Assembly: GCA_026708085.1 (NCBI GenBank)
Contig: JAPOVP010000021.1
Location: 1-64,000 of the forward strand
Direction of reading: 5' to 3'
From: Caldilineaceae bacterium
GTDB taxonomy: Bacteria; Chloroflexota; Anaerolineae; Caldilineales; Caldilineaceae
DNA length: 64,000 nucleotides
Made by a program: the position numbers and the translations under genes
Notes under the pieces: model-generated
Told to the model about the DNA's origin: nothing
Seen by the model: the letters and a program-made list of their open reading frames with translations, nothing else
Database searches by the model: none
In this document: positions 1 to 64,000 of the stretch, in pieces
How the letters are laid out: each line of letters opens with the position of its first letter
How positions within the stretch are numbered: position 1 is the first letter of the stretch

Positions 1-447
1 GCTCCGCCCCCGCAACGCCCCCTCTCCTACAACATGCCTCGCCGACCTGGTGTCTCGATTCGTAACAGGTGCCCAGTCGAGCGAGTTTCGCCAGACCACG
101 TCCTCTCAGTCCCCGGTCCAATCTCACTCAGACAGAACCGTGGTACTCTCTCCTCACTCCACTCCACTCTCTCCCCGCCCTTGCGCCTGCCCTGGACCCC
201 CTGATCAACAGACTTCCCGGTAAGGCGAGGCATGGCGGCTGCCCTCCGTCTCTCCACAAGCCGGTAAACAGTTCCAGCCACCGCCGGCACGGATTCCCCG
301 CCAGACTGTTCCCACCCCAAATCTGGGCCGCACCCAGTGCCTTGGCAGGACTTGACATATCCGCGCCAGTTAATCATACTCGGCGGGTATTTGCTCGCTG
401 TCTGCTCACGCCTGTCGGCATTTGATGCCGCAGCACAGACAGCCCGG
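1..447. other. Upstream region with partial GC-rich repeat
   Basis: No gene is supported here. Bases 1-45 are a reverse-oriented, truncated copy of the GC-rich two-hairpin element found complete at 47796 and 63161: bases 1-22 are the exact reverse complement of 47795-47816, and similarity continues through the CTACAAC block near 27-33. The rest is C-rich and has open frames on both strands, but with no codon pattern, motif or ribosome binding site. Confidence 0.5.
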
Positions 448-1407
448 ATGGAGAATCCCACCGTGACCAGGAAGTCTAAGTCGAAGAACAGAATGCAATC
501 GTTTGGGACCAGCGCCAGGGTCGGCTACGACTCAAGCGCCTTTTATGACCGCAAGATCTACGCGGAGTCGGAAGAGGTTGAAGACGGTTCATCCGAGGAA
601 AACACGGTCCCCGAGCTGAACCGCCTCTATGCGCACAGCAGCAGCTCGATGCACGAACTACCGGACAACAGCGTGCATCTGATGGTGACCTCTCCCCCCT
701 ACAATGTGGGCAAAGATTACGACGAAGATATGAGCGTGGAGGAGTACCGCCGCTTCCTCACAGAGGTATGGGAAGAGACCTACCGGGTGCTGGTTCACGG
801 CGGTCGGGCCTGCATCAATGTCGCCAACGTCGGCCGCAGACCGTATCTGCCGCTGAGCGCTTTCATCACCGCCGACATGATAGAGGTCGGCTTTCTGATG
901 CGGGGTCAGATCATCTGGAACAAACAGGCTAGTGCGGGATCGTCGTGCGCCTGGGGCAGCTGGCGCTCACCCTCAAATCCCGTACTGAGGGACGTGCACG
1001 AATACCTCCTTGTGTTCTGTAAAGGGGATTTCGCGCGCCGGAAACCGGAATGCGCGCGGAAACAAGCGACGATCGGCAGAGACGACTTCCTGGAATGGAC
1101 GAAAAGTGTATGGGAGTTCGCAGCAGAGTCAGCGAAGAAGGTGAACCACCCCGCGCCTTTCCCGGTGGAGTTGCCGGCCCGCTGTATCCAACTCTACACC
1201 TACTCCAACGACGTCGTGTTGGATCCATTCATGGGCAGCGGTACAACCGCCGTGGCCGCACGGGAAGCCGGCCGCGACTGGATAGGCTACGAAATCTCCC
1301 CGGAGTACATCGCCGTCGCCAGCGAGAGGCTCGGCCTGCAGCCAGAAGAGAACGAACCAGATTCGCCTGCATCAACCCAGCCCAAATCAATTCCCGACAC
1401 CAGGTGA
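448..1407 (+). CDS. DNA (N4-cytosine/N6-adenine) methyltransferase, beta class, orphan
   Basis: SAM-dependent amino-methyltransferase acting on an exocyclic amino group of a DNA base. From the ATG at 448 (319 aa), the catalytic motif TSPPYN is at residues 81-86 and the SAM-binding motif DPFMGSGTT at about 259-267; catalytic motif before SAM motif is the beta-class order. TSPPY occurs in both N4C and N6A enzymes, so the target base is not decided. The frame stays open upstream to 337, but that extension is hydrophobic and unlike the family; ATG 493 is another possible start. No restriction endonuclease or specificity subunit is adjacent, so it is an orphan or regulatory methylase, or the remnant of a restriction system. 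It converges on lipA with a 23-nt gap. Confidence 0.85.
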   Translation: MENPTVTRKSKSKNRMQSFGTSARVGYDSSAFYDRKIYAESEEVEDGSSEENTVPELNRLYAHSSSSMHELPDNSVHLMVTSPPYNVGKDYDEDMSVEEYRRFLTEVWEETYRVLVHGGRACINVANVGRRPYLPLSAFITADMIEVGFLMRGQIIWNKQASAGSSCAWGSWRSPSNPVLRDVHEYLLVFCKGDFARRKPECARKQATIGRDDFLEWTKSVWEFAAESAKKVNHPAPFPVELPARCIQLYTYSNDVVLDPFMGSGTTAVAAREAGRDWIGYEISPEYIAVASERLGLQPEENEPDSPASTQPKSIPDTR

Positions 1408-1430
1408 GCCAACCATCCGCTGACCGCTGA

Positions 1431-2474
1431 CTACTGACCAGTGCCGTTCCGCGGGCTCAGATGCGCCTGGCCGTCGGCATGGTAGCTGCTGCGCACGAGC
1501 GGACCGCACTCCATCCAGCGGAACCCGCGCCGCTCGCCCTCCTCGCGCAGGCGGTCGAACTGTTCGGGCGTATAGTAACCCACGATCGGCAGGTGAAACC
1601 GGCTCGGCTGCAGGTACTGGCCGATCGTCATGATATCGACGTCGTGCGCCCGCAGGTCGTCCATCACCACCAGGATCTCTTCCCAGGTCTCGCCCAGCCC
1701 GATCATGATCCCAGACTTCGTCAAGGCCTGCGGGTCGACGCGCTTGGCCCGCTGCAGTAGTTCGAGTGAGCGGTGGTAACGGGCCTGGGGGCGCACCGTC
1801 TTGTAGAGGCGGTCGACGGTCTCGGTATTGTGGTTGAGGATCTCCGGCTTGGCGTCCATGACCGTCTGCAGCGCCGCCCAGTCTCCCTTGAAGTCGGGAA
1901 TCAGGACCTCCACCGTGCATCCAGGCTGCAGGCGCCGGATCCAGTGGATGCTCTCGGCGAAGACCCAGGCGCCGCCGTCCGGCTGCTCGTCGCGGTTGAC
2001 GCTCGTCAGCACGGCGTGCTGCAGATTCATGCTCTGCACGCTCTCGCCAATGCGCCGCGGCTCGTCTGGGTCGAGAAGGCCGGGACGGCCGGTCTTGATC
2101 TTGCAGAATCCGCAGGAGCGCGTGCAGGTGTCCCCCATCAGCAGGAAGGTAGCCGTTCCCCGGCCCCAGCATTCGCCGATGTTGGGACACATCGCCTCTT
2201 CGCAGACGGTGTTCAGGCTCTTGCCCCGAAACAGCTGTTTGAGCTCGCGGAACTTGGGCGTATCGGCCGAACGTACGCGCAACCAGGCCGGCCGCCGCCC
2301 GCGCGTAAGCTGACCGGGACCCTTGCCGTCGACCTCTGCCGGCAGGGGATAGAGGTCCACCGGGAAGATTGTAGATCCGGCGGTCGAACCGGACTGCACA
2401 ACCGGTACCGGATCGACGCGAACCTTGCCCATCTCATTCACTTCATTGTGTAGACCTGTGGTCGCTCTATTCAT
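1431..2474 (-). CDS. lipA: Lipoyl synthase
   Basis: Radical-SAM enzyme inserting two sulfurs into protein-bound octanoyl groups to make lipoyl cofactor. The auxiliary cluster motif C-x4-C-x5-C is at C91/C96/C102, the radical-SAM motif C-x3-C-x2-C at C117/C121/C124, and the C-terminal RSSY, whose serine ligates the auxiliary cluster in the family, at about 328-331. The protein is 347 aa, a little longer than usual because of an N-terminal extension. An AGGAAGA site 7 nt upstream supports the ATG at 2474. The stop codon lies beside a short (reverse) TGGTCAGT-type repeat at 1415-1443, so the last residues are unusual. lipB and the lipoylated E2 enzymes are not in the window. Confidence 0.95.
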
Positions 2475-2533
2475 ACAGTCTTCTTCCTGGTATTCCGTCC
2501 CCAGCTACAGAGGACGGTCCACTGGCAAGGTAT

Positions 2534-4045
<1,512 letters not shown>

Positions 4046-4052
4046 CCACGCA

Positions 4053-4058
4053 AGTATA
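4053..4058 (-). promoter_or_regulatory. -10 box giving a leaderless transcript
   Basis: TATACT on the minus strand ends 7 nt before the ATG at 4045, placing the expected transcription start on the A of the start codon. No convincing -35 hexamer is visible. The geometry matches the promoter at 5105-5133. Confidence 0.5.
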
Positions 4059-4091
4059 CCACAGCGACCCCACACCAATGCTCACCCTATG

Positions 4092-4630
4092 CCGGTAGGG
4101 GCGGCCTCGTGCCTGCCCAAATGCTCCCTTACAAGCTTTCTTCCCCATCCCGCACCTCTTACTCCGGTAGGGGCAGGCCTTGTGCCTGCCCAAGTACTCC
4201 CGTACAAGCTTTCTTCCCCATCCCGCACCTCAACCTCCGGTAGGGGCAGGCCTTGTGCCTGCCCAAGTACTCCCGTACAAGCTTTCTTCCCCATCCCGCA
4301 CCTCAACCTCCGGTAGGGGCAGGCCTTGTGCCTGCCCTGGCACCCCCGTACAAGCCCTCTTCTCCAACTCACACCTCTTACTCCGGTAGGGGCAGGCCTT
4401 GTGCCTGCCCTGGCACCCCCGTACAAGCCCTCTTCTCCAACTCACACCTCTTACTCCGGTAGGGGCAGGCCTTGTGCCTGCCCTGGCACCCCCGTACAAG
4501 CCCTCTTCTCCAACTCACACCTCTTACTCCGGTAGGGGCAGGCCTTGTGCCTGCCCTGGCACCCCCGTACAAGCCCTCTTCTCCAACTCACACCTCTTAC
4601 TCCGGTAGGGGCAGGCCCTGTGCCTCTCCG
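4092..4630. repeat. 73-bp tandem repeat array, hairpin in each unit (8 copies)
   Basis: CCGGTAGGGGC recurs at 4092, 4164, 4237, 4310, 4383, 4456, 4529 and 4602, a period of 72 then 73 bp. Each unit carries the perfect hairpin GGGCAGGC-CTTGT-GCCTGCCC followed by a C-rich spacer ending in CCGTACAAGC and a CACCTC/ACTC tail. There are two spacer types: AAGTACTCCCGTACAAGC in the left copies and TGGCACCCCCGTACAAGC in the right copies. The first and last units are degenerate while the central ones are near identical, as expected from unequal exchange or slippage. Open frames crossing the array on both strands are repeat translations. It is not a CRISPR, because the spacers are repeated too. Confidence 0.95.
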
Positions 4631-5104
4631 AAAGCCGCAGAACATTTCCTGCCCCAGAGGGCATAGATTCCCTGCCACATAGCTCCTTCCCCAACGTGTA
4701 TTGCACCTCCCTGAAAAAGCCGAAAAAACACCTCTGATTCGTGTTATACTATCGGTAGCGGGAACCCCCGTCGTCTGTAGAGTGCACAACTGCGTTGAGT
4801 CTGTAACATCCGGGCAGCCCAATGTAGGGGGCCCCTTGTGGACGCCCTCCGCCGGATCCTGGGGCCTCTGAAATCCACCAGCGTTTGCATTGGCCCTGAG
4901 AAGCCAGTTCGCTTGACATCAGAAAATCCGAAGGCGAAAGTACGCCGCCGCAAACCTAAGAACTTCGCGTACCTCCTTTGCCAATGTCCCTTCAGATACC
5001 GCGAGGAGGGATGATTGTAAAGTCACCCTTGAGAATCAAAAAAAAGAAAACACTCCGTCGAAGTACGTCGTAATCCGTCATAATCCGTCGAATTACGTCC
5101 TCAC
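4631..5104. other. Intergenic region with direct repeats upstream of a promoter
   Basis: No gene is supported. Around 4823-4850 there is a degenerate relative of the array hairpin (GGGGGCCCCTTGTGG, then CGCCCTCC). At 5054-5069 and 5084-5099 the 16-mer TCCGTCGAAkTACGTC occurs twice, exactly 30 bp apart, with a third TCCGTC at 5074. The block ends 5 bp before the -35 box of the next gene, so it is a plausible operator. Confidence 0.5.
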
Positions 5105-5133
5105 TTGCCAAAAACGTTCATATGTGCTATACT
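5105..5133 (+). promoter_or_regulatory. Sigma-70-type promoter, leaderless
   Basis: TTGCCA (5105-5110), 17-bp spacer, TATACT (5128-5133). The predicted transcription start about 7 nt downstream coincides with the ATG at 5140, so the mRNA would have no 5' leader. Confidence 0.65.
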
Positions 5134-5139
5134 CTTGTC

Positions 5140-5685
5140 ATGACCGACGAAACCGCCCCTAAACCCTGGGAACAGCAGCCCGACGAACCCCCCGAATGGT
5201 ACGATCGCTTCCACGTCTATCTCAACTTGGGTCCGTCTCGCTCACTGTCAGGTGCCTTCCGCGCTTGGGCAGGCAGCACTGGTAAACACTCAGGGGCAGT
5301 CAGCAACGTGTCCAAAGAATGGAACTGGATAGAACGCGCCCTGGCCTACGACCAGGCCGACCGCGAAGAAAAGGCCGCATTCGAGGCCGCCCGAGAAGCC
5401 GAAGCCCGCGAACGCCGCCTGCACCGCCTGGAGAAAATCATCGAGGACTCCGCTGCCGCCCTGGATACCGCCGACCTGAAAAACCTTTCCCCACAGGAAG
5501 CACGCGCCATGCTCCCTTCTCTTCGACTCCTCTTTTCCAGCGCTGTCGAACTTCAGCGCCGCGAACTGCAGTCTGCCCCTGCCTCCGACCACTTCCCCGC
5601 GGCCTCCGGCTGGCCGGAATTGGATCCGGAGATAGAGAAAATCCTCGACATGTACGCCGATGAAGAGTTAGGAGATAGTGAGTAA
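5140..5685 (+). CDS. Hypothetical protein, small-terminase-like features
   Basis: Protein of 181 aa, function not recognised. The N-terminal third has a putative DNA-binding-like stretch (RSLSGAFRAWAG, then SNVSKEWNWIERALAYD); the W-x-x-W-x-x-R-A-x-A-Y-D pattern is reminiscent of phage terminase small subunits. The middle (residues about 75-125) is a strongly charged predicted coiled coil, and the C-terminus is acidic. The frame can start at ATG 5122, but that codon lies inside the promoter; the -10 box at 5128-5133 makes ATG 5140 the likely leaderless start. It stands alone, with no phage structural genes or large terminase nearby, so it may be a domesticated or isolated mobile-element gene. 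Confidence 0.6.
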   Translation: MTDETAPKPWEQQPDEPPEWYDRFHVYLNLGPSRSLSGAFRAWAGSTGKHSGAVSNVSKEWNWIERALAYDQADREEKAAFEAAREAEARERRLHRLEKIIEDSAAALDTADLKNLSPQEARAMLPSLRLLFSSAVELQRRELQSAPASDHFPAASGWPELDPEIEKILDMYADEELGDSE

Positions 5686-5888
5686 ACTCGCCGGTCTCGA
5701 AAGAACCGCGCCGCGCGCTCGCCCCGCCTCAACTTTGCCGCTCTCCCTCAGGACATTTGAATCAGATTGGGACATAGCCGCAGTAGGCATTTTGAGCCGG
5801 ATTGAGGCGGCGCCTGTGGGCGCCCTTCCTGGTGTCTCCCGGCGAAAGTGTCTGAGGCCGTTTGCCTGGCCGTGATAACGCGTAGCAG
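5686..5888. other. Intergenic region with palindrome
   Basis: No gene supported. GGCGCC-TGTG-GGCGCC at 5809-5824 is a perfect hairpin followed by CTTCC. It resembles the CTTGTG-loop hairpins at 4092-4630 and 4823. Confidence 0.5.
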
Positions 5889-5917
5889 TTGGGATAACGA
5901 CGATGAACTGGTAAAAT
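5889..5917 (+). promoter_or_regulatory. Probable promoter of the formate dehydrogenase operon
   Basis: TTGGGA (5889-5894), 17-bp spacer, TAAAAT (5912-5917). It would give a leader of about 40 nt before the start codon at 5966. Confidence 0.45.
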
Positions 5918-5965
5918 TTAGTGCACTTTCCATGAGATCGAATACGTGATTCAGCGCAAGAGGCC

Positions 5966-7714
5966 ATGACCAGACAAGAACAGAGATCCGGCGGGTATAC
6001 CGAAAATATCGTCGTCCCGGATACCGACCTGGCCCTCATTGACAGATATCGAAACGAGCCCGGTCCTCTCCTTCCCATCCTCCATGCCTTCCACAATCGT
6101 GACGGATTCATCGGGCCCGCGGCGATCGAAGCAATTGGCAAGGAGTTGCGCATCCCCCTGGCCGACCTGTACGGCACGGTCACCTTCTATCACCACTTTG
6201 CACGTGAAGATGGCGGACTGCAACGACCGCGCGTCTGCACAGGACCCGTCTGCCGCCAGCGCGGCGCGTTGGAGATTGTGGAAAGCCTCGACGGTGCCGA
6301 GGAAATGCCCTGCTCGGGCCGCTGCGACGACCCCGTACCGATTCTGATCGGCCACGAAACCTTCGTGGTCAGCCCGCCGCTCCACACGCTGCAACGGCGA
6401 ATCTCCTCCCCCTTGCCTGTACCAAACCCCGGAGGGCGTGAAGAGTGCGTCTTCGCCGAGATCCGCCAACCGGAACGCGAATGCCTGGACGGCTACCGGC
6501 GCAGCGGCGGCTACGACGCCCTGACCCAGGCCGTGCAAGGGCAGACCCCGACCGACATCATCGACGTCCTCAAGGAGTCGAAGCTGGCCGGCCGCGGCGG
6601 CGCCGGATTCCCCACCGGCATGAAGTGGCAGTTCGTACGCGAGGCGCCGCGTGCGCCCAAGAGCATCGTCTGCAACGCCGATGAAGGCGAACCGGGCTGC
6701 TTCAAGGACCGGGCGCTCATGGACCATGACCCCTTCGCCGTGATCGAGGGCATGACGCTGGCCGGCTACGCCACCGGCGCCGACCGCGGCTTCCTCTATC
6801 TGCGCTACGAATACCCGGAAACCAACGCCCGCCTGGAAGAAGCCATCGAGGCTGCCGAAGAGGCCGGGCTGCTGGGGGAGAACATCCTCGGCAGCGGCTT
6901 CACTTTCAATCTGTATCTGCGGCGAGGCGCGGGCGCCTACATCTGCGGCGAGGAGGGCTCGCTGCTCAACAGCCTGGAGGGCAAGCACCCCTTCCCCCGA
7001 AACCGGCCGCCCTTCCCAACCACGCACGGTTTCGATAACCTGCCCACCGCCGTCAACAATGTGGAAACGCTTTGCGCAGTGCCGCAGATCCTGCGGCGCG
7101 GCGCAGAATGGTATCAGGGGCTGGGGCTGGGCGACCATGCCGGCACCAAGGTGATCAGCCTCTCGGGCGATGTGCAGCGTCCCGGCAACTACGAGGTGCC
7201 GTTCGGTCTGCCGCTGCGGACGTTGCTCTACGACTGGGCCGGTGGCCCGCTGCCGGGGCGCTCATTTCAGGCCGCGACCATGGCCGGGCTGTCGGGCGGT
7301 TTCCTGGCCGGCGAGGCGCTGGAGACGGTCACGCTCGACGAGCCCAGTGTCCGCGGGGCCGGCTCTATGCTGGGCGCGGGCGGGATAATCATCTTTGACG
7401 ACAGCCGCGACATCGTGGATGCAGCCCGGCAGGCGATGGAGTTCTTTGCCCATGAGAGCTGCGGCAAATGTTTTCCCTGCCGCATCGGTACGCAGCGCCT
7501 GCTCGAACGCCTGTCGGGAGGCGGCCCCGATGAACTTGACGCCTGGCGCCGCGAGATCAGCGACATCGGCGATGTCCTGGAGTTGAGCGCCTGCGGGTTG
7601 GGCGTGGCCGCCGGCTTCGTCAGCGACAGTCTGCTGCGGAATTTCCCGGAGCAGGTGGCGGAGTTTCGGGATGAACAGCGTCGGATAGTTGGTGGTGGAG
7701 GCGATTGGCTATAA
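5966..7714 (+). CDS. fdhB: NAD-dependent formate dehydrogenase, fused NuoE/NuoF-type diaphorase subunit
   Basis: Electron-output subunit that passes electrons from formate oxidation to NAD+ through [2Fe-2S], [4Fe-4S] and FMN. It is a fusion of 582 aa. Residues about 1-150 are a NuoE-like thioredoxin fold with all four [2Fe-2S] cysteines (C91-x4-C96, C116-x3-C120). Residues about 160-582 are NuoF-like, with the NADH/FMN-binding GRGGAGFPTGMKW and GAGAYICGEE motifs and a [4Fe-4S] site SCGKCFPC (C499/C502/C505) plus C543. It is first in the locus, followed by a ferredoxin-type subunit and the molybdopterin subunit, which makes formate dehydrogenase far more likely than complex I or an NAD-reducing hydrogenase. 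Gene symbols vary between organisms (fdsB, fdhB). Confidence 0.9.
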   Translation: MTRQEQRSGGYTENIVVPDTDLALIDRYRNEPGPLLPILHAFHNRDGFIGPAAIEAIGKELRIPLADLYGTVTFYHHFAREDGGLQRPRVCTGPVCRQRGALEIVESLDGAEEMPCSGRCDDPVPILIGHETFVVSPPLHTLQRRISSPLPVPNPGGREECVFAEIRQPERECLDGYRRSGGYDALTQAVQGQTPTDIIDVLKESKLAGRGGAGFPTGMKWQFVREAPRAPKSIVCNADEGEPGCFKDRALMDHDPFAVIEGMTLAGYATGADRGFLYLRYEYPETNARLEEAIEAAEEAGLLGENILGSGFTFNLYLRRGAGAYICGEEGSLLNSLEGKHPFPRNRPPFPTTHGFDNLPTAVNNVETLCAVPQILRRGAEWYQGLGLGDHAGTKVISLSGDVQRPGNYEVPFGLPLRTLLYDWAGGPLPGRSFQAATMAGLSGGFLAGEALETVTLDEPSVRGAGSMLGAGGIIIFDDSRDIVDAARQAMEFFAHESCGKCFPCRIGTQRLLERLSGGGPDELDAWRREISDIGDVLELSACGLGVAAGFVSDSLLRNFPEQVAEFRDEQRRIVGGGGDWL

Positions 7715-7762
7715 TGTTCAGTCGCAGTCAGAAAAGATTAGCCAGCGGCTAAGGAGGCGAAA

Positions 7763-7990
7763 GTGAACACTAGTATTCATAAGCTCCTTGAGACAGTGGA
7801 ATTCGTTGTGGATATTGAAGGCCAGAAAAAGGCCGTGATGCTGGACTATTCCATTTGGGAGGACCTTGTAAGCCTTTTAGAAGATATCGAAGACAGCGCA
7901 GAGATCGAGGCTTCTCAAAATAGCGGAGAGGAAGTAATCTCCTGGGAAGAAGCCAAAGCGGAACTGCGCTCCAAGGGAATCAATGTATGA
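7763..7990 (+). CDS. Type II antitoxin of a RelE/ParE-type pair
   Basis: Acidic 75-aa protein whose 3' end overlaps the RelE-like toxin by 8 nt. The N-terminal part (LLETVEFVVDIEGQKKAVMLDY) fits an antitoxin DNA-binding/dimerisation domain, and the acidic tail (DSAEIEASQN to AKAELRSKGI) would wrap the toxin. An AAGGAGG site lies 8 nt before the ATG. The pair sits between two structural genes of the formate dehydrogenase, so it is either an insertion into the operon or expressed with it. Family assignment rests mostly on gene arrangement, size and charge. Confidence 0.75.
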   Translation: MNTSIHKLLETVEFVVDIEGQKKAVMLDYSIWEDLVSLLEDIEDSAEIEASQNSGEEVISWEEAKAELRSKGINV

Positions 7991-8234
7991 ATTACGGATT
8001 GGCCGAAGGGCAGTAAGAGACATTGAGAGACTCTCAAGTAGGTACGTTAGGCTCGTGGGCCAGCGCATAGACGGTCTTGCGGAAGAGCCGCGACCGAGAG
8101 GCGCATGGAAACTGCGAGGGAGGGCAGAGTACCGGATAAGGGTTGGCGTGTATCGTGTCCTATACAAAGTGGATGATGAGAAGAAGGAAGTGAGAATACA
8201 TCGAGTCATCCACCGCCGCGAAGCATATCGATAG
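7983..8234 (+). CDS. RelE/ParE-family toxin
   Basis: Basic 83-aa protein with the RelE/ParE fold signature: an N-terminal beta strand (YELRIGRRAVRDIERL), helices, then the strand series YRIRVGVYRVLYKVDDEKKEVRIHRVIHRREAYR. The R-V-G-x-Y-R-V-L-Y core and final HRREAYR match RelE-type mRNA interferases, which cut mRNA in the ribosomal A site; ParE-like gyrase inhibition cannot be excluded by eye. The ATG lies within the antitoxin's last codons (8-nt overlap), so translation is probably coupled. Confidence 0.85.
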   Translation: MYELRIGRRAVRDIERLSSRYVRLVGQRIDGLAEEPRPRGAWKLRGRAEYRIRVGVYRVLYKVDDEKKEVRIHRVIHRREAYR

Positions 8235-8384
8235 CCGCTTCAAATGTGGGTCCTTCTTAGAGTCGCGAAATTCAAAGGGACAGCATTGAATGACAGGAAA
8301 TAGCTGGTTGCGACACTCATTTGCTACGGTCTGGTTTCAGATTGACCTTACATCGGAAGAAGAGACTATAACGGAAGACTCTTT

Positions 8385-9080
8385 ATGCAGTCGGTGATTG
8401 AGTCGCAGCAGCAACCCACGCTGACACTTGACGGTGAAGAGTTAGTCTTCACGCCGGGCGAGACGGTTTATGAAGTGGCGACGCGGGCTGGGAAGTCCGT
8501 GCCGACGCTCTGCTATGACCCCCGACTGGAGGCCTTCGGCAGCTGCAGGCTGTGCGTAGTGGAGGTTGAAGGGCAGCGGGTGCCGGTGGCCTCATGTACG
8601 ACGCGGGCGGAAGACGGCATGGAGGTCACGACAGCGTCCGCGAAGGTGGAAGAGCTGCGGCGCACGCTGCTGGAGCTGGTTGCGTCCGAGAACCGCGAGG
8701 TGACGGTTGACGCGCTGCGGGGCGTGGCTTCACAGGAGCTGGGTACGCTTGTCGAACGTTACGACGCCGGCCGCGGCCGCTTTGCCGGCGCGCAGTCGGG
8801 CGCCAGCCGCCCGGACGACCCCAACCCGTTTATCCTGCGCGACTACGACCTCTGTATCTCCTGCTACCGCTGTGTGCGCGTCTGCGCCGAGCAGGAAGGC
8901 GATTACGCCATCAGCGTCGCCAACCGCGGCTTCGCCACCCAGATCACGGTCGAGTTCGGCGGCCATCTGCAGGACTCGGCTTGCACCTTCTGCGGCCAAT
9001 GCGTGCAGACCTGCCCGACCGGTGCGCTGGCCGACAGGAAGGCGCTGCGTTTCGCCGGCGACGGTGCACTGAACGGCTGA
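8385..9080 (+). CDS. Formate dehydrogenase ferredoxin-type subunit (NuoG N-terminus-like)
   Basis: Electron-relay subunit of 231 aa equivalent to the N-terminal part of NuoG or FdsA. Residues 1-80 are a [2Fe-2S] ferredoxin domain with C43-x10-C54-x2-C57-x13-C71. A C-terminal 2[4Fe-4S] ferredoxin domain has CISCYRCVRVC and CTFCGQCVQTC. The stretch between them, which in NuoG/FdsA carries an H-x3-C-x2-C-x5-C motif for a [4Fe-4S] cluster, has no cysteine here, so that cluster is absent. A GGAAG site lies 8 nt before the ATG. In many organisms this part is fused to the catalytic subunit; here it is a separate gene 59 nt upstream of it. Confidence 0.85.
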   Translation: MQSVIESQQQPTLTLDGEELVFTPGETVYEVATRAGKSVPTLCYDPRLEAFGSCRLCVVEVEGQRVPVASCTTRAEDGMEVTTASAKVEELRRTLLELVASENREVTVDALRGVASQELGTLVERYDAGRGRFAGAQSGASRPDDPNPFILRDYDLCISCYRCVRVCAEQEGDYAISVANRGFATQITVEFGGHLQDSACTFCGQCVQTCPTGALADRKALRFAGDGALNG

Positions 9081-9089
9081 AGCCAACCC

Positions 9090-9111
9090 GTAAGAGGCGA
9101 CGCGCCTCTAC
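9090..9111. repeat. Palindrome between formate dehydrogenase subunits
   Basis: GTAAGAGGCG-ACG-CGCCTCTAC forms a 9-bp stem with one bulged A and a 3-nt loop, 10 nt after the upstream stop codon. There is no T-run, so it is more likely a mobile palindromic repeat or mRNA processing site than a terminator. Confidence 0.6.
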
Positions 9112-9139
9112 GCACTCTCCTTGGCAAAAGGACTATTCG

Positions 9140-11218
9140 ATGAACGTTACTATGTCTGACACCAGGACCACCCGGACCATCTGCGGCTACTGCGGCGTCG
9201 GCTGCTCGCTGGACCTGGTGACCCGCGACAACCGCATCATCGCCGTGCATCCGGCCTTCGACGGGCCGGCTAACCAGGGCGCACTCTGTGTTAAGGGCCA
9301 GTTCGCCTACGACTACGTCCATCACCCGGACCGGCTCACTCATCCGCTCGTTCGCGACGAGGCGGGCCAGCTGCAGCGGGCGACCTGGGACGAGGCGCTG
9401 CAGAGGGCCGCGCAGGGCTTCATGGACGTGGAACAGAAACATGGGCGCCACGCCGTCTACGGCGTCGCGTCCGGCCGTACGCCCAGCGAAGCCAACTACA
9501 TGATGCAGAAGTTCATCCGCGTGGGGTTCGGCACAAACTATATCGACAACTGTAGCCGGGCTTGACACGCCCCCACAGTCGCCGGTCTGGCGGCAACAAT
9601 CGGTCGGGGCGCGATGTCCAATCCGCTAGCGGACATGGAGAAGCCGGATGTGATCTTTTGCATCGGCACCAACATGACGGAAGCCCACCCCGTGGCAGCC
9701 ACCCGCCTGAAGAAGGCGCTTGCACGCGGGGCCAGGATGATCGTGGCCGATCCGCGCCGCATTCGCCTGGCCGAGATGGCCGACCTCTATCTGCCGATCC
9801 GCGTGGGCAGCGACACCGCGCTGCTGCTGGGCATGGCCCACGTCATCGTGCGCGATGGGCTGGCCGACAGCGAGTTCATCGCCACCCGCACCGAGGGCTA
9901 CGACGAGCTCGTCGATCATCTGCAGGAGAAGACGCCGGAGTGGGCCGAGAGCATCACCGGCGTGCCCGCGGCCATGATCGAAGAGGCGGCTATCCTCTAC
10001 GGCTCCAGCGACAGGGCCGCCATCTACTATACGCTGGGCATCACCGAGCACATTTGCGGCGTTGAGAACGTGCAGAGCCTCTGCAACCTGGCGCTGCTGA
10101 CCGGCAACTTCGGGCGCGAGGGCACCGGCGTCAACCCGATGCGCGGGCAGAACAACATCCAGGGCGCCGGGGACAGCGGCGCCCTGCCCAACAACTACCC
10201 CGGCTTCCAACCGGTGGACGATGCCGCCAATCAGGCCAAGTTCGAAAAAGTCTACGGGCGCAAGATGGACCTGGAAAAGGGCATCACCAAGGTGACGGCC
10301 CTGGACCAGTGCGGCGACAGGATCTTCGCCATGCTCATCGACGGCGAGAACACCGTCGTCTCCGACCCGGACCAGGAGCACTGCATCCATGCCCTGAAAA
10401 GCCTGGAACACCTTGTCGTGATCGATATCTTTCTGACCGAGACGGCAGAGTTGGCCGACGTAGTCCTGCCGGCTACGTCGTGGGCGGAAACCGACGGCAA
10501 CTTCGTCAATACCGAGCGGCGCATCCAACGCGTACGCAAAGCCGTGGACCCACCGGGCGAGGCCAGACCGGACTGGTGGATCATCGGTCGGATCGCCCAG
10601 CGCATGGGCATGAGCGGGATGGACTTCGACTCGCCGGTCCCCATCTTCAATGAGTTGTGTGAGCTGTCGCCGATCTACGCCGGCATCGACTGGGACCTCG
10701 CCGAGGGCGGCCAGTACCAGTGGCCGATCCCCTACCGGGGGCATCCGGGCACGCCGCGTCTGCACGAAGGCGAATTCATCAACGGGCGCGGCAAGTTCAG
10801 CTTCACCGACTACCGCGATCCGGCGGAGACGATCGATGAGGCCTACCCGCTGTGGCTGACGACGGGGCGCCGGCTGGAGAGCTACCATACACGCACGCAG
10901 ACCGGAAGATCGGAGGGTATCAACCAGCTGCTGCCCGAGGAGACACTGGAGGTGCATCCGAGCGACGCCGCCCGCTTCGGTCTCCGCGACGGCGGCTGGG
11001 CCAGGATGAGCAGCCGCCGCGGCGCGGTGGACGTGCGGGTAGAGACGACGCGGCGCTCACCGCAGGGGACGGTGTTCGCCAGCTTTTCCTTTGCCGAGGT
11101 GCCGATCAACGTGCTGACCGGTTCGGGCTACGATCCGATTACGCATACCGCGGAGCTGAAGGTCTGCCCTGTGCACGTGGAACCGATTGCCGAGGGTGCC
11201 CGGCTGGCGGCCGATTGA
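9140..11218 (+). CDS. fdhA: Formate dehydrogenase catalytic subunit, selenocysteine-containing
   Basis: Molybdenum/tungsten bis-pterin enzyme oxidising formate to CO2. The reading frame continues in phase through a single TGA (9563-9565), which falls exactly where the family has the metal-ligating Cys/Sec: context NCSRA-U-HAPTVAGLA, Sec at residue 142 (Sec140 in E. coli FdhF). The codons after the TGA form a bacterial SECIS hairpin, so this is recoding rather than a broken gene. The protein is 692 aa with an N-terminal [4Fe-4S] site (C15, C18, C22, C50), followed by FIGTNMTEAHPV and PATSWAETDGNFVNTERR motifs of the molybdopterin domains and a C-terminal dinucleotide-binding domain. AAAGGA lies 7 nt before ATG 9140; ATG 9152 is an alternative. 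Activity requires SelA, SelB, SelC and SelD encoded elsewhere, and FdhD at 11727. Confidence 0.93.
9563..9613 (+). promoter_or_regulatory. Selenocysteine UGA codon and bacterial SECIS hairpin
   Basis: The UGA is followed by an outer stem CGCCCC (9568-9573) pairing with GGGGCG (9606-9611) and an apical stem CGCC (9580-9583) pairing with GGCG (9589-9592) that presents the loop GGUCU (9584-9588). In the E. coli fdhF SECIS, as I recall it, GGUCU also sits in the apical loop 18 nt after the UGA; here the distance is also 18 nt (9566-9583). The loop G-U is the SelB contact. U9579, at the base of the apical stem, is a candidate for the bulged U. Confidence 0.88.
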
Positions 11219-11330
11219 GTAGGTGAGTGTCGGAATCTAGCTGGGCCTCACGCTCTTTCATTCTCAGAAACTGCAAGATCGTTGTCTGCTACACATTTGC
11301 TGATTGGAAATACCAACGCGGGGACATTCT

Positions 11331-11591
11331 ATGCGCACAGTCGGCGTCAGCGAGTTGAAGACCCACACTTCAGAAATCATTCGCAATGTTCGCGAGAATC
11401 GGATTAGCTTTACCATAACTTTCCGAGGCAGGCCCGTTGGGGTTCTGCTTCCAATTGACGAAGATGAAAAGGTTGTTCCAGGAAAGGATCAGGATTCCTG
11501 GTCTGAATTAGAAAGACTGCGCGAAGAGTTTGCGAGACGGCCTCGGCCTGAGAAATCCTTAACGGAGGCACTCACCGAGATGCGACGATAA
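11331..11591 (+). CDS. Phd/YefM-type antitoxin, orphan
   Basis: Protein of 86 aa with the Phd/YefM N-terminal DNA-binding pattern: VGVSELKTHTSEIIRNVRENRISFTITFRGRPVGVLLPI, the classic strand-helix-strand ending in R-P-V-G-V-L. The C-terminal half is charged (WSELERLREEFARRP) and would bind a toxin. GGGGA 7 nt upstream supports ATG 11331 over an in-frame ATG 27 nt earlier. No toxin follows: the overlapping TAATG at the stop opens only a four-codon frame, so the toxin has been lost or is encoded elsewhere. It lies between the catalytic subunit gene and fdhD. Confidence 0.8.
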   Translation: MRTVGVSELKTHTSEIIRNVRENRISFTITFRGRPVGVLLPIDEDEKVVPGKDQDSWSELERLREEFARRPRPEKSLTEALTEMRR

Positions 11592-11726
11592 TGCTGAAGG
11601 CATAGCAATGGATCGAAGCAGGCGCGCTTTCGGACCCCCTTCCAATGACTCTGCTTGGCGGTGGGGATAGAGGAAGAGGCTCTCTCGGATCACTTCTCCC
11701 GCACTTGAATGACTCGGTGAAATACG

Positions 11727-12587
11727 TTGATTCCTCGTGTAGGAAGTAAGGTCCGCACCCGCGTCACGGTTGTGGAAGGCGGGAGGCACAGAGTCCGCGA
11801 TGACCAGTTGGCCGCGGAAGAGCCGCTGGAGATTCGGCTGCAAGCGGGGGGCGAAACGCAGACGGTCGCGGTGACGATGCGTACGCCCGGCAATGACTTT
11901 GAACTGGCGGCCGGATTTCTGCACAACGAAGGAATCGTCGAAGGGCCCTCGCAGGTCAGTGGCATCACCTACTGTGTTGACGCCGATGTCGACGCCGACC
12001 AGCGCTACAACATCGTGAACGTGGGCCTGCGCTTGGCAAGCCTGCCGGAGTTGGCGACGCTGGAACGCCACTTTTACACGACGAGCGCATGCGGCGTATG
12101 CGGCAAGGCCAGCCTTGACGCCATCGAGCTGCGCGACTGCCCGGTCCTGCCGTCGGGTCCGAAGGTCAGTCCGTCCATCCTGACGAGTCTCCCGGAGAAG
12201 CTGCGTGCGGCACAGGGCCTTTTTGAAGCGACCGGCGGTCTTCACGCCGCCGGCCTGTTCGACGCCGAAGGCAACCTCGTCTGCCTGCGCGAGGACGTGG
12301 GCCGCCACAACGCCGTCGACAAGCTGATCGGCTGGGCCTTCATGCAGCGCAGGCTGCCTCTGCACGACAGCATCCTGCTGGTCAGCGGTCGCGCCTCCTT
12401 CGAGATCCTGCAGAAGTCGACGGTTGCCGGCCTGCCGGTGGTCTGCGCCGTGTCCGCGCCCAGCCATCTGGCGGTGGACGTGGCGCGGCGGTTCGGCGTC
12501 ACCTTGATTGGCTTTCTGCGCGGCGAACGGTTGAACGTCTACACCGGCGCAGAGCGGATCCTGTGGAACGGACAAGGAACGTCGTAA
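11727..12587 (+). CDS. fdhD: Formate dehydrogenase accessory sulfurtransferase FdhD
   Basis: Transfers sulfur from IscS to the molybdenum/tungsten cofactor, an essential step for formate dehydrogenase activity. The protein is 286 aa, with EEPLEIRL near residue 31, the TPGNDFELAAGFLHNEGI block and the catalytic CxxC in TTSACGVCGKAS (C122, C125, close to C121/C124 of E. coli FdhD). The C-terminal half has the LREDVGRHNAVDKLIG and VSGRASFEI motifs. The first codon is TTG at 11727 with GGTGA 7 nt upstream; GTG 11772 is an alternative but would remove part of the N-terminal strand. It is on the same strand as the formate dehydrogenase genes and about 500 nt after the catalytic gene. Confidence 0.93.
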   Translation: MIPRVGSKVRTRVTVVEGGRHRVRDDQLAAEEPLEIRLQAGGETQTVAVTMRTPGNDFELAAGFLHNEGIVEGPSQVSGITYCVDADVDADQRYNIVNVGLRLASLPELATLERHFYTTSACGVCGKASLDAIELRDCPVLPSGPKVSPSILTSLPEKLRAAQGLFEATGGLHAAGLFDAEGNLVCLREDVGRHNAVDKLIGWAFMQRRLPLHDSILLVSGRASFEILQKSTVAGLPVVCAVSAPSHLAVDVARRFGVTLIGFLRGERLNVYTGAERILWNGQGTS

Positions 12588-12843
12588 GCGATCGAAAGTT
12601 CGAGATTTTTCCTCCCGGACTGTCCCCTTCTCTGTACTGTTCGCCAACCCCCAGAACTGCCGGAATCGCAAATTCTGTGGCGGCAAATGCAGGTTTCGTC
12701 ATCGGGCGAAACCTGTTGCATTTGATTATTCCCGTTATGTGTGTCAACATAAACGGACCTGTTGTTACCGAAATTGATACTTTTTCTCGACGATTCTCTT
12801 ACGATCGCCCAAAAAGCGCTGAGTTTACGGAGACAAAGCAGAA
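12588..12843 (+). terminator. Hairpin after fdhD and operator-like palindrome
   Basis: CAGGTTTCG (12690-12698) pairs with CGAAACCTG (12707-12715) across an 8-nt loop; AAATG/CATTT extends the stem past a TTG bulge. The following ATTTGATTATT is only loosely T-rich, so termination is plausible rather than certain. Downstream, TTATGT-GTGTCA-ACATAA (12735-12752) is an 18-bp operator-like palindrome ahead of the protease gene. No gene is supported in this gap. Confidence 0.45.
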
Positions 12844-15800
12844 ATGAAAAGGTTTTCGCTCGTTGCCCTGTTCCTTGTCCTCTGTCTGGCCGCCGGCCTT
12901 CTCCTATCCGGCGATCGGCTGGGGACCATTCTCGATACGAGCCTTCGCCCCGGGGAAATGGACCTCTCCAGCATCGGGGTGGAACAAATCGAGAGGGCGT
13001 TAGTCCAGGAAGAGGACGTTGCAGAGTATGTGCCCGGGCAGGTGCTGATCCGCTTCAAGAAGACGGTTACCCGCGACCAGATCTCCGACTTTTACGCCGA
13101 ATACGGGCTCTCGGAAAAGGACAATTTAGACAACGATGTTACCGACGCCGACCAGGGTCTGCGACTGGCGGGCGCGCCGGTCGATGTGGATGAAAACTTG
13201 ATTGAGGTGTTGGAGAGCGACGATAGGGTTGCCTTCGCCGAGCCAAACTACCTGCTGCAGATAAACGAGACACCGCCATCGGATCCGTTCTTCGAGAGAC
13301 TCTGGGGACTGCACAACACAGGGCAGACAGGCGGTACGGCCGACGCCGACATCGACGCGCTGGAAGCGTGGGAGATCAGTACCGGTTCGGATGACATTAT
13401 CATCGCCGTAATCGATACCGGTATCGAGGTCGAACACGAAGATTTGATCCCGAATCTATGGACGAACCCAAAGGAATGTCCGCGGGGTGCAGGCAGGTGC
13501 GTGGAGAACGGCATTGATGACGACGACAACGGCTATGTGGATGACTTCCACGGCATTAATGCGATTAACAACAGCGGCAGACTGCTGGACGACTACGGTC
13601 ATGGGACCCATGTGGCCGGTATCGCGGCCGCCGCGGGGGACAACAGGAAGGGCGTCGTCGGCGTCAGTTGGAATGCAAAGATCCTTGGTTGTAAGTTCAT
13701 CACCGCCTTTGGCACGGGCACGACCTCCAACGCGGTCAAATGCTTCAACTACATTTACGACCTGCGCACCAAGCAGAAGCAGAACATCGTCGTAACCAAC
13801 AGCAGTTGGGGCGGTGGCTCGCCTTCGCGTGCTCTGCGAGAGGCGATGGGGCGGGTCAATTCGCCGCTGCATGTCTGCTCCGCCGGCAATTCGAACTCCA
13901 ACCGTAAGCTCTACCCTGCCGCCTACGATCTGGACAATATCATATCTGTGGCAGCGACAGATCACGACGACATCTACGCCGGCTTCTCCAGCTGGGGCGA
14001 GGATTGGGTCGACCTGGCTGCCCCCGGTGTAAGCATTCTTTCAACGATTCCGTCCGGCCGCTGTCCCATGTGTTTGCCGTCCGGCTATGGGTCCACCAGC
14101 GGGACGTCGATGTCCGCTCCCTACGTTACCGGCGCCGCCGCGCTGATCTGGTCTGAGTTTGAAGGGCTGAACAACGATCAGGTCAAGCAGCGCATCCTGT
14201 CCGGTGTCGATGCACTGCCGGAACAGTCCAAGAAGACCTTGACCAACGGGCGCCTGAACCTTTTCAACTCGATGGAAAAGGACACGACGCCGCCGGCGAC
14301 CGTTTCGGACCTGTCGCCCTCTGGCGTACTCCTGACCAAGATCCTTCTCTCCTGGACTGCAACCGGTGATGACGGCTTCTCCGGGCAGTCCACCGCCTAC
14401 GACGTCAGATACGACACGGCGCCGATATCGAATGCAACCTGGGACTCCGCTCAGCAGGTTGCGACCGAACCCATTCCCGGCGCCTCCGGATCCAGGGAGG
14501 AGCTCGAAGTCTCCGGGCTGGAACCGAACACAACCTACTACTTTGCACTGCGGGTGGCGGACAACGTGGGCAACGTATCCGACCTCTCCAATATCGTGAT
14601 CGCCCGCACCAGCGCAGGTACGATCGTCTTTGAAGACGACATGGAAAGCGGGTCGGGCAAGTGGACTATCGAAGACGCCGACGATAACCTCTGGCATCTT
14701 TCCAGTCTGCGATTCAACAGCCCGGAGACCTCCTGGTACTACGGCCGCGAGAGGCAGCGGAACTACGACACGGGCGAGGAGAATGAGGGCCGGATCACCT
14801 CCGGAATCATCGACGTTGCTGGCGCTGATGACGCGCTGCTCACCTTCTACGAGTGGAGTGAATTGCAGAGAAACACGCGCTTCGACCGCACTCGAGTCCA
14901 GATTTCCACTGACGGTACGACGTGGCGGACCGTCTTCGAGTCTCACGGTACCGAAGGGCACTGGGCGAGACGCGATGTGGACCTGAGTGAGGCGGTAAGC
15001 GACAGCGGTTCGATACAGGTACGATTCTGGTTTGATACGATAGATGACTCCTTCAATGATAACGAAGGCTGGTACATCGACGACGTTCAGGTCTTGACCG
15101 CGAAACTGCAGCTGCCAGGCGAAAAGCAGCTCCTGCCCAATCTGGTCGCCCAGTCGATAAACATCGGCTTCAACCCAGCCGACCCGCACGCCGGCGAAGA
15201 AACAACCATACACGGAACGGTTCTCAACAACGGCAACGCCGATGCCCGTGCAGTTACCGTGCAGTTCGTCGATGTCACTGAAGAGGATGCTGCGGTTCCG
15301 ATCGGCCTGCCTCAGACGATTGCCGAAATCCCTGTCGGAGGCAGCGGCGTGGTCCAGGTGCAATACGACACCGAGGAGAAGGACGGCGAACGAACCATCC
15401 GCATGGTGATCGATCCCAACAACTTCGTCGCCGAGCGCAACGAAGCCGACAACGCCGCCGACCGTATTCTCAACGTCGCCGAGGCGCCCGCGCCCAACCT
15501 GTTCGTTGACTCAGGCAACATTGGATTCGACCCGGCGTCGCCGCAGCCCGGTGAGCAGGTTACGATCCTGGCGACAATCGTCAACAACGGAACGGCCGAC
15601 GCCGAAAGCATTATTGTCCAGTTCAGAGAGGGCAGAACGACGCCTGTCGCCCTCAACCAGGTGATCGACAGCATCCCTGCTGGCAGCAGCGCGGTGGCGC
15701 GGGTCACTTACGACTCCAGCAGGAGTTCGGGCAATCCGAGTATCACCGTCACCGCTGATCCGGACAACTTCATCACAGAGCTGGACGAAACTGACAACAG

Positions 15801-18800
15801 CGCGAGCAAGACCCTGACACTGCAGGCAGACACCGAACCGAACCTGAAGGTCTCCTCCGGCAACATCGGTATCGCGCCATCCAACCCCGTGGAAGGCGAT
15901 GAAGTTACCATCTATGCAACCATTCGCAACGCGGGCGACTCTGAAGTCCAGGATGTGCAGGTACAGTTCCTGGACGCCAACAGAAGTCCTGCGACGCCGA
16001 TTGCAGCGCTTCAGGTCATTCCTTCGATTGCACCCGGTAGCAGCGGGGTGGCGTCGATTCGCTATGATACGACCAACCGCAGCGGCGATCAGAAGATTCA
16101 GGTGCAGGTCGATCCACACAATCTGGTGGCAGAGTCAAGTGAGGGAGACAATAGCGCCACGGCCACGCTGAGTGTGGAACACGGACCGGCCCCCAACCTG
16201 GTTGTTGTTGACGAGAACATCGGCTTCAGCGCCGTTGAAGTGGCCGCAGGCACGCCGGTGACCGTCTACGCTACGATCCTGAATACAGGCAGTTCCAGAG
16301 CTGAGGGTGTGATCGTGCAGTTTGTGGACGTGACCAGCGCCAGCGTGAGGCCGATAGGCGAGCAGCAGACAATCGAGGGCATAGAGCCGGGTACTTCTGC
16401 GGTTGCTGTGGCCCAATACACGGCATCGGGCGGGCAAGGCTCGCGCACGATCCAGGTGGTCGCCGATCCTGGCAACTTCGTCCGCGAGATCAGTGAAGAC
16501 GACAACGAAGGCAGCGCCTCCCTGACGGTCGGCAGCGCCCCGTTGCCGAACCTGTTCATTCACAGTAACAACATCGCCATCTACCCGGCCCAGCCGGTAA
16601 GCGGCGAGGAGGTAACCCTGCGCGCCGTTGTCGGCAACAACGGATCGGCGGCGGCCGAGCATGTCTCCGTCCAGTTCTTCGATGTTACCAGCGGCGAAGC
16701 CCGCCTGCTGGGCAGCGAGCAGACGATTGATCTGATCGGCGTAGGCAGCAGCGGCACCGCCGCGGTAACCATCACCGAGTCGATCTCTGTCGACAGACCG
16801 ATAGGCAACCGCAAGATCCAGGTGCTGGTCGATGCCAACAATCGCATCAGGGAATCGAGCGAAGAGGACAACACGGCCACTCGGCTGCTGACTCTCGAGC
16901 CTGAACCGATGCCGAACCTGGTGGTGCTGGCCGAGAATATCGGTTTCAGTCCGGCCAATCCCCGTGTTGGCGAGACGGTGACGATCCTGGCCGTCGTTCG
17001 CAACGACGGCGACGTCATAGCCAGGAATGTGGTTGTGCAGTTTGAGGACGTGAGCGCGGGACGGCCGGTTCCCATCGGAGAGGCACAGGAATTGGACAGG
17101 ATCCCGATTGGCGGCAGCGGCGTCGTGACCGTGAAGTTTACGATTCCGGAGGCCGCAGGCACCTACAAAGTGCGGGTGGTCGCCGATCCCGGCAATTTCA
17201 TCGCCGAAACCAATGAGATCGACAACAAGGGCACGCGCAGTCTGGAGGTAGACGCTGCGCCGATGCCGAACCTGGTGGCCCTCTCAGAAAACATCGGATT
17301 CAATCCGCCGACGACCTCGGCCGGCAGCGAGGTGATCATCTCGCTGACCGTGGTGAACAACGGCGCGGCCGCCGCCGAAAACGTCCAGGTCCACTTCACA
17401 GACGTTACCGGCGGACGCCTGAGTCCCATAGGCGACATTCAGACGTTGGCCTCGATACCTGCCGGCGACAGCGCCATCGCCAGCGTGACATTCAGCACCG
17501 CCGGGCGTTCAGGAGAGCGCCGCATTCGAGCCAGTGTTGACAGTTTGTCGATCATCACAGAGAGCGATGAGACGGATAACACCGCCAGCAAGACACTGCT
17601 TATCGCGCGAGGAACTTCGCCCAATCTGTCCGTGCAGGCGGCCAACATCAGCTTCACCCCGACAAACCCGAACTCGGGAGATGAGATTCGAGTGCAGGCC
17701 GTCATCCTCAACCAGGGAGGACAGGACGTTGGTGAAGTCGACGTCCAGTTCCTGGATGTGACGGGAGACGAGGCCGTTCCGATTGGAACAGGTAAGTTGA
17801 TTGACTCGATCCCCGCCGGCAGCAGCGGAATTGCGGAATCCGTCCTGAACAGCCGCGGCCTGTCAGGAGAGCGCAAAATCCGGGTGGTGGCCGACCGCAG
17901 AAACCTGATCTCCGAGTCTGACGAGACAGACAATCAGGCCGAGGCCGCGATCTCGATCAACCCGCCCGCGATTCCCAACCTGGTTATCGAATCAGGCAAC
18001 GTCGGCTTCCATCCCACCAGACCGGTGGAGGGCGATCAGGTTACGATCAATGCCACGGTTTTGAATGAAGGCGGCGGCGATGCCAGTGAAGTGATCGTGC
18101 AGTTTGTGGAAGGCAGCGGGCAGGGCGTGCCGATCGGTGAACCGCAGATTATCGATAGGATTCCGGCCGGCAGCAGTGGGGTTGCCCAAGTCGTCTTTGA
18201 TACGGCCGGCAAGGACGATCCCAGAATTCAGGTGATCGTCGATCCCAATAACTACATTGCGGAGACGAAAGAGACGGACAACAGAGCGTCCGCCGCATTG
18301 AGGATGGCGGCTCAGCCGTTGCCGAATCTGTCCGTCAAGAGCAGCAACGTTGCGATCACGCCGAAGTCGCCGCGTGAGGGACAGAGGATAATCCTCACCG
18401 CCATAATCGTCAACCACGGCAGCGCGCCGGCACGCGACGTGGACGTGCAGTTCATGGATTTGACGGAGCGGCCCGGCGTGCCGGTAGGGGCGGCGCAGAC
18501 GGTATCGTTGATTCCGTCCGGCGGCAGCGCCGCCGTGGGCGTCGTCTACGACACGACTGAACGGGAGGGCCAGCGTCGAATCGCGGTGACGGCCGACCCC
18601 GGAAACTTCATCGAGGAAATTTCCGAAAGCGACAATACTGCGAATAAGTCGATAGAAGTGCTGGAGCGGGCCGCCCCCAACCTGATCGTACAGCCTCGCA
18701 ATGTGGGCTTCAATCCCGCCGCCCCGACCGAGGGCGACCGGGTCCTGATTCGCGCGATCGTTCTCAATGATGGCGTAGAGGATGCTACCGACGTGGTGGT

Positions 18801-20547
18801 TCAGTTCCTGGACGTTACCGAGGCAGGCGCGGTGCCCATCGGCCAGCCTCATGTCGTGGGCTACCTGGCGGCAGGGTCCAGCGCCACGGTTCCCATCATA
18901 TATGACACGCTCGACAGGCCGGGCGACCGCCGCATACGCGTTGTTGTCGATCCGAACAACTTCATACGCGAGAGCAGCAAAGAGGACAATCAGACGGTGG
19001 TTACCCTACCGGTCCAGGCTGCGATGGCGCCGAACCTGGCAATGCTGTCTGGCAACATCAAGTTTGCCCCGCAGTCTCCCGAGCTCCACGACGTCGTGAC
19101 CGTCTCGGCAACCGTGTTGAACAACGGCACCGATACAGCGCACGATGTCATCGTACAGATTCTGGACGTCACCGGCGGCGGGTCGGTGCCCATAGGCACG
19201 GAACAGCTGCTGGATGCCGTTCCTGCCGGCGGCGGCGGCACCGTAGAGGTCTCATTCACCGACACCGGCGAGACGGGCAGCCGCCAGATTCGGGTTGTAG
19301 TTGATCCCAACAATGTCATCGCCGAGATGAATGAGCGGGATAACCAGGCGACGCGCGGGCTCTTTATCTCGCCGCCGCAACTGGCCGACATCGTCGTAAG
19401 CGAAGAGGATGTTGAATTCGATCCCGAAGATCCGGTCGAAGGCACGGATACAATTATCACAGTGAGGGTCTCTAACAACGGCAACGCCAATGCCCGCGGC
19501 TTCGTCGTCCGCTTCCTGGATGTGACGGAACGGGTGCCCAGGCCCATCGGCGGCCCGCAGCGGATCGACCAGCTTGGCGCAAATGACAGCGCTACGGTAT
19601 CGGTAACCTACGATACTGAAGGCAAGGCCGGAGAGCGCAAGATCCGTGTGGTCGCTGATTCGGAAGATGCAGTGAACGAACTGGACGAGGGGAACAACAG
19701 GGTTGAGCTGGTCCTGCGTGTGCGCACAACCTCGGAAGCGTCCGATGATGCGCCCAATCTGACGGTCCTCTCCTCCAACATTCGCTTCTTCCCGGCCGTT
19801 CCAAGTCCGGGAGCTCCGGTTACGATTACGGCGGTGATTCGCAACCAGGGCAACACGGTAGCTGAGAACGTTGTTGTCCGGTTTGAGGATGTTACCGATG
19901 AAGAAGGAGAGGAAGAGGTAATAGTTGAAATCGGCGAGTTCACGATAGCGGAGCCAATTCAGCCCAGTGCACGCGAGCTGGCGGTGATATCCTTCGATAC
20001 GAGCGACCTAGATGGACCTCGGGTCATTCGAGTGACCGTCGACCCTGACGACGAAATCAGTGAGACGGACGAAGACGACAATTTCGCCGAGCGCACACTC
20101 CGCTTCAGCACGTCGGCGCAGGGAAATAGCCAGGGGGCGGGATCGGACGGTTTGGCGTCGTCCTCCAGTGGAGAAAGCGGAGAAGAAGGCGCCAATCTTG
20201 CTCTGAACGCTCAGGAAGTCGAGGTAGAAGTGGCTCGGGCCGGTGAAGGGGACCTGGTGGTTGTCGCCACAAAGGTGCGCAATGAGGGCAGCATTGACGT
20301 GGGCGGCTTCAGCATCCAGGTTCTGGATGAGTCCGACGATCTGAACCCGCTCGGCTCGCCCCAGACAGTGGAGTATCTGGCTGCTGGTGAGGAAATCACA
20401 GTGCGTACGGTTTTCCGGGCGGCTGACGGCCTGGGAACCCGGACGCTGCAAGTGGTCGTCGACCCGGCCAACGTAATATCGGAAAGCTCTGAACTGGACA
20501 ACAGGGTGAGCGTGCTCGTGTCTGCCCTGATCCCGGCCGACGGATAG
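12844..20547 (+). CDS. Giant secreted subtilisin-like protease with about 15 CARDB-like repeats
   Basis: Secreted serine peptidase of family S8, 2567 aa. There is an N-terminal signal peptide (MKRFSLVALFLVLCLAAGLLLSG), a fervidolysin-type prodomain (YVPGQVLIRFKKTV), then the catalytic domain with D191 (AVIDTG), H253 (GHGTHVAG) and S422 (GTSMSAP) all present. A fibronectin-III-like domain (about 479-590) and a MAM/jelly-roll-like domain (about 595-755) follow. From residue 765 to the C-terminus run about 15 CARDB-like repeats of 115-119 aa, each opening PNL-x8-NIGF-xP and closing IRVVVDP-N-x-I-x-E-x-x-E-x-DN. The last repeat is degenerate. No sortase motif, dockerin or C-terminal anchor is visible. 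The repeats probably form an extended stalk or adhesive fibre. It stands alone between two palindromes. Confidence 0.9.
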   Translation: MKRFSLVALFLVLCLAAGLLLSGDRLGTILDTSLRPGEMDLSSIGVEQIERALVQEEDVAEYVPGQVLIRFKKTVTRDQISDFYAEYGLSEKDNLDNDVTDADQGLRLAGAPVDVDENLIEVLESDDRVAFAEPNYLLQINETPPSDPFFERLWGLHNTGQTGGTADADIDALEAWEISTGSDDIIIAVIDTGIEVEHEDLIPNLWTNPKECPRGAGRCVENGIDDDDNGYVDDFHGINAINNSGRLLDDYGHGTHVAGIAAAAGDNRKGVVGVSWNAKILGCKFITAFGTGTTSNAVKCFNYIYDLRTKQKQNIVVTNSSWGGGSPSRALREAMGRVNSPLHVCSAGNSNSNRKLYPAAYDLDNIISVAATDHDDIYAGFSSWGEDWVDLAAPGVSILSTIPSGRCPMCLPSGYGSTSGTSMSAPYVTGAAALIWSEFEGLNNDQVKQRILSGVDALPEQSKKTLTNGRLNLFNSMEKDTTPPATVSDLSPSGVLLTKILLSWTATGDDGFSGQSTAYDVRYDTAPISNATWDSAQQVATEPIPGASGSREELEVSGLEPNTTYYFALRVADNVGNVSDLSNIVIARTSAGTIVFEDDMESGSGKWTIEDADDNLWHLSSLRFNSPETSWYYGRERQRNYDTGEENEGRITSGIIDVAGADDALLTFYEWSELQRNTRFDRTRVQISTDGTTWRTVFESHGTEGHWARRDVDLSEAVSDSGSIQVRFWFDTIDDSFNDNEGWYIDDVQVLTAKLQLPGEKQLLPNLVAQSINIGFNPADPHAGEETTIHGTVLNNGNADARAVTVQFVDVTEEDAAVPIGLPQTIAEIPVGGSGVVQVQYDTEEKDGERTIRMVIDPNNFVAERNEADNAADRILNVAEAPAPNLFVDSGNIGFDPASPQPGEQVTILATIVNNGTADAESIIVQFREGRTTPVALNQVIDSIPAGSSAVARVTYDSSRSSGNPSITVTADPDNFITELDETDNSASKTLTLQADTEPNLKVSSGNIGIAPSNPVEGDEVTIYATIRNAGDSEVQDVQVQFLDANRSPATPIAALQVIPSIAPGSSGVASIRYDTTNRSGDQKIQVQVDPHNLVAESSEGDNSATATLSVEHGPAPNLVVVDENIGFSAVEVAAGTPVTVYATILNTGSSRAEGVIVQFVDVTSASVRPIGEQQTIEGIEPGTSAVAVAQYTASGGQGSRTIQVVADPGNFVREISEDDNEGSASLTVGSAPLPNLFIHSNNIAIYPAQPVSGEEVTLRAVVGNNGSAAAEHVSVQFFDVTSGEARLLGSEQTIDLIGVGSSGTAAVTITESISVDRPIGNRKIQVLVDANNRIRESSEEDNTATRLLTLEPEPMPNLVVLAENIGFSPANPRVGETVTILAVVRNDGDVIARNVVVQFEDVSAGRPVPIGEAQELDRIPIGGSGVVTVKFTIPEAAGTYKVRVVADPGNFIAETNEIDNKGTRSLEVDAAPMPNLVALSENIGFNPPTTSAGSEVIISLTVVNNGAAAAENVQVHFTDVTGGRLSPIGDIQTLASIPAGDSAIASVTFSTAGRSGERRIRASVDSLSIITESDETDNTASKTLLIARGTSPNLSVQAANISFTPTNPNSGDEIRVQAVILNQGGQDVGEVDVQFLDVTGDEAVPIGTGKLIDSIPAGSSGIAESVLNSRGLSGERKIRVVADRRNLISESDETDNQAEAAISINPPAIPNLVIESGNVGFHPTRPVEGDQVTINATVLNEGGGDASEVIVQFVEGSGQGVPIGEPQIIDRIPAGSSGVAQVVFDTAGKDDPRIQVIVDPNNYIAETKETDNRASAALRMAAQPLPNLSVKSSNVAITPKSPREGQRIILTAIIVNHGSAPARDVDVQFMDLTERPGVPVGAAQTVSLIPSGGSAAVGVVYDTTEREGQRRIAVTADPGNFIEEISESDNTANKSIEVLERAAPNLIVQPRNVGFNPAAPTEGDRVLIRAIVLNDGVEDATDVVVQFLDVTEAGAVPIGQPHVVGYLAAGSSATVPIIYDTLDRPGDRRIRVVVDPNNFIRESSKEDNQTVVTLPVQAAMAPNLAMLSGNIKFAPQSPELHDVVTVSATVLNNGTDTAHDVIVQILDVTGGGSVPIGTEQLLDAVPAGGGGTVEVSFTDTGETGSRQIRVVVDPNNVIAEMNERDNQATRGLFISPPQLADIVVSEEDVEFDPEDPVEGTDTIITVRVSNNGNANARGFVVRFLDVTERVPRPIGGPQRIDQLGANDSATVSVTYDTEGKAGERKIRVVADSEDAVNELDEGNNRVELVLRVRTTSEASDDAPNLTVLSSNIRFFPAVPSPGAPVTITAVIRNQGNTVAENVVVRFEDVTDEEGEEEVIVEIGEFTIAEPIQPSARELAVISFDTSDLDGPRVIRVTVDPDDEISETDEDDNFAERTLRFSTSAQGNSQGAGSDGLASSSSGESGEEGANLALNAQEVEVEVARAGEGDLVVVATKVRNEGSIDVGGFSIQVLDESDDLNPLGSPQTVEYLAAGEEITVRTVFRAADGLGTRTLQVVVDPANVISESSELDNRVSVLVSALIPADG

Positions 20548-20574
20548 TTCAGATCAGAAGGTCCAGTCTGACAG

Positions 20575-20611
20575 CGCCCCTCCGCGCTGCGCTTGTCGTC
20601 GTGGAGGGGCG
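20575..20611. terminator. Inverted repeat after the protease gene
   Basis: CGCCCCTCC (20575-20583) and GGAGGGGCG (20603-20611) form a perfect 9-bp stem with a 19-nt loop, 28 nt after the protease stop codon. There is no T-run on either strand. It could be a factor-dependent terminator or a member of the palindromic repeat family seen elsewhere in the window. Confidence 0.45.
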
Positions 20612-20665
20612 TTGCGCGCCCAAAGCCGGTTGCCGTGCCGCAACAGGTAGCGCACCGCTCAGTGT

Positions 20666-21679
20666 TCAGAAAAGGCTCAACTGACCTTGGGCCTGCACGC
20701 GCAAGTTTGTGAACGCTCTGCCCAAGTCCTGCAGGGGAATCTCAAAGAGGAGATCTGCGCCAGGTGTAATCGTCTCTCCGAACATCGATAGTTCCACCAC
20801 GTCCACAACTTCTCCGGTGTCGTCGAAGAATGTAGCGGCCACCACGACCGAAGTCAGAGCCGTCTCGTGCCGGTTGTGAAGCCTGCCGACGATCGCAGTG
20901 CGTCCGTCGCGCTCGACAACGGCAACCGCCGATACTTCCAGATCACGAAACTCGATGATACTGAAATCATCGTAGGAAACGCCAATCTCATAGCTCTGGA
21001 CGGCGGACGGGTCCACCTCTGCAAGCATGAGAAACGGGGCCGGCCGCTCAACCTCCAGCCTGCCGAAGACCGCCATAGCTTCGGCGTCGGCAATCAGTTC
21101 ACCGCTGCTGTTGAAGAATTCAACATGCAAGCGGACGCCAAACACCTCGTAGGCTCCGCCATTGACCACTTCGCCAACCAGGGCCAGTCCGGAGCCTGAA
21201 GGGTAGGTGGAATGGCTGCGCACGAAAACGGTCGCCGGTACCGGCGTACTGGTGGGCGTTGCCGTCGGCGAAGGGGTCGGCGTCGGGGTAGGCAGGGGCG
21301 GAGAATCTGTGGAAGTGGCGGTGGCCGTTGCCGTCGGCGGGACTGTCGGTTCAGGCGGCGCAGCCGTTACTGTCAGGCCTGCGGTTGGAGTCGGTGTTGA
21401 GGTCGCGACTGGCGTCGCAGTCGGCGAATGTGTGGGCAGAGGCGTTTCCGTTTGAGTGGGCGGCGGTAACGGCGTAAACGTGGGGAGCGCCGTTGCGGTA
21501 AAGTTTGCGTCGGCTTGCGCTGGACCAGCAGGTTCAGGAGAGGCGTCCTCCGCCGAGGGCTGCTCTTCGACTTCGGAAAGTTCAGCTTCTGGAGGCGCGG
21601 CCTCTTCAGCGGCTGGTCCACCGCAGGAAGCCACAAACAGGAGAAGGGCTGACGCAAATAGCAGCAGGGACCGCAGCAT
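20666..21679 (-). CDS. Lipoprotein with Thr/Pro linker and FxLYD-like beta domains
   Basis: Surface lipoprotein of 337 aa. The signal peptide ends in the lipobox VASC-GG. Residues about 25-150 are a low-complexity linker dominated by T, P and A (PTPTPTPSPTATPT), probably spanning the wall or capsule layer. The C-terminal part contains two beta-sandwich repeats (GSGLALVGEVVNGGAYEVFGVRLHVEFFNSSGEL and GRTAIVGRLHNRHETALTSVVVAATFFDDTGEV) of the FxLYD type. Function unknown; such domains are found in extracytoplasmic binding or adhesion proteins. It is 73 nt downstream of the last permease on the same strand, so it may be cotranscribed with the sugar transporters. Confidence 0.75.
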   Translation of the reverse strand: MLRSLLLFASALLLFVASCGGPAAEEAAPPEAELSEVEEQPSAEDASPEPAGPAQADANFTATALPTFTPLPPPTQTETPLPTHSPTATPVATSTPTPTAGLTVTAAPPEPTVPPTATATATSTDSPPLPTPTPTPSPTATPTSTPVPATVFVRSHSTYPSGSGLALVGEVVNGGAYEVFGVRLHVEFFNSSGELIADAEAMAVFGRLEVERPAPFLMLAEVDPSAVQSYEIGVSYDDFSIIEFRDLEVSAVAVVERDGRTAIVGRLHNRHETALTSVVVAATFFDDTGEVVDVVELSMFGETITPGADLLFEIPLQDLGRAFTNLRVQAQGQLSLF

Positions 21680-21752
21680 GATTGTTGAACGCCCTGTTTT
21701 TCGCCATCAGGGCGCACATGGCCCATCGTCAAGACACGATGCTATATACAGA

Positions 21753-22655
21753 TTACCCCTTTAGGCCGGAAGTTACAACGCCGCTCACGAAGTGGCGCTG
21801 AAGGACGAGATAGATAAACAGAACGGGCAGCATGGTCATGGTGCCGAGCGACAGAAACCAGTGAATCTGGTATTGCCGCAGACCGCCGCCGTGGCGGAAT
21901 TCGGCCAGCGTACGTTTGAAGGTCAGCATGCCGCGTGCGAGGGTCCACGTATTGTCGTCGGTCAGGTAGATCAACGGCCCCCACAGGTCATTCCAGGAAT
22001 GAAGGAATAGGAAGATCGAGGCTGCGGCCAGCGCCGGTCCTATGTTCGGTAGAATCACGTGGCGGTAAATGCCAATCGGGGAACAGCCGTCGATCTTGGC
22101 GGCATCGTCGAGCTCGGTGGGGATTGTCATAATGTACTGGCGCAGCAGGAAGATATAAAAGGCGCCGCCGCCCATCCACATGGGGACGATCAGCGGCAGG
22201 TAGGTGTTGAGCCACCCAAGGCGGTGAAAGAGCAGAAAAGTTGGAATCGCCGTAACCTGCATGGGGACCATCATCGTGCCCAGGACGATGAAGAACAGGA
22301 AGTTTCGTCCGACGAAGCGCAGGCGAGCAAAACCGAATGCCACCATGGAGGCGGAAAGCAGCCCTCCGAAGATGGAGGCCACGGTGATGACCAGCGTGTT
22401 GAACAGGAACCGGGTGAAGGCCAGTGCGGTCCAGGCATCGATGAAGTTGTGCCACTGCCAGGGCAGCGGCGGGATCAGGTTGATTACGGTCTCTTCGAGC
22501 AGCATTTCCTTGGTCTTGAGAGCGCCCGAAAACATCCATAGCAGCGGGAAAACCATGACGATGCCGATCGCGATAGCGACCACATAGTTTAGTAACAGTC
22601 GCAGCGTGCGGCGGTACATCCATGGACTGCTTGCCTGTCTGATTTCCGTTGCCAT
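21753..22655 (-). CDS. Carbohydrate ABC transporter permease, MalG type
   Basis: Inner-membrane permease of 300 aa in the CUT1 family with six predicted helices and the cytoplasmic EAA loop (ELDDAAKIDGCSPIGIYRHVILP) that contacts the ATPase. Its ATG directly follows the TAA of the upstream permease with no gap, and its AGGAGG site lies inside that gene's 3' end, so translation is coupled. The C-terminal LQRHFVSGVVTSGLKG tail is typical of MalG-like subunits. The substrate cannot be read from sequence. No ATPase gene is present nearby. Confidence 0.88.
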   Translation of the reverse strand: MATEIRQASSPWMYRRTLRLLLNYVVAIAIGIVMVFPLLWMFSGALKTKEMLLEETVINLIPPLPWQWHNFIDAWTALAFTRFLFNTLVITVASIFGGLLSASMVAFGFARLRFVGRNFLFFIVLGTMMVPMQVTAIPTFLLFHRLGWLNTYLPLIVPMWMGGGAFYIFLLRQYIMTIPTELDDAAKIDGCSPIGIYRHVILPNIGPALAAASIFLFLHSWNDLWGPLIYLTDDNTWTLARGMLTFKRTLAEFRHGGGLRQYQIHWFLSLGTMTMLPVLFIYLVLQRHFVSGVVTSGLKG

Positions 22656-23609
22656 TTAGGCCTCCTGCGACTCGTAGTGAACCCAGCGCCGGGCCAGCCA
22701 GAACTGAAGCAAGGTCAGGCCCATAATGATCAGGAAAAGAAGCCAGGCCAGTACACTGGCGTATCCGAACCGCCTTTCGGTAAAGGCCACGATATAGAGA
22801 TAGAGCACATAGAAGAGCGTGGAACGCGCCGGCCCCCCCTGAGTCAGCATGAAGCCCTCTGTGAATACCTGCAGCGAGCCGATCATGCCCACGATCATCA
22901 GGAAGAAGATGGTTGGCGACAGAAGGGGCAAGGTGATGTGGCGGAATAGGGCCAGACCGCTGGCGCCATCGACTTTGGCGGCCTCGTGAAGATCGTCCGG
23001 TATGCTCTGCAGGCCGGCGAGCATGATTACCATGTAGTGGCCCACGCCATACAAGCGCATGATGATATAGGAGGGCAGGGCCCACTCGATCGATGTCAGC
23101 CAGGCGACGCGGTCGAAGTCGAAGATACGCAGAATCTGGTTGAACATCCCGTAGTCTTTCTCGAACATCGCCGCCCAGACGAAGGTCATGGCGACGCCGC
23201 TGACCGCGGCCGGCAGGTAGAAGAGGCCGCGGAAGAAGGTATGCCCTTTGAAGCGCTGATTGAGAAGAAGCGCCATGGCCAGCGAGATGATGATGGCCAG
23301 TGAGACCGTCCAAAAGGCAAACACGGCGCTGACACGCAACGAGCCGATGAAGCGGATGTCAAATTTGATCAGCTCCTCGAAGTTCGCCAGACCCACGTAG
23401 GTGATCTTCTTGAATCCGGCGTACTCGGTAAACATCAGTCCGAGCGAAACCAGAAGAGGTCCGGCCAGGAAGAGCACGAACCCCAGAATCCAAGGGGAGA
23501 TGAAGAGATATCCGTAGAGATTTTCCCTCCATGCCTCGCCGCGCGGCAGACGAAACCGGCTTGGGCGCATCTGCGGAAGCGCGGAGTCAGCTTGAGAAAG
23601 ATTGGCCAT
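22656..23609 (-). CDS. Carbohydrate ABC transporter permease, MalF type
   Basis: CUT1 permease of 317 aa, partner of the MalG-type protein that starts at the next base. About six transmembrane segments; EAA loop DDLHEAAKVDGASGLALFRHITLPLLSP. The N-terminal ENLYGYLFISPWILGFVLFLAGPLL is the usual first helix of MalF-like subunits. Substrate specificity would come from a binding protein; two are encoded upstream (25553 and 27258) and the pairing is not resolved. Confidence 0.88.
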   Translation of the reverse strand: MANLSQADSALPQMRPSRFRLPRGEAWRENLYGYLFISPWILGFVLFLAGPLLVSLGLMFTEYAGFKKITYVGLANFEELIKFDIRFIGSLRVSAVFAFWTVSLAIIISLAMALLLNQRFKGHTFFRGLFYLPAAVSGVAMTFVWAAMFEKDYGMFNQILRIFDFDRVAWLTSIEWALPSYIIMRLYGVGHYMVIMLAGLQSIPDDLHEAAKVDGASGLALFRHITLPLLSPTIFFLMIVGMIGSLQVFTEGFMLTQGGPARSTLFYVLYLYIVAFTERRFGYASVLAWLLFLIIMGLTLLQFWLARRWVHYESQEA

Positions 23610-23687
23610 TAGTGAGATTCACTTTCCTGCGCAAGGTCCTGGCAACTCCTGCCATCCCGCCCAGATGCTTTGGAACAGTCGCTGATT

Positions 23688-24554
23688 TCAGAACTTGAGG
23701 GCTCCCTCGGTCAGCCCGCGCTGAATGCGGCGGTGGAAAAGTATGTATATCAAGATAGGAGGCCATGCCGCCAACGAGAGGGCCGCCACCTGTAAACTCC
23801 ATAGACTTACATATTTGCCCTCGAAGTGCATGATGCCCAGAGGAATTGTGCGCAGGGTATGTTTGTGCAGATAGATGAGGGGCCAGAGAAAGTCGTTCCA
23901 GAAGAAGACGAAATAGAAGATGGTCATGGTCGCAATCGCCGGCATGGCCAGAGGCACCATGACAAGGCGCAGGATCTGCAGCTCTCTGGCCCCATCTACG
24001 CGCGCGGCGTCCTCGAGTTCCGGGGGAATCGACATGAAGTAGGCGCGAATGAAGATGATTGCAAGGGAGGACCAGCTCATGTAGGTAAGGATGACGGCGA
24101 GCGGGCTGTTGAGCAACGGGATCGGTAGATGCAGTGCCGCGGCCCAGGAGTCAAGGATGGCCATCACCTTGAAGCTTGGCACCATAAGCGCCTGGGTTGG
24201 CACGGCCATGCCGACCAGGAAATAGAGAAAGAGCGCCCGGTTGGCGGAAAAGTGATAGCGAGCCAGCCCGTAGGCGGCGGTGGTCGAAATGGTGATGATG
24301 CCGATGACGGAGACGACCGCGATCAGGATGCTGTTGGCATAGAGGCGGGCGAAGTTTCCTGTCTGCCAGGCTTCGGCGATGTTGTCGAAAGAGATGCGGG
24401 TCGGCAAGCCGAAGGGAGAAAACATGACCTCCTCGTTGGTCTTGAGAGAGGTATAGGACATCCACGTCAGGGGATAAAGAATGCTGACGGCAGCGACGAT
24501 CAGGAACAGGTAGAAGAGGAGCCTGACCGGCAGACTGAGCTCACGAAAGACCAT
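23688..24554 (-). CDS. Carbohydrate ABC transporter permease, MalG type (second set)
   Basis: CUT1 permease of 288 aa. The frame opens further upstream, but ATG 24554 follows the previous stop by 10 nt and has GAGGAT before it, so it is preferred. Six helices; EAA loop PPELEDAARVDGARELQILRLVMVP. The tail RIQRGLTEGALKF is the canonical MalG-like end. Clearly divergent from the MalG-type protein at 21753, so the window carries two distinct transporters rather than a recent duplicate. Confidence 0.88.
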   Translation of the reverse strand: MVFRELSLPVRLLFYLFLIVAAVSILYPLTWMSYTSLKTNEEVMFSPFGLPTRISFDNIAEAWQTGNFARLYANSILIAVVSVIGIITISTTAAYGLARYHFSANRALFLYFLVGMAVPTQALMVPSFKVMAILDSWAAALHLPIPLLNSPLAVILTYMSWSSLAIIFIRAYFMSIPPELEDAARVDGARELQILRLVMVPLAMPAIATMTIFYFVFFWNDFLWPLIYLHKHTLRTIPLGIMHFEGKYVSLWSLQVAALSLAAWPPILIYILFHRRIQRGLTEGALKF

Positions 24555-24564
24555 TGCGGAATCC

Positions 24565-25503
24565 TCAGTTGGAAACGGCTCCCCTGCCAGCGCGGGCAAG
24601 GGTGAACTGAAGAACGGACATGCCGATGATTACCAGGACGAGCACGAGGGCGATGGCGGTAGCGTAACCATGTTGTGTACGGGCGCCGCCCAGGCCGAGC
24701 TGGTAGATGTAGGTGACAACCGTCTCCGAGCTGTGGAAAGGCCCGCCGCCGGTCAGAGTGTAGACAAGATCAAAGACGCGCATGGCGTCGATCGAGGTGA
24801 TAACCGAGGCGACGACGAGCACTTCGCGCAGCAGGGGAACGGTAATCCGCGTGGTCAGTTGCCACGCTGTGGCGCCGTCTAGGCGGGCGCTTTCCTGCAA
24901 CTCACGCGGAATGGCCTGCAGGCCGGCGATGAGCAGGAACATGGTGAAGCCGAAATTACGCCAGATGTGGACTGCGATGACAACGAAGACGTTGAGCGTA
25001 CGCGTGCCGAGCCAGCCGAATTTGGGCCCATCGAGGCCGACTGAACGCAGCAGGATGTCGACAATGCCGATTGTCGGGTCCAGCAGAAAATTGAAGAGGA
25101 TCCCGATGACCACGAGCGAAATCACGAAGGGAACGAAGAAGATGCTGCGAAACAACCTGGCAAACCTGGGCCCGGACTCCAAAATGATGGCGAAGAGAAG
25201 GGCGACGCCAACCTGGACGAGGAGGCAACAGGCAACGAAGAGAAAGCTGTTGCGGAACGCGCTCCAGAAGAACTCGTCACCGGCCATCTGTATGAAGTTT
25301 TCCAGACCGGTGAACTTGAGCGTGGAGAAGCTGATGCCTGTCCAGTCGGTAAAGCCGATTACAACCGTACCGATGAGCGGCACGATGAGGAAGACCGTGT
25401 AGAAAAAGAAGGCGGGCGCTATGAGGAACAGCGCGAAGCGTCCATCATAGCGTCCCGTTTGCGGGCCCTTTTCTGACCCGCCCGTCAGCGTAGAGCGCCG
25501 CAT
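24565..25503 (-). CDS. Carbohydrate ABC transporter permease, MalF type (second set)
   Basis: CUT1 permease of 312 aa, coupled to the MalG-type gene downstream (10-nt gap). Six to seven hydrophobic segments; EAA loop PRELQESARLDGATAWQLTTRITVPLL. It starts 49 nt after the stop of the binding-protein gene at 25553, so that protein is its most likely partner. Confidence 0.88.
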   Translation of the reverse strand: MRRSTLTGGSEKGPQTGRYDGRFALFLIAPAFFFYTVFLIVPLIGTVVIGFTDWTGISFSTLKFTGLENFIQMAGDEFFWSAFRNSFLFVACCLLVQVGVALLFAIILESGPRFARLFRSIFFVPFVISLVVIGILFNFLLDPTIGIVDILLRSVGLDGPKFGWLGTRTLNVFVVIAVHIWRNFGFTMFLLIAGLQAIPRELQESARLDGATAWQLTTRITVPLLREVLVVASVITSIDAMRVFDLVYTLTGGGPFHSSETVVTYIYQLGLGGARTQHGYATAIALVLVLVIIGMSVLQFTLARAGRGAVSN

Positions 25504-25552
25504 TCCTGCTCCAAGTCGGATGAAGCTGCAAGCATTCCACCTGCAGCGAAGG

Positions 25553-26923
25553 CTACATGCGCGCCTCGCGCCATTCGAGCACCAGATTTTCGGCGCGTTC
25601 GGCTGCCTCCACAGGAGAGAGCGCGCCGCTCAGTACGCCGCTGGAGCCGTGCCACAGGATCTCCTGGCCGATGTTGTAGTCCATCGCTCGCTCGATCATG
25701 ATGGTCAGAGCGGGTGCACTGTCCAACAGATCAATCAGCCGTGATGACTCCGGCCGCAGATTTTCCATCGGCGTCGAAAGAGGCATGGGAGGCGCTTCGC
25801 CGGGCAGATGCTTGTACCAGATCCGGTGCGGCTCCTCGGACTGGAGATACCACTTGACGAACACCTGGGCTTCTTCGGGGTGGGCCGACTCCTTGGGCAC
25901 GATCAGTGTGCGGGCGTTGAAAGAGACTTCGTCGGCGTTGCTCTCGGCAATATCGTCGATTGCCGGCATGAGCATGAACTGAAGGTCGATCTGGGGGTTT
26001 TCCTGGGCAAACCATTCACCCAGCAACCATCCGCCGGTCTGGAAGAAAGCGCCGTCACCGCGGAAGAGCTTGCCAAAGGCGGCGGGATAGTCGTCGGAGA
26101 GCACGCCCCTGGAGTAGTATTCACTGTCCAGGAGTTCCTTGATCAGTTCCCAGACCCTTACGCCGGCCGGGTCGGTGAATCGCAAGTCGGACTCGTGGTT
26201 GACATCGAGGCCGCGCAGGAAGAGATCGACCGAGCCTTTGACGCCAAAGGTCCTTATGTAGAGGTGCTGGGCCCAGTGACCGCCGGGCCACGCGTTTTTG
26301 GCGCCGATCAGGACTGGCGTGACACCGGCATGCTGAAACGTATGGCAAGCGTCGGTGAAGGCGCTCCAGGTGGTCAGGGTAGCAGGATCGACGCCGTGCT
26401 CATCAAGAATGCCGGCGTTGTAGTACATGAGGTTGGCGACGGTCATGGCCCAGGGCGCACCCCAGTAGCGACCCTTGTAGAGGACCGAGTCGAGGGCATC
26501 GGGGTAGATGGCTCCCTTAGCTTCCTCGACGACATCGGTGAGGTCCATCAGCTGGTCTGCTTCAATAAAGGCGGAAAGCGCGCCGGGACCGGCATCGGTC
26601 TGCAGGAAATCGGGCACAGCACCGCCTGCGAAGGCGGTCTTGGTGGCCTGCTCGTATGCCAGGCCGGAGAATCCGCTGTGGGTGACGTGGATCCCCGGGT
26701 TGGCGCTGTTGAAACTTTCGACGATTTCGTCCATCGCGCCCAACCAGGGGACGGTCGCCATTTCAGTCCACATTTCAAGCTCAGCGACCATCTCATCCGG
26801 TGAATCGGATGCCATATCGGAAGAGTCCGCAGGGGCTGCAACCGGCTGGCAGGCGGCCAACAAGCCGACTCCGGCCGCGCCTGTGGCGGCTTTCAGAAAG
26901 CTTCGTCTGCTCAGATCGTTCAT
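25553..26923 (-). CDS. Sugar ABC transporter solute-binding lipoprotein (Tat-type)
   Basis: Extracellular carbohydrate-binding protein (family 1) of about 456 aa. The signal is a twin-arginine lipoprotein signal, LSRRSFLKAATGAAGVGLLAAC, with the lipidated Cys after LLAA. Mature features include ADSSDMAS linker, then LEMWTEM and FNSANPGIHVTHSGFSGLAYEQATKTAFAGG, the usual SBP1 opening lobe. GGAGG 5 nt before ATG 26923 fixes the start, although the frame opens at 26959. It is first in a run with four permease genes and probably feeds the adjacent pair at 23688-25503. No ATPase is encoded with it. Confidence 0.9.
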   Translation of the reverse strand: MNDLSRRSFLKAATGAAGVGLLAACQPVAAPADSSDMASDSPDEMVAELEMWTEMATVPWLGAMDEIVESFNSANPGIHVTHSGFSGLAYEQATKTAFAGGAVPDFLQTDAGPGALSAFIEADQLMDLTDVVEEAKGAIYPDALDSVLYKGRYWGAPWAMTVANLMYYNAGILDEHGVDPATLTTWSAFTDACHTFQHAGVTPVLIGAKNAWPGGHWAQHLYIRTFGVKGSVDLFLRGLDVNHESDLRFTDPAGVRVWELIKELLDSEYYSRGVLSDDYPAAFGKLFRGDGAFFQTGGWLLGEWFAQENPQIDLQFMLMPAIDDIAESNADEVSFNARTLIVPKESAHPEEAQVFVKWYLQSEEPHRIWYKHLPGEAPPMPLSTPMENLRPESSRLIDLLDSAPALTIMIERAMDYNIGQEILWHGSSGVLSGALSPVEAAERAENLVLEWREARM

Positions 26924-27206
26924 TTCTACCTCCAGAGTGGTGAGTGTGGTTCGGATCACGCGTATTGCAGGCTTAACCGAGGCGAGATCCAGGCAGGTCT
27001 TGGACGGTGATCGTCCTCAGCGCTCCAGTCGGCCCAAATGCCTCCAGGCGGCGTATCCATGGGCGCATATAATGAATTGCCAACGGGCGAGATGTCAGCT
27101 AAGGAAGGGACCGACCCGAGCAATCCACTCTTATTGGTAATGGTGAGAACGGCTGAATCTGTGAACGTGCCGCTTACATGAACAGGACCAGCAGAGTTGA
27201 AGAGAC

Positions 27207-27223
27207 GGGGGCGAATCGCCCCC
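27207..27223 (-). terminator. Hairpin between the two binding-protein genes
   Basis: GGGGGCGA-A-TCGCCCCC is a perfect stem 34 nt downstream of the stop codon at 27258 (minus strand). Only a weak pyrimidine tract follows. It probably reduces read-through from the first binding-protein gene, or protects its 3' end. The rest of the 330-nt gap (26924-27257) holds no supported gene. Confidence 0.5.
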
Positions 27224-27257
27224 GATCCCAGATTCAATTCGTATTTGCGGCGCGAGG

Positions 27258-28628
27258 CTAGTTGTACTTGTCGATGATTCGCTGTACTTCGGCCTCGGCG
27301 GCGGCCATGAGTACGCCCAGGTCCTCATCGGTATGCACGGCCAGGTCCCACAACTCGTACATAGATTGCTGGGCCTCCTGCGCGCCTTTGAATAAGGCCC
27401 AGAAGCGCGTGTTGGTGGCGTAGGCGGGCATTTCCCCGGCAATCTCCATGAACTCCTTGCCAGCGATCGCATCGAGCCAGCGCTGGTCGGCGAAGTGACT
27501 CTTGGTGAAGGGGAAGTAGCCGGTCTCAAGGCAGAATTCGAGATAGGGATCCCCGAGCGCCCACCACTCGGAGAACTCGTAGGCGGCGGCTTCGCGATTC
27601 TTGTCGTCCTGGACAGGCATCCACAACTCTTTGTCGTACCAGGGGGTTGCGGTAATTTGATGCACGGGATGGCTGGGTGTGTAAAGGGCGCCAAGCCCAC
27701 CTTCTCCGATCTGCTTTTCGAAGTCGAGCAGGCCCCAGTTTCCGACTTCCTGGAATACGACTTTGCCGGAAACGAGGCCCTTTTCGGGCGGCTTCTCGGT
27801 GGCGGCCCCGCTGGCATAGGCGTCGCGCAAGTATTGGAGGGAATCGCGGACACCGTCGTTGTTGATAGTGGCTTTTGTGCGAGTTTCGTCAACGTAGAGC
27901 TGGCCGGCGGTCCAGGGTAGATATTCCTGGATGGCGAAGTGCTGCCAGTAGGCGACGCCCCAGATATCAACCTCGTTGGAATCGAAGCCATCTTCATCAG
28001 GGCGCTTGCCGTTCACGTCGCGGGTAACAGCGACACCCCATTCGATAAGTTCATCCCACGTCCAGTCCTTGGGAGGCGGCTCCATGCCGGATTCTTCCAA
28101 GGCGGCGACGTTGTAGGCGAAGAGCACGACGACCTGTTCGTAGGGCATGCCCCAGAAGTAGCCGCCCACGGTCGGCGGGGCGTAGATTGCTTCAATACCA
28201 TCGACAAAGTCGTCGAAGTCGACCCCGGCGGCCTCCATGTACTCCTGCTGGTTGACGATCAGGCCCTCGTCAATGGCCTGGATGACAGAGGTGTAGCCGG
28301 CCCAGAACAGATCGGGCGCTGTACCAGCGGCGAGGTCAGCCTGCACACGGGACATCTCATAGCCTGTCTTGAGCTCCACCTGAACGTCAGTGCCCGGAAC
28401 CATTGAGTCGTAGCGTTCGAGGATGAGTCGCTGGTTGCCTCCGAGCATGTTTGTGTCCGGGTGCGGATAGGTATAAACGATCGAATAGCCTTCGGCGGCG
28501 GGCATGTCGCCCCCGTCGGACTCGGAGGCGGGTGCGGCCGCCGGCCCGCAGGCGGCCAGGGCGGCTCCAGCAGCCGTTGCGCCGGACAAGGCCAGGAAGT
28601 CACGTCGGCTTACGGTGCGCTTGATCAT
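27258..28628 (-). CDS. Sugar ABC transporter solute-binding lipoprotein (Tat-type), second
   Basis: Family 1 binding protein of 456 aa with the Tat lipoprotein signal VSRRDFLALSGATAAGAALAAC. The mature part contains YEMSRVQADLAAGTAPDLFWAG, the typical substrate-cleft region, and Trp/Tyr-rich stretches (GGYFWGMPYEQVVVLFAYN) expected for carbohydrate stacking. AAAGGAG 6 nt before ATG 28628. It is separated from the other binding protein by a hairpin and is preceded by a consensus promoter at 28722-28750. It likely supplies the permease pair at 21753-23609, but this cannot be settled here. Confidence 0.88.
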   Translation of the reverse strand: MIKRTVSRRDFLALSGATAAGAALAACGPAAAPASESDGGDMPAAEGYSIVYTYPHPDTNMLGGNQRLILERYDSMVPGTDVQVELKTGYEMSRVQADLAAGTAPDLFWAGYTSVIQAIDEGLIVNQQEYMEAAGVDFDDFVDGIEAIYAPPTVGGYFWGMPYEQVVVLFAYNVAALEESGMEPPPKDWTWDELIEWGVAVTRDVNGKRPDEDGFDSNEVDIWGVAYWQHFAIQEYLPWTAGQLYVDETRTKATINNDGVRDSLQYLRDAYASGAATEKPPEKGLVSGKVVFQEVGNWGLLDFEKQIGEGGLGALYTPSHPVHQITATPWYDKELWMPVQDDKNREAAAYEFSEWWALGDPYLEFCLETGYFPFTKSHFADQRWLDAIAGKEFMEIAGEMPAYATNTRFWALFKGAQEAQQSMYELWDLAVHTDEDLGVLMAAAEAEVQRIIDKYN

Positions 28629-28721
28629 GTTGATCTCCTTTAGGTGACAAGCGATGGAAGTCCTTCCTGAAAAGAGTCGAAGAAAATGCAGTCAGTTACT
28701 GTCCGAGAAGAAGCTGAAAAC

Positions 28722-28750
28722 AATATAGAGTAAGGGATTGGGCGTGTCAA
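28722..28750 (-). promoter_or_regulatory. Sigma-70-type promoter for the sugar transporter genes
   Basis: Minus strand TTGACA (28745-28750), 17-bp spacer, TATATT (28722-28727). Leader of about 90 nt before the start at 28628. Confidence 0.75.
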
Positions 28751-28897
28751 GTGTACGAAATTAGTCGGATGTGTCCTTGATCTGACGCTCGCTGTTTGAA
28801 CTGCGAAAGGTACAAGATAGTTATGCCCAGGAATGGAGGCCACTAAGTATTCCCTGTTGAGTCAGAAGATTCTTCTCTATTGACTGTTTTCGGGTGC

Positions 28898-28925
28898 TTG
28901 TCATCTCATGAACTGATGTTACAAT
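28898..28925 (+). promoter_or_regulatory. Promoter for the MFS transporter gene
   Basis: TTGTCA (28898-28903), 16-bp spacer, TACAAT (28920-28925). Leader of about 85 nt. It is divergent from the sugar-transporter promoter. Confidence 0.55.
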
Positions 28926-29015
28926 CAGCCGATACCCACTTGATTTACAAGACGCCAACAGACCACTTGCCCAAACCTCGGCAACGGGCGAATCCGCACA
29001 GGGTAAGAGTTCCCC

Positions 29016-30233
29016 ATGTCAGCGACAACAGGTCACCACGTAGATTCGGCAACCACACAGGACGAACCTTCGGAAAGCAAGGAGTTTCAGACCCGAGAGG
29101 TCCTGACGATCGTCACGGGCCACTTCGTCCATGACATTTTTACCGCGTTTGTGCCGCCTCTACTTCCACTAATTCGCGAAAGGCTGGCGGTCGACTATGC
29201 GGCGATTGGGGGCCTGGCTATTTTTATGCAGATTCCCAGCCTGCTACAGCCGTTCATTGGTCATGCGGCCGACAGGATCAGTCTGCGCTACTTCATCATT
29301 CTGGCTCCGGCAGTGACAGCCACCGTGTGTAGCTTGCTGGGGATGGCGAACAGTTATGTACTGCTGGCCCTTTTACTGTTTGTGGGAGGTCTGAGCTCTG
29401 CTGTCTTTCATGCCCCGGCACCGGCCATGATAGGGCGCATTTCAGGGAACCGAGTGGGCACCGGCATGAGCTTCTTCATGGCGGCCGGAGAGCTGGGGCG
29501 CACTGTGGGGCCTTTGTTGGTGATCGCAGCCGTCAGCTGGTTTGGGCTTGAGGGGATATGGCGGGTGGCAGTGTTTGGCTGGCTGGCCTCAGTGTTTCTT
29601 TACTGGCGGCTGCGCGGAGTCTCGGCGCGGCCTGCACAGGGCAGGTTGCTTTCCCTGCAACAGTTGTTGCCGGCTGCGCGAAAAGTCTACCCGCCTCTGC
29701 TCTGGATCATGGCTGCCCGTGTCTTTATGTCGATTTCAATGACGACCTATTTACCGATTTTCATGCAGGATGTGAAAGGGTATGAGTTCGAGATTGCGGG
29801 GCTGTCGCTGACGCTGTTGGAAGGGGCGGGTGTGCTGGGCGCTCTGACTATGGGTACAGCCAGCGACTGGTTGGGGCGGAGAAAGATCCTGATTGTCCTG
29901 TTTCTTGTGTCGCCCGTACTTTTTTTGGGATTCTTGAACAGTTCAGGTTGGTTGCTGTTCGCATTCCTGTTGCCCCTTGGATTTACGATGCTTTCGCCAT
30001 CTGCCGTGTTGTTGGCGGTTGTGCAGGACAGTTTTCAACAGAATCGGGCCTTGGCCAACGGCCTCTTCCTTATGGCCAATTTCGTAATCCGCTCGCCTGC
30101 GCTGTGGTTGCTGGGCAGCGTCGCGGACAGGTTCGGGCTTGAAAACGCGTTCCTGATGAGCGGATTGATAGCCTTTGTTGGCGTGCCAGCGATTCTGAGA
30201 CTGCCGGAGCGCAGCAGGGAAAATGGGGAATAA
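29016..30233 (+). CDS. MFS transporter, fosmidomycin-resistance (Fsr)-like
   Basis: Major facilitator superfamily antiporter of 405 aa with about 12 transmembrane helices. The N-terminal signature (HFVHDIFTAFVPPLLPLIRERL, then AIGGLAIFMQIPSLLQPFIGHAADR) matches the Fsr subfamily, which exports fosmidomycin and other small compounds. The loop GTASDWLGRRKILI is the second MFS loop motif. The soluble N-terminal 25 residues are unusual but carry no recognisable domain. The actual substrate is unknown. Transcribed alone, divergently from the sugar-transporter genes. Confidence 0.85.
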   Translation: MSATTGHHVDSATTQDEPSESKEFQTREVLTIVTGHFVHDIFTAFVPPLLPLIRERLAVDYAAIGGLAIFMQIPSLLQPFIGHAADRISLRYFIILAPAVTATVCSLLGMANSYVLLALLLFVGGLSSAVFHAPAPAMIGRISGNRVGTGMSFFMAAGELGRTVGPLLVIAAVSWFGLEGIWRVAVFGWLASVFLYWRLRGVSARPAQGRLLSLQQLLPAARKVYPPLLWIMAARVFMSISMTTYLPIFMQDVKGYEFEIAGLSLTLLEGAGVLGALTMGTASDWLGRRKILIVLFLVSPVLFLGFLNSSGWLLFAFLLPLGFTMLSPSAVLLAVVQDSFQQNRALANGLFLMANFVIRSPALWLLGSVADRFGLENAFLMSGLIAFVGVPAILRLPERSRENGE

Positions 30234-30276
30234 CGGCTTGTCGACTGCGGTGTCGTTCCAATCTTGGGCGCCGAGT

Positions 30277-30654
30277 TCAGGAAAAAATCTGCCAGAGCCG
30301 GGGTAGGAAGATGATCAGGCCGGCAGCGGCGCTGCCCAAAGCGGCTACCAGGATCGCGCCAGCGGCCGTGTCCTTCGCAACCTTGGCGAGTGAATGCGGT
30401 TCGGGAGAGGCCAGATCCACCAACGTCTCAATGGCGGTGTTGAGTAGCTCCAGGCCAATGACCAGCGCGATCAGGGTAACGACCACGGCCCATTCTGTCC
30501 GGCTAATGCCGAGAGCGAACCCTGCGATTACAACTGCGACTGCGATCGTGATGTGAATGCGTAGATTGCGCTGGCTGCGGATGGCGTGGCGCATTCCGGC
30601 AAGGGCGAAGGCGAGGCTCTGCCAGAAACTCCCGGCGCGGGCGGGCGGCTTCAT
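30277..30654 (-). CDS. dgkA: Diacylglycerol/undecaprenol kinase family protein
   Basis: Small integral-membrane lipid kinase of 125 aa with three helices. The conserved catalytic block ELLNTAIETLVDLASPEPHSLAKVAKDTAAGAIL, including the E-x-x-NTAIE and AKD-x-AAGA motifs, is intact. Gram-positive members phosphorylate undecaprenol (UdpK) rather than diacylglycerol; both are possible here. The start codon abuts the stop codon of ybeY (no gap), an arrangement conserved in many bacteria, so the two genes are cotranscribed and translationally coupled. Confidence 0.92.
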   Translation of the reverse strand: MKPPARAGSFWQSLAFALAGMRHAIRSQRNLRIHITIAVAVVIAGFALGISRTEWAVVVTLIALVIGLELLNTAIETLVDLASPEPHSLAKVAKDTAAGAILVAALGSAAAGLIIFLPRLWQIFS

Positions 30655-31164
30655 CTACCAGTCCGGCGAGGTCATGCGAGGAGTAAGATCCTCGTCGGTC
30701 AGTGAACTTAGAATCTCTGTCTGTTTGCGCCACATTTCTGTCTGCCGCGCTGGCGTGTCATGGTCGTAACCAAGCAGGTGCAGCGAACCGTGGACAACCA
30801 GGAGTTGCAACTCGGCGGCAAGTGAGTGGCCGTGGCGCTCGGCCTGGCGAGACGCGTAGGGGAAGGCCAGCAGCAGATCGCCCAGTTCAGAAGCCAGTTC
30901 GGCGGCCAGGGTGTCTGGCATCTCGGAAGAGATCGGTGATCCTTCCTGGACGGCGAAGCTCAACACATCGGTCGGGGCATCTTGCAGGCGGTAGATGCGG
31001 TTGTAGCGCTGCATCTCGGCGTCGTCCACCACCTGAATTGACAGGGAGAGCTCGTCCCTCACACAGGCGCGCAGTGTCGCCCGTGCTGCTGCCGCCAGCC
31101 AGGCTTCTTCCACGCACGCCTGAAACCGTTCATCGATTTGAATGAGAATCTGCGCGTTCGTCAT
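30655..31164 (-). CDS. ybeY: Endoribonuclease YbeY, rRNA maturation
   Basis: Zinc-dependent RNase involved in 16S rRNA 3'-end maturation and ribosome quality control. The 169-aa protein has the zinc motif H-G-x-L-H-L-x-G-Y-D-H (HGSLHLLGYDHD, residues about 129-140) and the upstream block NRIYRLQDAPTDVLSFAVQEG. It heads a two-gene unit with dgkA and has a promoter at 31270-31297. Confidence 0.95.
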   Translation of the reverse strand: MTNAQILIQIDERFQACVEEAWLAAAARATLRACVRDELSLSIQVVDDAEMQRYNRIYRLQDAPTDVLSFAVQEGSPISSEMPDTLAAELASELGDLLLAFPYASRQAERHGHSLAAELQLLVVHGSLHLLGYDHDTPARQTEMWRKQTEILSSLTDEDLTPRMTSPDW

Positions 31165-31263
31165 CGGAGGCGAAAACCGGTGGCGGTGATCATGTCGCCT
31201 GCCGCTTGAGCATGCGGCAGGTTGCGGACCGCATAGCTATTGGCTTCAGCTGTCTGGCCATGG

Positions 31264-31297
31264 GGTATAATTATACCGATGGACTTTAACGGGGCAA
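31264..31297 (-). promoter_or_regulatory. ybeY promoter with a palindromic -10 box
   Basis: Minus strand TTGCCC (31292-31297), 16-bp spacer, TATAAT (31270-31275). The -10 box is part of the perfect 14-bp palindrome GGTATAATTATACC (31264-31277), so TATAAT is also present on the plus strand facing obgE, though without a good -35 there. Confidence 0.65.
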
Positions 31298-31412
31298 TTT
31301 CATTTTGAAACCGGATTGCCTCCGCTGAAATGGTGAACTCGGAACGGGAGCAGAAGGAGCGGTAGGTGGGAGGCAAGGGACCCCGAGCCGCCAACGGAAA
31401 GCAGCCAGAGTC

Positions 31413-32699
31413 ATGTTTTTTGATCGAGCCAAGATCCATGTGCAGGCCGGGGCCGGAGGCAATGGTATTGTCGCCTTCCGTCGCGAGAAGTTTGTGCCCA
31501 TGGGAGGGCCCGCGGGCGGGAACGGGGGCCGGGGCGGGAATGTTTATATCGTTGCCGACCCAAGGATGAACACGCTACAGCGGTTTCGGCGACAGGTTCA
31601 TTTCCGTGCGGAACGCGGTAAGCACGGCGGCGGCACCAAGAAAGCAGGCGCGACCGGAGAGGACCTGTTGATTTCAGTGCCGGTGGGGACAATTGCGCGC
31701 ATCGCTGATACTGACACGGTCGTAGCTGACCTGGTACGGGAAGGGCAGCAGGCGCTGGTGGCCAGGGGAGGCCGCGGGGGTAGAGGAAACGCTGCGTTCA
31801 AGAGTGGGCGCAACCGGGCACCGCGACTATCTGAGAATGGTGAAGTAGGGGAAGCGCGCTGGCTGGAGCTGGAACTGAAGATCGTTGCCGATGCCGGGAT
31901 CGTAGGTGTGCCCAATGCGGGAAAATCGACGCTGCTAAGCGTCATCAGCGCCGCCACCCCCGAAATTGCCGACTACCCGTTTACAACGGTTGTTCCCAAT
32001 CTGGGTGTAGCGGAAGTAAGCCATGTCCAGATTGTGTTTGCCGATATACCCGGTCTGCTGGAGGGTGCACACGACGGCGTTGGTCTGGGTTTGGAGTTTC
32101 TGCGTCATGTGGAGCGCAGCCGGGTACTCGTCCACTTACTGGACGGGGCGAGCCCGGATCCTGCAGGTGACTATGAGGTCATCAACCAGGAGATGATGCT
32201 TTTCAACCCGGCTCTGGCAAAGCGACCCCAGATGATCGTTCTCAACAAGATCGATCTGCCGCAGGCGCGGGAGATTTTGCCGCGCTTGCAGGAGAAGTTG
32301 GCCGACACAGGCAACCCATTCTTTGCCATCAGCGCGGTGACCGGGGAGAACGTGCAGCAACTCCTATACGAAGTCAAGGCACAGTTGGAGAATCTGCCTG
32401 CGCCGGTTGGGGCGGAGGAGGTGGAAGAGTTGCCGACGCTTTCGCCCGTGGAAGACGAACGCTCATTCCAGGTCACCCGCCTGGAGGAGGAGCTGTGGCT
32501 GGTGGAGGGGGTTGCTATCGAGCGCGTAGCACAGATGACCAACTGGGACTACTACGAGTCCGGATTGCGGTTCCAGCGCATTCTGGGGGCGATGGGGATA
32601 TCGGCTGCCTTGCGAGAGCAGGGCGTTCAGGACGGAGATACCGTACTGATTGGCGAAGTCGAATTGGTATGGGGATTCGAGAACGCGCTGGGAGAGTGA
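31413..32699 (+). CDS. obgE: GTPase Obg/CgtA
   Basis: Essential ribosome-associated GTPase of 428 aa. N-terminal glycine-rich Obg fold ([31 protein letters not shown]), then the G domain with G1 GVPNAGKST (about residue 165), G3 [16 protein letters not shown] and G4 NKIDL. The C-terminal OCT domain (about 360-428) includes [23 protein letters not shown]. Full length and intact. Transcribed divergently from ybeY and followed by nadD on the same strand, a common bacterial order. Confidence 0.97.
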
Positions 32700-32807
32700 C
32701 GGAGGAGGCGGCCGGATGCGGACTTCGGGCCGCCCATTGAATCACTAGCGATTGGGCGAGAACGCCTTGCGTGCGCCCGGTGACAGATGATTGCGATCAC
32801 CTAAAGG

Positions 32808-33431
32808 ATGCGTTCAGAAGACAGTCTCAGCGGTAAACGGATTGGTGTCTTCGGAGGCACTTTCGATCCGATTCATATAGGACATCTGATTCTTGCTGTG
32901 GAGGCCCGGCATCAGTTGCGGTTGGACCAGATCGTGCTGGCGCCGGCGGGGGATCCGCCGCACAAGCCGGACAGTCCCATTTCGCCCTTGCATCATCGTT
33001 TGGCAATGTGCCGCTTGGCGATTGCGGACGGGAACGGAATCGGCATCAGTCTCATCGACGCAGAGCGCCCCGGTCCTCACTACACTTCGGACATGCTACG
33101 GTTGCTCCGCGAGAAGGTCGGGGCGGAGGCGAAACTCTATTTTCTGATGGGCTTGGACAGTTTGCGGGATCTGCCGACCTGGCATGAGCCTGAATGGTTG
33201 GTGCACAATTGCCGGCTGGTTGCTCTACGCCGCCACGATGTGAAGATTGACTGGGCCAACCTGGAAGCGGAACTGCCCGGCGTGCGAGAGCGGGTTATCG
33301 TCCTGGAAATGCCTGAATTGGGTATTGCCAGCAGTGATTTGCGGGAACGGGTTCGAGCGGGCAGACCGATTCGATACCAGGTTCCCCGCGAAGTTGAGCG
33401 CTACATTAGTGAACAGAGTTTGTACCGGTAG
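32808..33431 (+). CDS. nadD: Nicotinate-nucleotide adenylyltransferase
   Basis: Converts nicotinate mononucleotide and ATP to deamido-NAD, the penultimate step of NAD synthesis. The 207-aa protein has the nucleotidyltransferase motif [15 protein letters not shown] near the N-terminus, [25 protein letters not shown] and the C-terminal ISSTxxR-like [27 protein letters not shown]. The Shine-Dalgarno-like AAAGG lies almost directly against the ATG, so initiation may be weak. It is 108 nt after obgE. Confidence 0.95.
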
Positions 33432-33493
33432 AAAGAGCAGAATTGAGGTACAGACTGCCGGGCCTTTCTTCTCTGAAACGCATTCCCTGGCGG

Positions 33494-34798
33494 TCAATCG
33501 TAGGTCATGAAATCATGAGGCGCGGCATTGAGAATCGGCGCCGCGCGGAGTTCGACGCCCAGATAGTCCAGCGCCTTCAAAAACTGATCGTCTTCGATCG
33601 TGCCAAACTGTTCAGCTGTCAGATTTCTAAGCAACTCGGTACTGACATGCTTGGAGCCAGCCGGCTGCACGACTTCCAAATCGGGGGTCACTCCCTGACC
33701 CTTGATCAGATTGCCGTCGGGTGTGAGCCAGTTGGTCACGCCCAGGAGGATGGCTGAGCCGTCGCTGAGGCCAAACTGGTTGAGTACGGTTCCAGTGCCA
33801 AAGGTTGTCTCACCGATCAGGAGGGCGCGTTTGTTTTCTTTGAGGGCGCCTGCGGTTATCTCGCCTGCACTGGCAGTGCCTTTGTTGATCAGGACGACCA
33901 GCGGCATGTCCCTGGCGTAGCCCAGGCCACGTGAGCGGTGGACGGTCTGATTCTGATTTGCGTCCGATTCGATGAGTATCAGATCGCCTTTGGGCAGAAA
34001 CTGGCTGTTGGCCTGAATGGCCTGTTGCAGGAACCCGCCCGGATTGTTGCGCAGGTCCAAAATGATGCCCTGGTTGGTCTGAGCCTCCGAAATTTCGCGG
34101 AGGGCGGCTTCCAGTTCCCTGTCCACACTGGCGGTAAACTGCGAGATCTTGATGTATGAAAGGTCGGTGGTGGGAATTGGGCTCCAACTCACGCTCGGCA
34201 CCTCAATCTGAGCGCGAATGATCGAGACCTGCAGTGGTTCCTGGACTTCAGGGCGGCGGACAGTCAGGACGACCTCGGAATCTGCCGGTCCGCGGACGAG
34301 GAAGATAACCTGGTCTAACGATTTTCCTTCGACCGGCTCACCGTCCACTTCCAAGATTACGTCCCCGGCCAGAATGCCCGCCTGGTCGGCGGGGGAGCCG
34401 TCGATTGGAGCTACGATCAGGACCTCGCCTTCCTCCATGGAGACATAGGCGCCGATTCCTTCGAACGAGCCTTCGAGGCTTGTCTGGTGCAACTTTACGG
34501 CGTCGGGGGCGAGGAAAGTCGTGTGGCCCTCATCTCCAAGTGAGGCGAGCATTCCTTCAATGGCGCCGTAAGTCATCGCGGAGAAGTCGACGCGCTCGCG
34601 ATCGACAAAGTGGGCGACGACGTAATCCCAGGCTTCCCAGAATACGATGAACTGGGAGGGACGTTCCTCGGCAGCCATCGCGGAACGAATTGAGAACCCG
34701 GAGATGTTGCCGCCGACAAAGGCCAGCGCCATCAGCCAAAAGACCACAACAGACAGGGCAACCCGCCTGGCATATTTGTTTCGGGTCGATCGTATCAT
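33494..34798 (-). CDS. C-terminal-processing peptidase (S41) with catalytic Lys replaced
   Basis: Membrane-anchored or secreted tail-specific protease family protein of 434 aa. N-terminal signal/anchor helix, a PDZ domain (about 120-200, GIGAYVSMEEGEVLIVAPIDGSPADQAGILAGDVILEVDG) and the S41 domain with LRNNPGGFLQQA and the nucleophile S310 in NKGTASAGEI. In CtpA/Prc the general-base lysine lies 25 residues after the serine (FGKGTVQ); here that position is T335 (FGTGTVL), so the usual Ser-Lys dyad is incomplete. The rest of the fold is well conserved, which argues against a decaying gene. It converges with nadD. Confidence 0.88.
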   Translation of the reverse strand: MIRSTRNKYARRVALSVVVFWLMALAFVGGNISGFSIRSAMAAEERPSQFIVFWEAWDYVVAHFVDRERVDFSAMTYGAIEGMLASLGDEGHTTFLAPDAVKLHQTSLEGSFEGIGAYVSMEEGEVLIVAPIDGSPADQAGILAGDVILEVDGEPVEGKSLDQVIFLVRGPADSEVVLTVRRPEVQEPLQVSIIRAQIEVPSVSWSPIPTTDLSYIKISQFTASVDRELEAALREISEAQTNQGIILDLRNNPGGFLQQAIQANSQFLPKGDLILIESDANQNQTVHRSRGLGYARDMPLVVLINKGTASAGEITAGALKENKRALLIGETTFGTGTVLNQFGLSDGSAILLGVTNWLTPDGNLIKGQGVTPDLEVVQPAGSKHVSTELLRNLTAEQFGTIEDDQFLKALDYLGVELRAAPILNAAPHDFMTYD

Positions 34799-35561
34799 GC
34801 CTTTGGTTCCGTAGATGCGATTTGCAGGCCATGCCCTTGAAGATTGTGCATGACAATTGCGTACGGTCTATATATTCTTAAAGCAACACTAAAAAGTATC
34901 AGTTATCGACGTGGTTTCGGCAAGTGTAGGAAGGGATTTCCAGCCTACGTTGGGACTACGGTCTGCCTATGTTGTTTGTCCAACCTTTGGTCAACCAAAT
35001 GTACGTTCGTTTCGAAAACGCGCCACTTGCGCGTTACGTATTACCTGTTTCGAATTGCGTAAAGGCAGACATTACAGGCGCGCCACCATTTCGTGGTCGG
35101 CGAGACGAGTCCTGGTGCTAAACGGGATTCACGCCAGGTCAGATTGAGAGGGCGCCGTGCCAGAAAGAAAAAATGAGGTAGTGGGAGAGGGGCATACGGG
35201 CGGGTCGTCGCTGGAGGGCAGTAAGATTCCGTATTGAGGTAGAATAGCTCTCTTCCAGGAGAGAGCCTTTACCAGGCGGCTACAAAAAAACTGTCCCTTG
35301 ACCGGCACAGCGAACCCGACAGTCCGGTCAAGGGACAGTTCTAAATCTGTGTTCAGCAGTGGCGAGGTCTACTTGTTTCAAGCCCGGCGCCGCGGCCGAG
35401 TTAAGTAAGCCAATGCCTCAGGACGGCAAAGCAAAGCCGGTAGCATTAGGGAACTGAAACAGAACTGCCTCACACACAGAAAAGATAGGGGCAAACCGCC
35501 GACGACTGCTCGCTCAAGTAGTGTACCTGGCACGCCGACGGTTGCGGACCCTCTGCTTTGC
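34799..35561. other. Long intergenic region with inverted repeats
   Basis: No gene supported in 760 nt. It holds a 7-bp hairpin GCTCTCT-TCCAGG-AGAGAGC followed by CTTT at 35247-35266, and a 17-bp perfect inverted repeat at 35289-35340 listed separately. The AT-rich part near 34860-34900 may hold the promoter of the minus-strand protease gene, but no clear pair of boxes is seen. Confidence 0.45.
35289..35340. repeat. 17-bp perfect inverted repeat
   Basis: AACTGTCCCTTGACCGG (35289-35305) and its exact reverse complement (35324-35340) enclose an 18-nt loop, with a run of seven A just before. On the minus strand the stem is therefore followed by T7, the form of a strong intrinsic terminator; the nearest minus-strand gene ends at 35562. 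The AACTGTCCC end also occurs near 44750. Confidence 0.7.
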
Positions 35562-36098
35562 TTAGTTCATGCTGATCGAAATCGAGCCAGATTCCTGCGC
35601 AACACTTACGCTGGCCGGGAGCATGATATTCTGGGCCAGGACAGCGTTGATCTGCGCATTGACGGGAGCGAGCAGGGCTCCACCAACGGCCATGCCGCCA
35701 CCGCCGGCCGACTGGAGATCTACCATCAGATGACCATCGCTCACCATCAGGTTGCCGACGAGGTCGAACGTATTGCCCATCATGCTGACGCCGTCCTTCA
35801 GGGTGACGCGGAAGTGCATGGCATCGGGCTCAATCCAGACCATTACGGAATCGACGGGCTGATTCGGACCACTGTTGGCTTCGAGAGCCTTGGTCACGTA
35901 GCTGCTGAACTCAGATTCGCTCAGCATGACCTCGCCCATGACAATTCCGCCCATCAGGGCATCCTGGGCCGACAGGGCCGCCTCGTGGGAGATCATAACG
36001 TCTCGATCAGGCGGAGCGGCCGGCGCGGTGCAGGCGCTAAGAACTACCAGCAGCAGAGACAGTACAACGAGTGAAATGAGTGGGGTTCGTTTGTTCAT
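35562..36098 (-). CDS. Predicted lipoprotein, function unknown
   Basis: Lipoprotein of 178 aa with lipobox LSAC-T. ATG 36098 is chosen because AAGGAG lies about 10 nt before it; an upstream in-frame start would disrupt the signal peptide. The mature domain alternates beta strands (DSVMVWIEPDAMHFRVTLKD, GNLMVSDGHLMVDLQSA, INAVLAQNIMLPASVSVAQESGSISISMN), suggesting a LolA/lipid-binding-like or DUF-type beta fold. It ends close to the terminator-like repeat at 35289-35340. No partner genes identify its role. Confidence 0.7.
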   Translation of the reverse strand: MNKRTPLISLVVLSLLLVVLSACTAPAAPPDRDVMISHEAALSAQDALMGGIVMGEVMLSESEFSSYVTKALEANSGPNQPVDSVMVWIEPDAMHFRVTLKDGVSMMGNTFDLVGNLMVSDGHLMVDLQSAGGGGMAVGGALLAPVNAQINAVLAQNIMLPASVSVAQESGSISISMN

Positions 36099-36614
36099 GG
36101 TTCTGTTGCTCCTTGAGAGAATTGGGTTAAGGGAACTTAATCTTGATCTCATCACAAATTGATAGAGAAACAATTAAATGATGACCCTGAGCTATATCGT
36201 CTCACAAGAACAGATCAAGCGCAAATCTGAAAAAAGTGGTATGGCAGCCCCGGAAACGACTTCTTCATAGTCTCACCTGAGAGGCCGATATTCAGTTTGC
36301 GGCTCTATCTTCTCACAAGAACAGTTCTTGTACAAGTCGGAGAATACAGGGGGCGCCTCCTCGCACGGGCCACTTTTGTGACATGCCTACAGGCTCCCGA
36401 AGTCGCGATCTTGCTTCTGCCAACTCTTTGATGACTGTGTGATCTCCGCAGGAGTTTGACGCCGGGTTGCGTCAAGGGAGAGTTCATCTACTCCTATGAT
36501 ACACTTGACGGGCAAGGCTGTCAACCCTGAAAATTGTTAAATGAATACAAAGTTCTGGTGGGTGGTAGTTCGCCACGTGTAGAAAGCTGGCGGGGTCTCA
36601 ACTGGTACCTGGCC
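36099..36614. promoter_or_regulatory. Intergenic region with direct repeats and a 17-bp palindrome
   Basis: A 22-nt block ending TCTCACAAGAACAG occurs at 36192-36213 and again, with two differences, at 36303-36324. The second copy runs into the perfect palindrome ACAAGAACAGTTCTTGT (36315-36331). They lie between the lipoprotein gene and the ferritin gene (both minus strand), so they are candidate operators for the lipoprotein gene. No gene is supported here. Confidence 0.45.
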
Positions 36615-37124
36615 TCACTCTTCGGCTTCCTCCAGCATGTCGACGCCTGCCAGCTCCCTGTCAAGGAGATACAGACCGGGCTTGAAGTCTCCAATCAGGC
36701 GAAGCTTCTGCACGAGGTCGTCCACCAGCTCTTCTTCCTCTACCTGTTCATCGACGAACCACTGCAGAAAACTATCAGTGGCGTAATCGCCTTCTTGGCG
36801 GGCAAGTTTGACGATGCGGTCTATGGAGGCGGTCACTCTCTGCTCCTGCCTCAGCGCGCCTTCCATGACCTCCTGCGGGGAACCGAAGCCCCCTTCCGGT
36901 GTGGGAACGGGGAAGAGCTCGACCCGGCCTCGCCGGCTATGAATGAATTTATAGATCTTCATGGCGTGGGCCATTTCTTCTTCGGCGTGGTTGAAGATCC
37001 ACTGAGAGAACCCTTTGAGGCCCAATCCTTCGAAGTAGTCGGCAGCCGCCAGGTAGGTATAGTGCGCCTGTAGCTCCATATTGATCTGTTGATTCAATGC
37101 GCTTTGCACATTTTCGACAAACAT
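36615..37124 (-). CDS. ftnA: Bacterial non-haem ferritin
   Basis: Iron-storage protein of 169 aa forming a 24-mer shell that oxidises Fe2+ and stores ferrihydrite. The four-helix bundle motifs are present: NMELQAHYTYLAAADYFE (first ferroxidase Glu), FNHAEEEMAHAMKIYKFI (E-x-x-H) and QWFVDEQVEEEELVDDLV. No haem-binding Met typical of bacterioferritin is evident. AAAGGA before ATG 37124 supports this start over an in-frame one 66 nt upstream. It lies among metal genes (CDF exporter, FTR1 permease), fitting an iron-homeostasis locus. Confidence 0.93.
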   Translation of the reverse strand: MFVENVQSALNQQINMELQAHYTYLAAADYFEGLGLKGFSQWIFNHAEEEMAHAMKIYKFIHSRRGRVELFPVPTPEGGFGSPQEVMEGALRQEQRVTASIDRIVKLARQEGDYATDSFLQWFVDEQVEEEELVDDLVQKLRLIGDFKPGLYLLDRELAGVDMLEEAEE

Positions 37125-37336
37125 GTGTCGTTTCCTTTCGAAAGCAATCCTGCTTGTGATTAGTGAACGGAGAATCCAAAAGCCGGGCAAGTAAGAGCCC
37201 AGTCAATTGTGCGACCCGCCAAGAGGTTCTGAGGCGTCCGGCCTTCGCTCTCGTGCAACACGAGGCCCGGGGCGCGGGCCGAAAATCCTGCTAACGGGCA
37301 GCCGGACATGGGTCGTACTCTTGACGGAAAACTCTG

Positions 37337-38290
37337 TCATACATGGTTTTCCACCATACTGCAATCGCCCGGGTATTCGATTTCGATGGTGATGTGTGTA
37401 AGGTTCAGCCCGTCCAGCTCTTCGCGCGCCTGCTGTTTGATCTCTCGGATCTCGTCCTGGTCGGCCGACTGATTGACGACGAGATGGGTGGACAGCACGT
37501 GATGGTCGCCGTCGAGAGACCAGAGATGGGTATGGTGACAGCCTTCGACAGCGTTGATGTTGCGCAGGCGCTGGGCCAGGTGGGACAGGTCTACTCCTTC
37601 CGGCGCAGCCTGCAAGAACAGCTCGGCCGTCTTTTTCAGGTGCCCAAGTACATTGTAGAGAATGTATAGAGTGATCAGGAGGGACAGGATAGAGTCCAGA
37701 ATGTACAGATCGACAAAGAGCAGTGTAATGCCGACGATGAGGACCGCGACCCAGCCGAGTACATCCTCCATCAGGTGCCACATGGCGACCTTGGCGTTCA
37801 TGGTTCCGCCGCCTTGCAGGCGCCACACGGCTACGCCATTTACCGCTATGCCGCCCAGCGCCAGCAGAATCATTCCCGGAGCGTTGGTGGCTTCCGGATT
37901 GAGGAGGCGCGGGATCACTTCTGACAGAACAAATAGCCCACCGCCGATGAGGACAGCTGCATTGATAAAGGCGGCGAGCAAAGAGAGACGCCCGTACCCA
38001 TAGGAGTAGCGCGCCGGCGCTTGCCTGGCGGCGTGCTTCTCAAGCCCCCAGGCCATGCCCAGAGCGATCGAGTCGCCGAGGTCGTGCAATGCGTCGGAAA
38101 GGATGGCCACGCTGTTGGTCAGGTATGCGCCTATGACTTCAACGACCGTGAAGCCCAAATTGAGGAAGAACGCGGTCCGCAGGTTGGCGGAATCACCGTG
38201 ATGGTGGTGATGGCCGTGGCCGTGGCTATGACCGTGCTCGTGGCCGTTCTTGTCATCGTGTTCGTGAGAGTGACTGTGCCCTTGACCCAT
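37337..38290 (-). CDS. Cation diffusion facilitator (CzcD-like metal exporter)
   Basis: Inner-membrane Me2+/H+ antiporter of 317 aa. The N-terminus is a His-rich metal-binding tail (HSHEHDDKNGHEHGHSHGHGHHHHH), followed by six helices with the metal sites ALHDLGDS in helix 2 and WHLMEDVLGW in helix 5, and a cytoplasmic C-terminal domain (HHTHLWSLDGDHHVLSTHLVV). The H-x3-D pair in both helices suits Zn2+/Co2+/Cd2+ transport. The frame opens 252 nt earlier, but ATG 38290 begins MGQGHSHS, the usual start of the family, with GGGGGCC before it. Confidence 0.92.
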   Translation of the reverse strand: MGQGHSHSHEHDDKNGHEHGHSHGHGHHHHHGDSANLRTAFFLNLGFTVVEVIGAYLTNSVAILSDALHDLGDSIALGMAWGLEKHAARQAPARYSYGYGRLSLLAAFINAAVLIGGGLFVLSEVIPRLLNPEATNAPGMILLALGGIAVNGVAVWRLQGGGTMNAKVAMWHLMEDVLGWVAVLIVGITLLFVDLYILDSILSLLITLYILYNVLGHLKKTAELFLQAAPEGVDLSHLAQRLRNINAVEGCHHTHLWSLDGDHHVLSTHLVVNQSADQDEIREIKQQAREELDGLNLTHITIEIEYPGDCSMVENHV

Positions 38291-38477
38291 CTTAGGCCCC
38301 CTGACCCTCAGGGTAGCGCGCGATACCCGCGGCGCGACTACTATTTGAAGGACAATGTTGCACCAGTCTGGCGGATTTTGCCAAAAGCAGATATCGCCCT
38401 TTCCCAAGTGTCTGACTAGGCGGTATTGCAGCGTCTGGCGGGCTCCGCGCGCGAAAGGGCCGAACTGGGGGCAAGAA

Positions 38478-38981
38478 TCAGTCATTGGCTGTTTCAGGCG
38501 AAAACTGGGCGGTCCTCCGGATCCGAGCCTCATACTCTTCAAGTTGCAGGTAAGTCAGAAAGAGCAGGAGCACCACTTTGACACCTTCCAACGCGACGTA
38601 GAACGGGTGGAAAGACCGTTCCGGCACCTCTAATCCGTGGATTATCGCAAGTGTGCGGGCATCCAGCACGGTATAGAGGAGTATGGTCTGCGTTGCAAGC
38701 AGTAGGCCGATGAGGAAGGTTAGGACACGAATCCGCCGAGGCCAGCTTGTTAGCAATGTGATCGCGGTGATAGCGGAGGCAAGCCCTATCTCAAGCGTAT
38801 TCAGAGCATGAAAGACAAGATGGCCGATTTCGAGAGCGACAGGCAATGTCAGTGATGGGGCCTGGAATTTGAGGGGGGTCTCCATAAAGCTGATGGCGCA
38901 GACAAACCCGATCCAGAGCAAGGTGAATACGAAGACCCGTTCCGTAACGCGCGCCAGTAGCCGCTTTCCAAGTGAAATCAT
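38478..38981 (-). CDS. Four-helix membrane protein, unknown function
   Basis: Protein of 167 aa from ATG 38981 (AGGAAG about 9 nt upstream; an in-frame ATG at 39062 would add a polar 27-aa extension). Four hydrophobic segments: VFVFTLLWIGFVCAI, LPVALEIGHLVFHALN with following helix, IRVLTFLIGLLLATQTILLY and ALEGVKVVLLLFLTYLQLEEY. The conserved-looking FMETPLKF and ALEGVK suggest a DUF family I cannot name. It is 188 nt upstream of the CDF exporter start on the same strand; linked function is possible but unproven. Confidence 0.65.
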   Translation of the reverse strand: MISLGKRLLARVTERVFVFTLLWIGFVCAISFMETPLKFQAPSLTLPVALEIGHLVFHALNTLEIGLASAITAITLLTSWPRRIRVLTFLIGLLLATQTILLYTVLDARTLAIIHGLEVPERSFHPFYVALEGVKVVLLLFLTYLQLEEYEARIRRTAQFSPETAND

Positions 38982-39377
38982 AGGATGAACGCTTCCTGCC
39001 ATGGCGGCCTGCGAGAGGAGCTCATCGCCTTGGACCGGAAGATGAATTGAAAGAGTGGGCATGATCGATTGCCCGTCAGACTACGGTTCGCGGGGACGCC
39101 GAGGTGGTGCATACGGTGTTCTTGATCTTGAAAAAGAGGACGTAGCCTTGCAGTTCGAAAGAAGTCCCTATAGCGGGACCGCTTAACTGAGTGCGGCCGG
39201 ACCGATGGCGCCCTTCCTACATCGGCCCAGCCGTTCAGAGAGTTGGAAGGTCGACCTCGTTGCAAGGGCGAGACTGACTGCAGCGTCAGGGCAGTGGACG
39301 AGGAGGGATTATGCACTGGTGGAAATCCTTGTCTCAGTCTGACGGCATGCACAGTGGGCGCAATTGGCCCTCCACTA

Positions 39378-39749
39378 TCAGTTGAGGAAAGGAGGAATAA
39401 GCTTTTGGGGCGACGCCATTCGAATTTGAGGGCTGTATTGCCCGTTTCCTGTCAGATCTATGTGGGGCATAACTTCATCAACCATATCTACCAGTTGTAG
39501 AAATTCCTCCACCGGCAAGGTAAGTGACATTTTGCCAATGCACATCCGGCAGTGACCGTGGCTGATGGAGTCACCACGCTCCTGGATGTTGGCACGCGTC
39601 TTCAGAATGTGTGTTGCCAAGCGGTTAAAGGCTTCGGCCGGTAGGTGGAGTCCGATTCCATCCCAGATCAGGTGTACTGTTCCGTGCTCGCACTGACTGA
39701 CGTACTGCTGGCCGTTGCGTTCGGCCAAGATTACGATATGCTGACACAT
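39378..39749 (-). CDS. Cys/His-rich small protein, unknown function
   Basis: Protein of 123 aa with AGGAG about 10 nt before ATG 39749. The N-terminus MCQHIVILAERNGQQYVSQCEHGTVHLIWDGIGLHLP and the middle SHGHCRMCIGKMSLTLPVEEFLQLV hold two pairs of Cys/His (C-x-H, C-E-H, and H-G-H-C-x-x-C), suggesting metal binding. The CEHGTVHLxW pattern recalls a small uncharacterised family (DUF6686-like, from memory), but I cannot confirm it. It lies in the metal locus between the CDF and FTR1 genes. Confidence 0.6.
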   Translation of the reverse strand: MCQHIVILAERNGQQYVSQCEHGTVHLIWDGIGLHLPAEAFNRLATHILKTRANIQERGDSISHGHCRMCIGKMSLTLPVEEFLQLVDMVDEVMPHIDLTGNGQYSPQIRMASPQKLIPPFLN

Positions 39750-40156
39750 AGGCTGGCTTCTCCTGTATGTAAAGTTCAAGAGGTTTGTCCAAAGTTGCTA
39801 ATCCAGCTTGAGCGCAAGCTGACTCAATTGCGGACCAGGGTTAAGCAGGTTGACATGATCCGTAGCAGCGCTACGACCCTGGTTGTCAATGCCGACAAGG
39901 TAGTCGTAGGCCACATGCTATCGGGCGACCGCCGCAGCCGGCCAAAGTTGGGCGCTCGGGAGAACAGGACCCGACACTTCTGCCGCCACTGTGGTCGTGA
40001 GCAGGGAATCCTGCTTGCCGGGCACGGTACAGGCTGCGGGTGGCCCGCCATCTATTTTTCGATGTTCGGAACGGTGATAGGGGAAATGGCTCTCTCCTTT
40101 CGGTCACGGGGAGACCGACTCTGAACTAAACCCGTAGAGCAGAAGAGAAGCCACCA
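39750..40156. other. Intergenic region
   Basis: A plus-strand frame here encodes a C-x2-C / C-x-G zinc-ribbon-like stretch (RHFCRHCGREQ) but runs antisense into 39378-39749 and has no ribosome binding site. I see nothing else supported. Confidence 0.4.
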
Positions 40157-40185
40157 TTGCATAGCGGGGCAGATTCTGTTAGACT
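40157..40185 (+). promoter_or_regulatory. Promoter of predicted small RNA 1
   Basis: TTGCAT (40157-40162), 17-bp spacer, TAGACT (40180-40185). It points away from any plus-strand coding gene. Confidence 0.6.
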
Positions 40186-40191
40186 CTGCAT

Positions 40192-40283
40192 ACAGGTTCA
40201 GCATTTGGGAAGTGACTGATGTCAGCAGCCGCTTTCCGGGTATGTTGTTCCTACCTTTGACCGGCCCTTCGGGGCCGGTTTTT
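40192..40283 (+). ncRNA. Predicted orphan small RNA 1 (about 92 nt)
   Basis: A promoter at 40157-40185 and a textbook intrinsic terminator (ACCGGCCC-TTCG-GGGCCGGT then T-run, 40260-40283) bound a transcript of about 92 nt that has no start codon with a usable frame. Inside it, TGAC-TGAT-GTCA forms a small hairpin (about 40212-40223), followed by GCAGCCGCTTTCC. It is antisense-oriented and convergent to the FTR1 gene, whose stop codon begins at 40283, so it could also act on that mRNA's 3' end. It matches no RNA class I can name; SRP RNA, 6S and tmRNA signatures are absent. Confidence 0.5.
40260..40283 (+). terminator. Intrinsic terminator of small RNA 1
   Basis: Perfect 8-bp stem ACCGGCCC/GGGCCGGT with TTCG tetraloop and a TTTTT tail on the plus strand. 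On the minus strand there is no T-run after the stem, so it serves plus-strand transcription. Confidence 0.85.
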
Positions 40284-42769
40284 CATTTGGTTTGGACTGT
40301 CTGTTCCTTGAGTACGGCGGATTGATCCTGGGCGCTGTTGCGGACACGGTGTTTCTGCTGGTATTCAGCCAGGTAGTAGCTGCCTATGACGAAGGCAGCG
40401 GCTGCACTTTGACCGCAAATCGTTTCCCAAGTTGGGAAGATGCCGAGCCAAAGGCTAACCCAATAAGGGAGATTCAGAGAACCTACGGGGGAGATCGGCA
40501 CCCAACCAACGGCCTGCATTGTATGAATCGTGTTGCCCACCATAACGAGCAATACTCCGCCGATAAGGATGCCGGTAATCACCAACATCTTTTTATAGGG
40601 TAGGCGGGTCTGGAGCTGGAAAGTGAAGAAGCCGACAACTGCCGTTGCGAGGAGGCCGAGGGCGACACCCTGCATAACGATGGCTGGGCCTGCGTCCAGT
40701 ACGAGCGCCTGCAAGAAGAGTACCGTTTCGAAACCCTCCCGGTAGACACTGGTGAATCCCAGGGCGATAAAGCCAAGGGCCTGGGCCGACAGCAGACTTT
40801 CGGCCGCTCCACCCAACAGTGTCTTTTTGCGCTGGTGGAATCCTGCCAGCCAGTCCTTCCAGTAGACTCGATGGAAAAACCAGTTTGTGATGAGAAGGAG
40901 GACGCCCACGGCGATCAAGGAAACGACGGCTTCCAGGCGCTCGCCGAAGCTGCTGAAGGCGAGCATCAGTCGTTGGGCGATCCACCAGGTAATTACGGTA
41001 GCAACTGTTGCCAAAACAACACCGACAAGCATTGAGCGCCGGAAGGAGGCATAGGCGCCAACCATGCTGGCCATGAGAGCGGCGAGGATTACAATGGCTT
41101 CAAGCCCTTCGCGGAAAACGATAACGGCGGAATTGGTGATGATTGCCAAGGGTGCGGCGCCACTGCCGAGAACGGTCTGGGCCTCGGCAAGCCCTTCGTC
41201 CAGAACGTCTCGCACTGCGGCGATCTCGGCAGGGGTACGGCGTTGGGCCACGACCAACGAAAGGCCTGGCTGCCCTTTGAAGCCATGCCAGAATAGGCCG
41301 TCCAAGCGAGCTACCAGGTCGGGTGAAAAGGCCATAAGCCGCAATTCCGGCCCGGCGTCGAAGAGGGCGTAGGCCTGGATGCGGCTGCTTTCGGCCAGCT
41401 TGTACTCGCCGCGCGCCACCTGCTGCTCCATTTCGTTTAACAAGGTTTCAACTACGTTAAAAATGCCCTCTCCACTGGTGTCGTGCACTGCATCGCCCAG
41501 TGTCTCTTCGGTGAGGGCCAGCGCTTCTTCCACTTGGGAGCGCACGAGCTTCCTTTCGTCGAGCTGTTCGAGGGCTACTTTCATTTCCTGAAGAAGGTCA
41601 ACGAGACGCTCGGCAGCGACGGGGTCGGCGGCGGAGATGCGGGGGTAGAGCTCGGCGAGGAAGACTTCGGCCTGGTCGCGGAAGGTGAGCGCTTCCAGGT
41701 ACTCCGTTTCGATGGTGATCTGGCCGTTACGGACGCCGTCGCGATATTCGATGTAGACCAGATCGATGAAGAGATAGAGCAGTTGACTACGGCGGGCGAA
41801 CTCTTCAGGTGAGAGATCCACAGGCTGATAAGAAGCGATGAGGCCGCGAAGGTCGGAGACGACAGCGGCTGTATGGGAAAGATTGCCGGCCAGGACCTGC
41901 TCATCAAGATTGCTCAGGGCCAGTTCGACGGCGGCGGCAGCGGGTTCTCCTTCTTTCTCTGCAAAGTCGTCACGCAGGATGGCGAAGTAGCCATGTAACT
42001 GGCCTATCCATTCGGCGGAGCGCGTGGGGTATCCCTTTTTGGCCGCCTTTTCCAGGTTGTTCAGTGCTTCTCGCAGGCGGAAGAAGTAGGTATCTCTGAG
42101 GTCATCGCCCACGACGGCGAGGGTGGTAGCCTGATTGGTCAGACCGCCACGGTAAGAGTTTATGGTCCGACGGGCTAGGTCATCGATCATGCTCACTTTG
42201 GTGGCGCGGCGGAATTCGCGCAGGCGAAGCCAGTCTGCTGCGCGGGCACCTTCTTCGGATTCAATGGAGGCGAGGGCGGCGATCTGCGCCCCCCAGAGCA
42301 GGCCGGTCCAGAAACGGCCGCGGGCGGCAGAGAGGGCGGGGCCGTCATTGGCCTGTGCGGCCTGGAGCGCGTCGTCCAAGGCCTCTTGAATCCAGGCATC
42401 GGCGGCGGGCGCCAGAATGGCAAGAGATGACTTCAGATTCTCGGTATAGACCCGTATTGCGGATTCGATGTTCGTTTGGGAATGTGCGGCGAGAGAGTTC
42501 TTGGCCTCGTCTTGCTCAGCGCGCTCTGCCTCGTAAAGCGCCCGCTGGGCCTCAAAGGTAAAGCTGCGAAGTTTCTCGGCCACCTGCCACAGATGGGCGT
42601 CGTCGCTGTCCTGACCGGATTGAGCGTAGGCGGAGATAAGACTGTCTTTGGATCGCGGTTGCGCGTGCGAGGTATCCGCCATAAAGAATGCACTGCCCAC
42701 AATCATGGCAACGCAGATAAGGCAGTGGAAGGCGCGGTGTCCCGATTTGGGCTCGCCAGGGCTATTCAC
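40283..42769 (-). CDS. FTR1-family iron permease with large N-terminal periplasmic domain
   Basis: High-affinity iron permease of 828 aa. It starts with GTG 42769 (AAGGA 8 nt upstream) and has a signal peptide. Residues about 40-540 are a long helical extracytoplasmic region. The C-terminal part is the FTR1 membrane domain with two REGxE iron motifs, VFREGLEAIVI at about residue 553 and VYREGFETVLF at about 678, about seven helices, and a C-terminal tail. Iron is proposed to be oxidised or bound before passage, as in EfeU/Ftr1. It follows the imelysin-like lipoprotein gene on the same strand (95-nt gap), a typical EfeO-EfeU style pairing. Confidence 0.9.
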   Translation of the reverse strand: MNSPGEPKSGHRAFHCLICVAMIVGSAFFMADTSHAQPRSKDSLISAYAQSGQDSDDAHLWQVAEKLRSFTFEAQRALYEAERAEQDEAKNSLAAHSQTNIESAIRVYTENLKSSLAILAPAADAWIQEALDDALQAAQANDGPALSAARGRFWTGLLWGAQIAALASIESEEGARAADWLRLREFRRATKVSMIDDLARRTINSYRGGLTNQATTLAVVGDDLRDTYFFRLREALNNLEKAAKKGYPTRSAEWIGQLHGYFAILRDDFAEKEGEPAAAAVELALSNLDEQVLAGNLSHTAAVVSDLRGLIASYQPVDLSPEEFARRSQLLYLFIDLVYIEYRDGVRNGQITIETEYLEALTFRDQAEVFLAELYPRISAADPVAAERLVDLLQEMKVALEQLDERKLVRSQVEEALALTEETLGDAVHDTSGEGIFNVVETLLNEMEQQVARGEYKLAESSRIQAYALFDAGPELRLMAFSPDLVARLDGLFWHGFKGQPGLSLVVAQRRTPAEIAAVRDVLDEGLAEAQTVLGSGAAPLAIITNSAVIVFREGLEAIVILAALMASMVGAYASFRRSMLVGVVLATVATVITWWIAQRLMLAFSSFGERLEAVVSLIAVGVLLLITNWFFHRVYWKDWLAGFHQRKKTLLGGAAESLLSAQALGFIALGFTSVYREGFETVLFLQALVLDAGPAIVMQGVALGLLATAVVGFFTFQLQTRLPYKKMLVITGILIGGVLLVMVGNTIHTMQAVGWVPISPVGSLNLPYWVSLWLGIFPTWETICGQSAAAAFVIGSYYLAEYQQKHRVRNSAQDQSAVLKEQTVQTK

Positions 42770-42864
42770 GGCTTTGGTCCTTCACGGAGTTTCTCCAAGC
42801 CTCATTGCCATGTTTAGCAAGTCGCTGCGCCCACCGTTTTCGAGGGCGCAGCGACTAAAAAAGA

Positions 42865-44019
42865 TCAGGCCAGATCAAGGGCGATATTCAGATCGGAAGC
42901 GGCCTGTGCTACCAATGCGGCAAGGGCGGTCGCCAAGTCCTGTGCCTCGGTACCGAAAAGATCGGCCTCTTCGGGACTGAACTGCACGCCTTCCTGTTCC
43001 TGATTGAAGAGATCGTCAACGTATGTGATGAGAGTGTCGAAGTCGGTTCGGATCTGCTCATGAAGCTGCATGTCGCTGTCGGTCACCAGGGGCGAGATAT
43101 TGTCGTAAGTGAAGCTCAGTCCGGCAAGGATCCCTTTGATGTCATGCAGCCGGCTGACGGCGATGAAGCTTTCTTGCTCGCTGTCAGTGCCGGAAACGAA
43201 GACGGATTCCTTCCACTGTCCAAAATACTCGTTCATGGTCGGGATCATGGTGACGAGCGCGGTCAGAGCGTCCTCAAGCGTCGGTTCCCAGGCTGCGATG
43301 GCGCCCTGCATTTCAATAGTGGCGTCGTTCAGTCCCTGGGTAGCGCCGAGGAGCACGTTGGCTTCAGGCAAGGCTTCACCTACGCTGATGGCGCCATCGC
43401 CATCCATATCGACTTTGAGACCGGTGAATTCAGGATTCGTTCCCCAAAGCGTGGGTTCCAGAAGATTATGGAAGAAGTTACCAGGGGACTCGTACACGCG
43501 ACCGTCGGGAAGCTCAAGGGTCCATTGCAAGGCCTCTTCCGGATCCTCAGAGCCAGGAGGGCCAGCGTCGATCCAGACATCATAATGGGCCAGCGAGGGG
43601 ACGCCTGCGACGATGCCCTCATCAAGTTCGTAATAGGTGCTGGCTTCGAGCCACAAGTCTCGCGCCTGGTGGACAAGGGCTTCGATTTCTTCCTGGTTGT
43701 CAGCCCAGAGCTGCTCGTATGGGTCGGCATCGGGATTGGCCTCGAGCGCCCCCTGAACGAGGTCGTAATATTGCTGTGCAACGTCTGCCAGGCTGGCGGT
43801 GGCGTCCTGCATCAGTTCCGCATTCTCCAAGGCGTACTCTTTGACGGCATTCAGGTCTACTGCAGGTGCGGAATCCATGGATTCGCCCGAACCCTGCGGG
43901 GCGGCCGGCACTGTCTGCACGACGCAGGCGGAAAGCGCCAGCATCAGGACAATGCAGAGGGCGGATGTGAGTTGCCTCTTTACGCGAAAGAGGCGGTGCG
44001 AGAGTGTTTGGTGAAGCAT
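42865..44019 (-). CDS. Imelysin/EfeO-like iron-binding lipoprotein with EF-hand loop
   Basis: Lipoprotein of 384 aa with lipobox LSAC (C32). AGGAGA before ATG 44019 fixes the start. The helical imelysin-type domain shows the metal-site motif FFHNLLEPTLWG (H184, E188), comparable to the GxHxxE motif of EfeO/EfeM proteins, which present iron to an FTR1 permease. Residues 204-215 (DMDGDGAISVGE) are a complete 12-residue EF-hand loop with D1, D3, D5, G6, I8 and E12, so it may also bind Ca2+. It is directly upstream of the FTR1 gene. Confidence 0.8.
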   Translation of the reverse strand: MLHQTLSHRLFRVKRQLTSALCIVLMLALSACVVQTVPAAPQGSGESMDSAPAVDLNAVKEYALENAELMQDATASLADVAQQYYDLVQGALEANPDADPYEQLWADNQEEIEALVHQARDLWLEASTYYELDEGIVAGVPSLAHYDVWIDAGPPGSEDPEEALQWTLELPDGRVYESPGNFFHNLLEPTLWGTNPEFTGLKVDMDGDGAISVGEALPEANVLLGATQGLNDATIEMQGAIAAWEPTLEDALTALVTMIPTMNEYFGQWKESVFVSGTDSEQESFIAVSRLHDIKGILAGLSFTYDNISPLVTDSDMQLHEQIRTDFDTLITYVDDLFNQEQEGVQFSPEEADLFGTEAQDLATALAALVAQAASDLNIALDLA

Positions 44020-44216
44020 TTGAATGTGGTCTCCTGTATAAAATGGATTTAGAGATTCTCTCTTCTGCGGCTTTACAACGACCAACGCCTGACAAGCTCG
44101 GCTGACAAGCACGGTTCAACGGGACAAGACGGACGCCGACCCTTCGCTTCGGAGTGCGGCACTCTTGTGTGCAGCAGTATGGCATGCGGCTGAACAGGCG
44201 TCCTTCCCAGTTGACA

Positions 44217-44245
44217 TTGGCCGCCGCAAAGCGGCGTGCTATACT
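44217..44245 (+). promoter_or_regulatory. Promoter of predicted small RNA 2, with palindrome in spacer
   Basis: TTGGCC (44217-44222), 17-bp spacer, TATACT (44240-44245). CGCCGC-AAA-GCGGCG (44222-44236) is a perfect palindrome filling the spacer, a classic place for a repressor. A consensus TTGACA at 44211 is too far (23 bp) to be the -35. Confidence 0.6.
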
Positions 44246-44251
44246 GGAGAC

Positions 44252-44361
44252 CGGTCCAGCCTGACAAAACAGTGACGGCTGCGGCAACAGCCGTCACACA
44301 TTCAGTGATTCGGGTTGGATCACCCCATAGAGGTCGGCCCCACTGGGGGCTGGCCTCTTTT
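44252..44361 (+). ncRNA. Predicted orphan small RNA 2 (about 110 nt)
   Basis: Bounded by the promoter at 44217-44245 and an intrinsic terminator at 44330-44361. It contains the perfect 10-bp hairpin GTGACGGCTG-CGGCAA-CAGCCGTCAC (44272-44297) and a GGTTGGATCACCCC stretch just before the terminator. No open frame with a ribosome binding site fits. The next plus-strand gene is the ammonium transporter 1.7 kb away, with two minus-strand genes between. Class unknown. Confidence 0.5.
44330..44361 (+). terminator. Intrinsic terminator of small RNA 2
   Basis: GAGGTCGGCCCC pairs with GGGGCTGGCCTC (12 bp, two G-U pairs), loop ACTG, then TTTT on the plus strand. Read from the minus strand it lies just after the small membrane protein's stop codon, so it may also help end that message. 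Confidence 0.8.
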
Positions 44362-44362
44362 C

Positions 44363-44584
44363 TTACCCGCTCGCTAAGCGTCTATCAAGTTCTCGACTGA
44401 GGTCGTTTCGCGGGCGGTGGACGGCGCGGTTGGGTGCCAAGCGCAACTGATTCCTTCTGGACTCTTCATCCTTATCGCGTTTGTCGTCGAAGCGCCGCGT
44501 AGCGCCAAGGCTAACCAGCAAAACCGTGACCGCCGCGAGCAGACCCAGCAAGAGGACAAGCTGAAGAAATTCGATAATCTCCAT
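44363..44584 (-). CDS. Small single-helix membrane protein
   Basis: Protein of 73 aa: one hydrophobic helix (EFLQLVLLLGLLAAVTVLLVSL) then a strongly charged cytoplasmic tail (RRFDDKRDKDEESRRNQ and a basic end). AGGGAA 6 nt before ATG 44584. No homolog recognised. It is separated from the DUF72 gene (which starts upstream at 45643) by about 180 nt. Confidence 0.55.
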   Translation of the reverse strand: MEIIEFLQLVLLLGLLAAVTVLLVSLGATRRFDDKRDKDEESRRNQLRLAPNRAVHRPRNDLSRELDRRLASG

Positions 44585-44691
44585 TTGAGTTCCCTGAATC
44601 GCTGTATTGACGGACAGAGGGCGGGCGACAGTGAGGAATAGTATAGCACCACAGTTCAAGATATTGGGGCGTGTTTTCGGCGAGATTTGTC

Positions 44692-44764
44692 GCTGCAGGG
44701 GTGAAGAGAAACGCGTAGATTAGGTTAACTGTCGATTTAACCTAGATTAACTGTCCCAATGAGT
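44692..44764. repeat. Inverted and direct repeats after the DUF72 gene
   Basis: AGGTTAA-CTGTCGAT-TTAACCT is a 7-bp perfect inverted repeat, directly followed by a second TTAACTGTCC. The TTAACTGTC unit thus appears twice within about 35 bp just past the minus-strand gene's stop. AACTGTCCC recurs in the repeat at 35289. Confidence 0.45.
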
Positions 44765-45643
44765 TCAGAATAGCGACAGTTGACCGCTATTCTCCTCGCC
44801 GGCGGGCCTCTCAGTTGTGGGATTCCAGTCGGGGAGTGGCAGGTACTGGCTGACACGGTCGCGCAGGCGGCGCACCGTTTCCGGGGCGTGGCCTTCAAAG
44901 GGGTTGTGGACGTAGCAGAATACGTCTGTGCCGTCCTTGAGCAGGTCGGCGATGCGTTTGGCCCATTTGTCCAGCAACTCTTCCTGGGGACGCCGGATTA
45001 GCTTGTCGTCAGGAAGCGGATCACGGTCGTTACCGATGAGGCGGATGTGGAGAGGAAGGCGTGTGCCGGTACTCTCGGCAGCGGCCTGCCAGTTGGCAAA
45101 TGTGTCGGGCTGGCCGGTTCGCTCGACGACGACGAAACGGATTCCCCGCTCCAGCAGGAAGCGGGCGAAGGCGGTTGTCATGAGATCGAAGGCGCGGACT
45201 TCAACGGAGAGGCGAATCTCCTGGGCGTCGGCGGCGAGGCTGTCCACAAAGGCGGCCAAACGTCGGCCGTCGCTGTTGCGGGAAAAGGATGCCGGGAACT
45301 GAATGAGGCCGGGGGCAGCTGCGGAACCCAGCGAACGCAGGATATCCAGATAAGCAGCCGTTGTCTGCTCCACACTCACGAGCCTCTTTTCGTGGGTTAT
45401 CTCCCGGGGTGCTTTCAAGGAAAAGGTGAACAGGTCAGGCACGCTTTCGAGCCAGCGCAGCAGAGTCTTGGGCGGAGGCAGGGCGTAGAAGCTGGTATTG
45501 GCTTCGACGGTGTTGAATTGCGCGGCGTAATAGCTGAGTTGCTGGTCGGCCGGCGTTTGGGCGGGATAGAAGACGCCGCGCCAGTCGGGAAAGCTCCAGG
45601 AAGAGGTTCCGACGTACAAGGAACCTGCTGTTTCGGTCTTCAT
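44765..45643 (-). CDS. DUF72 family protein (YecE-like)
   Basis: Protein of 292 aa in the DUF72/YecE family, a TIM-barrel-like fold whose function is not established. The signature N-terminus LYVGTSSWSFPDWRGVFYPAQTP, then FNTVEANTSFYALPPPKTLLRW and FTFSLKAPREITHEKRL, plus the C-terminal DVFCYVHNPFEGHAPETVRRLRD are all present. Transcribed alone toward the small membrane protein. Confidence 0.88.
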   Translation of the reverse strand: MKTETAGSLYVGTSSWSFPDWRGVFYPAQTPADQQLSYYAAQFNTVEANTSFYALPPPKTLLRWLESVPDLFTFSLKAPREITHEKRLVSVEQTTAAYLDILRSLGSAAAPGLIQFPASFSRNSDGRRLAAFVDSLAADAQEIRLSVEVRAFDLMTTAFARFLLERGIRFVVVERTGQPDTFANWQAAAESTGTRLPLHIRLIGNDRDPLPDDKLIRRPQEELLDKWAKRIADLLKDGTDVFCYVHNPFEGHAPETVRRLRDRVSQYLPLPDWNPTTERPAGEENSGQLSLF

Positions 45644-46025
45644 TTGCTTCTCGTCCGGGGCTGAGATGAACTCTGGCGGGCCGAAAGGCAGTGCTATTTC
45701 ACTGGCGGCGATTTGTTATGTGCAATATGCACAAAAACAGGTTTTCAATTTCATGCAGGATGGGCAGTGGAATCTGTCTCTCGATCGGATATCCTTTCTC
45801 TTAATTCGCTGGCTTGTGAAGTTTCTGAGGCGCCGGCGCTGCGCTCAGAGAGCGTACTGCTGTGTCATTCGGTCAAGGAAGCACAGGCCCATATGTTTGG
45901 ATTGGCTCAACTGCGCCACAGGGTACGCGGGCTGCGATCAAAGCCAGGGGAGCGGCCGGCGCGGCACAAATGGAGCAGAAGGGCAGTATTATTTCAGGTC
46001 TCACTTGAGGAAGGAGAACTTTTCG
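45644..46025. other. Leader region of the ammonium transporter gene
   Basis: An open frame in phase with the transporter extends back to 45666, but it lacks family similarity and a ribosome binding site, and is best read as noncoding. No clear promoter or structured regulator is seen. Confidence 0.4.
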
Positions 46026-47363
46026 ATGTCACTGTTTGTACGTGCTATGAAACACGGCTCGAAGTTGCGGGCGATACCGCTTGCCGTTCTTGGGCTGCTC
46101 GTCTTCGCCCCGTCTGCATTCGCCCAGGATGCGGCGCCGTTTACGACGGATGAAGTTGCCTATTCGATTGACAACTTAATCCTGTTTGTCTCTGCGGTGC
46201 TGGTGCTGTTTATGCAGGCTGGCTTCGCGATGGTCGAAGCGGGTTTCAATTCGGCCAAGAATACCGTGAACATTATGTTCAAAAACATCATTGACCTGGC
46301 AAGTGGTGTTTTCTTCTATTTCCTGATTGGTTACAGCATCATGTACGGTGCGCCTCTGCTCGGGGGATTCCTGGGATTTGGAGGGTTCGGAGTCTCGATG
46401 GAAGCGCCGGAAGCAATGGCTGGTAACCTGAACCCCCAGGTTGACTTTCTGTTCCAGGTGGTCTTCGCGGCGACGGCGGCCACAATTGTATCCGGCGCGG
46501 TGGCCGGCCGCATGAAGATATCGGGCTACCTGATCTACAGTATTATCCTCACCGCCATTATCTACCCTGTAAGCGGCTATTGGAAATGGGGTGGAGGGTG
46601 GTTGGACCAGATGGGTTTTTATGACTTTGCCGGGTCATTGGTTGTTCATGCCGTGGGCGGTTTCGCTGCCCTGGCTGCTGTCATCGTGCTCGGTCCGCGC
46701 ATCGGACGGTTTGGCGGCGGTTCGACGAATCCGCTGCCGCCCAGCAACATGGCGATGGCTGCACTGGGCGTCTTCATCCTGTGGGTTGGCTGGTACGGAT
46801 TCAATCCGGGAAGTCAGCTTGCCTTCACGGGTGCGGTCAATACGGATGCAGTCATGCTGATCGCGACAAACACGACGCTGGCAGCCGCAACAGGAACATT
46901 GCTGGCAATGATCTACGGTTGGGTCAAGACAGGAAAGCCGAACCTGAGCTACACGCTGAACGGCGCGCTGGGCGGGCTGGTCGGCATTACAGCGAACTGT
47001 GATTCCGTGAACAATGTTGAAGGACTGATCATTGGCGCTGTGGCCGGCGTCCTGGTGTGCGTAGGCATGGAGGCGCTGGAGAACTTCAAGATCGACGATG
47101 CGGTCGGCGCGTGGCCGGTACACGGGCTGTGCGGAATCTGGGGCGGGATTGCCACCGGTATTTTTGGAGGCTACTCCATCGTCGCGCAGATCGTGGGTTC
47201 GATAGCGATTCCGGTGTGGGCGTTCGTTGCTGCCTACATTCTGTTCACGGTCATCAAAGCGCTGGGGGTATTGCGCGTCTCACCGGAGGAGGAGCAGGCA
47301 GGTCTGGACCTTTCCGAGCATGGCGTGGGCGCCTACCATCTGGTTGGCGAGGAGACAGGCTGA
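46026..47363 (+). CDS. amtB: Ammonium transporter (Amt/MEP/Rh family)
   Basis: Trimeric membrane channel for ammonium, 445 aa. ATG 46026 has AAGGAGAA 8 nt before it and starts a signal peptide (MSLFVRAMKHGSK, then AVLGLLVFAPSAFAQ). Eleven-helix core with AGFAMVEAGFNSAKNTVNIMFKN, the twin-His pore residues in SLVVHAVGGFAAL and AWPVHGLCGIWGGIATGIFG, and the C-terminal cytoplasmic tail. No glnK/glnB gene follows, so regulation by PII must come from elsewhere. Confidence 0.95.
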   Translation: MSLFVRAMKHGSKLRAIPLAVLGLLVFAPSAFAQDAAPFTTDEVAYSIDNLILFVSAVLVLFMQAGFAMVEAGFNSAKNTVNIMFKNIIDLASGVFFYFLIGYSIMYGAPLLGGFLGFGGFGVSMEAPEAMAGNLNPQVDFLFQVVFAATAATIVSGAVAGRMKISGYLIYSIILTAIIYPVSGYWKWGGGWLDQMGFYDFAGSLVVHAVGGFAALAAVIVLGPRIGRFGGGSTNPLPPSNMAMAALGVFILWVGWYGFNPGSQLAFTGAVNTDAVMLIATNTTLAAATGTLLAMIYGWVKTGKPNLSYTLNGALGGLVGITANCDSVNNVEGLIIGAVAGVLVCVGMEALENFKIDDAVGAWPVHGLCGIWGGIATGIFGGYSIVAQIVGSIAIPVWAFVAAYILFTVIKALGVLRVSPEEEQAGLDLSEHGVGAYHLVGEETG

Positions 47364-47475
47364 GCCGACTTTATTCAGAGGGAGATCTCGTTTCTCAGAT
47401 GATGCTCAGAGCTAGGTAAGGTCAGAGCGGGAAACGGCTCCGCTTCGGTTTATCCAATTGAAGACTGACAGGGAG

Positions 47476-47519
47476 CGTCCCTCTCGCGGAGTTTCTGATA
47501 GCGAGAGGGACGTTTCTTG
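47476..47519 (+). terminator. Terminator of the ammonium transporter gene
   Basis: CGTCCCTCTCGC (47476-47487) pairs perfectly with GCGAGAGGGACG (47501-47512), followed by TTTCTTGTTTT. It lies 112 nt after the stop codon. Confidence 0.85.
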
Positions 47520-47795
47520 TTTTAGGGTAACTACCAAGAAATGTTCTCTGTGTGTGCTGAGTGTGCACTGTGCGCGGTCTACCAGTGTAGAATGTTTCGT
47601 CAGTATTTCTGTAGCGGGCTCTCGAAGGCCATCGCGGTGAACGTTGGGGATATATGGGAGCGGCCTCGCCTGCCTTGCCTGCGGTGGCACATACTCATCA
47701 CCTGCCAGGACGCGGGATGGGGGGAAGCGTGGGCCGCCGCGGGACGCCAATTTCGTATTGCCTACACACTCGCTGCGGCGCGAGGTTGTAGGACC

Positions 47796-47853
47796 GGGGG
47801 CGTTGCGGGGGCGGAGCCCCCGCACAAGGGAGGCCGCTTGCGGCCGACCGCCC
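47796..47853. repeat. GC-rich two-hairpin element, copy 1
   Basis: GGGGGC-GTTGC, hairpin A GGGGGC-GGA-GCCCCC (47807-47821), linker GCACAAGGGA, hairpin B GGCCGC-TT-GCGGCC (47832-47845), then GACCGCCC. It aligns end to end with copy 2 at 63161 while both hairpin arms differ in compensating ways; a truncated reverse copy lies at 1-22. Confidence 0.75.
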
Positions 47854-48051
47854 AGAAATGCAGTGGTCAGTGGTCAGTGAAAGCTGCGCTTGAAAGAGGA
47901 CAGGTGTGAAAAGGGGAGACTTCGCCTGCCTCGTCCGGCGCCGCGCACTGCAAAAGGCTTAGTAGTTGCGTTTCCAGCGTCCTTCCGGTCGGTGCCGGAC
48001 TCAGGAGGACTCTTGCTGACCGACTCCCGGTCAGAGCGCGGATTCCGGGCG

Positions 48052-48079
48052 TTGACACAGGTTATTCACCTTGTATAAT
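48052..48079 (+). promoter_or_regulatory. Near-perfect sigma-70 promoter for the catabolic operon
   Basis: TTGACA (48052-48057), 16-bp spacer, TATAAT (48074-48079), both consensus. Transcription would start near 48086, leaving a leader of about 215 nt before the start codon at 48303. Confidence 0.85.
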
Positions 48080-48150
48080 CACATTCCAGTGGGATTTCTT
48101 CGAGAGCGCGTCCGCTTCGAGCCGGCAGAGGAGTACTCTGGTTTTGCGGG

Positions 48151-48306
48151 ATGGGACAGAAAGATCATCGTCTCTCCCGTCCGTGGCTGCGCCCGAAGGT
48201 ACCAAGCTCCTCAACCAGACCCCTGACAGATGATCCCAGGCTCACTCACAGTGATCCCAGAAAAGACAACCGAGCCGGAAGGATTCTTTGGAGAACCGGG
48301 CAATGA
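48151..48306 (+). other. Possible 51-codon leader ORF overlapping the next gene
   Basis: ATG 48151 opens a frame of 51 codons plus stop whose TGA overlaps the ATG of the next gene (ATGATA at 48303). This is the geometry of translational coupling, but no good ribosome binding site precedes it and the peptide has no recognisable motif. It lies in the leader of the strong promoter and contains the direct repeat TGATCCCAG (twice, near 48230 and 48251). Confidence 0.3.
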
Positions 48307-48977
48307 TACGTAACAGTTTTGGCGTGGGTCCGGAAGGCTGGCATTCATATGATTACCACGGCGAGATCGTGACTGGCGCGGGCATATTCGTGCTGACGAC
48401 GTGGCAGAAGGAGGGTGGCATCCATGGCGGAGGATGCATTTGGGCTGACCAGTCGCGCTGGAGTACGGACGTGCCCGAGAGGCCGATCTCGATTCTGGCA
48501 CTGATCCATTACCGAAACTGGGTCGGGCTGGACCCCATCGATTTGAGGGGGTGCGAGGTGTCGGTGTATCTGAGGGGCGACGACCTGCGGCTTTACGGCG
48601 CAGAGTGCTACTTCTGGGTACATGCCCCTGGTGTTCGCTGGCATTTTTCGGGCAATCCGGTCCCGATCGCTGAGGGGCAATGGGCGCGAGAGCCGAGCAG
48701 ATTTCTCCTGGAGAACGACGAAACGCTTTGGCATCGCAGTTACAGCAGCGAAGAGTTCTGGCACCGCAGCTATCCGGAGGGCGGACCGCGACTCGACAGT
48801 GTTCTGGGAAATGTGCACAGTTACGGCTTTTCATTTGTCGGATTCAGCCGGGAGGTGCAGGGAAGACTGTCGATGGCGGAGTTCGAGATCCTGCCTGGCA
48901 GATACATGGAAAAGGGAGGGAAGGAGTGCGGTGAAGGGGCCAGGAGTGGCGGGCAGGCGAGTCGGGCGTTGCGTTGA
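48303..48977 (+). CDS. Hypothetical protein, probable jelly-roll beta-sandwich
   Basis: Protein of 224 aa, no family recognised. It is rich in aromatic residues and beta-strand patterns (GWHSYDYHGEIV, IFVLTTWQKEGG, LRGCEVSVYLRGDDLRLYGAECYFWVHA, VRWHFSGNPVPI), which suits a carbohydrate-binding or LamG/jelly-roll domain. No signal peptide, so it acts in the cytoplasm or is exported with a partner. GGAG about 10 nt before ATG 48303. First gene of the catabolic operon, 36 nt before the first propeller gene. The last 25 residues (Gly/Arg-rich) look like low-complexity tail. Confidence 0.6.
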   Translation: MIRNSFGVGPEGWHSYDYHGEIVTGAGIFVLTTWQKEGGIHGGGCIWADQSRWSTDVPERPISILALIHYRNWVGLDPIDLRGCEVSVYLRGDDLRLYGAECYFWVHAPGVRWHFSGNPVPIAEGQWAREPSRFLLENDETLWHRSYSSEEFWHRSYPEGGPRLDSVLGNVHSYGFSFVGFSREVQGRLSMAEFEILPGRYMEKGGKECGEGARSGGQASRALR

Positions 48978-49013
48978 GCTTTTGTAGTGTGTCGAATGGA
49001 AGGTAAAGACGAG

Positions 49014-50606
49014 ATGACTGATCAGAGAGGCCTAAGCAGCGTCCCAATCGAGATCGGCTCGCGCCTTGAGCCAATGGTAGATGATTTCCTGATCGCGCGG
49101 TTGAGCGGGGGCGCGGCGTTGCGCTTGAACCAGCCTGTACCCCGCGAAGTGGTCCTGGTAACGGACAGGCCATGGGAGGGAAATTCGTGCACATCATTCG
49201 CGGTATTCCAGGATGGTGACATTTATCGCATGTATTACCTCGGCCGTCATTTTGCTGCGACGCAGACATTGCGAGACGAGACTTCCCACCCCGACTTTGT
49301 CTGCTATGCCGAGAGCAGTGACGGGATCCGGTGGGAGAAGCCGGAGTTGGGACTGGTCGAATTCAACGGATCCAGCAAGAACAATATCATTCTCAGCAGC
49401 GAGGACAGCGCCTATCCGTCGCGGGCGTTTGCGCCATTCAAGGATGCGAACCCGGCTGCCGATCCTGCCGCTCGCTACAAGGCGTGGGCGACGCGGTTTC
49501 CGATGCTGGACGGCACTGCGTCGCGGCCTGGGCACAGCTGGGAGGTGCCGGACGGGCTGCACGCGCTTAAATCGGCCGACGGCATCCGGTGGACGTCGAT
49601 TTGCGACGGGCCGGTGATCGCGGATGGTCTGCTCGACTCGCAGAATGTGGCCTTCTGGGACACGGTGCGGGGGGAGTACCGCGACTACCACCGCAACGAG
49701 TTCCGGATCGAAAAGACAGGTGAAGAACCGTACGGCGGTCAAGAGCGTTCGGGGCCGATGGGGTCCGGGGTGCGAGGTTCCCGTTACGGCCGCGATCTGC
49801 GCACGGCGACGTCGAGTGACTTTATCAACTGGAACGAGCCGGATTATGTAGATTATACGCAGGGTCGTGTGGACGAGATTTACAACAACTCCATCCTGCC
49901 CTATTTCCGTGCGCCGCATATTTTTGTGGGGTTTCCAACCCGATATGTTGACCATGGCTGGTCGGAGGCGGTGGAAGATCTTCCGGAATTAAGCGAACGC
50001 CGCCTGCGTGCCTCGGTGAGCGAACGTCACGGCAGCGCCTTGACGGATGCGATGTTTATGAGCAGTCGCGACGGCCACACCTTCAATTTGTGGCCGGAGT
50101 CGTTCATCCGGCCGGGTTTGCGGCCTGTGGACAACTGGGTTTACGGAGACGGCTATCCCGGCTGGGGCATCGTGACGACTTCTTCGCTGTTTGACGGGGC
50201 GCCGGTTGAACTGTCAATCTACGTGTCGGAAGGGTACTGGCGGGGAGAGAGTATGAACCTGCGGCGCTATACGCTGCGGGGCGATGGATTCGCGTCGGTG
50301 CAGGCGCCACTCAGCGGGGGCGAGTTGGTGACGAAGCCGCTGATCTTCGCCGGCAACTGCTTGCAGGTCAACTTCTCAGCTTCGGCCGCCGGGAGTGTTC
50401 AGGTGGAGATACTGCGGGACCAGATGGATGAACCCGTTGCGGGGTTCAGCCTCGACGATTGCGTCGAGTTGCTGGGGGATGACGTCGAGCGTGTTGTGCG
50501 CTGGTCGGGCGGTTCCGACGTGAGCAGTCTAGAGGGTGTACCAGTTCGGCTGCGCTTCGCATTGCGCGACGCGGACGTGTACGCTTTTCAGTTTTTCAAA
50601 ATGTGA
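49014..50606 (+). CDS. Glycoside hydrolase-like five-bladed propeller protein, paralog 1
   Basis: Protein of 530 aa resembling the GH32/GH43 superfamily propellers often annotated as glycoside hydrolases in planctomycetes and relatives. Repeated blade motifs: GDIYRMYYLGRHF, CYAESSDGIRWEKPELGLVEFNGSSKNNI, HALKSADGIRWTSICDGPVI, SQNVAFWDTVRGEYRDYHRNEFR, TATSSDFINWNEPDYVDY and MFMSSRDGHTFNLWPESFIRPG. A C-terminal beta sandwich (LVTKPLIFAGNCLQVNFSASAAGSVQVEI) follows. No signal peptide. Candidate acidic residues lie in VDDFLIARL and NVAFWD, but I cannot assign catalytic roles. ATG 49014 is preferred; ATG 48996 is another option. The next gene is a close paralog. Confidence 0.75.
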   Translation: MTDQRGLSSVPIEIGSRLEPMVDDFLIARLSGGAALRLNQPVPREVVLVTDRPWEGNSCTSFAVFQDGDIYRMYYLGRHFAATQTLRDETSHPDFVCYAESSDGIRWEKPELGLVEFNGSSKNNIILSSEDSAYPSRAFAPFKDANPAADPAARYKAWATRFPMLDGTASRPGHSWEVPDGLHALKSADGIRWTSICDGPVIADGLLDSQNVAFWDTVRGEYRDYHRNEFRIEKTGEEPYGGQERSGPMGSGVRGSRYGRDLRTATSSDFINWNEPDYVDYTQGRVDEIYNNSILPYFRAPHIFVGFPTRYVDHGWSEAVEDLPELSERRLRASVSERHGSALTDAMFMSSRDGHTFNLWPESFIRPGLRPVDNWVYGDGYPGWGIVTTSSLFDGAPVELSIYVSEGYWRGESMNLRRYTLRGDGFASVQAPLSGGELVTKPLIFAGNCLQVNFSASAAGSVQVEILRDQMDEPVAGFSLDDCVELLGDDVERVVRWSGGSDVSSLEGVPVRLRFALRDADVYAFQFFKM

Positions 50607-50625
50607 CCGGGTAAAGGAACGTCGT

Positions 50626-52191
50626 ATGACCATGGCCAATTTGAACGAAGTCGCGATTCCTGTCGACATCGACTCGCGCCTGGAATTGATGGTGGACGAC
50701 TATCTGGTGTCGCAGCTAGGCGGCGGCGCCCGGCGGCGCTTGAACAGTCCGGTTCCCCGGGACATTGCGTTGCAGTTGGACGCACCGTGGGAGGGTAATG
50801 CATGCGGTGGCTTTACGGTCTTTGAGGACGACGGCCGCTATCGAATGTACTATCGCGGACAGAATTTCGTGTACGCCGGCAAGGAACTGGGCACTCCGGG
50901 CGGCAAGTATATCTGCTATGCGGAGAGCGCCGACGGCATCCACTGGGAGAGGCCGGATCTGGGCCTGGTCGAGTTCGATGGCTCCAGGAAGAACAACATT
51001 CTGATGGATGCAGGGGAGATATTGAACGGCATGTTCTCGCCGTTCAAGGACGGGAATCCCGAGTGTGCCGATGAGTCACGTTACAAGGCGTTTTCGTTGA
51101 TGCAGCGCGGGTACGCGAGAGGGCTGTGGGCGTACGGATCGCCGGACGGTATCCATTGGTCGGCCATAAGCGACGGGCCGGTCATCACTGCGGGGTTGCT
51201 GGACACGCAAAACCTGGCCTTTTGGGACGGGGAACGCGGCGAGTACCGGGCCTATCATCGCAACGAGTTCCGGCTGCCGCAGACGGGAGAAGAGCCCTAC
51301 GGGGCTCATCCAGTTCAGGCAGGTAACGGCGGCCAAGGAGTTGGGTCGCAAGGGTCTTTGCGAGGGTCACGCTACGGACGCGACATTCTCACAGCCACTT
51401 CCTCCGATTTCATCAACTGGACCGATTCCGTTTACGTCAACTACAACGAAGGCCGACCCAGCGAGTTGTACACGAACCAAGTCACGCCCTATTACCGGGC
51501 GCCGCATCTCTTTCTGGGCTTCCCGACGCGGTATGTCGAGCGCGGTTGGTCGGAGGAGTTGGAGGCGTTGCCGGAGATTGAACATCGCCGCATGCGTGCC
51601 GCGATCAGTGAGCGCTACGGCGCGGCGGTGACCGACGGCATGTTTATGAGCAGCCGTGACGGGTACAGCTTCAATTTGTGGCCGGAGTCTTTCATCCGGC
51701 CGGGGCTGCGGCCGCGAGACAACTGGACCTACGGAGACAATTTTCAGAACTGGGGGATTGTGACAACGCCTTCTGCAGTTGCCGGCGCGCCGGATGAGCT
51801 GTCCTTTTATGTACGGGAAGGCTACTGGCGGGACGGCGCAAGCACCTTGCGGCGCTATACGATGCGGGTGGATGGATTCGCATCGGTGCAGGCGCCATTG
51901 AGTGGGGGGGAGTTGGTTACCAAGCCGCTCATCTTCTCGGGCCGAGAATTGGTCCTCAACTTCACGGCCTCTGCTGCCGGCAGCATTGGCGTGGAGCTGT
52001 TGCGCGATCAGATGAACTCGCCCGTCGAGGGGTTCAGACTTGAGGACTGTGTCGAAGTGTTGGGCGACGATCTGGAACGCGTGGTGCGCTGGAAGGAAGG
52101 CAGGGAGCTGGGCGGTCTGACAGGGACGCCGGTCCGCCTGCGTTTTGTGCTTAGAGACGCGGAGCTTTTTTCCTTGCGCTTTCGAGAGTGA
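50626..52191 (+). CDS. Glycoside hydrolase-like propeller protein, paralog 2
   Basis: Protein of 521 aa, roughly 55 to 60 percent identical by eye to the preceding gene over its whole length, so the pair arose by tandem duplication. The same blade motifs occur (GRYRMYYRGQNF, CYAESADGIHWERPDLGLVEFDGSRKNNI, SPDGIHWSAISDGPVI, TQNLAFWDGERGEYRAYHRNEFR) and the same C-terminal beta sandwich. AAAGGA 7 nt before ATG 50626. Divergence suggests different substrates or bond specificity. No signal peptide, so any hydrolysis would be of imported oligosaccharides. Confidence 0.75.
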   Translation: MTMANLNEVAIPVDIDSRLELMVDDYLVSQLGGGARRRLNSPVPRDIALQLDAPWEGNACGGFTVFEDDGRYRMYYRGQNFVYAGKELGTPGGKYICYAESADGIHWERPDLGLVEFDGSRKNNILMDAGEILNGMFSPFKDGNPECADESRYKAFSLMQRGYARGLWAYGSPDGIHWSAISDGPVITAGLLDTQNLAFWDGERGEYRAYHRNEFRLPQTGEEPYGAHPVQAGNGGQGVGSQGSLRGSRYGRDILTATSSDFINWTDSVYVNYNEGRPSELYTNQVTPYYRAPHLFLGFPTRYVERGWSEELEALPEIEHRRMRAAISERYGAAVTDGMFMSSRDGYSFNLWPESFIRPGLRPRDNWTYGDNFQNWGIVTTPSAVAGAPDELSFYVREGYWRDGASTLRRYTMRVDGFASVQAPLSGGELVTKPLIFSGRELVLNFTASAAGSIGVELLRDQMNSPVEGFRLEDCVEVLGDDLERVVRWKEGRELGGLTGTPVRLRFVLRDAELFSLRFRE

Positions 52192-52230
52192 CAGATAGAG
52201 GAAGCCAGTTACGACAGGGGGTTGCATAGA

Positions 52231-53367
52231 GTGAAAATCACTGCCATCGAGACTATCGCCCTGATGGACCCAGGCAAAGCCTGGGAGACGGTGGTGCGGG
52301 TGCACACCGACGAGGGTATCAGCGGCATCGGGCAGGCGGAGTCGCCGTCGCTCGTGATCGAGGCCATAATTCGCTGTGACGGCGGGCTGGAGGAGATCTT
52401 GCAGGGGGAGGACCCGTTGCAGGTGGAGCGATTGTGGCAGAAGATGTATGCAGCCACAGGATTGTTCGGCCGGCGGGGCGTCACGATTGCTGCGATTGGG
52501 GCAGTGGAGACGGCGCTGTGGGACATCGCGGGCCAGGCGCTGGGCAAGCCGGTCTGCGAACTGATCTGGCAGGCGTGCTGCACAGTGACTGAATCGAGCG
52601 ATATCAAAGAGCGGGTTCGACCATACGCCACGGTCTACCCTCCGGGCGAGGATGTGGGTGAGATAATCGATCGTTTTACGCTGGCCACAGAGCGGAACTT
52701 CCGGGCAATGAAGCTGGAAGAGTGGCCTGGAGGTTTTTCGCACGTGAGCATACAGCGGGACGTTGAGGTGGTACGGGCGGCGAGGGAAACGATCGGCGAG
52801 GAGCGTGATCTGTTGATCGACGTGCAGAACCGCTGGTCCGAGGTGGGGCAGGCGCTGGAATCGATCCGGGCGATCGCGGAGTTCAGACCTTTCTTTGTCG
52901 AGGCGCCGCTGCCGGCCGACAACCTTGCCGGCCTGGCCAGGTTGGCCGATGCCGTGGACACGCGCATCGCTGTGGGCGACTGGGGATTTACGACCCGTTT
53001 CGAGTTTGAGGAGATCATGGAGAAGGGGCGGGTGGACGTTGTGCAGCCCAGTTCGGTGCGGTCGGGGGGCATACGGGAGATTACGCGTATTGCCGAAGCC
53101 GCCTATCGTCGCGGGTTGATCTGCGTGCCGCATGCCTGGTGTCACATGGTCGGCGTGGCGGCGGAGATCCATCTGGCGGCGGTGCTGCCGAATATGCCCT
53201 ATTTTGAGATGCCGATCGCCTTTCCGGACTCGCCGATTATTTCGGAGCTGCTGGAACCCGCTATTGAGGTGGACGCAGACGGCCTGATCGAGGTGCCGAA
53301 ACGGCCGGGACTGGGATTCGCGCTGAATGAAGAGGTGGTTGAGCAGTTTCGGGTGGCGCCGCATTGA
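52231..53367 (+). CDS. Enolase-superfamily enzyme, mandelate racemase/acid-sugar dehydratase subgroup
   Basis: Cytoplasmic Mg2+-dependent enzyme of 378 aa that abstracts the proton alpha to a carboxylate, usually dehydrating an acid sugar to a 2-keto-3-deoxy acid or racemising it. Metal ligands are seen as D in LLIDVQNRW, E in FVEAPLP and D in VGDWGF. The mandelate-racemase-type His base lies in VPHAWCHMVGVAAEIHL; the KxK lysine motif appears only as MKLE, so reaction stereochemistry is uncertain. GTG 52231 has AGGGGG 9 nt upstream; the TTG at 52222 has no spacing. Third gene pair member in the operon. Confidence 0.85.
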   Translation: MKITAIETIALMDPGKAWETVVRVHTDEGISGIGQAESPSLVIEAIIRCDGGLEEILQGEDPLQVERLWQKMYAATGLFGRRGVTIAAIGAVETALWDIAGQALGKPVCELIWQACCTVTESSDIKERVRPYATVYPPGEDVGEIIDRFTLATERNFRAMKLEEWPGGFSHVSIQRDVEVVRAARETIGEERDLLIDVQNRWSEVGQALESIRAIAEFRPFFVEAPLPADNLAGLARLADAVDTRIAVGDWGFTTRFEFEEIMEKGRVDVVQPSSVRSGGIREITRIAEAAYRRGLICVPHAWCHMVGVAAEIHLAAVLPNMPYFEMPIAFPDSPIISELLEPAIEVDADGLIEVPKRPGLGFALNEEVVEQFRVAPH

Positions 53368-53487
53368 TTGTTTGAAAAGTGAAACAGTTGACTTCGAGAA
53401 GGATTTCGACTCTCGTGCCTGAGGATGTGCGCACTCTTTAAGCAATAGAGTCAAGTCATCTCGCTGCCGAGCTGTGGAGGAGTGAGG

Positions 53488-55155
53488 ATGGCAAGGATGA
53501 CGGCGGCGCGGGCGCTGGTCGAGTCGCTGCGGGCGCAAGGCGTAGACACGATATTCGGAATTATTTCCAGCCACACGATGGAGATTTTCGACGCGCTGTA
53601 CGACCACCAGGACGCCATCCGCTTCATCAGCGCGCGGCATGAACACGCAGCGGCGATGATGGCAGACGGGTACGCGAGGGTGACCGGCAAACCGGGCATC
53701 TGTCTGACCAGTACGGGGCCGGGTGCAGCCAATTCGACGGGCGGTCTCGGGGAGGCTTACGCCGCGTCTTCGCCGGTTCTGACTATCACCAGCTCGGCGG
53801 AGGAGAAGCTGTACGAGCGCGGTCTTGGCACTATGCATGAGACCAAAAACCAGCTGGATATGCTCGCAACGGTGACACAGAGTAGCGTCCATATCAGCCG
53901 CCCGGAAGAGGCGCCAGGGCAGGTGCAGGAGGCGTTTGCACAGTTTCAGGGCTGGCGCCAGCGCCCGATAGCGTTAGAGATACCGTCAGACGTGCAAAGC
54001 CAGGAAGCGGAGATGGTCATTTCGGGGCCAGTCCGGCAAGGGGCTCCGGCGGCGGACCCGGCCTCGGTCGAAACGGCGGCGGAGATCTTGTTGGCGGGCC
54101 GGCGGGTCGGGGTGATGGCGGGGACGGGCGTACACCGCGCCGGAGCGGGCCGGGAGCTCGTGCGCCTGGCGGAGCGTCTTGGCGCGCCGGTGTTCACCAC
54201 GGCCAACAGTAAAGGCGCGATTGCAGAAGATCACCCACTAAGCCTGGGGATGTATGGCGGCGAATACAACTTTCCGCCTGGCGGGCTGGAAGACCCGCGC
54301 CAGACGTTCGCAAACAGCCTGGATGTTCTCCTGGTCGCCGGCTCCAGCCTTTCCTATTTCAGGGCGAAGTCGCAGGGCCTGCGCCAGCCGCCGCAGCTGA
54401 TTCATCTGGATATTGATGCCGCGACAATGGACAAGTGGTATAAGACGACGGTGCGTCTGGTAGGCGACGCGAGGACGGTGTTGGAGCAACTCAACTGCGC
54501 ACTGGAGGGCAAGGCGGGTTCCGACAAGAATGTGAACGGGATAAAGGAGAGCTACGCCGCGGAAGTGCAGGCTGTCAGGGAGAGTATCCGGGAGTACAAA
54601 CGGCAAACGTTGCCGAACGAGACGATGATTATGGAGGCGATCCGGGAGGCGACGGACAGGGACGCGGTCTTCGTCGGCGACGTGGGGGTCTGCAATCATC
54701 GCGGGGCCAACTACTGCCTGGAGGTTTACGAGGAGCGCAGTTACCTCATACCGGCATGGGGGGGACTGGGATTCGGCCTGCCGGCTGCCGCCGGCGCCAA
54801 GGCAGGCGTTCCGGAGCGGCAGGTGATCTGCATTACCGGTGACGGTGGCTTCCAGTTCAACATTCAGGAGTTGGGAACCTGTGTGCAGTATGGGCTGCGG
54901 CCGGTGGTACTGGTTTTCAACGACGACGCTTGGGGGTTGTTGCGCTATTACCAGAAGAATCGAGGTAACGGTCGCTACATTGCCAGCGACCTGCGAAACC
55001 CGGATTTCACTCGGCTGGCTGAAGCGTACGGGGCCTGCGGCGTGCAGGTCAAATCGCTGCCAGAGATGGTTCAGGCATTGGAACGGGCGCTGGAGGCGGA
55101 GACCGTTTCGGTGATCGACGTGAAGACGCCTCACGGTTTTGCCAACTTCGAGTAG
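53488..55155 (+). CDS. Thiamine diphosphate-dependent enzyme, acetolactate synthase-like
   Basis: ThDP enzyme of 555 aa with the IlvB-type architecture: N-terminal PYR domain containing the catalytic Glu (ARHEHAAAMMADGYARVTGKPG, E52), central domain and C-terminal PP domain with the cofactor motif GDGGFQFNIQELGTCVQYGLRPVVLVFND. GGAGG 7 nt before ATG 53488; an in-frame GTG lies 6 nt upstream. No FAD-quinone-loop signature that would prove acetolactate synthase. In a sugar cluster it more likely decarboxylates or cleaves a 2-keto or cyclitol intermediate (compare IolD-type hydrolases), but this is inference. Confidence 0.85.
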   Translation: MARMTAARALVESLRAQGVDTIFGIISSHTMEIFDALYDHQDAIRFISARHEHAAAMMADGYARVTGKPGICLTSTGPGAANSTGGLGEAYAASSPVLTITSSAEEKLYERGLGTMHETKNQLDMLATVTQSSVHISRPEEAPGQVQEAFAQFQGWRQRPIALEIPSDVQSQEAEMVISGPVRQGAPAADPASVETAAEILLAGRRVGVMAGTGVHRAGAGRELVRLAERLGAPVFTTANSKGAIAEDHPLSLGMYGGEYNFPPGGLEDPRQTFANSLDVLLVAGSSLSYFRAKSQGLRQPPQLIHLDIDAATMDKWYKTTVRLVGDARTVLEQLNCALEGKAGSDKNVNGIKESYAAEVQAVRESIREYKRQTLPNETMIMEAIREATDRDAVFVGDVGVCNHRGANYCLEVYEERSYLIPAWGGLGFGLPAAAGAKAGVPERQVICITGDGGFQFNIQELGTCVQYGLRPVVLVFNDDAWGLLRYYQKNRGNGRYIASDLRNPDFTRLAEAYGACGVQVKSLPEMVQALERALEAETVSVIDVKTPHGFANFE

Positions 55156-55198
55156 GCCGGATGCGTTTGAGCAACTGAATCAGGAGGGAAGGGCGCAA

Positions 55199-56221
55199 AT
55201 GAAAAGCGTACTGACCTGCGGTCTGATCGGCCTGTCACAGGGCTGGTATGCCGATCTGTTTGCGACGGAACTGCTGGCGATGAAGGATGTTGAGCTGGTT
55301 GGCGTTTGCGATCTGGGCAAGAGCCGGGCGTATGTTGAGGAGTGTATCGGTATGGGCGCGGAGGCGTTTGCGGCCAAGTTTGAGGCTACTCTCTACCATG
55401 ATGCCGCTGACCTGCTCGGACAGGATCTCGATTTCGTTGTGGTGGCGAGTGAAATTGGGGAGCACTGCGAAAACAGCTGTCAAGCGCTGGAAGCAGGGGC
55501 GCATGTCTTTTCCTGCAAGCCGTTCAGTTTCATGGGCGACGAGGTGCGCCGGGCGATTCAGGTTGCGCGGCGCAGTAGCCGGATCGTAATGCCGGCGGTC
55601 CCTTCACGATTTGAGGACGGCTTGATCGAAGCTGTGCGCCGCGTGCGGGCGGGAGATATCGGCAGGCCGCTGACGGCGCGAGTCTTTGTAAACCATGTTG
55701 CGATGACGAGCCCGGAATGGCAGCGGGACCCGGCGAAGAGCGGCGGCCCGCTGGGTGAATTCGGCACGTACGGGTTTGATATCGTGCGCTGGGCCCTGGG
55801 CGGGGAACCGGAGGAGGTCTTCGCTTACGGCGAGAACTTCGTGCACCAGGGCGTGATCGAGGGCTGGGACAATGTAAAGGCGCTCGTCCGCTTCGAAAAC
55901 GGTTCGCTGGGAAGCGTGCACGTCTGCACTTCGATCAGCTGGGAATACCCGTTTTTCGATCTGGAGGTTGTGGGAGAGAAGGGTTGCGTGCGAACCGACT
56001 ATCACAACTATCCGGTTATGACGCAGGGCAGTTCTTTTTCGCAGCTCGCGCCGATCCGATACTCGCCGATGAACCAGCGTGAGTTCGCCCACTTTGTGAA
56101 GGCGGTACGGAGAGAGGAGGAGTTGCGCGTTACACTGCAGGACGCCTACGTAGTAGCGAGGACGATTGAGGCGGTGCAGGAAAGTCTTACGGCACACAGG
56201 CCGGTAAGGATAGAACTTTGA
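55199..56221 (+). CDS. Gfo/Idh/MocA-family NAD(P)-dependent oxidoreductase
   Basis: Protein of 340 aa, N-terminal Rossmann domain (GLIGLSQGWYADLFATELLAMKDVELVGVCD) and C-terminal alpha/beta sheet domain typical of sugar and cyclitol dehydrogenases. The usual EKP dinucleotide-side motif is CKPFS here (HVFSCKPFSFMGDE). AGGAGG about 11 nt before ATG 55199. Last gene of the plus-strand operon; it would oxidise a hydroxyl of the sugar intermediate with NAD+ or NADP+. Confidence 0.87.
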   Translation: MKSVLTCGLIGLSQGWYADLFATELLAMKDVELVGVCDLGKSRAYVEECIGMGAEAFAAKFEATLYHDAADLLGQDLDFVVVASEIGEHCENSCQALEAGAHVFSCKPFSFMGDEVRRAIQVARRSSRIVMPAVPSRFEDGLIEAVRRVRAGDIGRPLTARVFVNHVAMTSPEWQRDPAKSGGPLGEFGTYGFDIVRWALGGEPEEVFAYGENFVHQGVIEGWDNVKALVRFENGSLGSVHVCTSISWEYPFFDLEVVGEKGCVRTDYHNYPVMTQGSSFSQLAPIRYSPMNQREFAHFVKAVRREEELRVTLQDAYVVARTIEAVQESLTAHRPVRIEL

Positions 56222-56635
56222 GCTTTCCCCTGGGGCGCAAGCGCCAGATGGGTCAGTAAGCGCTTCCGGTCCGCTGCCGTCAACTGCGGCTCAATCTGAC
56301 GAACAAACTCTCGCAGCGTCCACTGCGGCGCGGCGTCTGTTGGGTCTAATGTTACGCGGCAACATAAAGGTGGTTCGCTAAATTCCTCTTCATTACGGTC
56401 TGACACGTATTCGAAATCGTTCTGCTTTGGGGAAAGGTGTGGGCCAGACGGGCTGGCTCCAAGAGTGGTTCGCGCAACGATATCGCTTCCGACCGTTGTC
56501 GGTCGCGCGTCCTGAAAGTCAGGATAGGGGCTGCCTCGGGGCCACGAGCGTGGCATCGTCGTCCGAGCGCTCTACGAATTGGAGGCAAGACTCGGAGCAA
56601 ACAGGTCATGGAACCGTCCATTGACCCAAGCCAGC
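56222..56635. other. Intergenic gap between convergent operons
   Basis: No supported gene. A minus-strand frame reaching into the oxidoreductase gene contains the protein-like stretch LREFVRQIEPQLTAADRKRLL but no start signal or family match. Near 56230 there is a short palindrome GGGGCGC-AA-GCGCC. Confidence 0.35.
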
Positions 56636-57553
56636 CTATAGCCAGCCCTTTCCCTGCATAAGGTCTGCCAGTTCCGCCATTTCACGGTCATTCAGACTGT
56701 AGTATGGTTTTCTCCTCCAGCGCTGGGCCAAGCCTTTGAGTTCGAGGATGCCATGGACGACGGCGTCAAAACTACCCGGAAAAACCGAAAACAGTTCATC
56801 CCATATGGGTATATCATAATCAGCAATAATCTTGCGGACCTGGGGCAAATTATTGGCCTGAACCGCGTCCCAGAAGGCGTGCGCAACCTCGGGCTTGATG
56901 AGGATGAAGCATGACATATAGCCGTCGCAGCCGTAGGGCACGTTGTTCAGAACCTCTCGTTTCGTCCCACTGGCAAACACAGCCCAGCGCTCGTGAACCA
57001 GCAGCCCCAATCTCCTGCCGAACTCGCCACAAATGTCGTCCTTCACCGCATAAATGCCGTCTACTTCATCCCGCAACCGCCTCAGCACTTGCAAACTCAG
57101 CGCGAGAGGACGCTGCCCGAGATAATTCGTCACGAACATGACCGGCATATGCTCGGCGACGGCTGCATAATGGGCGACAAGAGTATCTTCCGTGCATGAA
57201 CCGGCCCAGTCCGGCGGCAGCACCATCACCATATCGGCGCCGACCTCGCGCGCGTACTTGGCAAACTCAACATCCTTGCCGGTCCACCAGATGCGATCCG
57301 CAGCCACCACCATGGCCCGTCCTGCAGTCTGTGCAACCACGAACTTCGTCAGTTCGGCGACTTCCGCATCTGTCAGAAGAGTATACAAACTGTCGCCGCT
57401 GGTCAGGATAATCGTCTTCGAACCGGCGTCGATGGTGAAATCGATGATTTGGCTTATGCTTTGATAATCAATTTCACCATTGGCGAAAAAGGGAGTATTC
57501 AAAGACATGATCGGACCGGTCAAGGCATGACGCGCCTCTTCACGACTTATCAT
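56636..57553 (-). CDS. DapA/NanA-family aldolase
   Basis: Class I (Schiff-base) aldolase of 305 aa in the dihydrodipicolinate synthase/N-acetylneuraminate lyase family. The lysine that forms the Schiff base is K171 in GIYAVKDDICGEF, and the catalytic Tyr is Y144 in VTNYLGQRP. The substrate loop (FASGTKREVLNNVPYGCDGYMS) differs from DapA consensus, so a 2-keto-3-deoxy sugar acid, or sialic-acid-like, substrate is more likely than lysine synthesis. The sialidase-like gene is just upstream. AAAGG about 7 nt before ATG 57553. Last gene of the minus-strand operon. Confidence 0.85.
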   Translation of the reverse strand: MISREEARHALTGPIMSLNTPFFANGEIDYQSISQIIDFTIDAGSKTIILTSGDSLYTLLTDAEVAELTKFVVAQTAGRAMVVAADRIWWTGKDVEFAKYAREVGADMVMVLPPDWAGSCTEDTLVAHYAAVAEHMPVMFVTNYLGQRPLALSLQVLRRLRDEVDGIYAVKDDICGEFGRRLGLLVHERWAVFASGTKREVLNNVPYGCDGYMSCFILIKPEVAHAFWDAVQANNLPQVRKIIADYDIPIWDELFSVFPGSFDAVVHGILELKGLAQRWRRKPYYSLNDREMAELADLMQGKGWL

Positions 57554-57660
57554 TGTCGCACCTTTCTTTTCATACTCTTCACGGTTTGTACATGACGGAC
57601 GTGATGACCGTGTCTGAGCCGGAGGCGGCCAACGTTGGGTTGGAATCAGACGCAAGTCTG

Positions 57661-58755
57661 TCAGACACGTTTCACCGTAATGAAGGTGCCGAGAATCTCA
57701 CGCATCCAGGGGTTGTTGGCATCCGTGCGACCATAGGCCGCAAACAGAGTGTCGGGTGCAACCTCTTCGATCGCGTCGTAGTACGAGCAATCAACGTGCA
57801 CCGGACCCTGGCGTAAGCAGAAGTGCCCTATCCACGTGTGTCCCATGTCCGTGCTGAAGGTGAGCCAGTCGCCCGGCCGGCCATAGATTACGGCCAGCAC
57901 GCCATTGGACATCAGGCAGGACTTCGGCATCACGCCACGGTCGGCGATCGGGTCAGCGTGGCTCCAGGTCCTGCCCTCGTCATTCGACCGGCTCATGTAC
58001 AGCGACCAGTGCTCGCCCGATGCAGTCCCGCCGGAGCGCATGAAGCAAAGTATCTCTCCGTTGGGCAGTTTCTGCAGATAAGGCTCACCAAAGCCATCTA
58101 ACCGCCGCGCATCCCCTTCATGCAGGTCGAACGCCACCGTCGACCGGTAGTGCCAGGTGCGTCCACGATCAGTAGACCGGATCACGAAAGAGCGCTCTTT
58201 CGCGTTACTGTCAGCGGCGAACTTGCCTAGCACACCGGCCAGCAAGCTGCCATCGCTTAGCGACACGATGGCATGATCCACGTAGCAGAACAGGGGCTGT
58301 CCGGCGCGCTCCATGTCCCGCCACAGTTCGGGAATCCCAATCAGACGAATCGTCTCCTTCTGGTAGGTGTAGCCGTTGTCGTGCGAACGGTGCAGATAGG
58401 TCTCATGCACACCGTCTTCGACTTTCACCAGCCAGGTCGGTTCCACCTGGATCAACTCACCGTCGGGGAACTGGTATGCGTTCCAGGAACGCCAATCCGG
58501 CGATTCGCGCCAAGTATGCCCGCCATCTGTGGAGCGCCGGCAGGGCATGCCCCGCTGACTGGCCTCCACTTCCGGTGGGAACGCAGCAAGCACGAGTTCC
58601 CCGTCTATGAGCTTGTACATGTAGGCGCAGGCGCAGTGCGTTTCATGCATGGGAATGATGGTCTGTGTCTCACCGACCTGGATTTCCAGCCCCGGGGGTT
58701 GGTAGAAGCCCCGGCTGCGGTCTTCGCGTGATACTTCTTTCAATGTGTCTGCCAT
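57661..58755 (-). CDS. Sialidase-like (BNR/Asp-box) propeller protein, cytoplasmic
   Basis: Protein of 364 aa with five Asp boxes S-x-D-x-G-x-T-W: STDGGHTW (75-82), the SHDNGYTY form near 124, STDRGRTW, SNDEGRTW and STDMGHTW. This is the six-bladed sialidase propeller of GH33-type proteins. There is no signal peptide (MADTLKEVSREDR), so it would act inside the cell, unusual for sialidases. I cannot verify the Arg triad or nucleophile Tyr, so catalysis is not proved. AAAGGAATAGG precedes ATG 58755. A paralog runs off the window end at 63391, and the aldolase gene follows. Confidence 0.8.
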   Translation of the reverse strand: MADTLKEVSREDRSRGFYQPPGLEIQVGETQTIIPMHETHCACAYMYKLIDGELVLAAFPPEVEASQRGMPCRRSTDGGHTWRESPDWRSWNAYQFPDGELIQVEPTWLVKVEDGVHETYLHRSHDNGYTYQKETIRLIGIPELWRDMERAGQPLFCYVDHAIVSLSDGSLLAGVLGKFAADSNAKERSFVIRSTDRGRTWHYRSTVAFDLHEGDARRLDGFGEPYLQKLPNGEILCFMRSGGTASGEHWSLYMSRSNDEGRTWSHADPIADRGVMPKSCLMSNGVLAVIYGRPGDWLTFSTDMGHTWIGHFCLRQGPVHVDCSYYDAIEEVAPDTLFAAYGRTDANNPWMREILGTFITVKRV

Positions 58756-58791
58756 TTCCTATTCCTTTCTTTGCTCCATGGCGCAAACCGA

Positions 58792-59703
58792 TCAGATACC
58801 ACCATGCCTGCTACGCACATCGAGGGCGTCTCGCAGGCCATCGCCCATGAAGTTGATGGCCAGGACTGCCAGCGTAATCGCCATCCCTGGCGGCAGCCAC
58901 TGCCAGGGGAAGATGGCGAGTGCTGTGAAGTTCGCCGCGCGGCTAACCATGCCACCCCAGCTGGGTACCGGCGCCTGCACGCCCAGTCCAAGATAGCTCA
59001 GGCCGGCCTCCGCGAGGATGGCGCCGGCCGTTCCCAGAGTCATCGAGACCACGACCGGGCCAACCACGTGGGGAAAGATGTGTACCCACATGATTCGCCA
59101 GTCAGTTGCGCCGACCGTGCGGGCTGCGGTGACGAATTCCGTCTCGCGCAAGGACAGCACCTGCCCCCGCACCAGCCGCGCCAGTCCCGGCCAATTGAAG
59201 AGACCAATCACCAGCATGAGGGTGAAGATGCTGGGTTCCAGAACGGTCGCCAATGTGATCATGAGGATAAAGGTCGGAAACATCATGACCAGCTCTGTAA
59301 AACGCATGAGCAGATCGTCCGTACGTCCCCCGAGGTAGCCGCCCAGCCCACCGATGATGACACCGATGATCGTGGTGAGGGTTACGGCGACGATGCCCAC
59401 CGACATGGACACCCGTGCGCCATAGACGACGCGGGTAAGTACATCTCTCCCAACCTGATCCGTACCGAAGATGTGCCGGCCATTAGGGGGGGAATCGATT
59501 TCGCGTAAGTTGGCTTTGACAGGATCGTAAGGGGTGAGGAGTGGCGCGGTCAGAGCGATCAGCACCAGTATCAGGACGATCAGGCTACCGACCACGGCAA
59601 CGCGGTGCCGAAGAAAGCGACGCAAGCTGCGCGCGAAAGGCGAGTCTACGGGCAACTGCTGTTCTGCGATCTGTGGAGAGGCTCTGTTACGTGTGCGCGA
59701 CAT
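58792..59703 (-). CDS. ABC transporter permease, DppC type
   Basis: Peptide/nickel/glycan-family permease of 303 aa with six helices, conserved N-terminal DLREIDSPPNGRHIFGTDQVGRDVLTRVVYGARVS-like region and the EAA-like loop EFVTAARTVGATDWRIMWVHIFPHVVGPV. The C-terminal ALNFMGDGLRDALDVRSRH is the family signature. The third gene of a four-gene transport set; no DppD/DppF ATPase genes lie in the window. Similar systems in cell-wall or glycan catabolism carry oligosaccharides. Confidence 0.9.
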   Translation of the reverse strand: MSRTRNRASPQIAEQQLPVDSPFARSLRRFLRHRVAVVGSLIVLILVLIALTAPLLTPYDPVKANLREIDSPPNGRHIFGTDQVGRDVLTRVVYGARVSMSVGIVAVTLTTIIGVIIGGLGGYLGGRTDDLLMRFTELVMMFPTFILMITLATVLEPSIFTLMLVIGLFNWPGLARLVRGQVLSLRETEFVTAARTVGATDWRIMWVHIFPHVVGPVVVSMTLGTAGAILAEAGLSYLGLGVQAPVPSWGGMVSRAANFTALAIFPWQWLPPGMAITLAVLAINFMGDGLRDALDVRSRHGGI

Positions 59704-59838
59704 CTGTCTCGTGGCTGGCGCTGGGAAATCTGGAGGAGTTTTACCGGGCTGGCGCCTCTGGTGAACGGCTGGATGGAGTGTGTGGACGGGTTAGATTGGC
59801 GGGAGAATGTGCCGTCATTCACCAACTCCGACCCGCTA

Positions 59839-60801
59839 TCAATCGTAGCGTACGCGCGGGTCCACGAAGCCATAGGCGATATCAGAGGCCAGGTTCGCGA
59901 GCATTACGATGACGGCAGAAGTCAGTGTCACCGCCATGATCACGGGGTAGTCGCGGGCCAGGAGGGCCGTATAGCCCAGGCGGCCCATCCCCGGCCACGA
60001 GAAGAGCTGCTCAAGGATAAACGATCCGCCCAACAGGCTGGGCAGGCTGAGGCCCACGAGGGTGACCACGGGCAGGAGCGCGTTTCGGAACACGTGGCGT
60101 ATGATGACCCACCGTTCCGGCAGCCCCTTGCTGCGAGCCGTGGTTACGTAGTCGGCGCCCAAGGCATCCAGCACACTCGCCCGGGTGTAGCGCATGTAGC
60201 CGGCCAGACTCAGAATCACGTTGGCGAGGACCGGCAGAACCATGTGGTGCAGCAGGTCCAGGTTGAAGCCTGTTGACTGGCCCGGGGTCCACATACCGGC
60301 CAGGGGGAACCAATCCAGCTTGACCGAAAGGAAATACATAAGCAGAATCGCGACGAAGAAGTTTGGCACCGAGATACCGAAGAAGGCAAAAAACGACAGC
60401 GCGTGGTCCAGATTGGAGTACTGCTTAAGGCCCGAGACGAGGCCCAGCGCCACGCCGATCAGGATGGCCAGCACGAGGGAAGTGGCCTGCAGCAAGAGGG
60501 TGGCCGGCAGGGTTTGAGCGATTCTCTCCGCCACCGAGTGGCCATCCACCTGGGAGTAGCCGAGGTTTCCCCGCAGCAGTTCTCTCAGCCATATCAGGTA
60601 GCGGACGTGGATGGGCTTGTTCAAACCCAGGCGCTCCCGCATCGCTTCCCGGTCGATCTGTGAGGAGGTGGGCTCCAATGGGTCGATCATCGCCGTTACC
60701 GGATCACCGGGAGCCAGGTTATACATCACGAAGACCAGGATCGTAACGCCCAAGACCATCATAGGCGTCACCAAGAGACGACGCAGGATGTATTCAGTCA
60801 T
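59839..60801 (-). CDS. ABC transporter permease, DppB type
   Basis: Partner permease of 320 aa, family signature YILRRLLVTPMMVLGVTILVFVMYNLAPGDPVTAM and the EAA-like loop YVTTARSKGLPERWVIIRHVFRNALLPVV. ATG 60801 is chosen over a longer frame because it begins the canonical MTEYILRRL. It lies 135 nt upstream of the DppC gene, with the gap containing no gene, and 120 nt after the binding-protein gene's stop. Confidence 0.9.
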   Translation of the reverse strand: MTEYILRRLLVTPMMVLGVTILVFVMYNLAPGDPVTAMIDPLEPTSSQIDREAMRERLGLNKPIHVRYLIWLRELLRGNLGYSQVDGHSVAERIAQTLPATLLLQATSLVLAILIGVALGLVSGLKQYSNLDHALSFFAFFGISVPNFFVAILLMYFLSVKLDWFPLAGMWTPGQSTGFNLDLLHHMVLPVLANVILSLAGYMRYTRASVLDALGADYVTTARSKGLPERWVIIRHVFRNALLPVVTLVGLSLPSLLGGSFILEQLFSWPGMGRLGYTALLARDYPVIMAVTLTSAVIVMLANLASDIAYGFVDPRVRYD

Positions 60802-60921
60802 AACCCAGTGTCTGTTCCCTGGCCAGGTGCGTGTACGCCCCGGTGGCGCCTGCGACACTGAAAGGGCTGGGCACTGCCGCCCAGCCCCCTCTTTCACCCG
60901 CCACTGCGAGGGCAGACAAAC

Positions 60922-62637
60922 CTAGGTCTGCTTCAGCCAGATCTTCTCGTGGGGAACGCGGACCGATTTTGCGTAGTCTGTGCCGGGATAGATGGCCTGG
61001 ACTCGCGAATTGAAGATAAGCCTGCCTACCCCTCGGAAGAACGGCGCTCCGTTCAGGTTTTGGTCGACCAGCAAGGCTACTTGCTTCATCAGTTCTACAC
61101 GCTTGTCGAGGTCTTTCTCCTGCATGGCGGCTGCATAAACCTCGTCCAACTCCGGGTTACAGTAATTGTTCCAGTTAATCCCGCCCGCGTCAGGGGTACC
61201 TCCACATTTGACAATACGCCAGAAGTGACCCAGGGCAGTGGAGCACCCCTGGACATTGCTGTAGATGTCAAAGTCCAGGTTGTCGAATACCTCTGGGACG
61301 AAGGCGGACGGGTGGAACACCTTGAACTTCAACTTCAGCCCCATGTTGGCCGCCAGCGCCTGAAAGGTTTCTTCGCCCACCGTGGGCTCGCCTTCCACGG
61401 AGAACTCCAGTTCGCGGTCAAAGTCCCAGTTGATCTCTTCCAAAATGGCCTGGGCCTTGTCCGGATCGAACGAGTACTGTGTCAGCCCTTCAGGCGGCTG
61501 GTTCAGGGTGCCCACGCCGATGTGACTGAACACGTAGTTATCGCGTACGGCCAGACCGCCGGTCGTCACGGCGAGATACTCATCAATGTCTATGCCATAC
61601 AGGAGCGCCTGGTGCAGTTGATGGTAGGTGTCCGGGAAGCGGTTGATGTTGATGTAATACGCCCAATAACATGGGGTCGGAAAAGTCGCACTTGCAAGAT
61701 GATCCATCGCTTGCAAGCGCTGGAAGCTGGCCAGGTCTGGAGTGAAACCGACGTCAAGCTCTCCCTTCTCCAAGGCGGCAACCGCAGTGTTGCCATCGAG
61801 GAAGCGGAAGATGATTCCGTCCAGAAGGGGCTTCCCTCCCCAGTAGTCGTCGTTGCGCTCCATCGCCAGGAACTGGTCGGGAACCAACTGGGTGCATTTG
61901 AAGGGTCCGGTCCCGATGGGCATGCCCGCAAAAGGCTCGTGGTCGACAACCTTATCGAGCGGGACGTCCTCGAACACGTGCTTGGGCGTGATGTCCATGC
62001 GGGTGTTAGGGCTGGAAATGAAATCAAAGTCGGTCTCTTCCAGCTCAAGGCGCACGGTATAATCGTCAATCTTTTGGGCGCCGGTGAGATCCTCCATTGT
62101 CCCACCGTTTTCCCCCAGGTTCATGGCCCCCTTGATCTGCGGCAGCCCACCGCTCTGGCGTGCGACATCCCTGTGGGTGGCTGCGAACCAGCTCCACATA
62201 ACGTCGTCGGCAGTGAAGGGCCGGCCATCGTGCCATTTGACGTTCTGGCGCAGGTGGAATACCCATACCCGATCCGGCTCCTCAACGTCCACCTTCTCGG
62301 CCAGCTCCGGTGTGATCTTGAACTCTTTCGTCTGGGGCGTCAGGCCGTCGCCCCACTCCTGACCGCGGACAAGAGCCTGTACCACCGGTGAGAACACCCT
62401 ATAGTGTGAGGTGCCCCGAACCTTCCAGGGTGTGAAGTTCGTGAAGCTCAATGCCCCAGGCGCAATCGTCAAGGTCCCGCCGCTCACGGGACCGGCGGCT
62501 TCCATGGATTCGGGTTGCTGGACCGGTTCCGGGGCTGCGCTCTGTGGGGCTGGGATACACGCAGCAGCAGCAATGCCAGCTGCGCCCAGGCCAGCCGCTC
62601 GCAGAAAATCACGTCTACTCACTTCTTTACGAGTCAT
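60922..62637 (-). CDS. Peptide/oligosaccharide ABC transporter binding lipoprotein (SBP family 5)
   Basis: Extracellular binding protein of 571 aa. Tat-type lipoprotein signal VSRRDFLRAAGLGAAGIAAAAC. SBP family 5 markers are present: LAEKVDVEEPDRVWVFHLRQNVKWHDGRPFTADDVMWSW, VNRFPDTYHQ-like NINRFPDTYHQLHQALLYGID, and SFDPDKAQAILEEI. First gene of the minus-strand operon with its own consensus promoter at 62734-62762. The substrate may be a glycan or peptide; the neighbours favour a sugar. Confidence 0.9.
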   Translation of the reverse strand: MTRKEVSRRDFLRAAGLGAAGIAAAACIPAPQSAAPEPVQQPESMEAAGPVSGGTLTIAPGALSFTNFTPWKVRGTSHYRVFSPVVQALVRGQEWGDGLTPQTKEFKITPELAEKVDVEEPDRVWVFHLRQNVKWHDGRPFTADDVMWSWFAATHRDVARQSGGLPQIKGAMNLGENGGTMEDLTGAQKIDDYTVRLELEETDFDFISSPNTRMDITPKHVFEDVPLDKVVDHEPFAGMPIGTGPFKCTQLVPDQFLAMERNDDYWGGKPLLDGIIFRFLDGNTAVAALEKGELDVGFTPDLASFQRLQAMDHLASATFPTPCYWAYYININRFPDTYHQLHQALLYGIDIDEYLAVTTGGLAVRDNYVFSHIGVGTLNQPPEGLTQYSFDPDKAQAILEEINWDFDRELEFSVEGEPTVGEETFQALAANMGLKLKFKVFHPSAFVPEVFDNLDFDIYSNVQGCSTALGHFWRIVKCGGTPDAGGINWNNYCNPELDEVYAAAMQEKDLDKRVELMKQVALLVDQNLNGAPFFRGVGRLIFNSRVQAIYPGTDYAKSVRVPHEKIWLKQT

Positions 62638-62733
62638 GGTTCCCCTCCTGATGTAGGTTTTCAGTCGCGTAGACAGTTCGGACTCAACGAAAGGGCAAGC
62701 CGTGTGGACAGGAATACATCCAAGACAGTATAT

Positions 62734-62762
62734 AATATATATAGGAATTCAGCCTTTGTCAA
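62734..62762 (-). promoter_or_regulatory. Sigma-70-type promoter for the uptake operon
   Basis: Minus strand TTGACA (62757-62762), 17-bp spacer, TATATT (62734-62739) inside an AT-alternating block. Leader of about 90 nt. Confidence 0.75.
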
Positions 62763-63390
62763 CTCAGGAAATTCAGCTGGGTGCAGCCCAGATTTTTGGG
62801 GGGATGTGTTTAGCCTATGCAGGCTTGGGTCCGGCAAACGGACTTGGCGCGCCTTATGCATGGCAAATTGGGATCCACGCTGGGCATTGGTCGCAAGCAC
62901 GAAATGGGCAGGCGAGGAATGGAACTATTTCGACGATAAGGAAGCGCGCGAACGACTCTTACCAAGCGCCGGGGTCGGCGCGTGCGGGCGCGTTTGTGGG
63001 CGGCTGGAAAGGATAACGGCAGTGGTCGGTGGTGAGTGGACTGCGGAGGGTGGTGGAGCACTCTCGGCTGCTGGCCCAATTCGGCACTTTGGCGTCCGCA
63101 TTCGGTGGCGGCAGGCGCACCTGCTGGAATGGCGGCGTACGGACGGCGGGGCTGGTGTCAGGGGGCATTGCAGGGGGACCCGTCCCCCGCACAGGGGAGG
63201 GCCATAGGCCCGAGCGCCCGAAGAGGGCGTACGGGCCCGCAGGCGTCCCTGAACGAGGCGAGAGAAGCCTCCTCTTATGCCTCACATTGAATTGTGAACA
63301 GGCCTTGGCTTCGTCGTTACCGCAAATGTCAGAGTAACTCGCCCCTATCCTGGGACACACCCAAATCAGGCCCGGCAACGAGAAAGCGCG
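62763..63390. other. Intergenic region with GC-rich repeat
   Basis: No gene supported in about 630 nt. It contains a TGGTCGGTGGTGAGTGG repeat (63021-63039) and copy 2 of the GC-rich two-hairpin element. Confidence 0.45.
63161..63218. repeat. GC-rich two-hairpin element, copy 2
   Basis: GGGGGC-ATTGC, hairpin A GGGGGA-CCCG-TCCCCC (63173-63188), linker GCACAGGGGA, hairpin B GGGCC-ATA-GGCCC (63199-63211), then GAGCGCCC. Aligned with copy 1 at 47796: linkers match closely, hairpin arms differ but still pair. Confidence 0.75.
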
Positions 63391-64000
63391 TCACGAACGC
63401 TTAACCGTGATGAAAGTACCGAGGAGCTCAGCCTGCCAGCTATCATTGGGGTCGGTGCAGCCATAAGCGACCAGCAAGGTGTCCGGCGCAACCTCCGCGA
63501 CCGCGTCGTAATACGAGCAATCGGTATGCTGTGGACCTTGACGCAGGCAGAAGTGGCCGATCCAGGTGTGCCCCATGTCCAAGCTGAAGGCGAGCCAATC
63601 GCCTGGCCGGCCATAGCTCACGACAAGCACGCCGTTGGACATCAAGCAGGATGTGGGGAAGACGCCGCGGTCCGCAATGGGGTCGGCATGGCTCCAGGTC
63701 TTGCCATCATCGTTCGACCGGCTCATGTACAAGGGCCAGTGCTTTCCGTCAGACGCACCACCGCTGCGCATGAAGCAAAGTATCTCCCCATTGGGCAGTG
63801 TCTGCAGAGAGGGCTCGCCAAAGCCATCCAGCCGGAGTGCGTCTCCTGGTGTCAGGTCAAATGCCACCGTTGAAACATAGTGCCAGGTCCTGCCGCGATC
63901 GGTAGAGCGTACCACGAAAGAGCGTTCCTTGGGCTGCCTGTCGCTGGCAAACTTAGCGAGCGCGCCAGCCAGCAGGCTGCCATCGCGCAGCGCCACAATG
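63391..64000 (-). CDS. Sialidase-like propeller protein, C-terminal part (cut by window end)
   Basis: Incomplete: the frame continues beyond the window, so the start is not visible. About 203 residues are present, roughly 80 percent identical by eye to the C-terminal part of the sialidase-like gene at 57661 (same STDRGRTW, SND-x-G-x-TW and DMGHTW boxes, LLGTFITVKR end). It lies upstream of the transporter operon, on the same strand. The two copies flank the binding-protein/permease genes. Confidence 0.8.
   Translation of the reverse strand, partial: IVALRDGSLLAGALAKFASDRQPKERSFVVRSTDRGRTWHYVSTVAFDLTPGDALRLDGFGEPSLQTLPNGEILCFMRSGGASDGKHWPLYMSRSNDDGKTWSHADPIADRGVFPTSCLMSNGVLVVSYGRPGDWLAFSLDMGHTWIGHFCLRQGPQHTDCSYYDAVAEVAPDTLLVAYGCTDPNDSWQAELLGTFITVKRS

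Follow-up and report, generated by a model that had tools for sequence, protein, structure and literature searches.

A UGA-containing formate dehydrogenase gene with a conserved SECIS element in an uncultured Caldilineaceae lineage

The gene fdhA, located within a stretch of 64,000 nucleotides from the genome of a Caldilineaceae bacterium, which we refer to as the window, most likely encodes a working formate-oxidising selenocysteine (Sec) enzyme, whose in-frame UGA would be decoded with the help of SelB and a SECIS element and which would be the catalytic subunit in a soluble formate dehydrogenase (FDH) linked to NAD, a reading to which we assign a probability of about 95% based on sequence comparisons. 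The gene itself, the position of its UGA, the conserved hairpin behind this codon, the Sec machinery of the genome and the neighbourhood of the gene are all direct observations (Table 1). In the mechanism that we propose, SelB loaded with Sec-tRNA would bind the hairpin in the mRNA just past the UGA at 9563 and cause the ribosome to insert selenocysteine at residue 142. Sec142 would then ligate the Mo or W of a bis-MGD cofactor and take part in the oxidation of formate, from where electrons would pass via the Fe4S4 cluster of FdhA and the clusters of a HoxU-like protein to a NuoE-NuoF subunit and finally to NAD+, while sulfuration of the cofactor would fall to FdhD, whose gene lies directly downstream. 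It is the knowledge of the protein family that guides our assignment of the cellular insertion of Sec, of the metal and the route of the electrons, of the specificity for NAD+ and of the direction of catalysis, and it is in the same conditional sense that we refer to formate as presumed substrate and to the presumed cofactor of the enzyme.

Table 1. Features of the fdhA locus in the window and of selD, which is located elsewhere in the same genome.
Feature	Position	Strand	Properties
NuoE-NuoF fusion, presumed FMN/NAD-binding beta subunit	5966..7714	+	PF01257, PF01512, PF10531, PF10589
HoxU/NuoG-like Fe-S protein; presumably the N-terminal part of the alpha subunit, split off	8385..9080	+	PF13510, PF22117
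fdhA, FDH catalytic subunit	9140..11218	+	692 residues if UGA 142 is read as Sec; TIGR01591, PF04879 (Fe4S4), PF00384 (molybdopterin), PF01568 (dinucleotide-binding)
In-frame UGA, codon 142 of fdhA	9563..9565	+	putative Sec codon; TGA in 48/60 loci, Cys codon in 11/60, gap in 1/60
Bacterial SECIS (putative)	9560..9618	+	SECIS_3 match, fold, pair counts compared to Cys homologues, invariant over 26 nt in 16 members of the genus
SECIS upper stem	9578-9583 with 9589-9594	+	loop GGUCU 9584-9588
SECIS lower stem	9568-9573 with 9606-9611	+	weaker
fdhD, presumed sulfurtransferase for FDH cofactor	11727..12587	+	PF02634, 230.4 bits
selD	L022:5477-6862 (own genome, contig C124)		in-frame UGA at CAGUASKLPPG

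A preliminary description of the window had portrayed the catalytic gene as two frames in the same phase with the TGA at 9563 as the one interruption, and a scan of the frame agrees in finding this codon as its sole internal stop, while the terminator of the gene, at 11216–11218, is a second TGA. The placement of the UGA at the Cys/Sec position of the FDH family, which had been proposed in the same description, is borne out by alignments to solved structures, where codon 142, flanked by the residues NCSRA-U-HAPTVAGL, aligns with a Cys in FdhF of HDCR (PDB 7qv7) and with a residue denoted X in the F420-type FdhA (PDB 9t1s), which we read as Sec. With C substituted for U, the product of fdhA scores 763.3 bits against the profile of the FDH alpha subunit TIGR01591, compared to a cut-off of 666.25, and the match extends over positions 1–672 of the 672 in the profile.

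We have searched the fdhA protein in 61 genomes, its own and those of 60 relatives, and obtained a match at E ≤ 0.001 in 60 of them. From the top of the match list, 60 loci (L051–L110) were examined, with lower matches falling outside the count. At codon 142, TGA is found in 48 of these loci, which belong to 44 genomes, and TGC or TGT in 11, whereas the remaining locus (in genome G015) is covered by an N-run of the assembly. The presence of UGA where homologues carry Cys or Sec is a pattern that characterises bacterial selenoproteins. TGA is contained in the own genome and in 15 of its 16 same-genus relatives, the sixteenth being the one with the N-run, as well as in all 15 Caldilineaceae loci among 23 loci from named records, many of which stem from the same genomes as the set of 60; the other eight of the 23, with identities of 22–29%, were kept outside the codon count. 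An early stop was observed in two relatives of UGA type (L077 and L084), which may be frameshifted, broken or misassembled.

A comparison with 15 relatives of the genus yields dN/dS ratios of 0.02–0.11 for codons 1–141 and of 0.03–0.09 for codons 143–692, which places both halves of fdhA under purifying selection. These ratios, the same TGA in 48 of the 60 loci examined from 44 genomes, and the sel genes in the genome leave next to no room for a nonsense mutation or a sequencing error that would define fdhA as a pseudogene, as might be suspected from a standard stop codon that interrupts the frame. In particular, the misreading of a TGC or TGT as TGA, which had been envisaged as a possible objection, is contradicted by the recurrence of the codon at homologous loci, and it is this recurrence in combination with the selection on both halves by which the pseudogene and the sequencing error were ruled out. 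Another potential role of the UGA would be that of a mainly regulated stop, where in the absence of selenium only an Fe-S peptide of 141 residues is made and where the ATG at 9614 may start a second product of 534 residues. The reading frame from this ATG is open, and SECIS-dependent decoding competes with termination, but purifying selection acts alike on both halves of the gene and the C-terminal piece alone would be devoid of the Fe4S4 domain and of residue 142, which renders such a role very unlikely.

A genome-wide reassignment of UGA to an amino acid, hence another genetic code where a SECIS is not needed, could in principle account for the readable UGA in fdhA and for another one in selD. 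It is opposed by the terminator of fdhA, which is itself a TGA, and by the next stop past the Sec codon in the 48 TGA loci, which is TGA in 22, TAG in 13 and TAA in nine cases and which is not reached in four. Because TGA, TAG and TAA all end loci of UGA type, UGA serves as a normal stop elsewhere, and the homologous proteins largely share the same end point. The hairpin described below is moreover kept beside the UGA only and not retained in Cys homologues. With TGA used as end stop and the hairpin being specific to UGA-type genes, we have rejected the reassignment as hardly credible, and selenocysteine at a locally recoded UGA remains the preferred reading.

The region surrounding the UGA matches the Rfam model SECIS_3 (RF01989) at positions 1–59 of 59 with 47.7 bits and E = 4.2e-10, a score below the Rfam gathering score of 63, and a scan of the window with Rfam at the gathering threshold returned zero matches. 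The element works like one of the SECIS_3 type, yet by its score it falls outside the Rfam family. Within the own genome (6.24 Mb), it is the single match to SECIS_3 (E = 1.7e-9, with 150 of 2606 first-look candidates scored), and across 14 control genomes a match was found in E. coli only. The GGTCT of its loop is separated from the UGA by 18 nt (9566–9583), a spacing that the preliminary description had ascribed to E. coli fdhF and that we could confirm in the sequence of E. coli K-12 (NC_000913.3), where GGTCT follows the TGA at codon 140 of fdhF at the identical distance. Of the checks that had been suggested at the time, the covariance model provided a positive answer, albeit below the gathering score, whereas the folding energy did not: the 51-nt piece, with a minimum free energy of −21.3 kcal/mol, is not unusual (z = −1.19, equalled by 23 of 200 shuffles), and for a piece of 61 nt the z compared to shuffles is +0.73. 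Folding energy was consequently dropped as proof of a SECIS, and because it is indistinct from shuffled sequences we have used comparative evidence, on which the case for a putative SECIS exceeding chance rests. A model derived from 46 distinct rows of UGA type, when run against the own genome, returned the fdhA element as its only match up to an E-value of 10 (150 of 7883 first-look candidates scored); the same model failed to report the hairpin of selD and therefore says little on SECIS elements of other families. A scan of promoters and terminators gave counts near the shuffled mean and plays no part in our argument.

The comparative evidence distinguishes the two types of loci in motif and pairing. 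The sequence CCGGTCTGG is found behind codon 142 in 48 of 48 TGA loci compared to none of the 11 Cys loci, and the motif GGTCT in 48 of 48 compared to one of 11. Pairing in the upper helix amounts to 99.6% in the 46 distinct TGA rows and to 47.0% in the 11 Cys rows, values that were obtained from related rows, for which shuffle counts do not amount to probabilities, and changes on both sides of a pair were detected in 15 of the TGA rows for pair 18–30, in six for pair 19–29 and in one for pair 16–32. The lower helix is paired to just 76.1% in the 46 TGA rows, where pair 7–48 fails in 30 and pair 10–45 in 28. Together, the contrasts in pairing and motif define a hairpin that is conserved near the UGA and specific to UGA-type genes, as described for selenoproteins. 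Between codons 10 and 681, the longest invariant run in 16 members of the genus encompasses 26 nt and coincides with columns 16–41 of the hairpin, followed by a run of 11 nt, and the third base is kept in 83 of the 493 codons for invariant residues of these 16 members (with M and W left out).

Pair 19–29 of the hairpin connects bases in the codons for residues 148 and 151. Across the 48 TGA loci, these residues are A148/A151 in 40 cases, T148/V151 in six and mixed in two, and neither combination occurs in the 11 Cys loci. As their codons are base-paired with each other in the hairpin, residues 148 and 151 covary, and it thus seems that the RNA structure dictates the protein sequence at both positions.

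The genome also contains the components for Sec decoding, selA, selB, selC and selD, whose absence had been named beforehand as an argument against a selenoprotein. The tRNA-Sec (selC) scores 67.6 bits and is classified by ARAGORN as tRNA-SeC with the anticodon tca, selB and selA reach 318.5 and 549.9 bits, respectively, each with its neighbour in the frame, selB also contains the SelB winged-helix families, and selD, which scores 331.4 bits, is interrupted by a single in-frame TGA, suggesting that SelD itself is probably a selenoprotein. A hairpin with the loop AGGUC can form behind the UGA of selD, with an energy that does not stand out from shuffled sequences (z = −0.90, equalled by 33 of 200 shuffles). 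The sel genes are distributed over four contigs, none of which is the contig of fdhA, a distribution that has to be viewed in light of a contamination of 7.47% in the assembly. The same genes recur throughout the genus, with a tRNA-Sec of 67.6 bits and selB and selD above their cut-offs in 17 of 17 members. On a broader scale, selB exceeds its cut-off in all 44 genomes with a UGA-type fdhA and in 10 of the 17 others, whose status was defined by the fetched loci with lower matches outside (Fisher p = 4.5e-5, a nominal value that ignores relatedness). In the 44 genomes, selD surpasses its cut-off in 42 (the exceptions being G028 and G058) and tRNA-Sec our threshold of 60 bits in 43, with a best score of 49.5 in G026. 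A selD with TGA was found in G019, G024 and G033 though selB is not above its cut-off in these genomes, which are 69–87% complete.

The genes next to fdhA point to its partners. The NuoE-NuoF fusion matches the beta chain of the FDH in PDB 7e5z, and its score of 440.1 bits against TIGR01959 is below the cut-off of 558.65. In the alpha chain of the same structure, the HoxU-like protein matches residues 73–273 and FdhA residues 286–989, hence two consecutive parts. The genes for NuoE-NuoF, the HoxU-like protein and FdhA are found together in all 15 Caldilineaceae loci from named records, with NuoE-NuoF being cut by the contig end in one of them (L030), and fdhD, downstream of fdhA, is the single match to PF02634 in the own genome. 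Both domains and synteny place subunits of NuoF and HoxU type alongside FdhA, as in NAD-dependent FDH complexes, and the gene set is predicted to be the plan of a NAD-linked FDH with its alpha chain split in two. Genes for a RelB-like antitoxin and a toxin of the ParE family are located between the NuoE-NuoF and HoxU-like genes (7763–8234, plus strand). The spacing of the latter two varies from about 100 to 660 nt among Caldilineaceae loci, and the RelB/ParE pair may therefore be an insertion in only some of them. A gene for an antitoxin of the Phd/YefM type resides between fdhA and fdhD (11331–11558, plus strand), and the relative G015 has a comparable frame after its fdhA. Further downstream (12844–20547, plus strand), the window contains a frame of 2567 residues that comprises a subtilase domain as well as 15 stretches of CARDB, within which ARAGORN reports a tRNA-Ala at 16961–17062 that is probably a false call.

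The preliminary description had expected that automatic annotation would label the gene as a pseudogene, an expectation that differs from what we found in a database of 5.8 billion proteins, where all of the 120 listed homologues (of 7973 matches) are truncated proteins of 514–552 amino acids that cover 74–79% of the query. No pseudogene label was seen among these 120 of 7973 matches, in a database that may not hold pseudogenes. The Fe4S4 domain is absent from all 120, which also miss the catalytic residue, and the five homologue sequences that we read start with MSNP, corresponding to the ATG after the hairpin. The truncated records point to a systematic database error, and metabolic reconstructions that are built on them would miss both domain and residue.

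For the uncultured Caldilineaceae lineage, our results indicate the production of selenoproteins and, as judged from its genes, a probable ability to oxidise formate with NAD+. They also put forward a client that may account for the SelA and SelB enrichment reported in sponge symbionts, where both proteins co-occur in the majority of bins (PMC5649159), with no named client in the cited portions and no word beginning with formate in the main text of that study. One of our loci with TGA in fdhA (L037) originates from a Caldilineaceae bin of the same work (MPML, bin5). It is possible, although we advance this tentatively, that selenium in these Caldilineaceae serves mainly one catalytic client, the NAD-linked FDH, besides SelD, which would explain the enrichment described in PMC5649159 at least in this lineage, and that the client stayed unseen because protein databases contain its close relatives only in a form cut short at the UGA.

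Sec-containing FDHs of Anaerolineales in the Chloroflexi are already part of the literature, as far as conveyed by the portions of the papers cited here, and the fdhA of Caldilineaceae adds a member to a known enzyme type. Such FDHs were annotated in three single-cell genomes of Anaerolineales (PMC4959059), for one of which a NAD-FDH with Sec was described (PMC5736913), and a Chloroflexi MAG from Lost City contains fdhA beside nuoG, hoxF and hoxE together with the Sec pathway (PMC7117926). These cases concern other lineages, and the cited portions of the three papers contain no SECIS test and no mention of a Caldilineaceae FDH. A survey from 2006 has, in its cited part, identified FdhA in 67 of 75 Sec-using organisms, with sel genes and fdhA often forming one operon (PMC1794560), unlike the arrangement found here, where they are apart.

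Among solved structures, the best matches of FdhA are FdhF of HDCR (PDB 7qv7, 627.9 bits) and the F420-type FdhA (PDB 9t1s, 623.1 bits), which according to their PDB titles belong to hydrogen- or F420-linked complexes, in contrast to the NuoF-linked neighbours in the window. E. coli formate dehydrogenase H (fdhF, Sec140; PDB 1aa6), which aligns with 502.4 bits over residues 12–686, shares the Sec position of the family and the 18-nt spacing to GGUCU, but its apical stem carries a loop of four nucleotides, compared to the loop of five on a longer G-C stem described here, and its partners differ from the NuoE-NuoF and HoxU-like proteins whose genes adjoin fdhA. The latter resemble the alpha-beta architecture of the NAD-dependent FDHs of PDB 7e5z and 7vw6, tungsten enzymes according to the PDB title, whose beta and alpha chains are matched by NuoE-NuoF, the HoxU-like protein and FdhA. 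In these enzymes, however, the alpha chain is made in one piece and contains a Cys at the position aligned to UGA 142, whereas in the window its two parts are encoded by separate genes for proteins of 231 and 692 amino acids.
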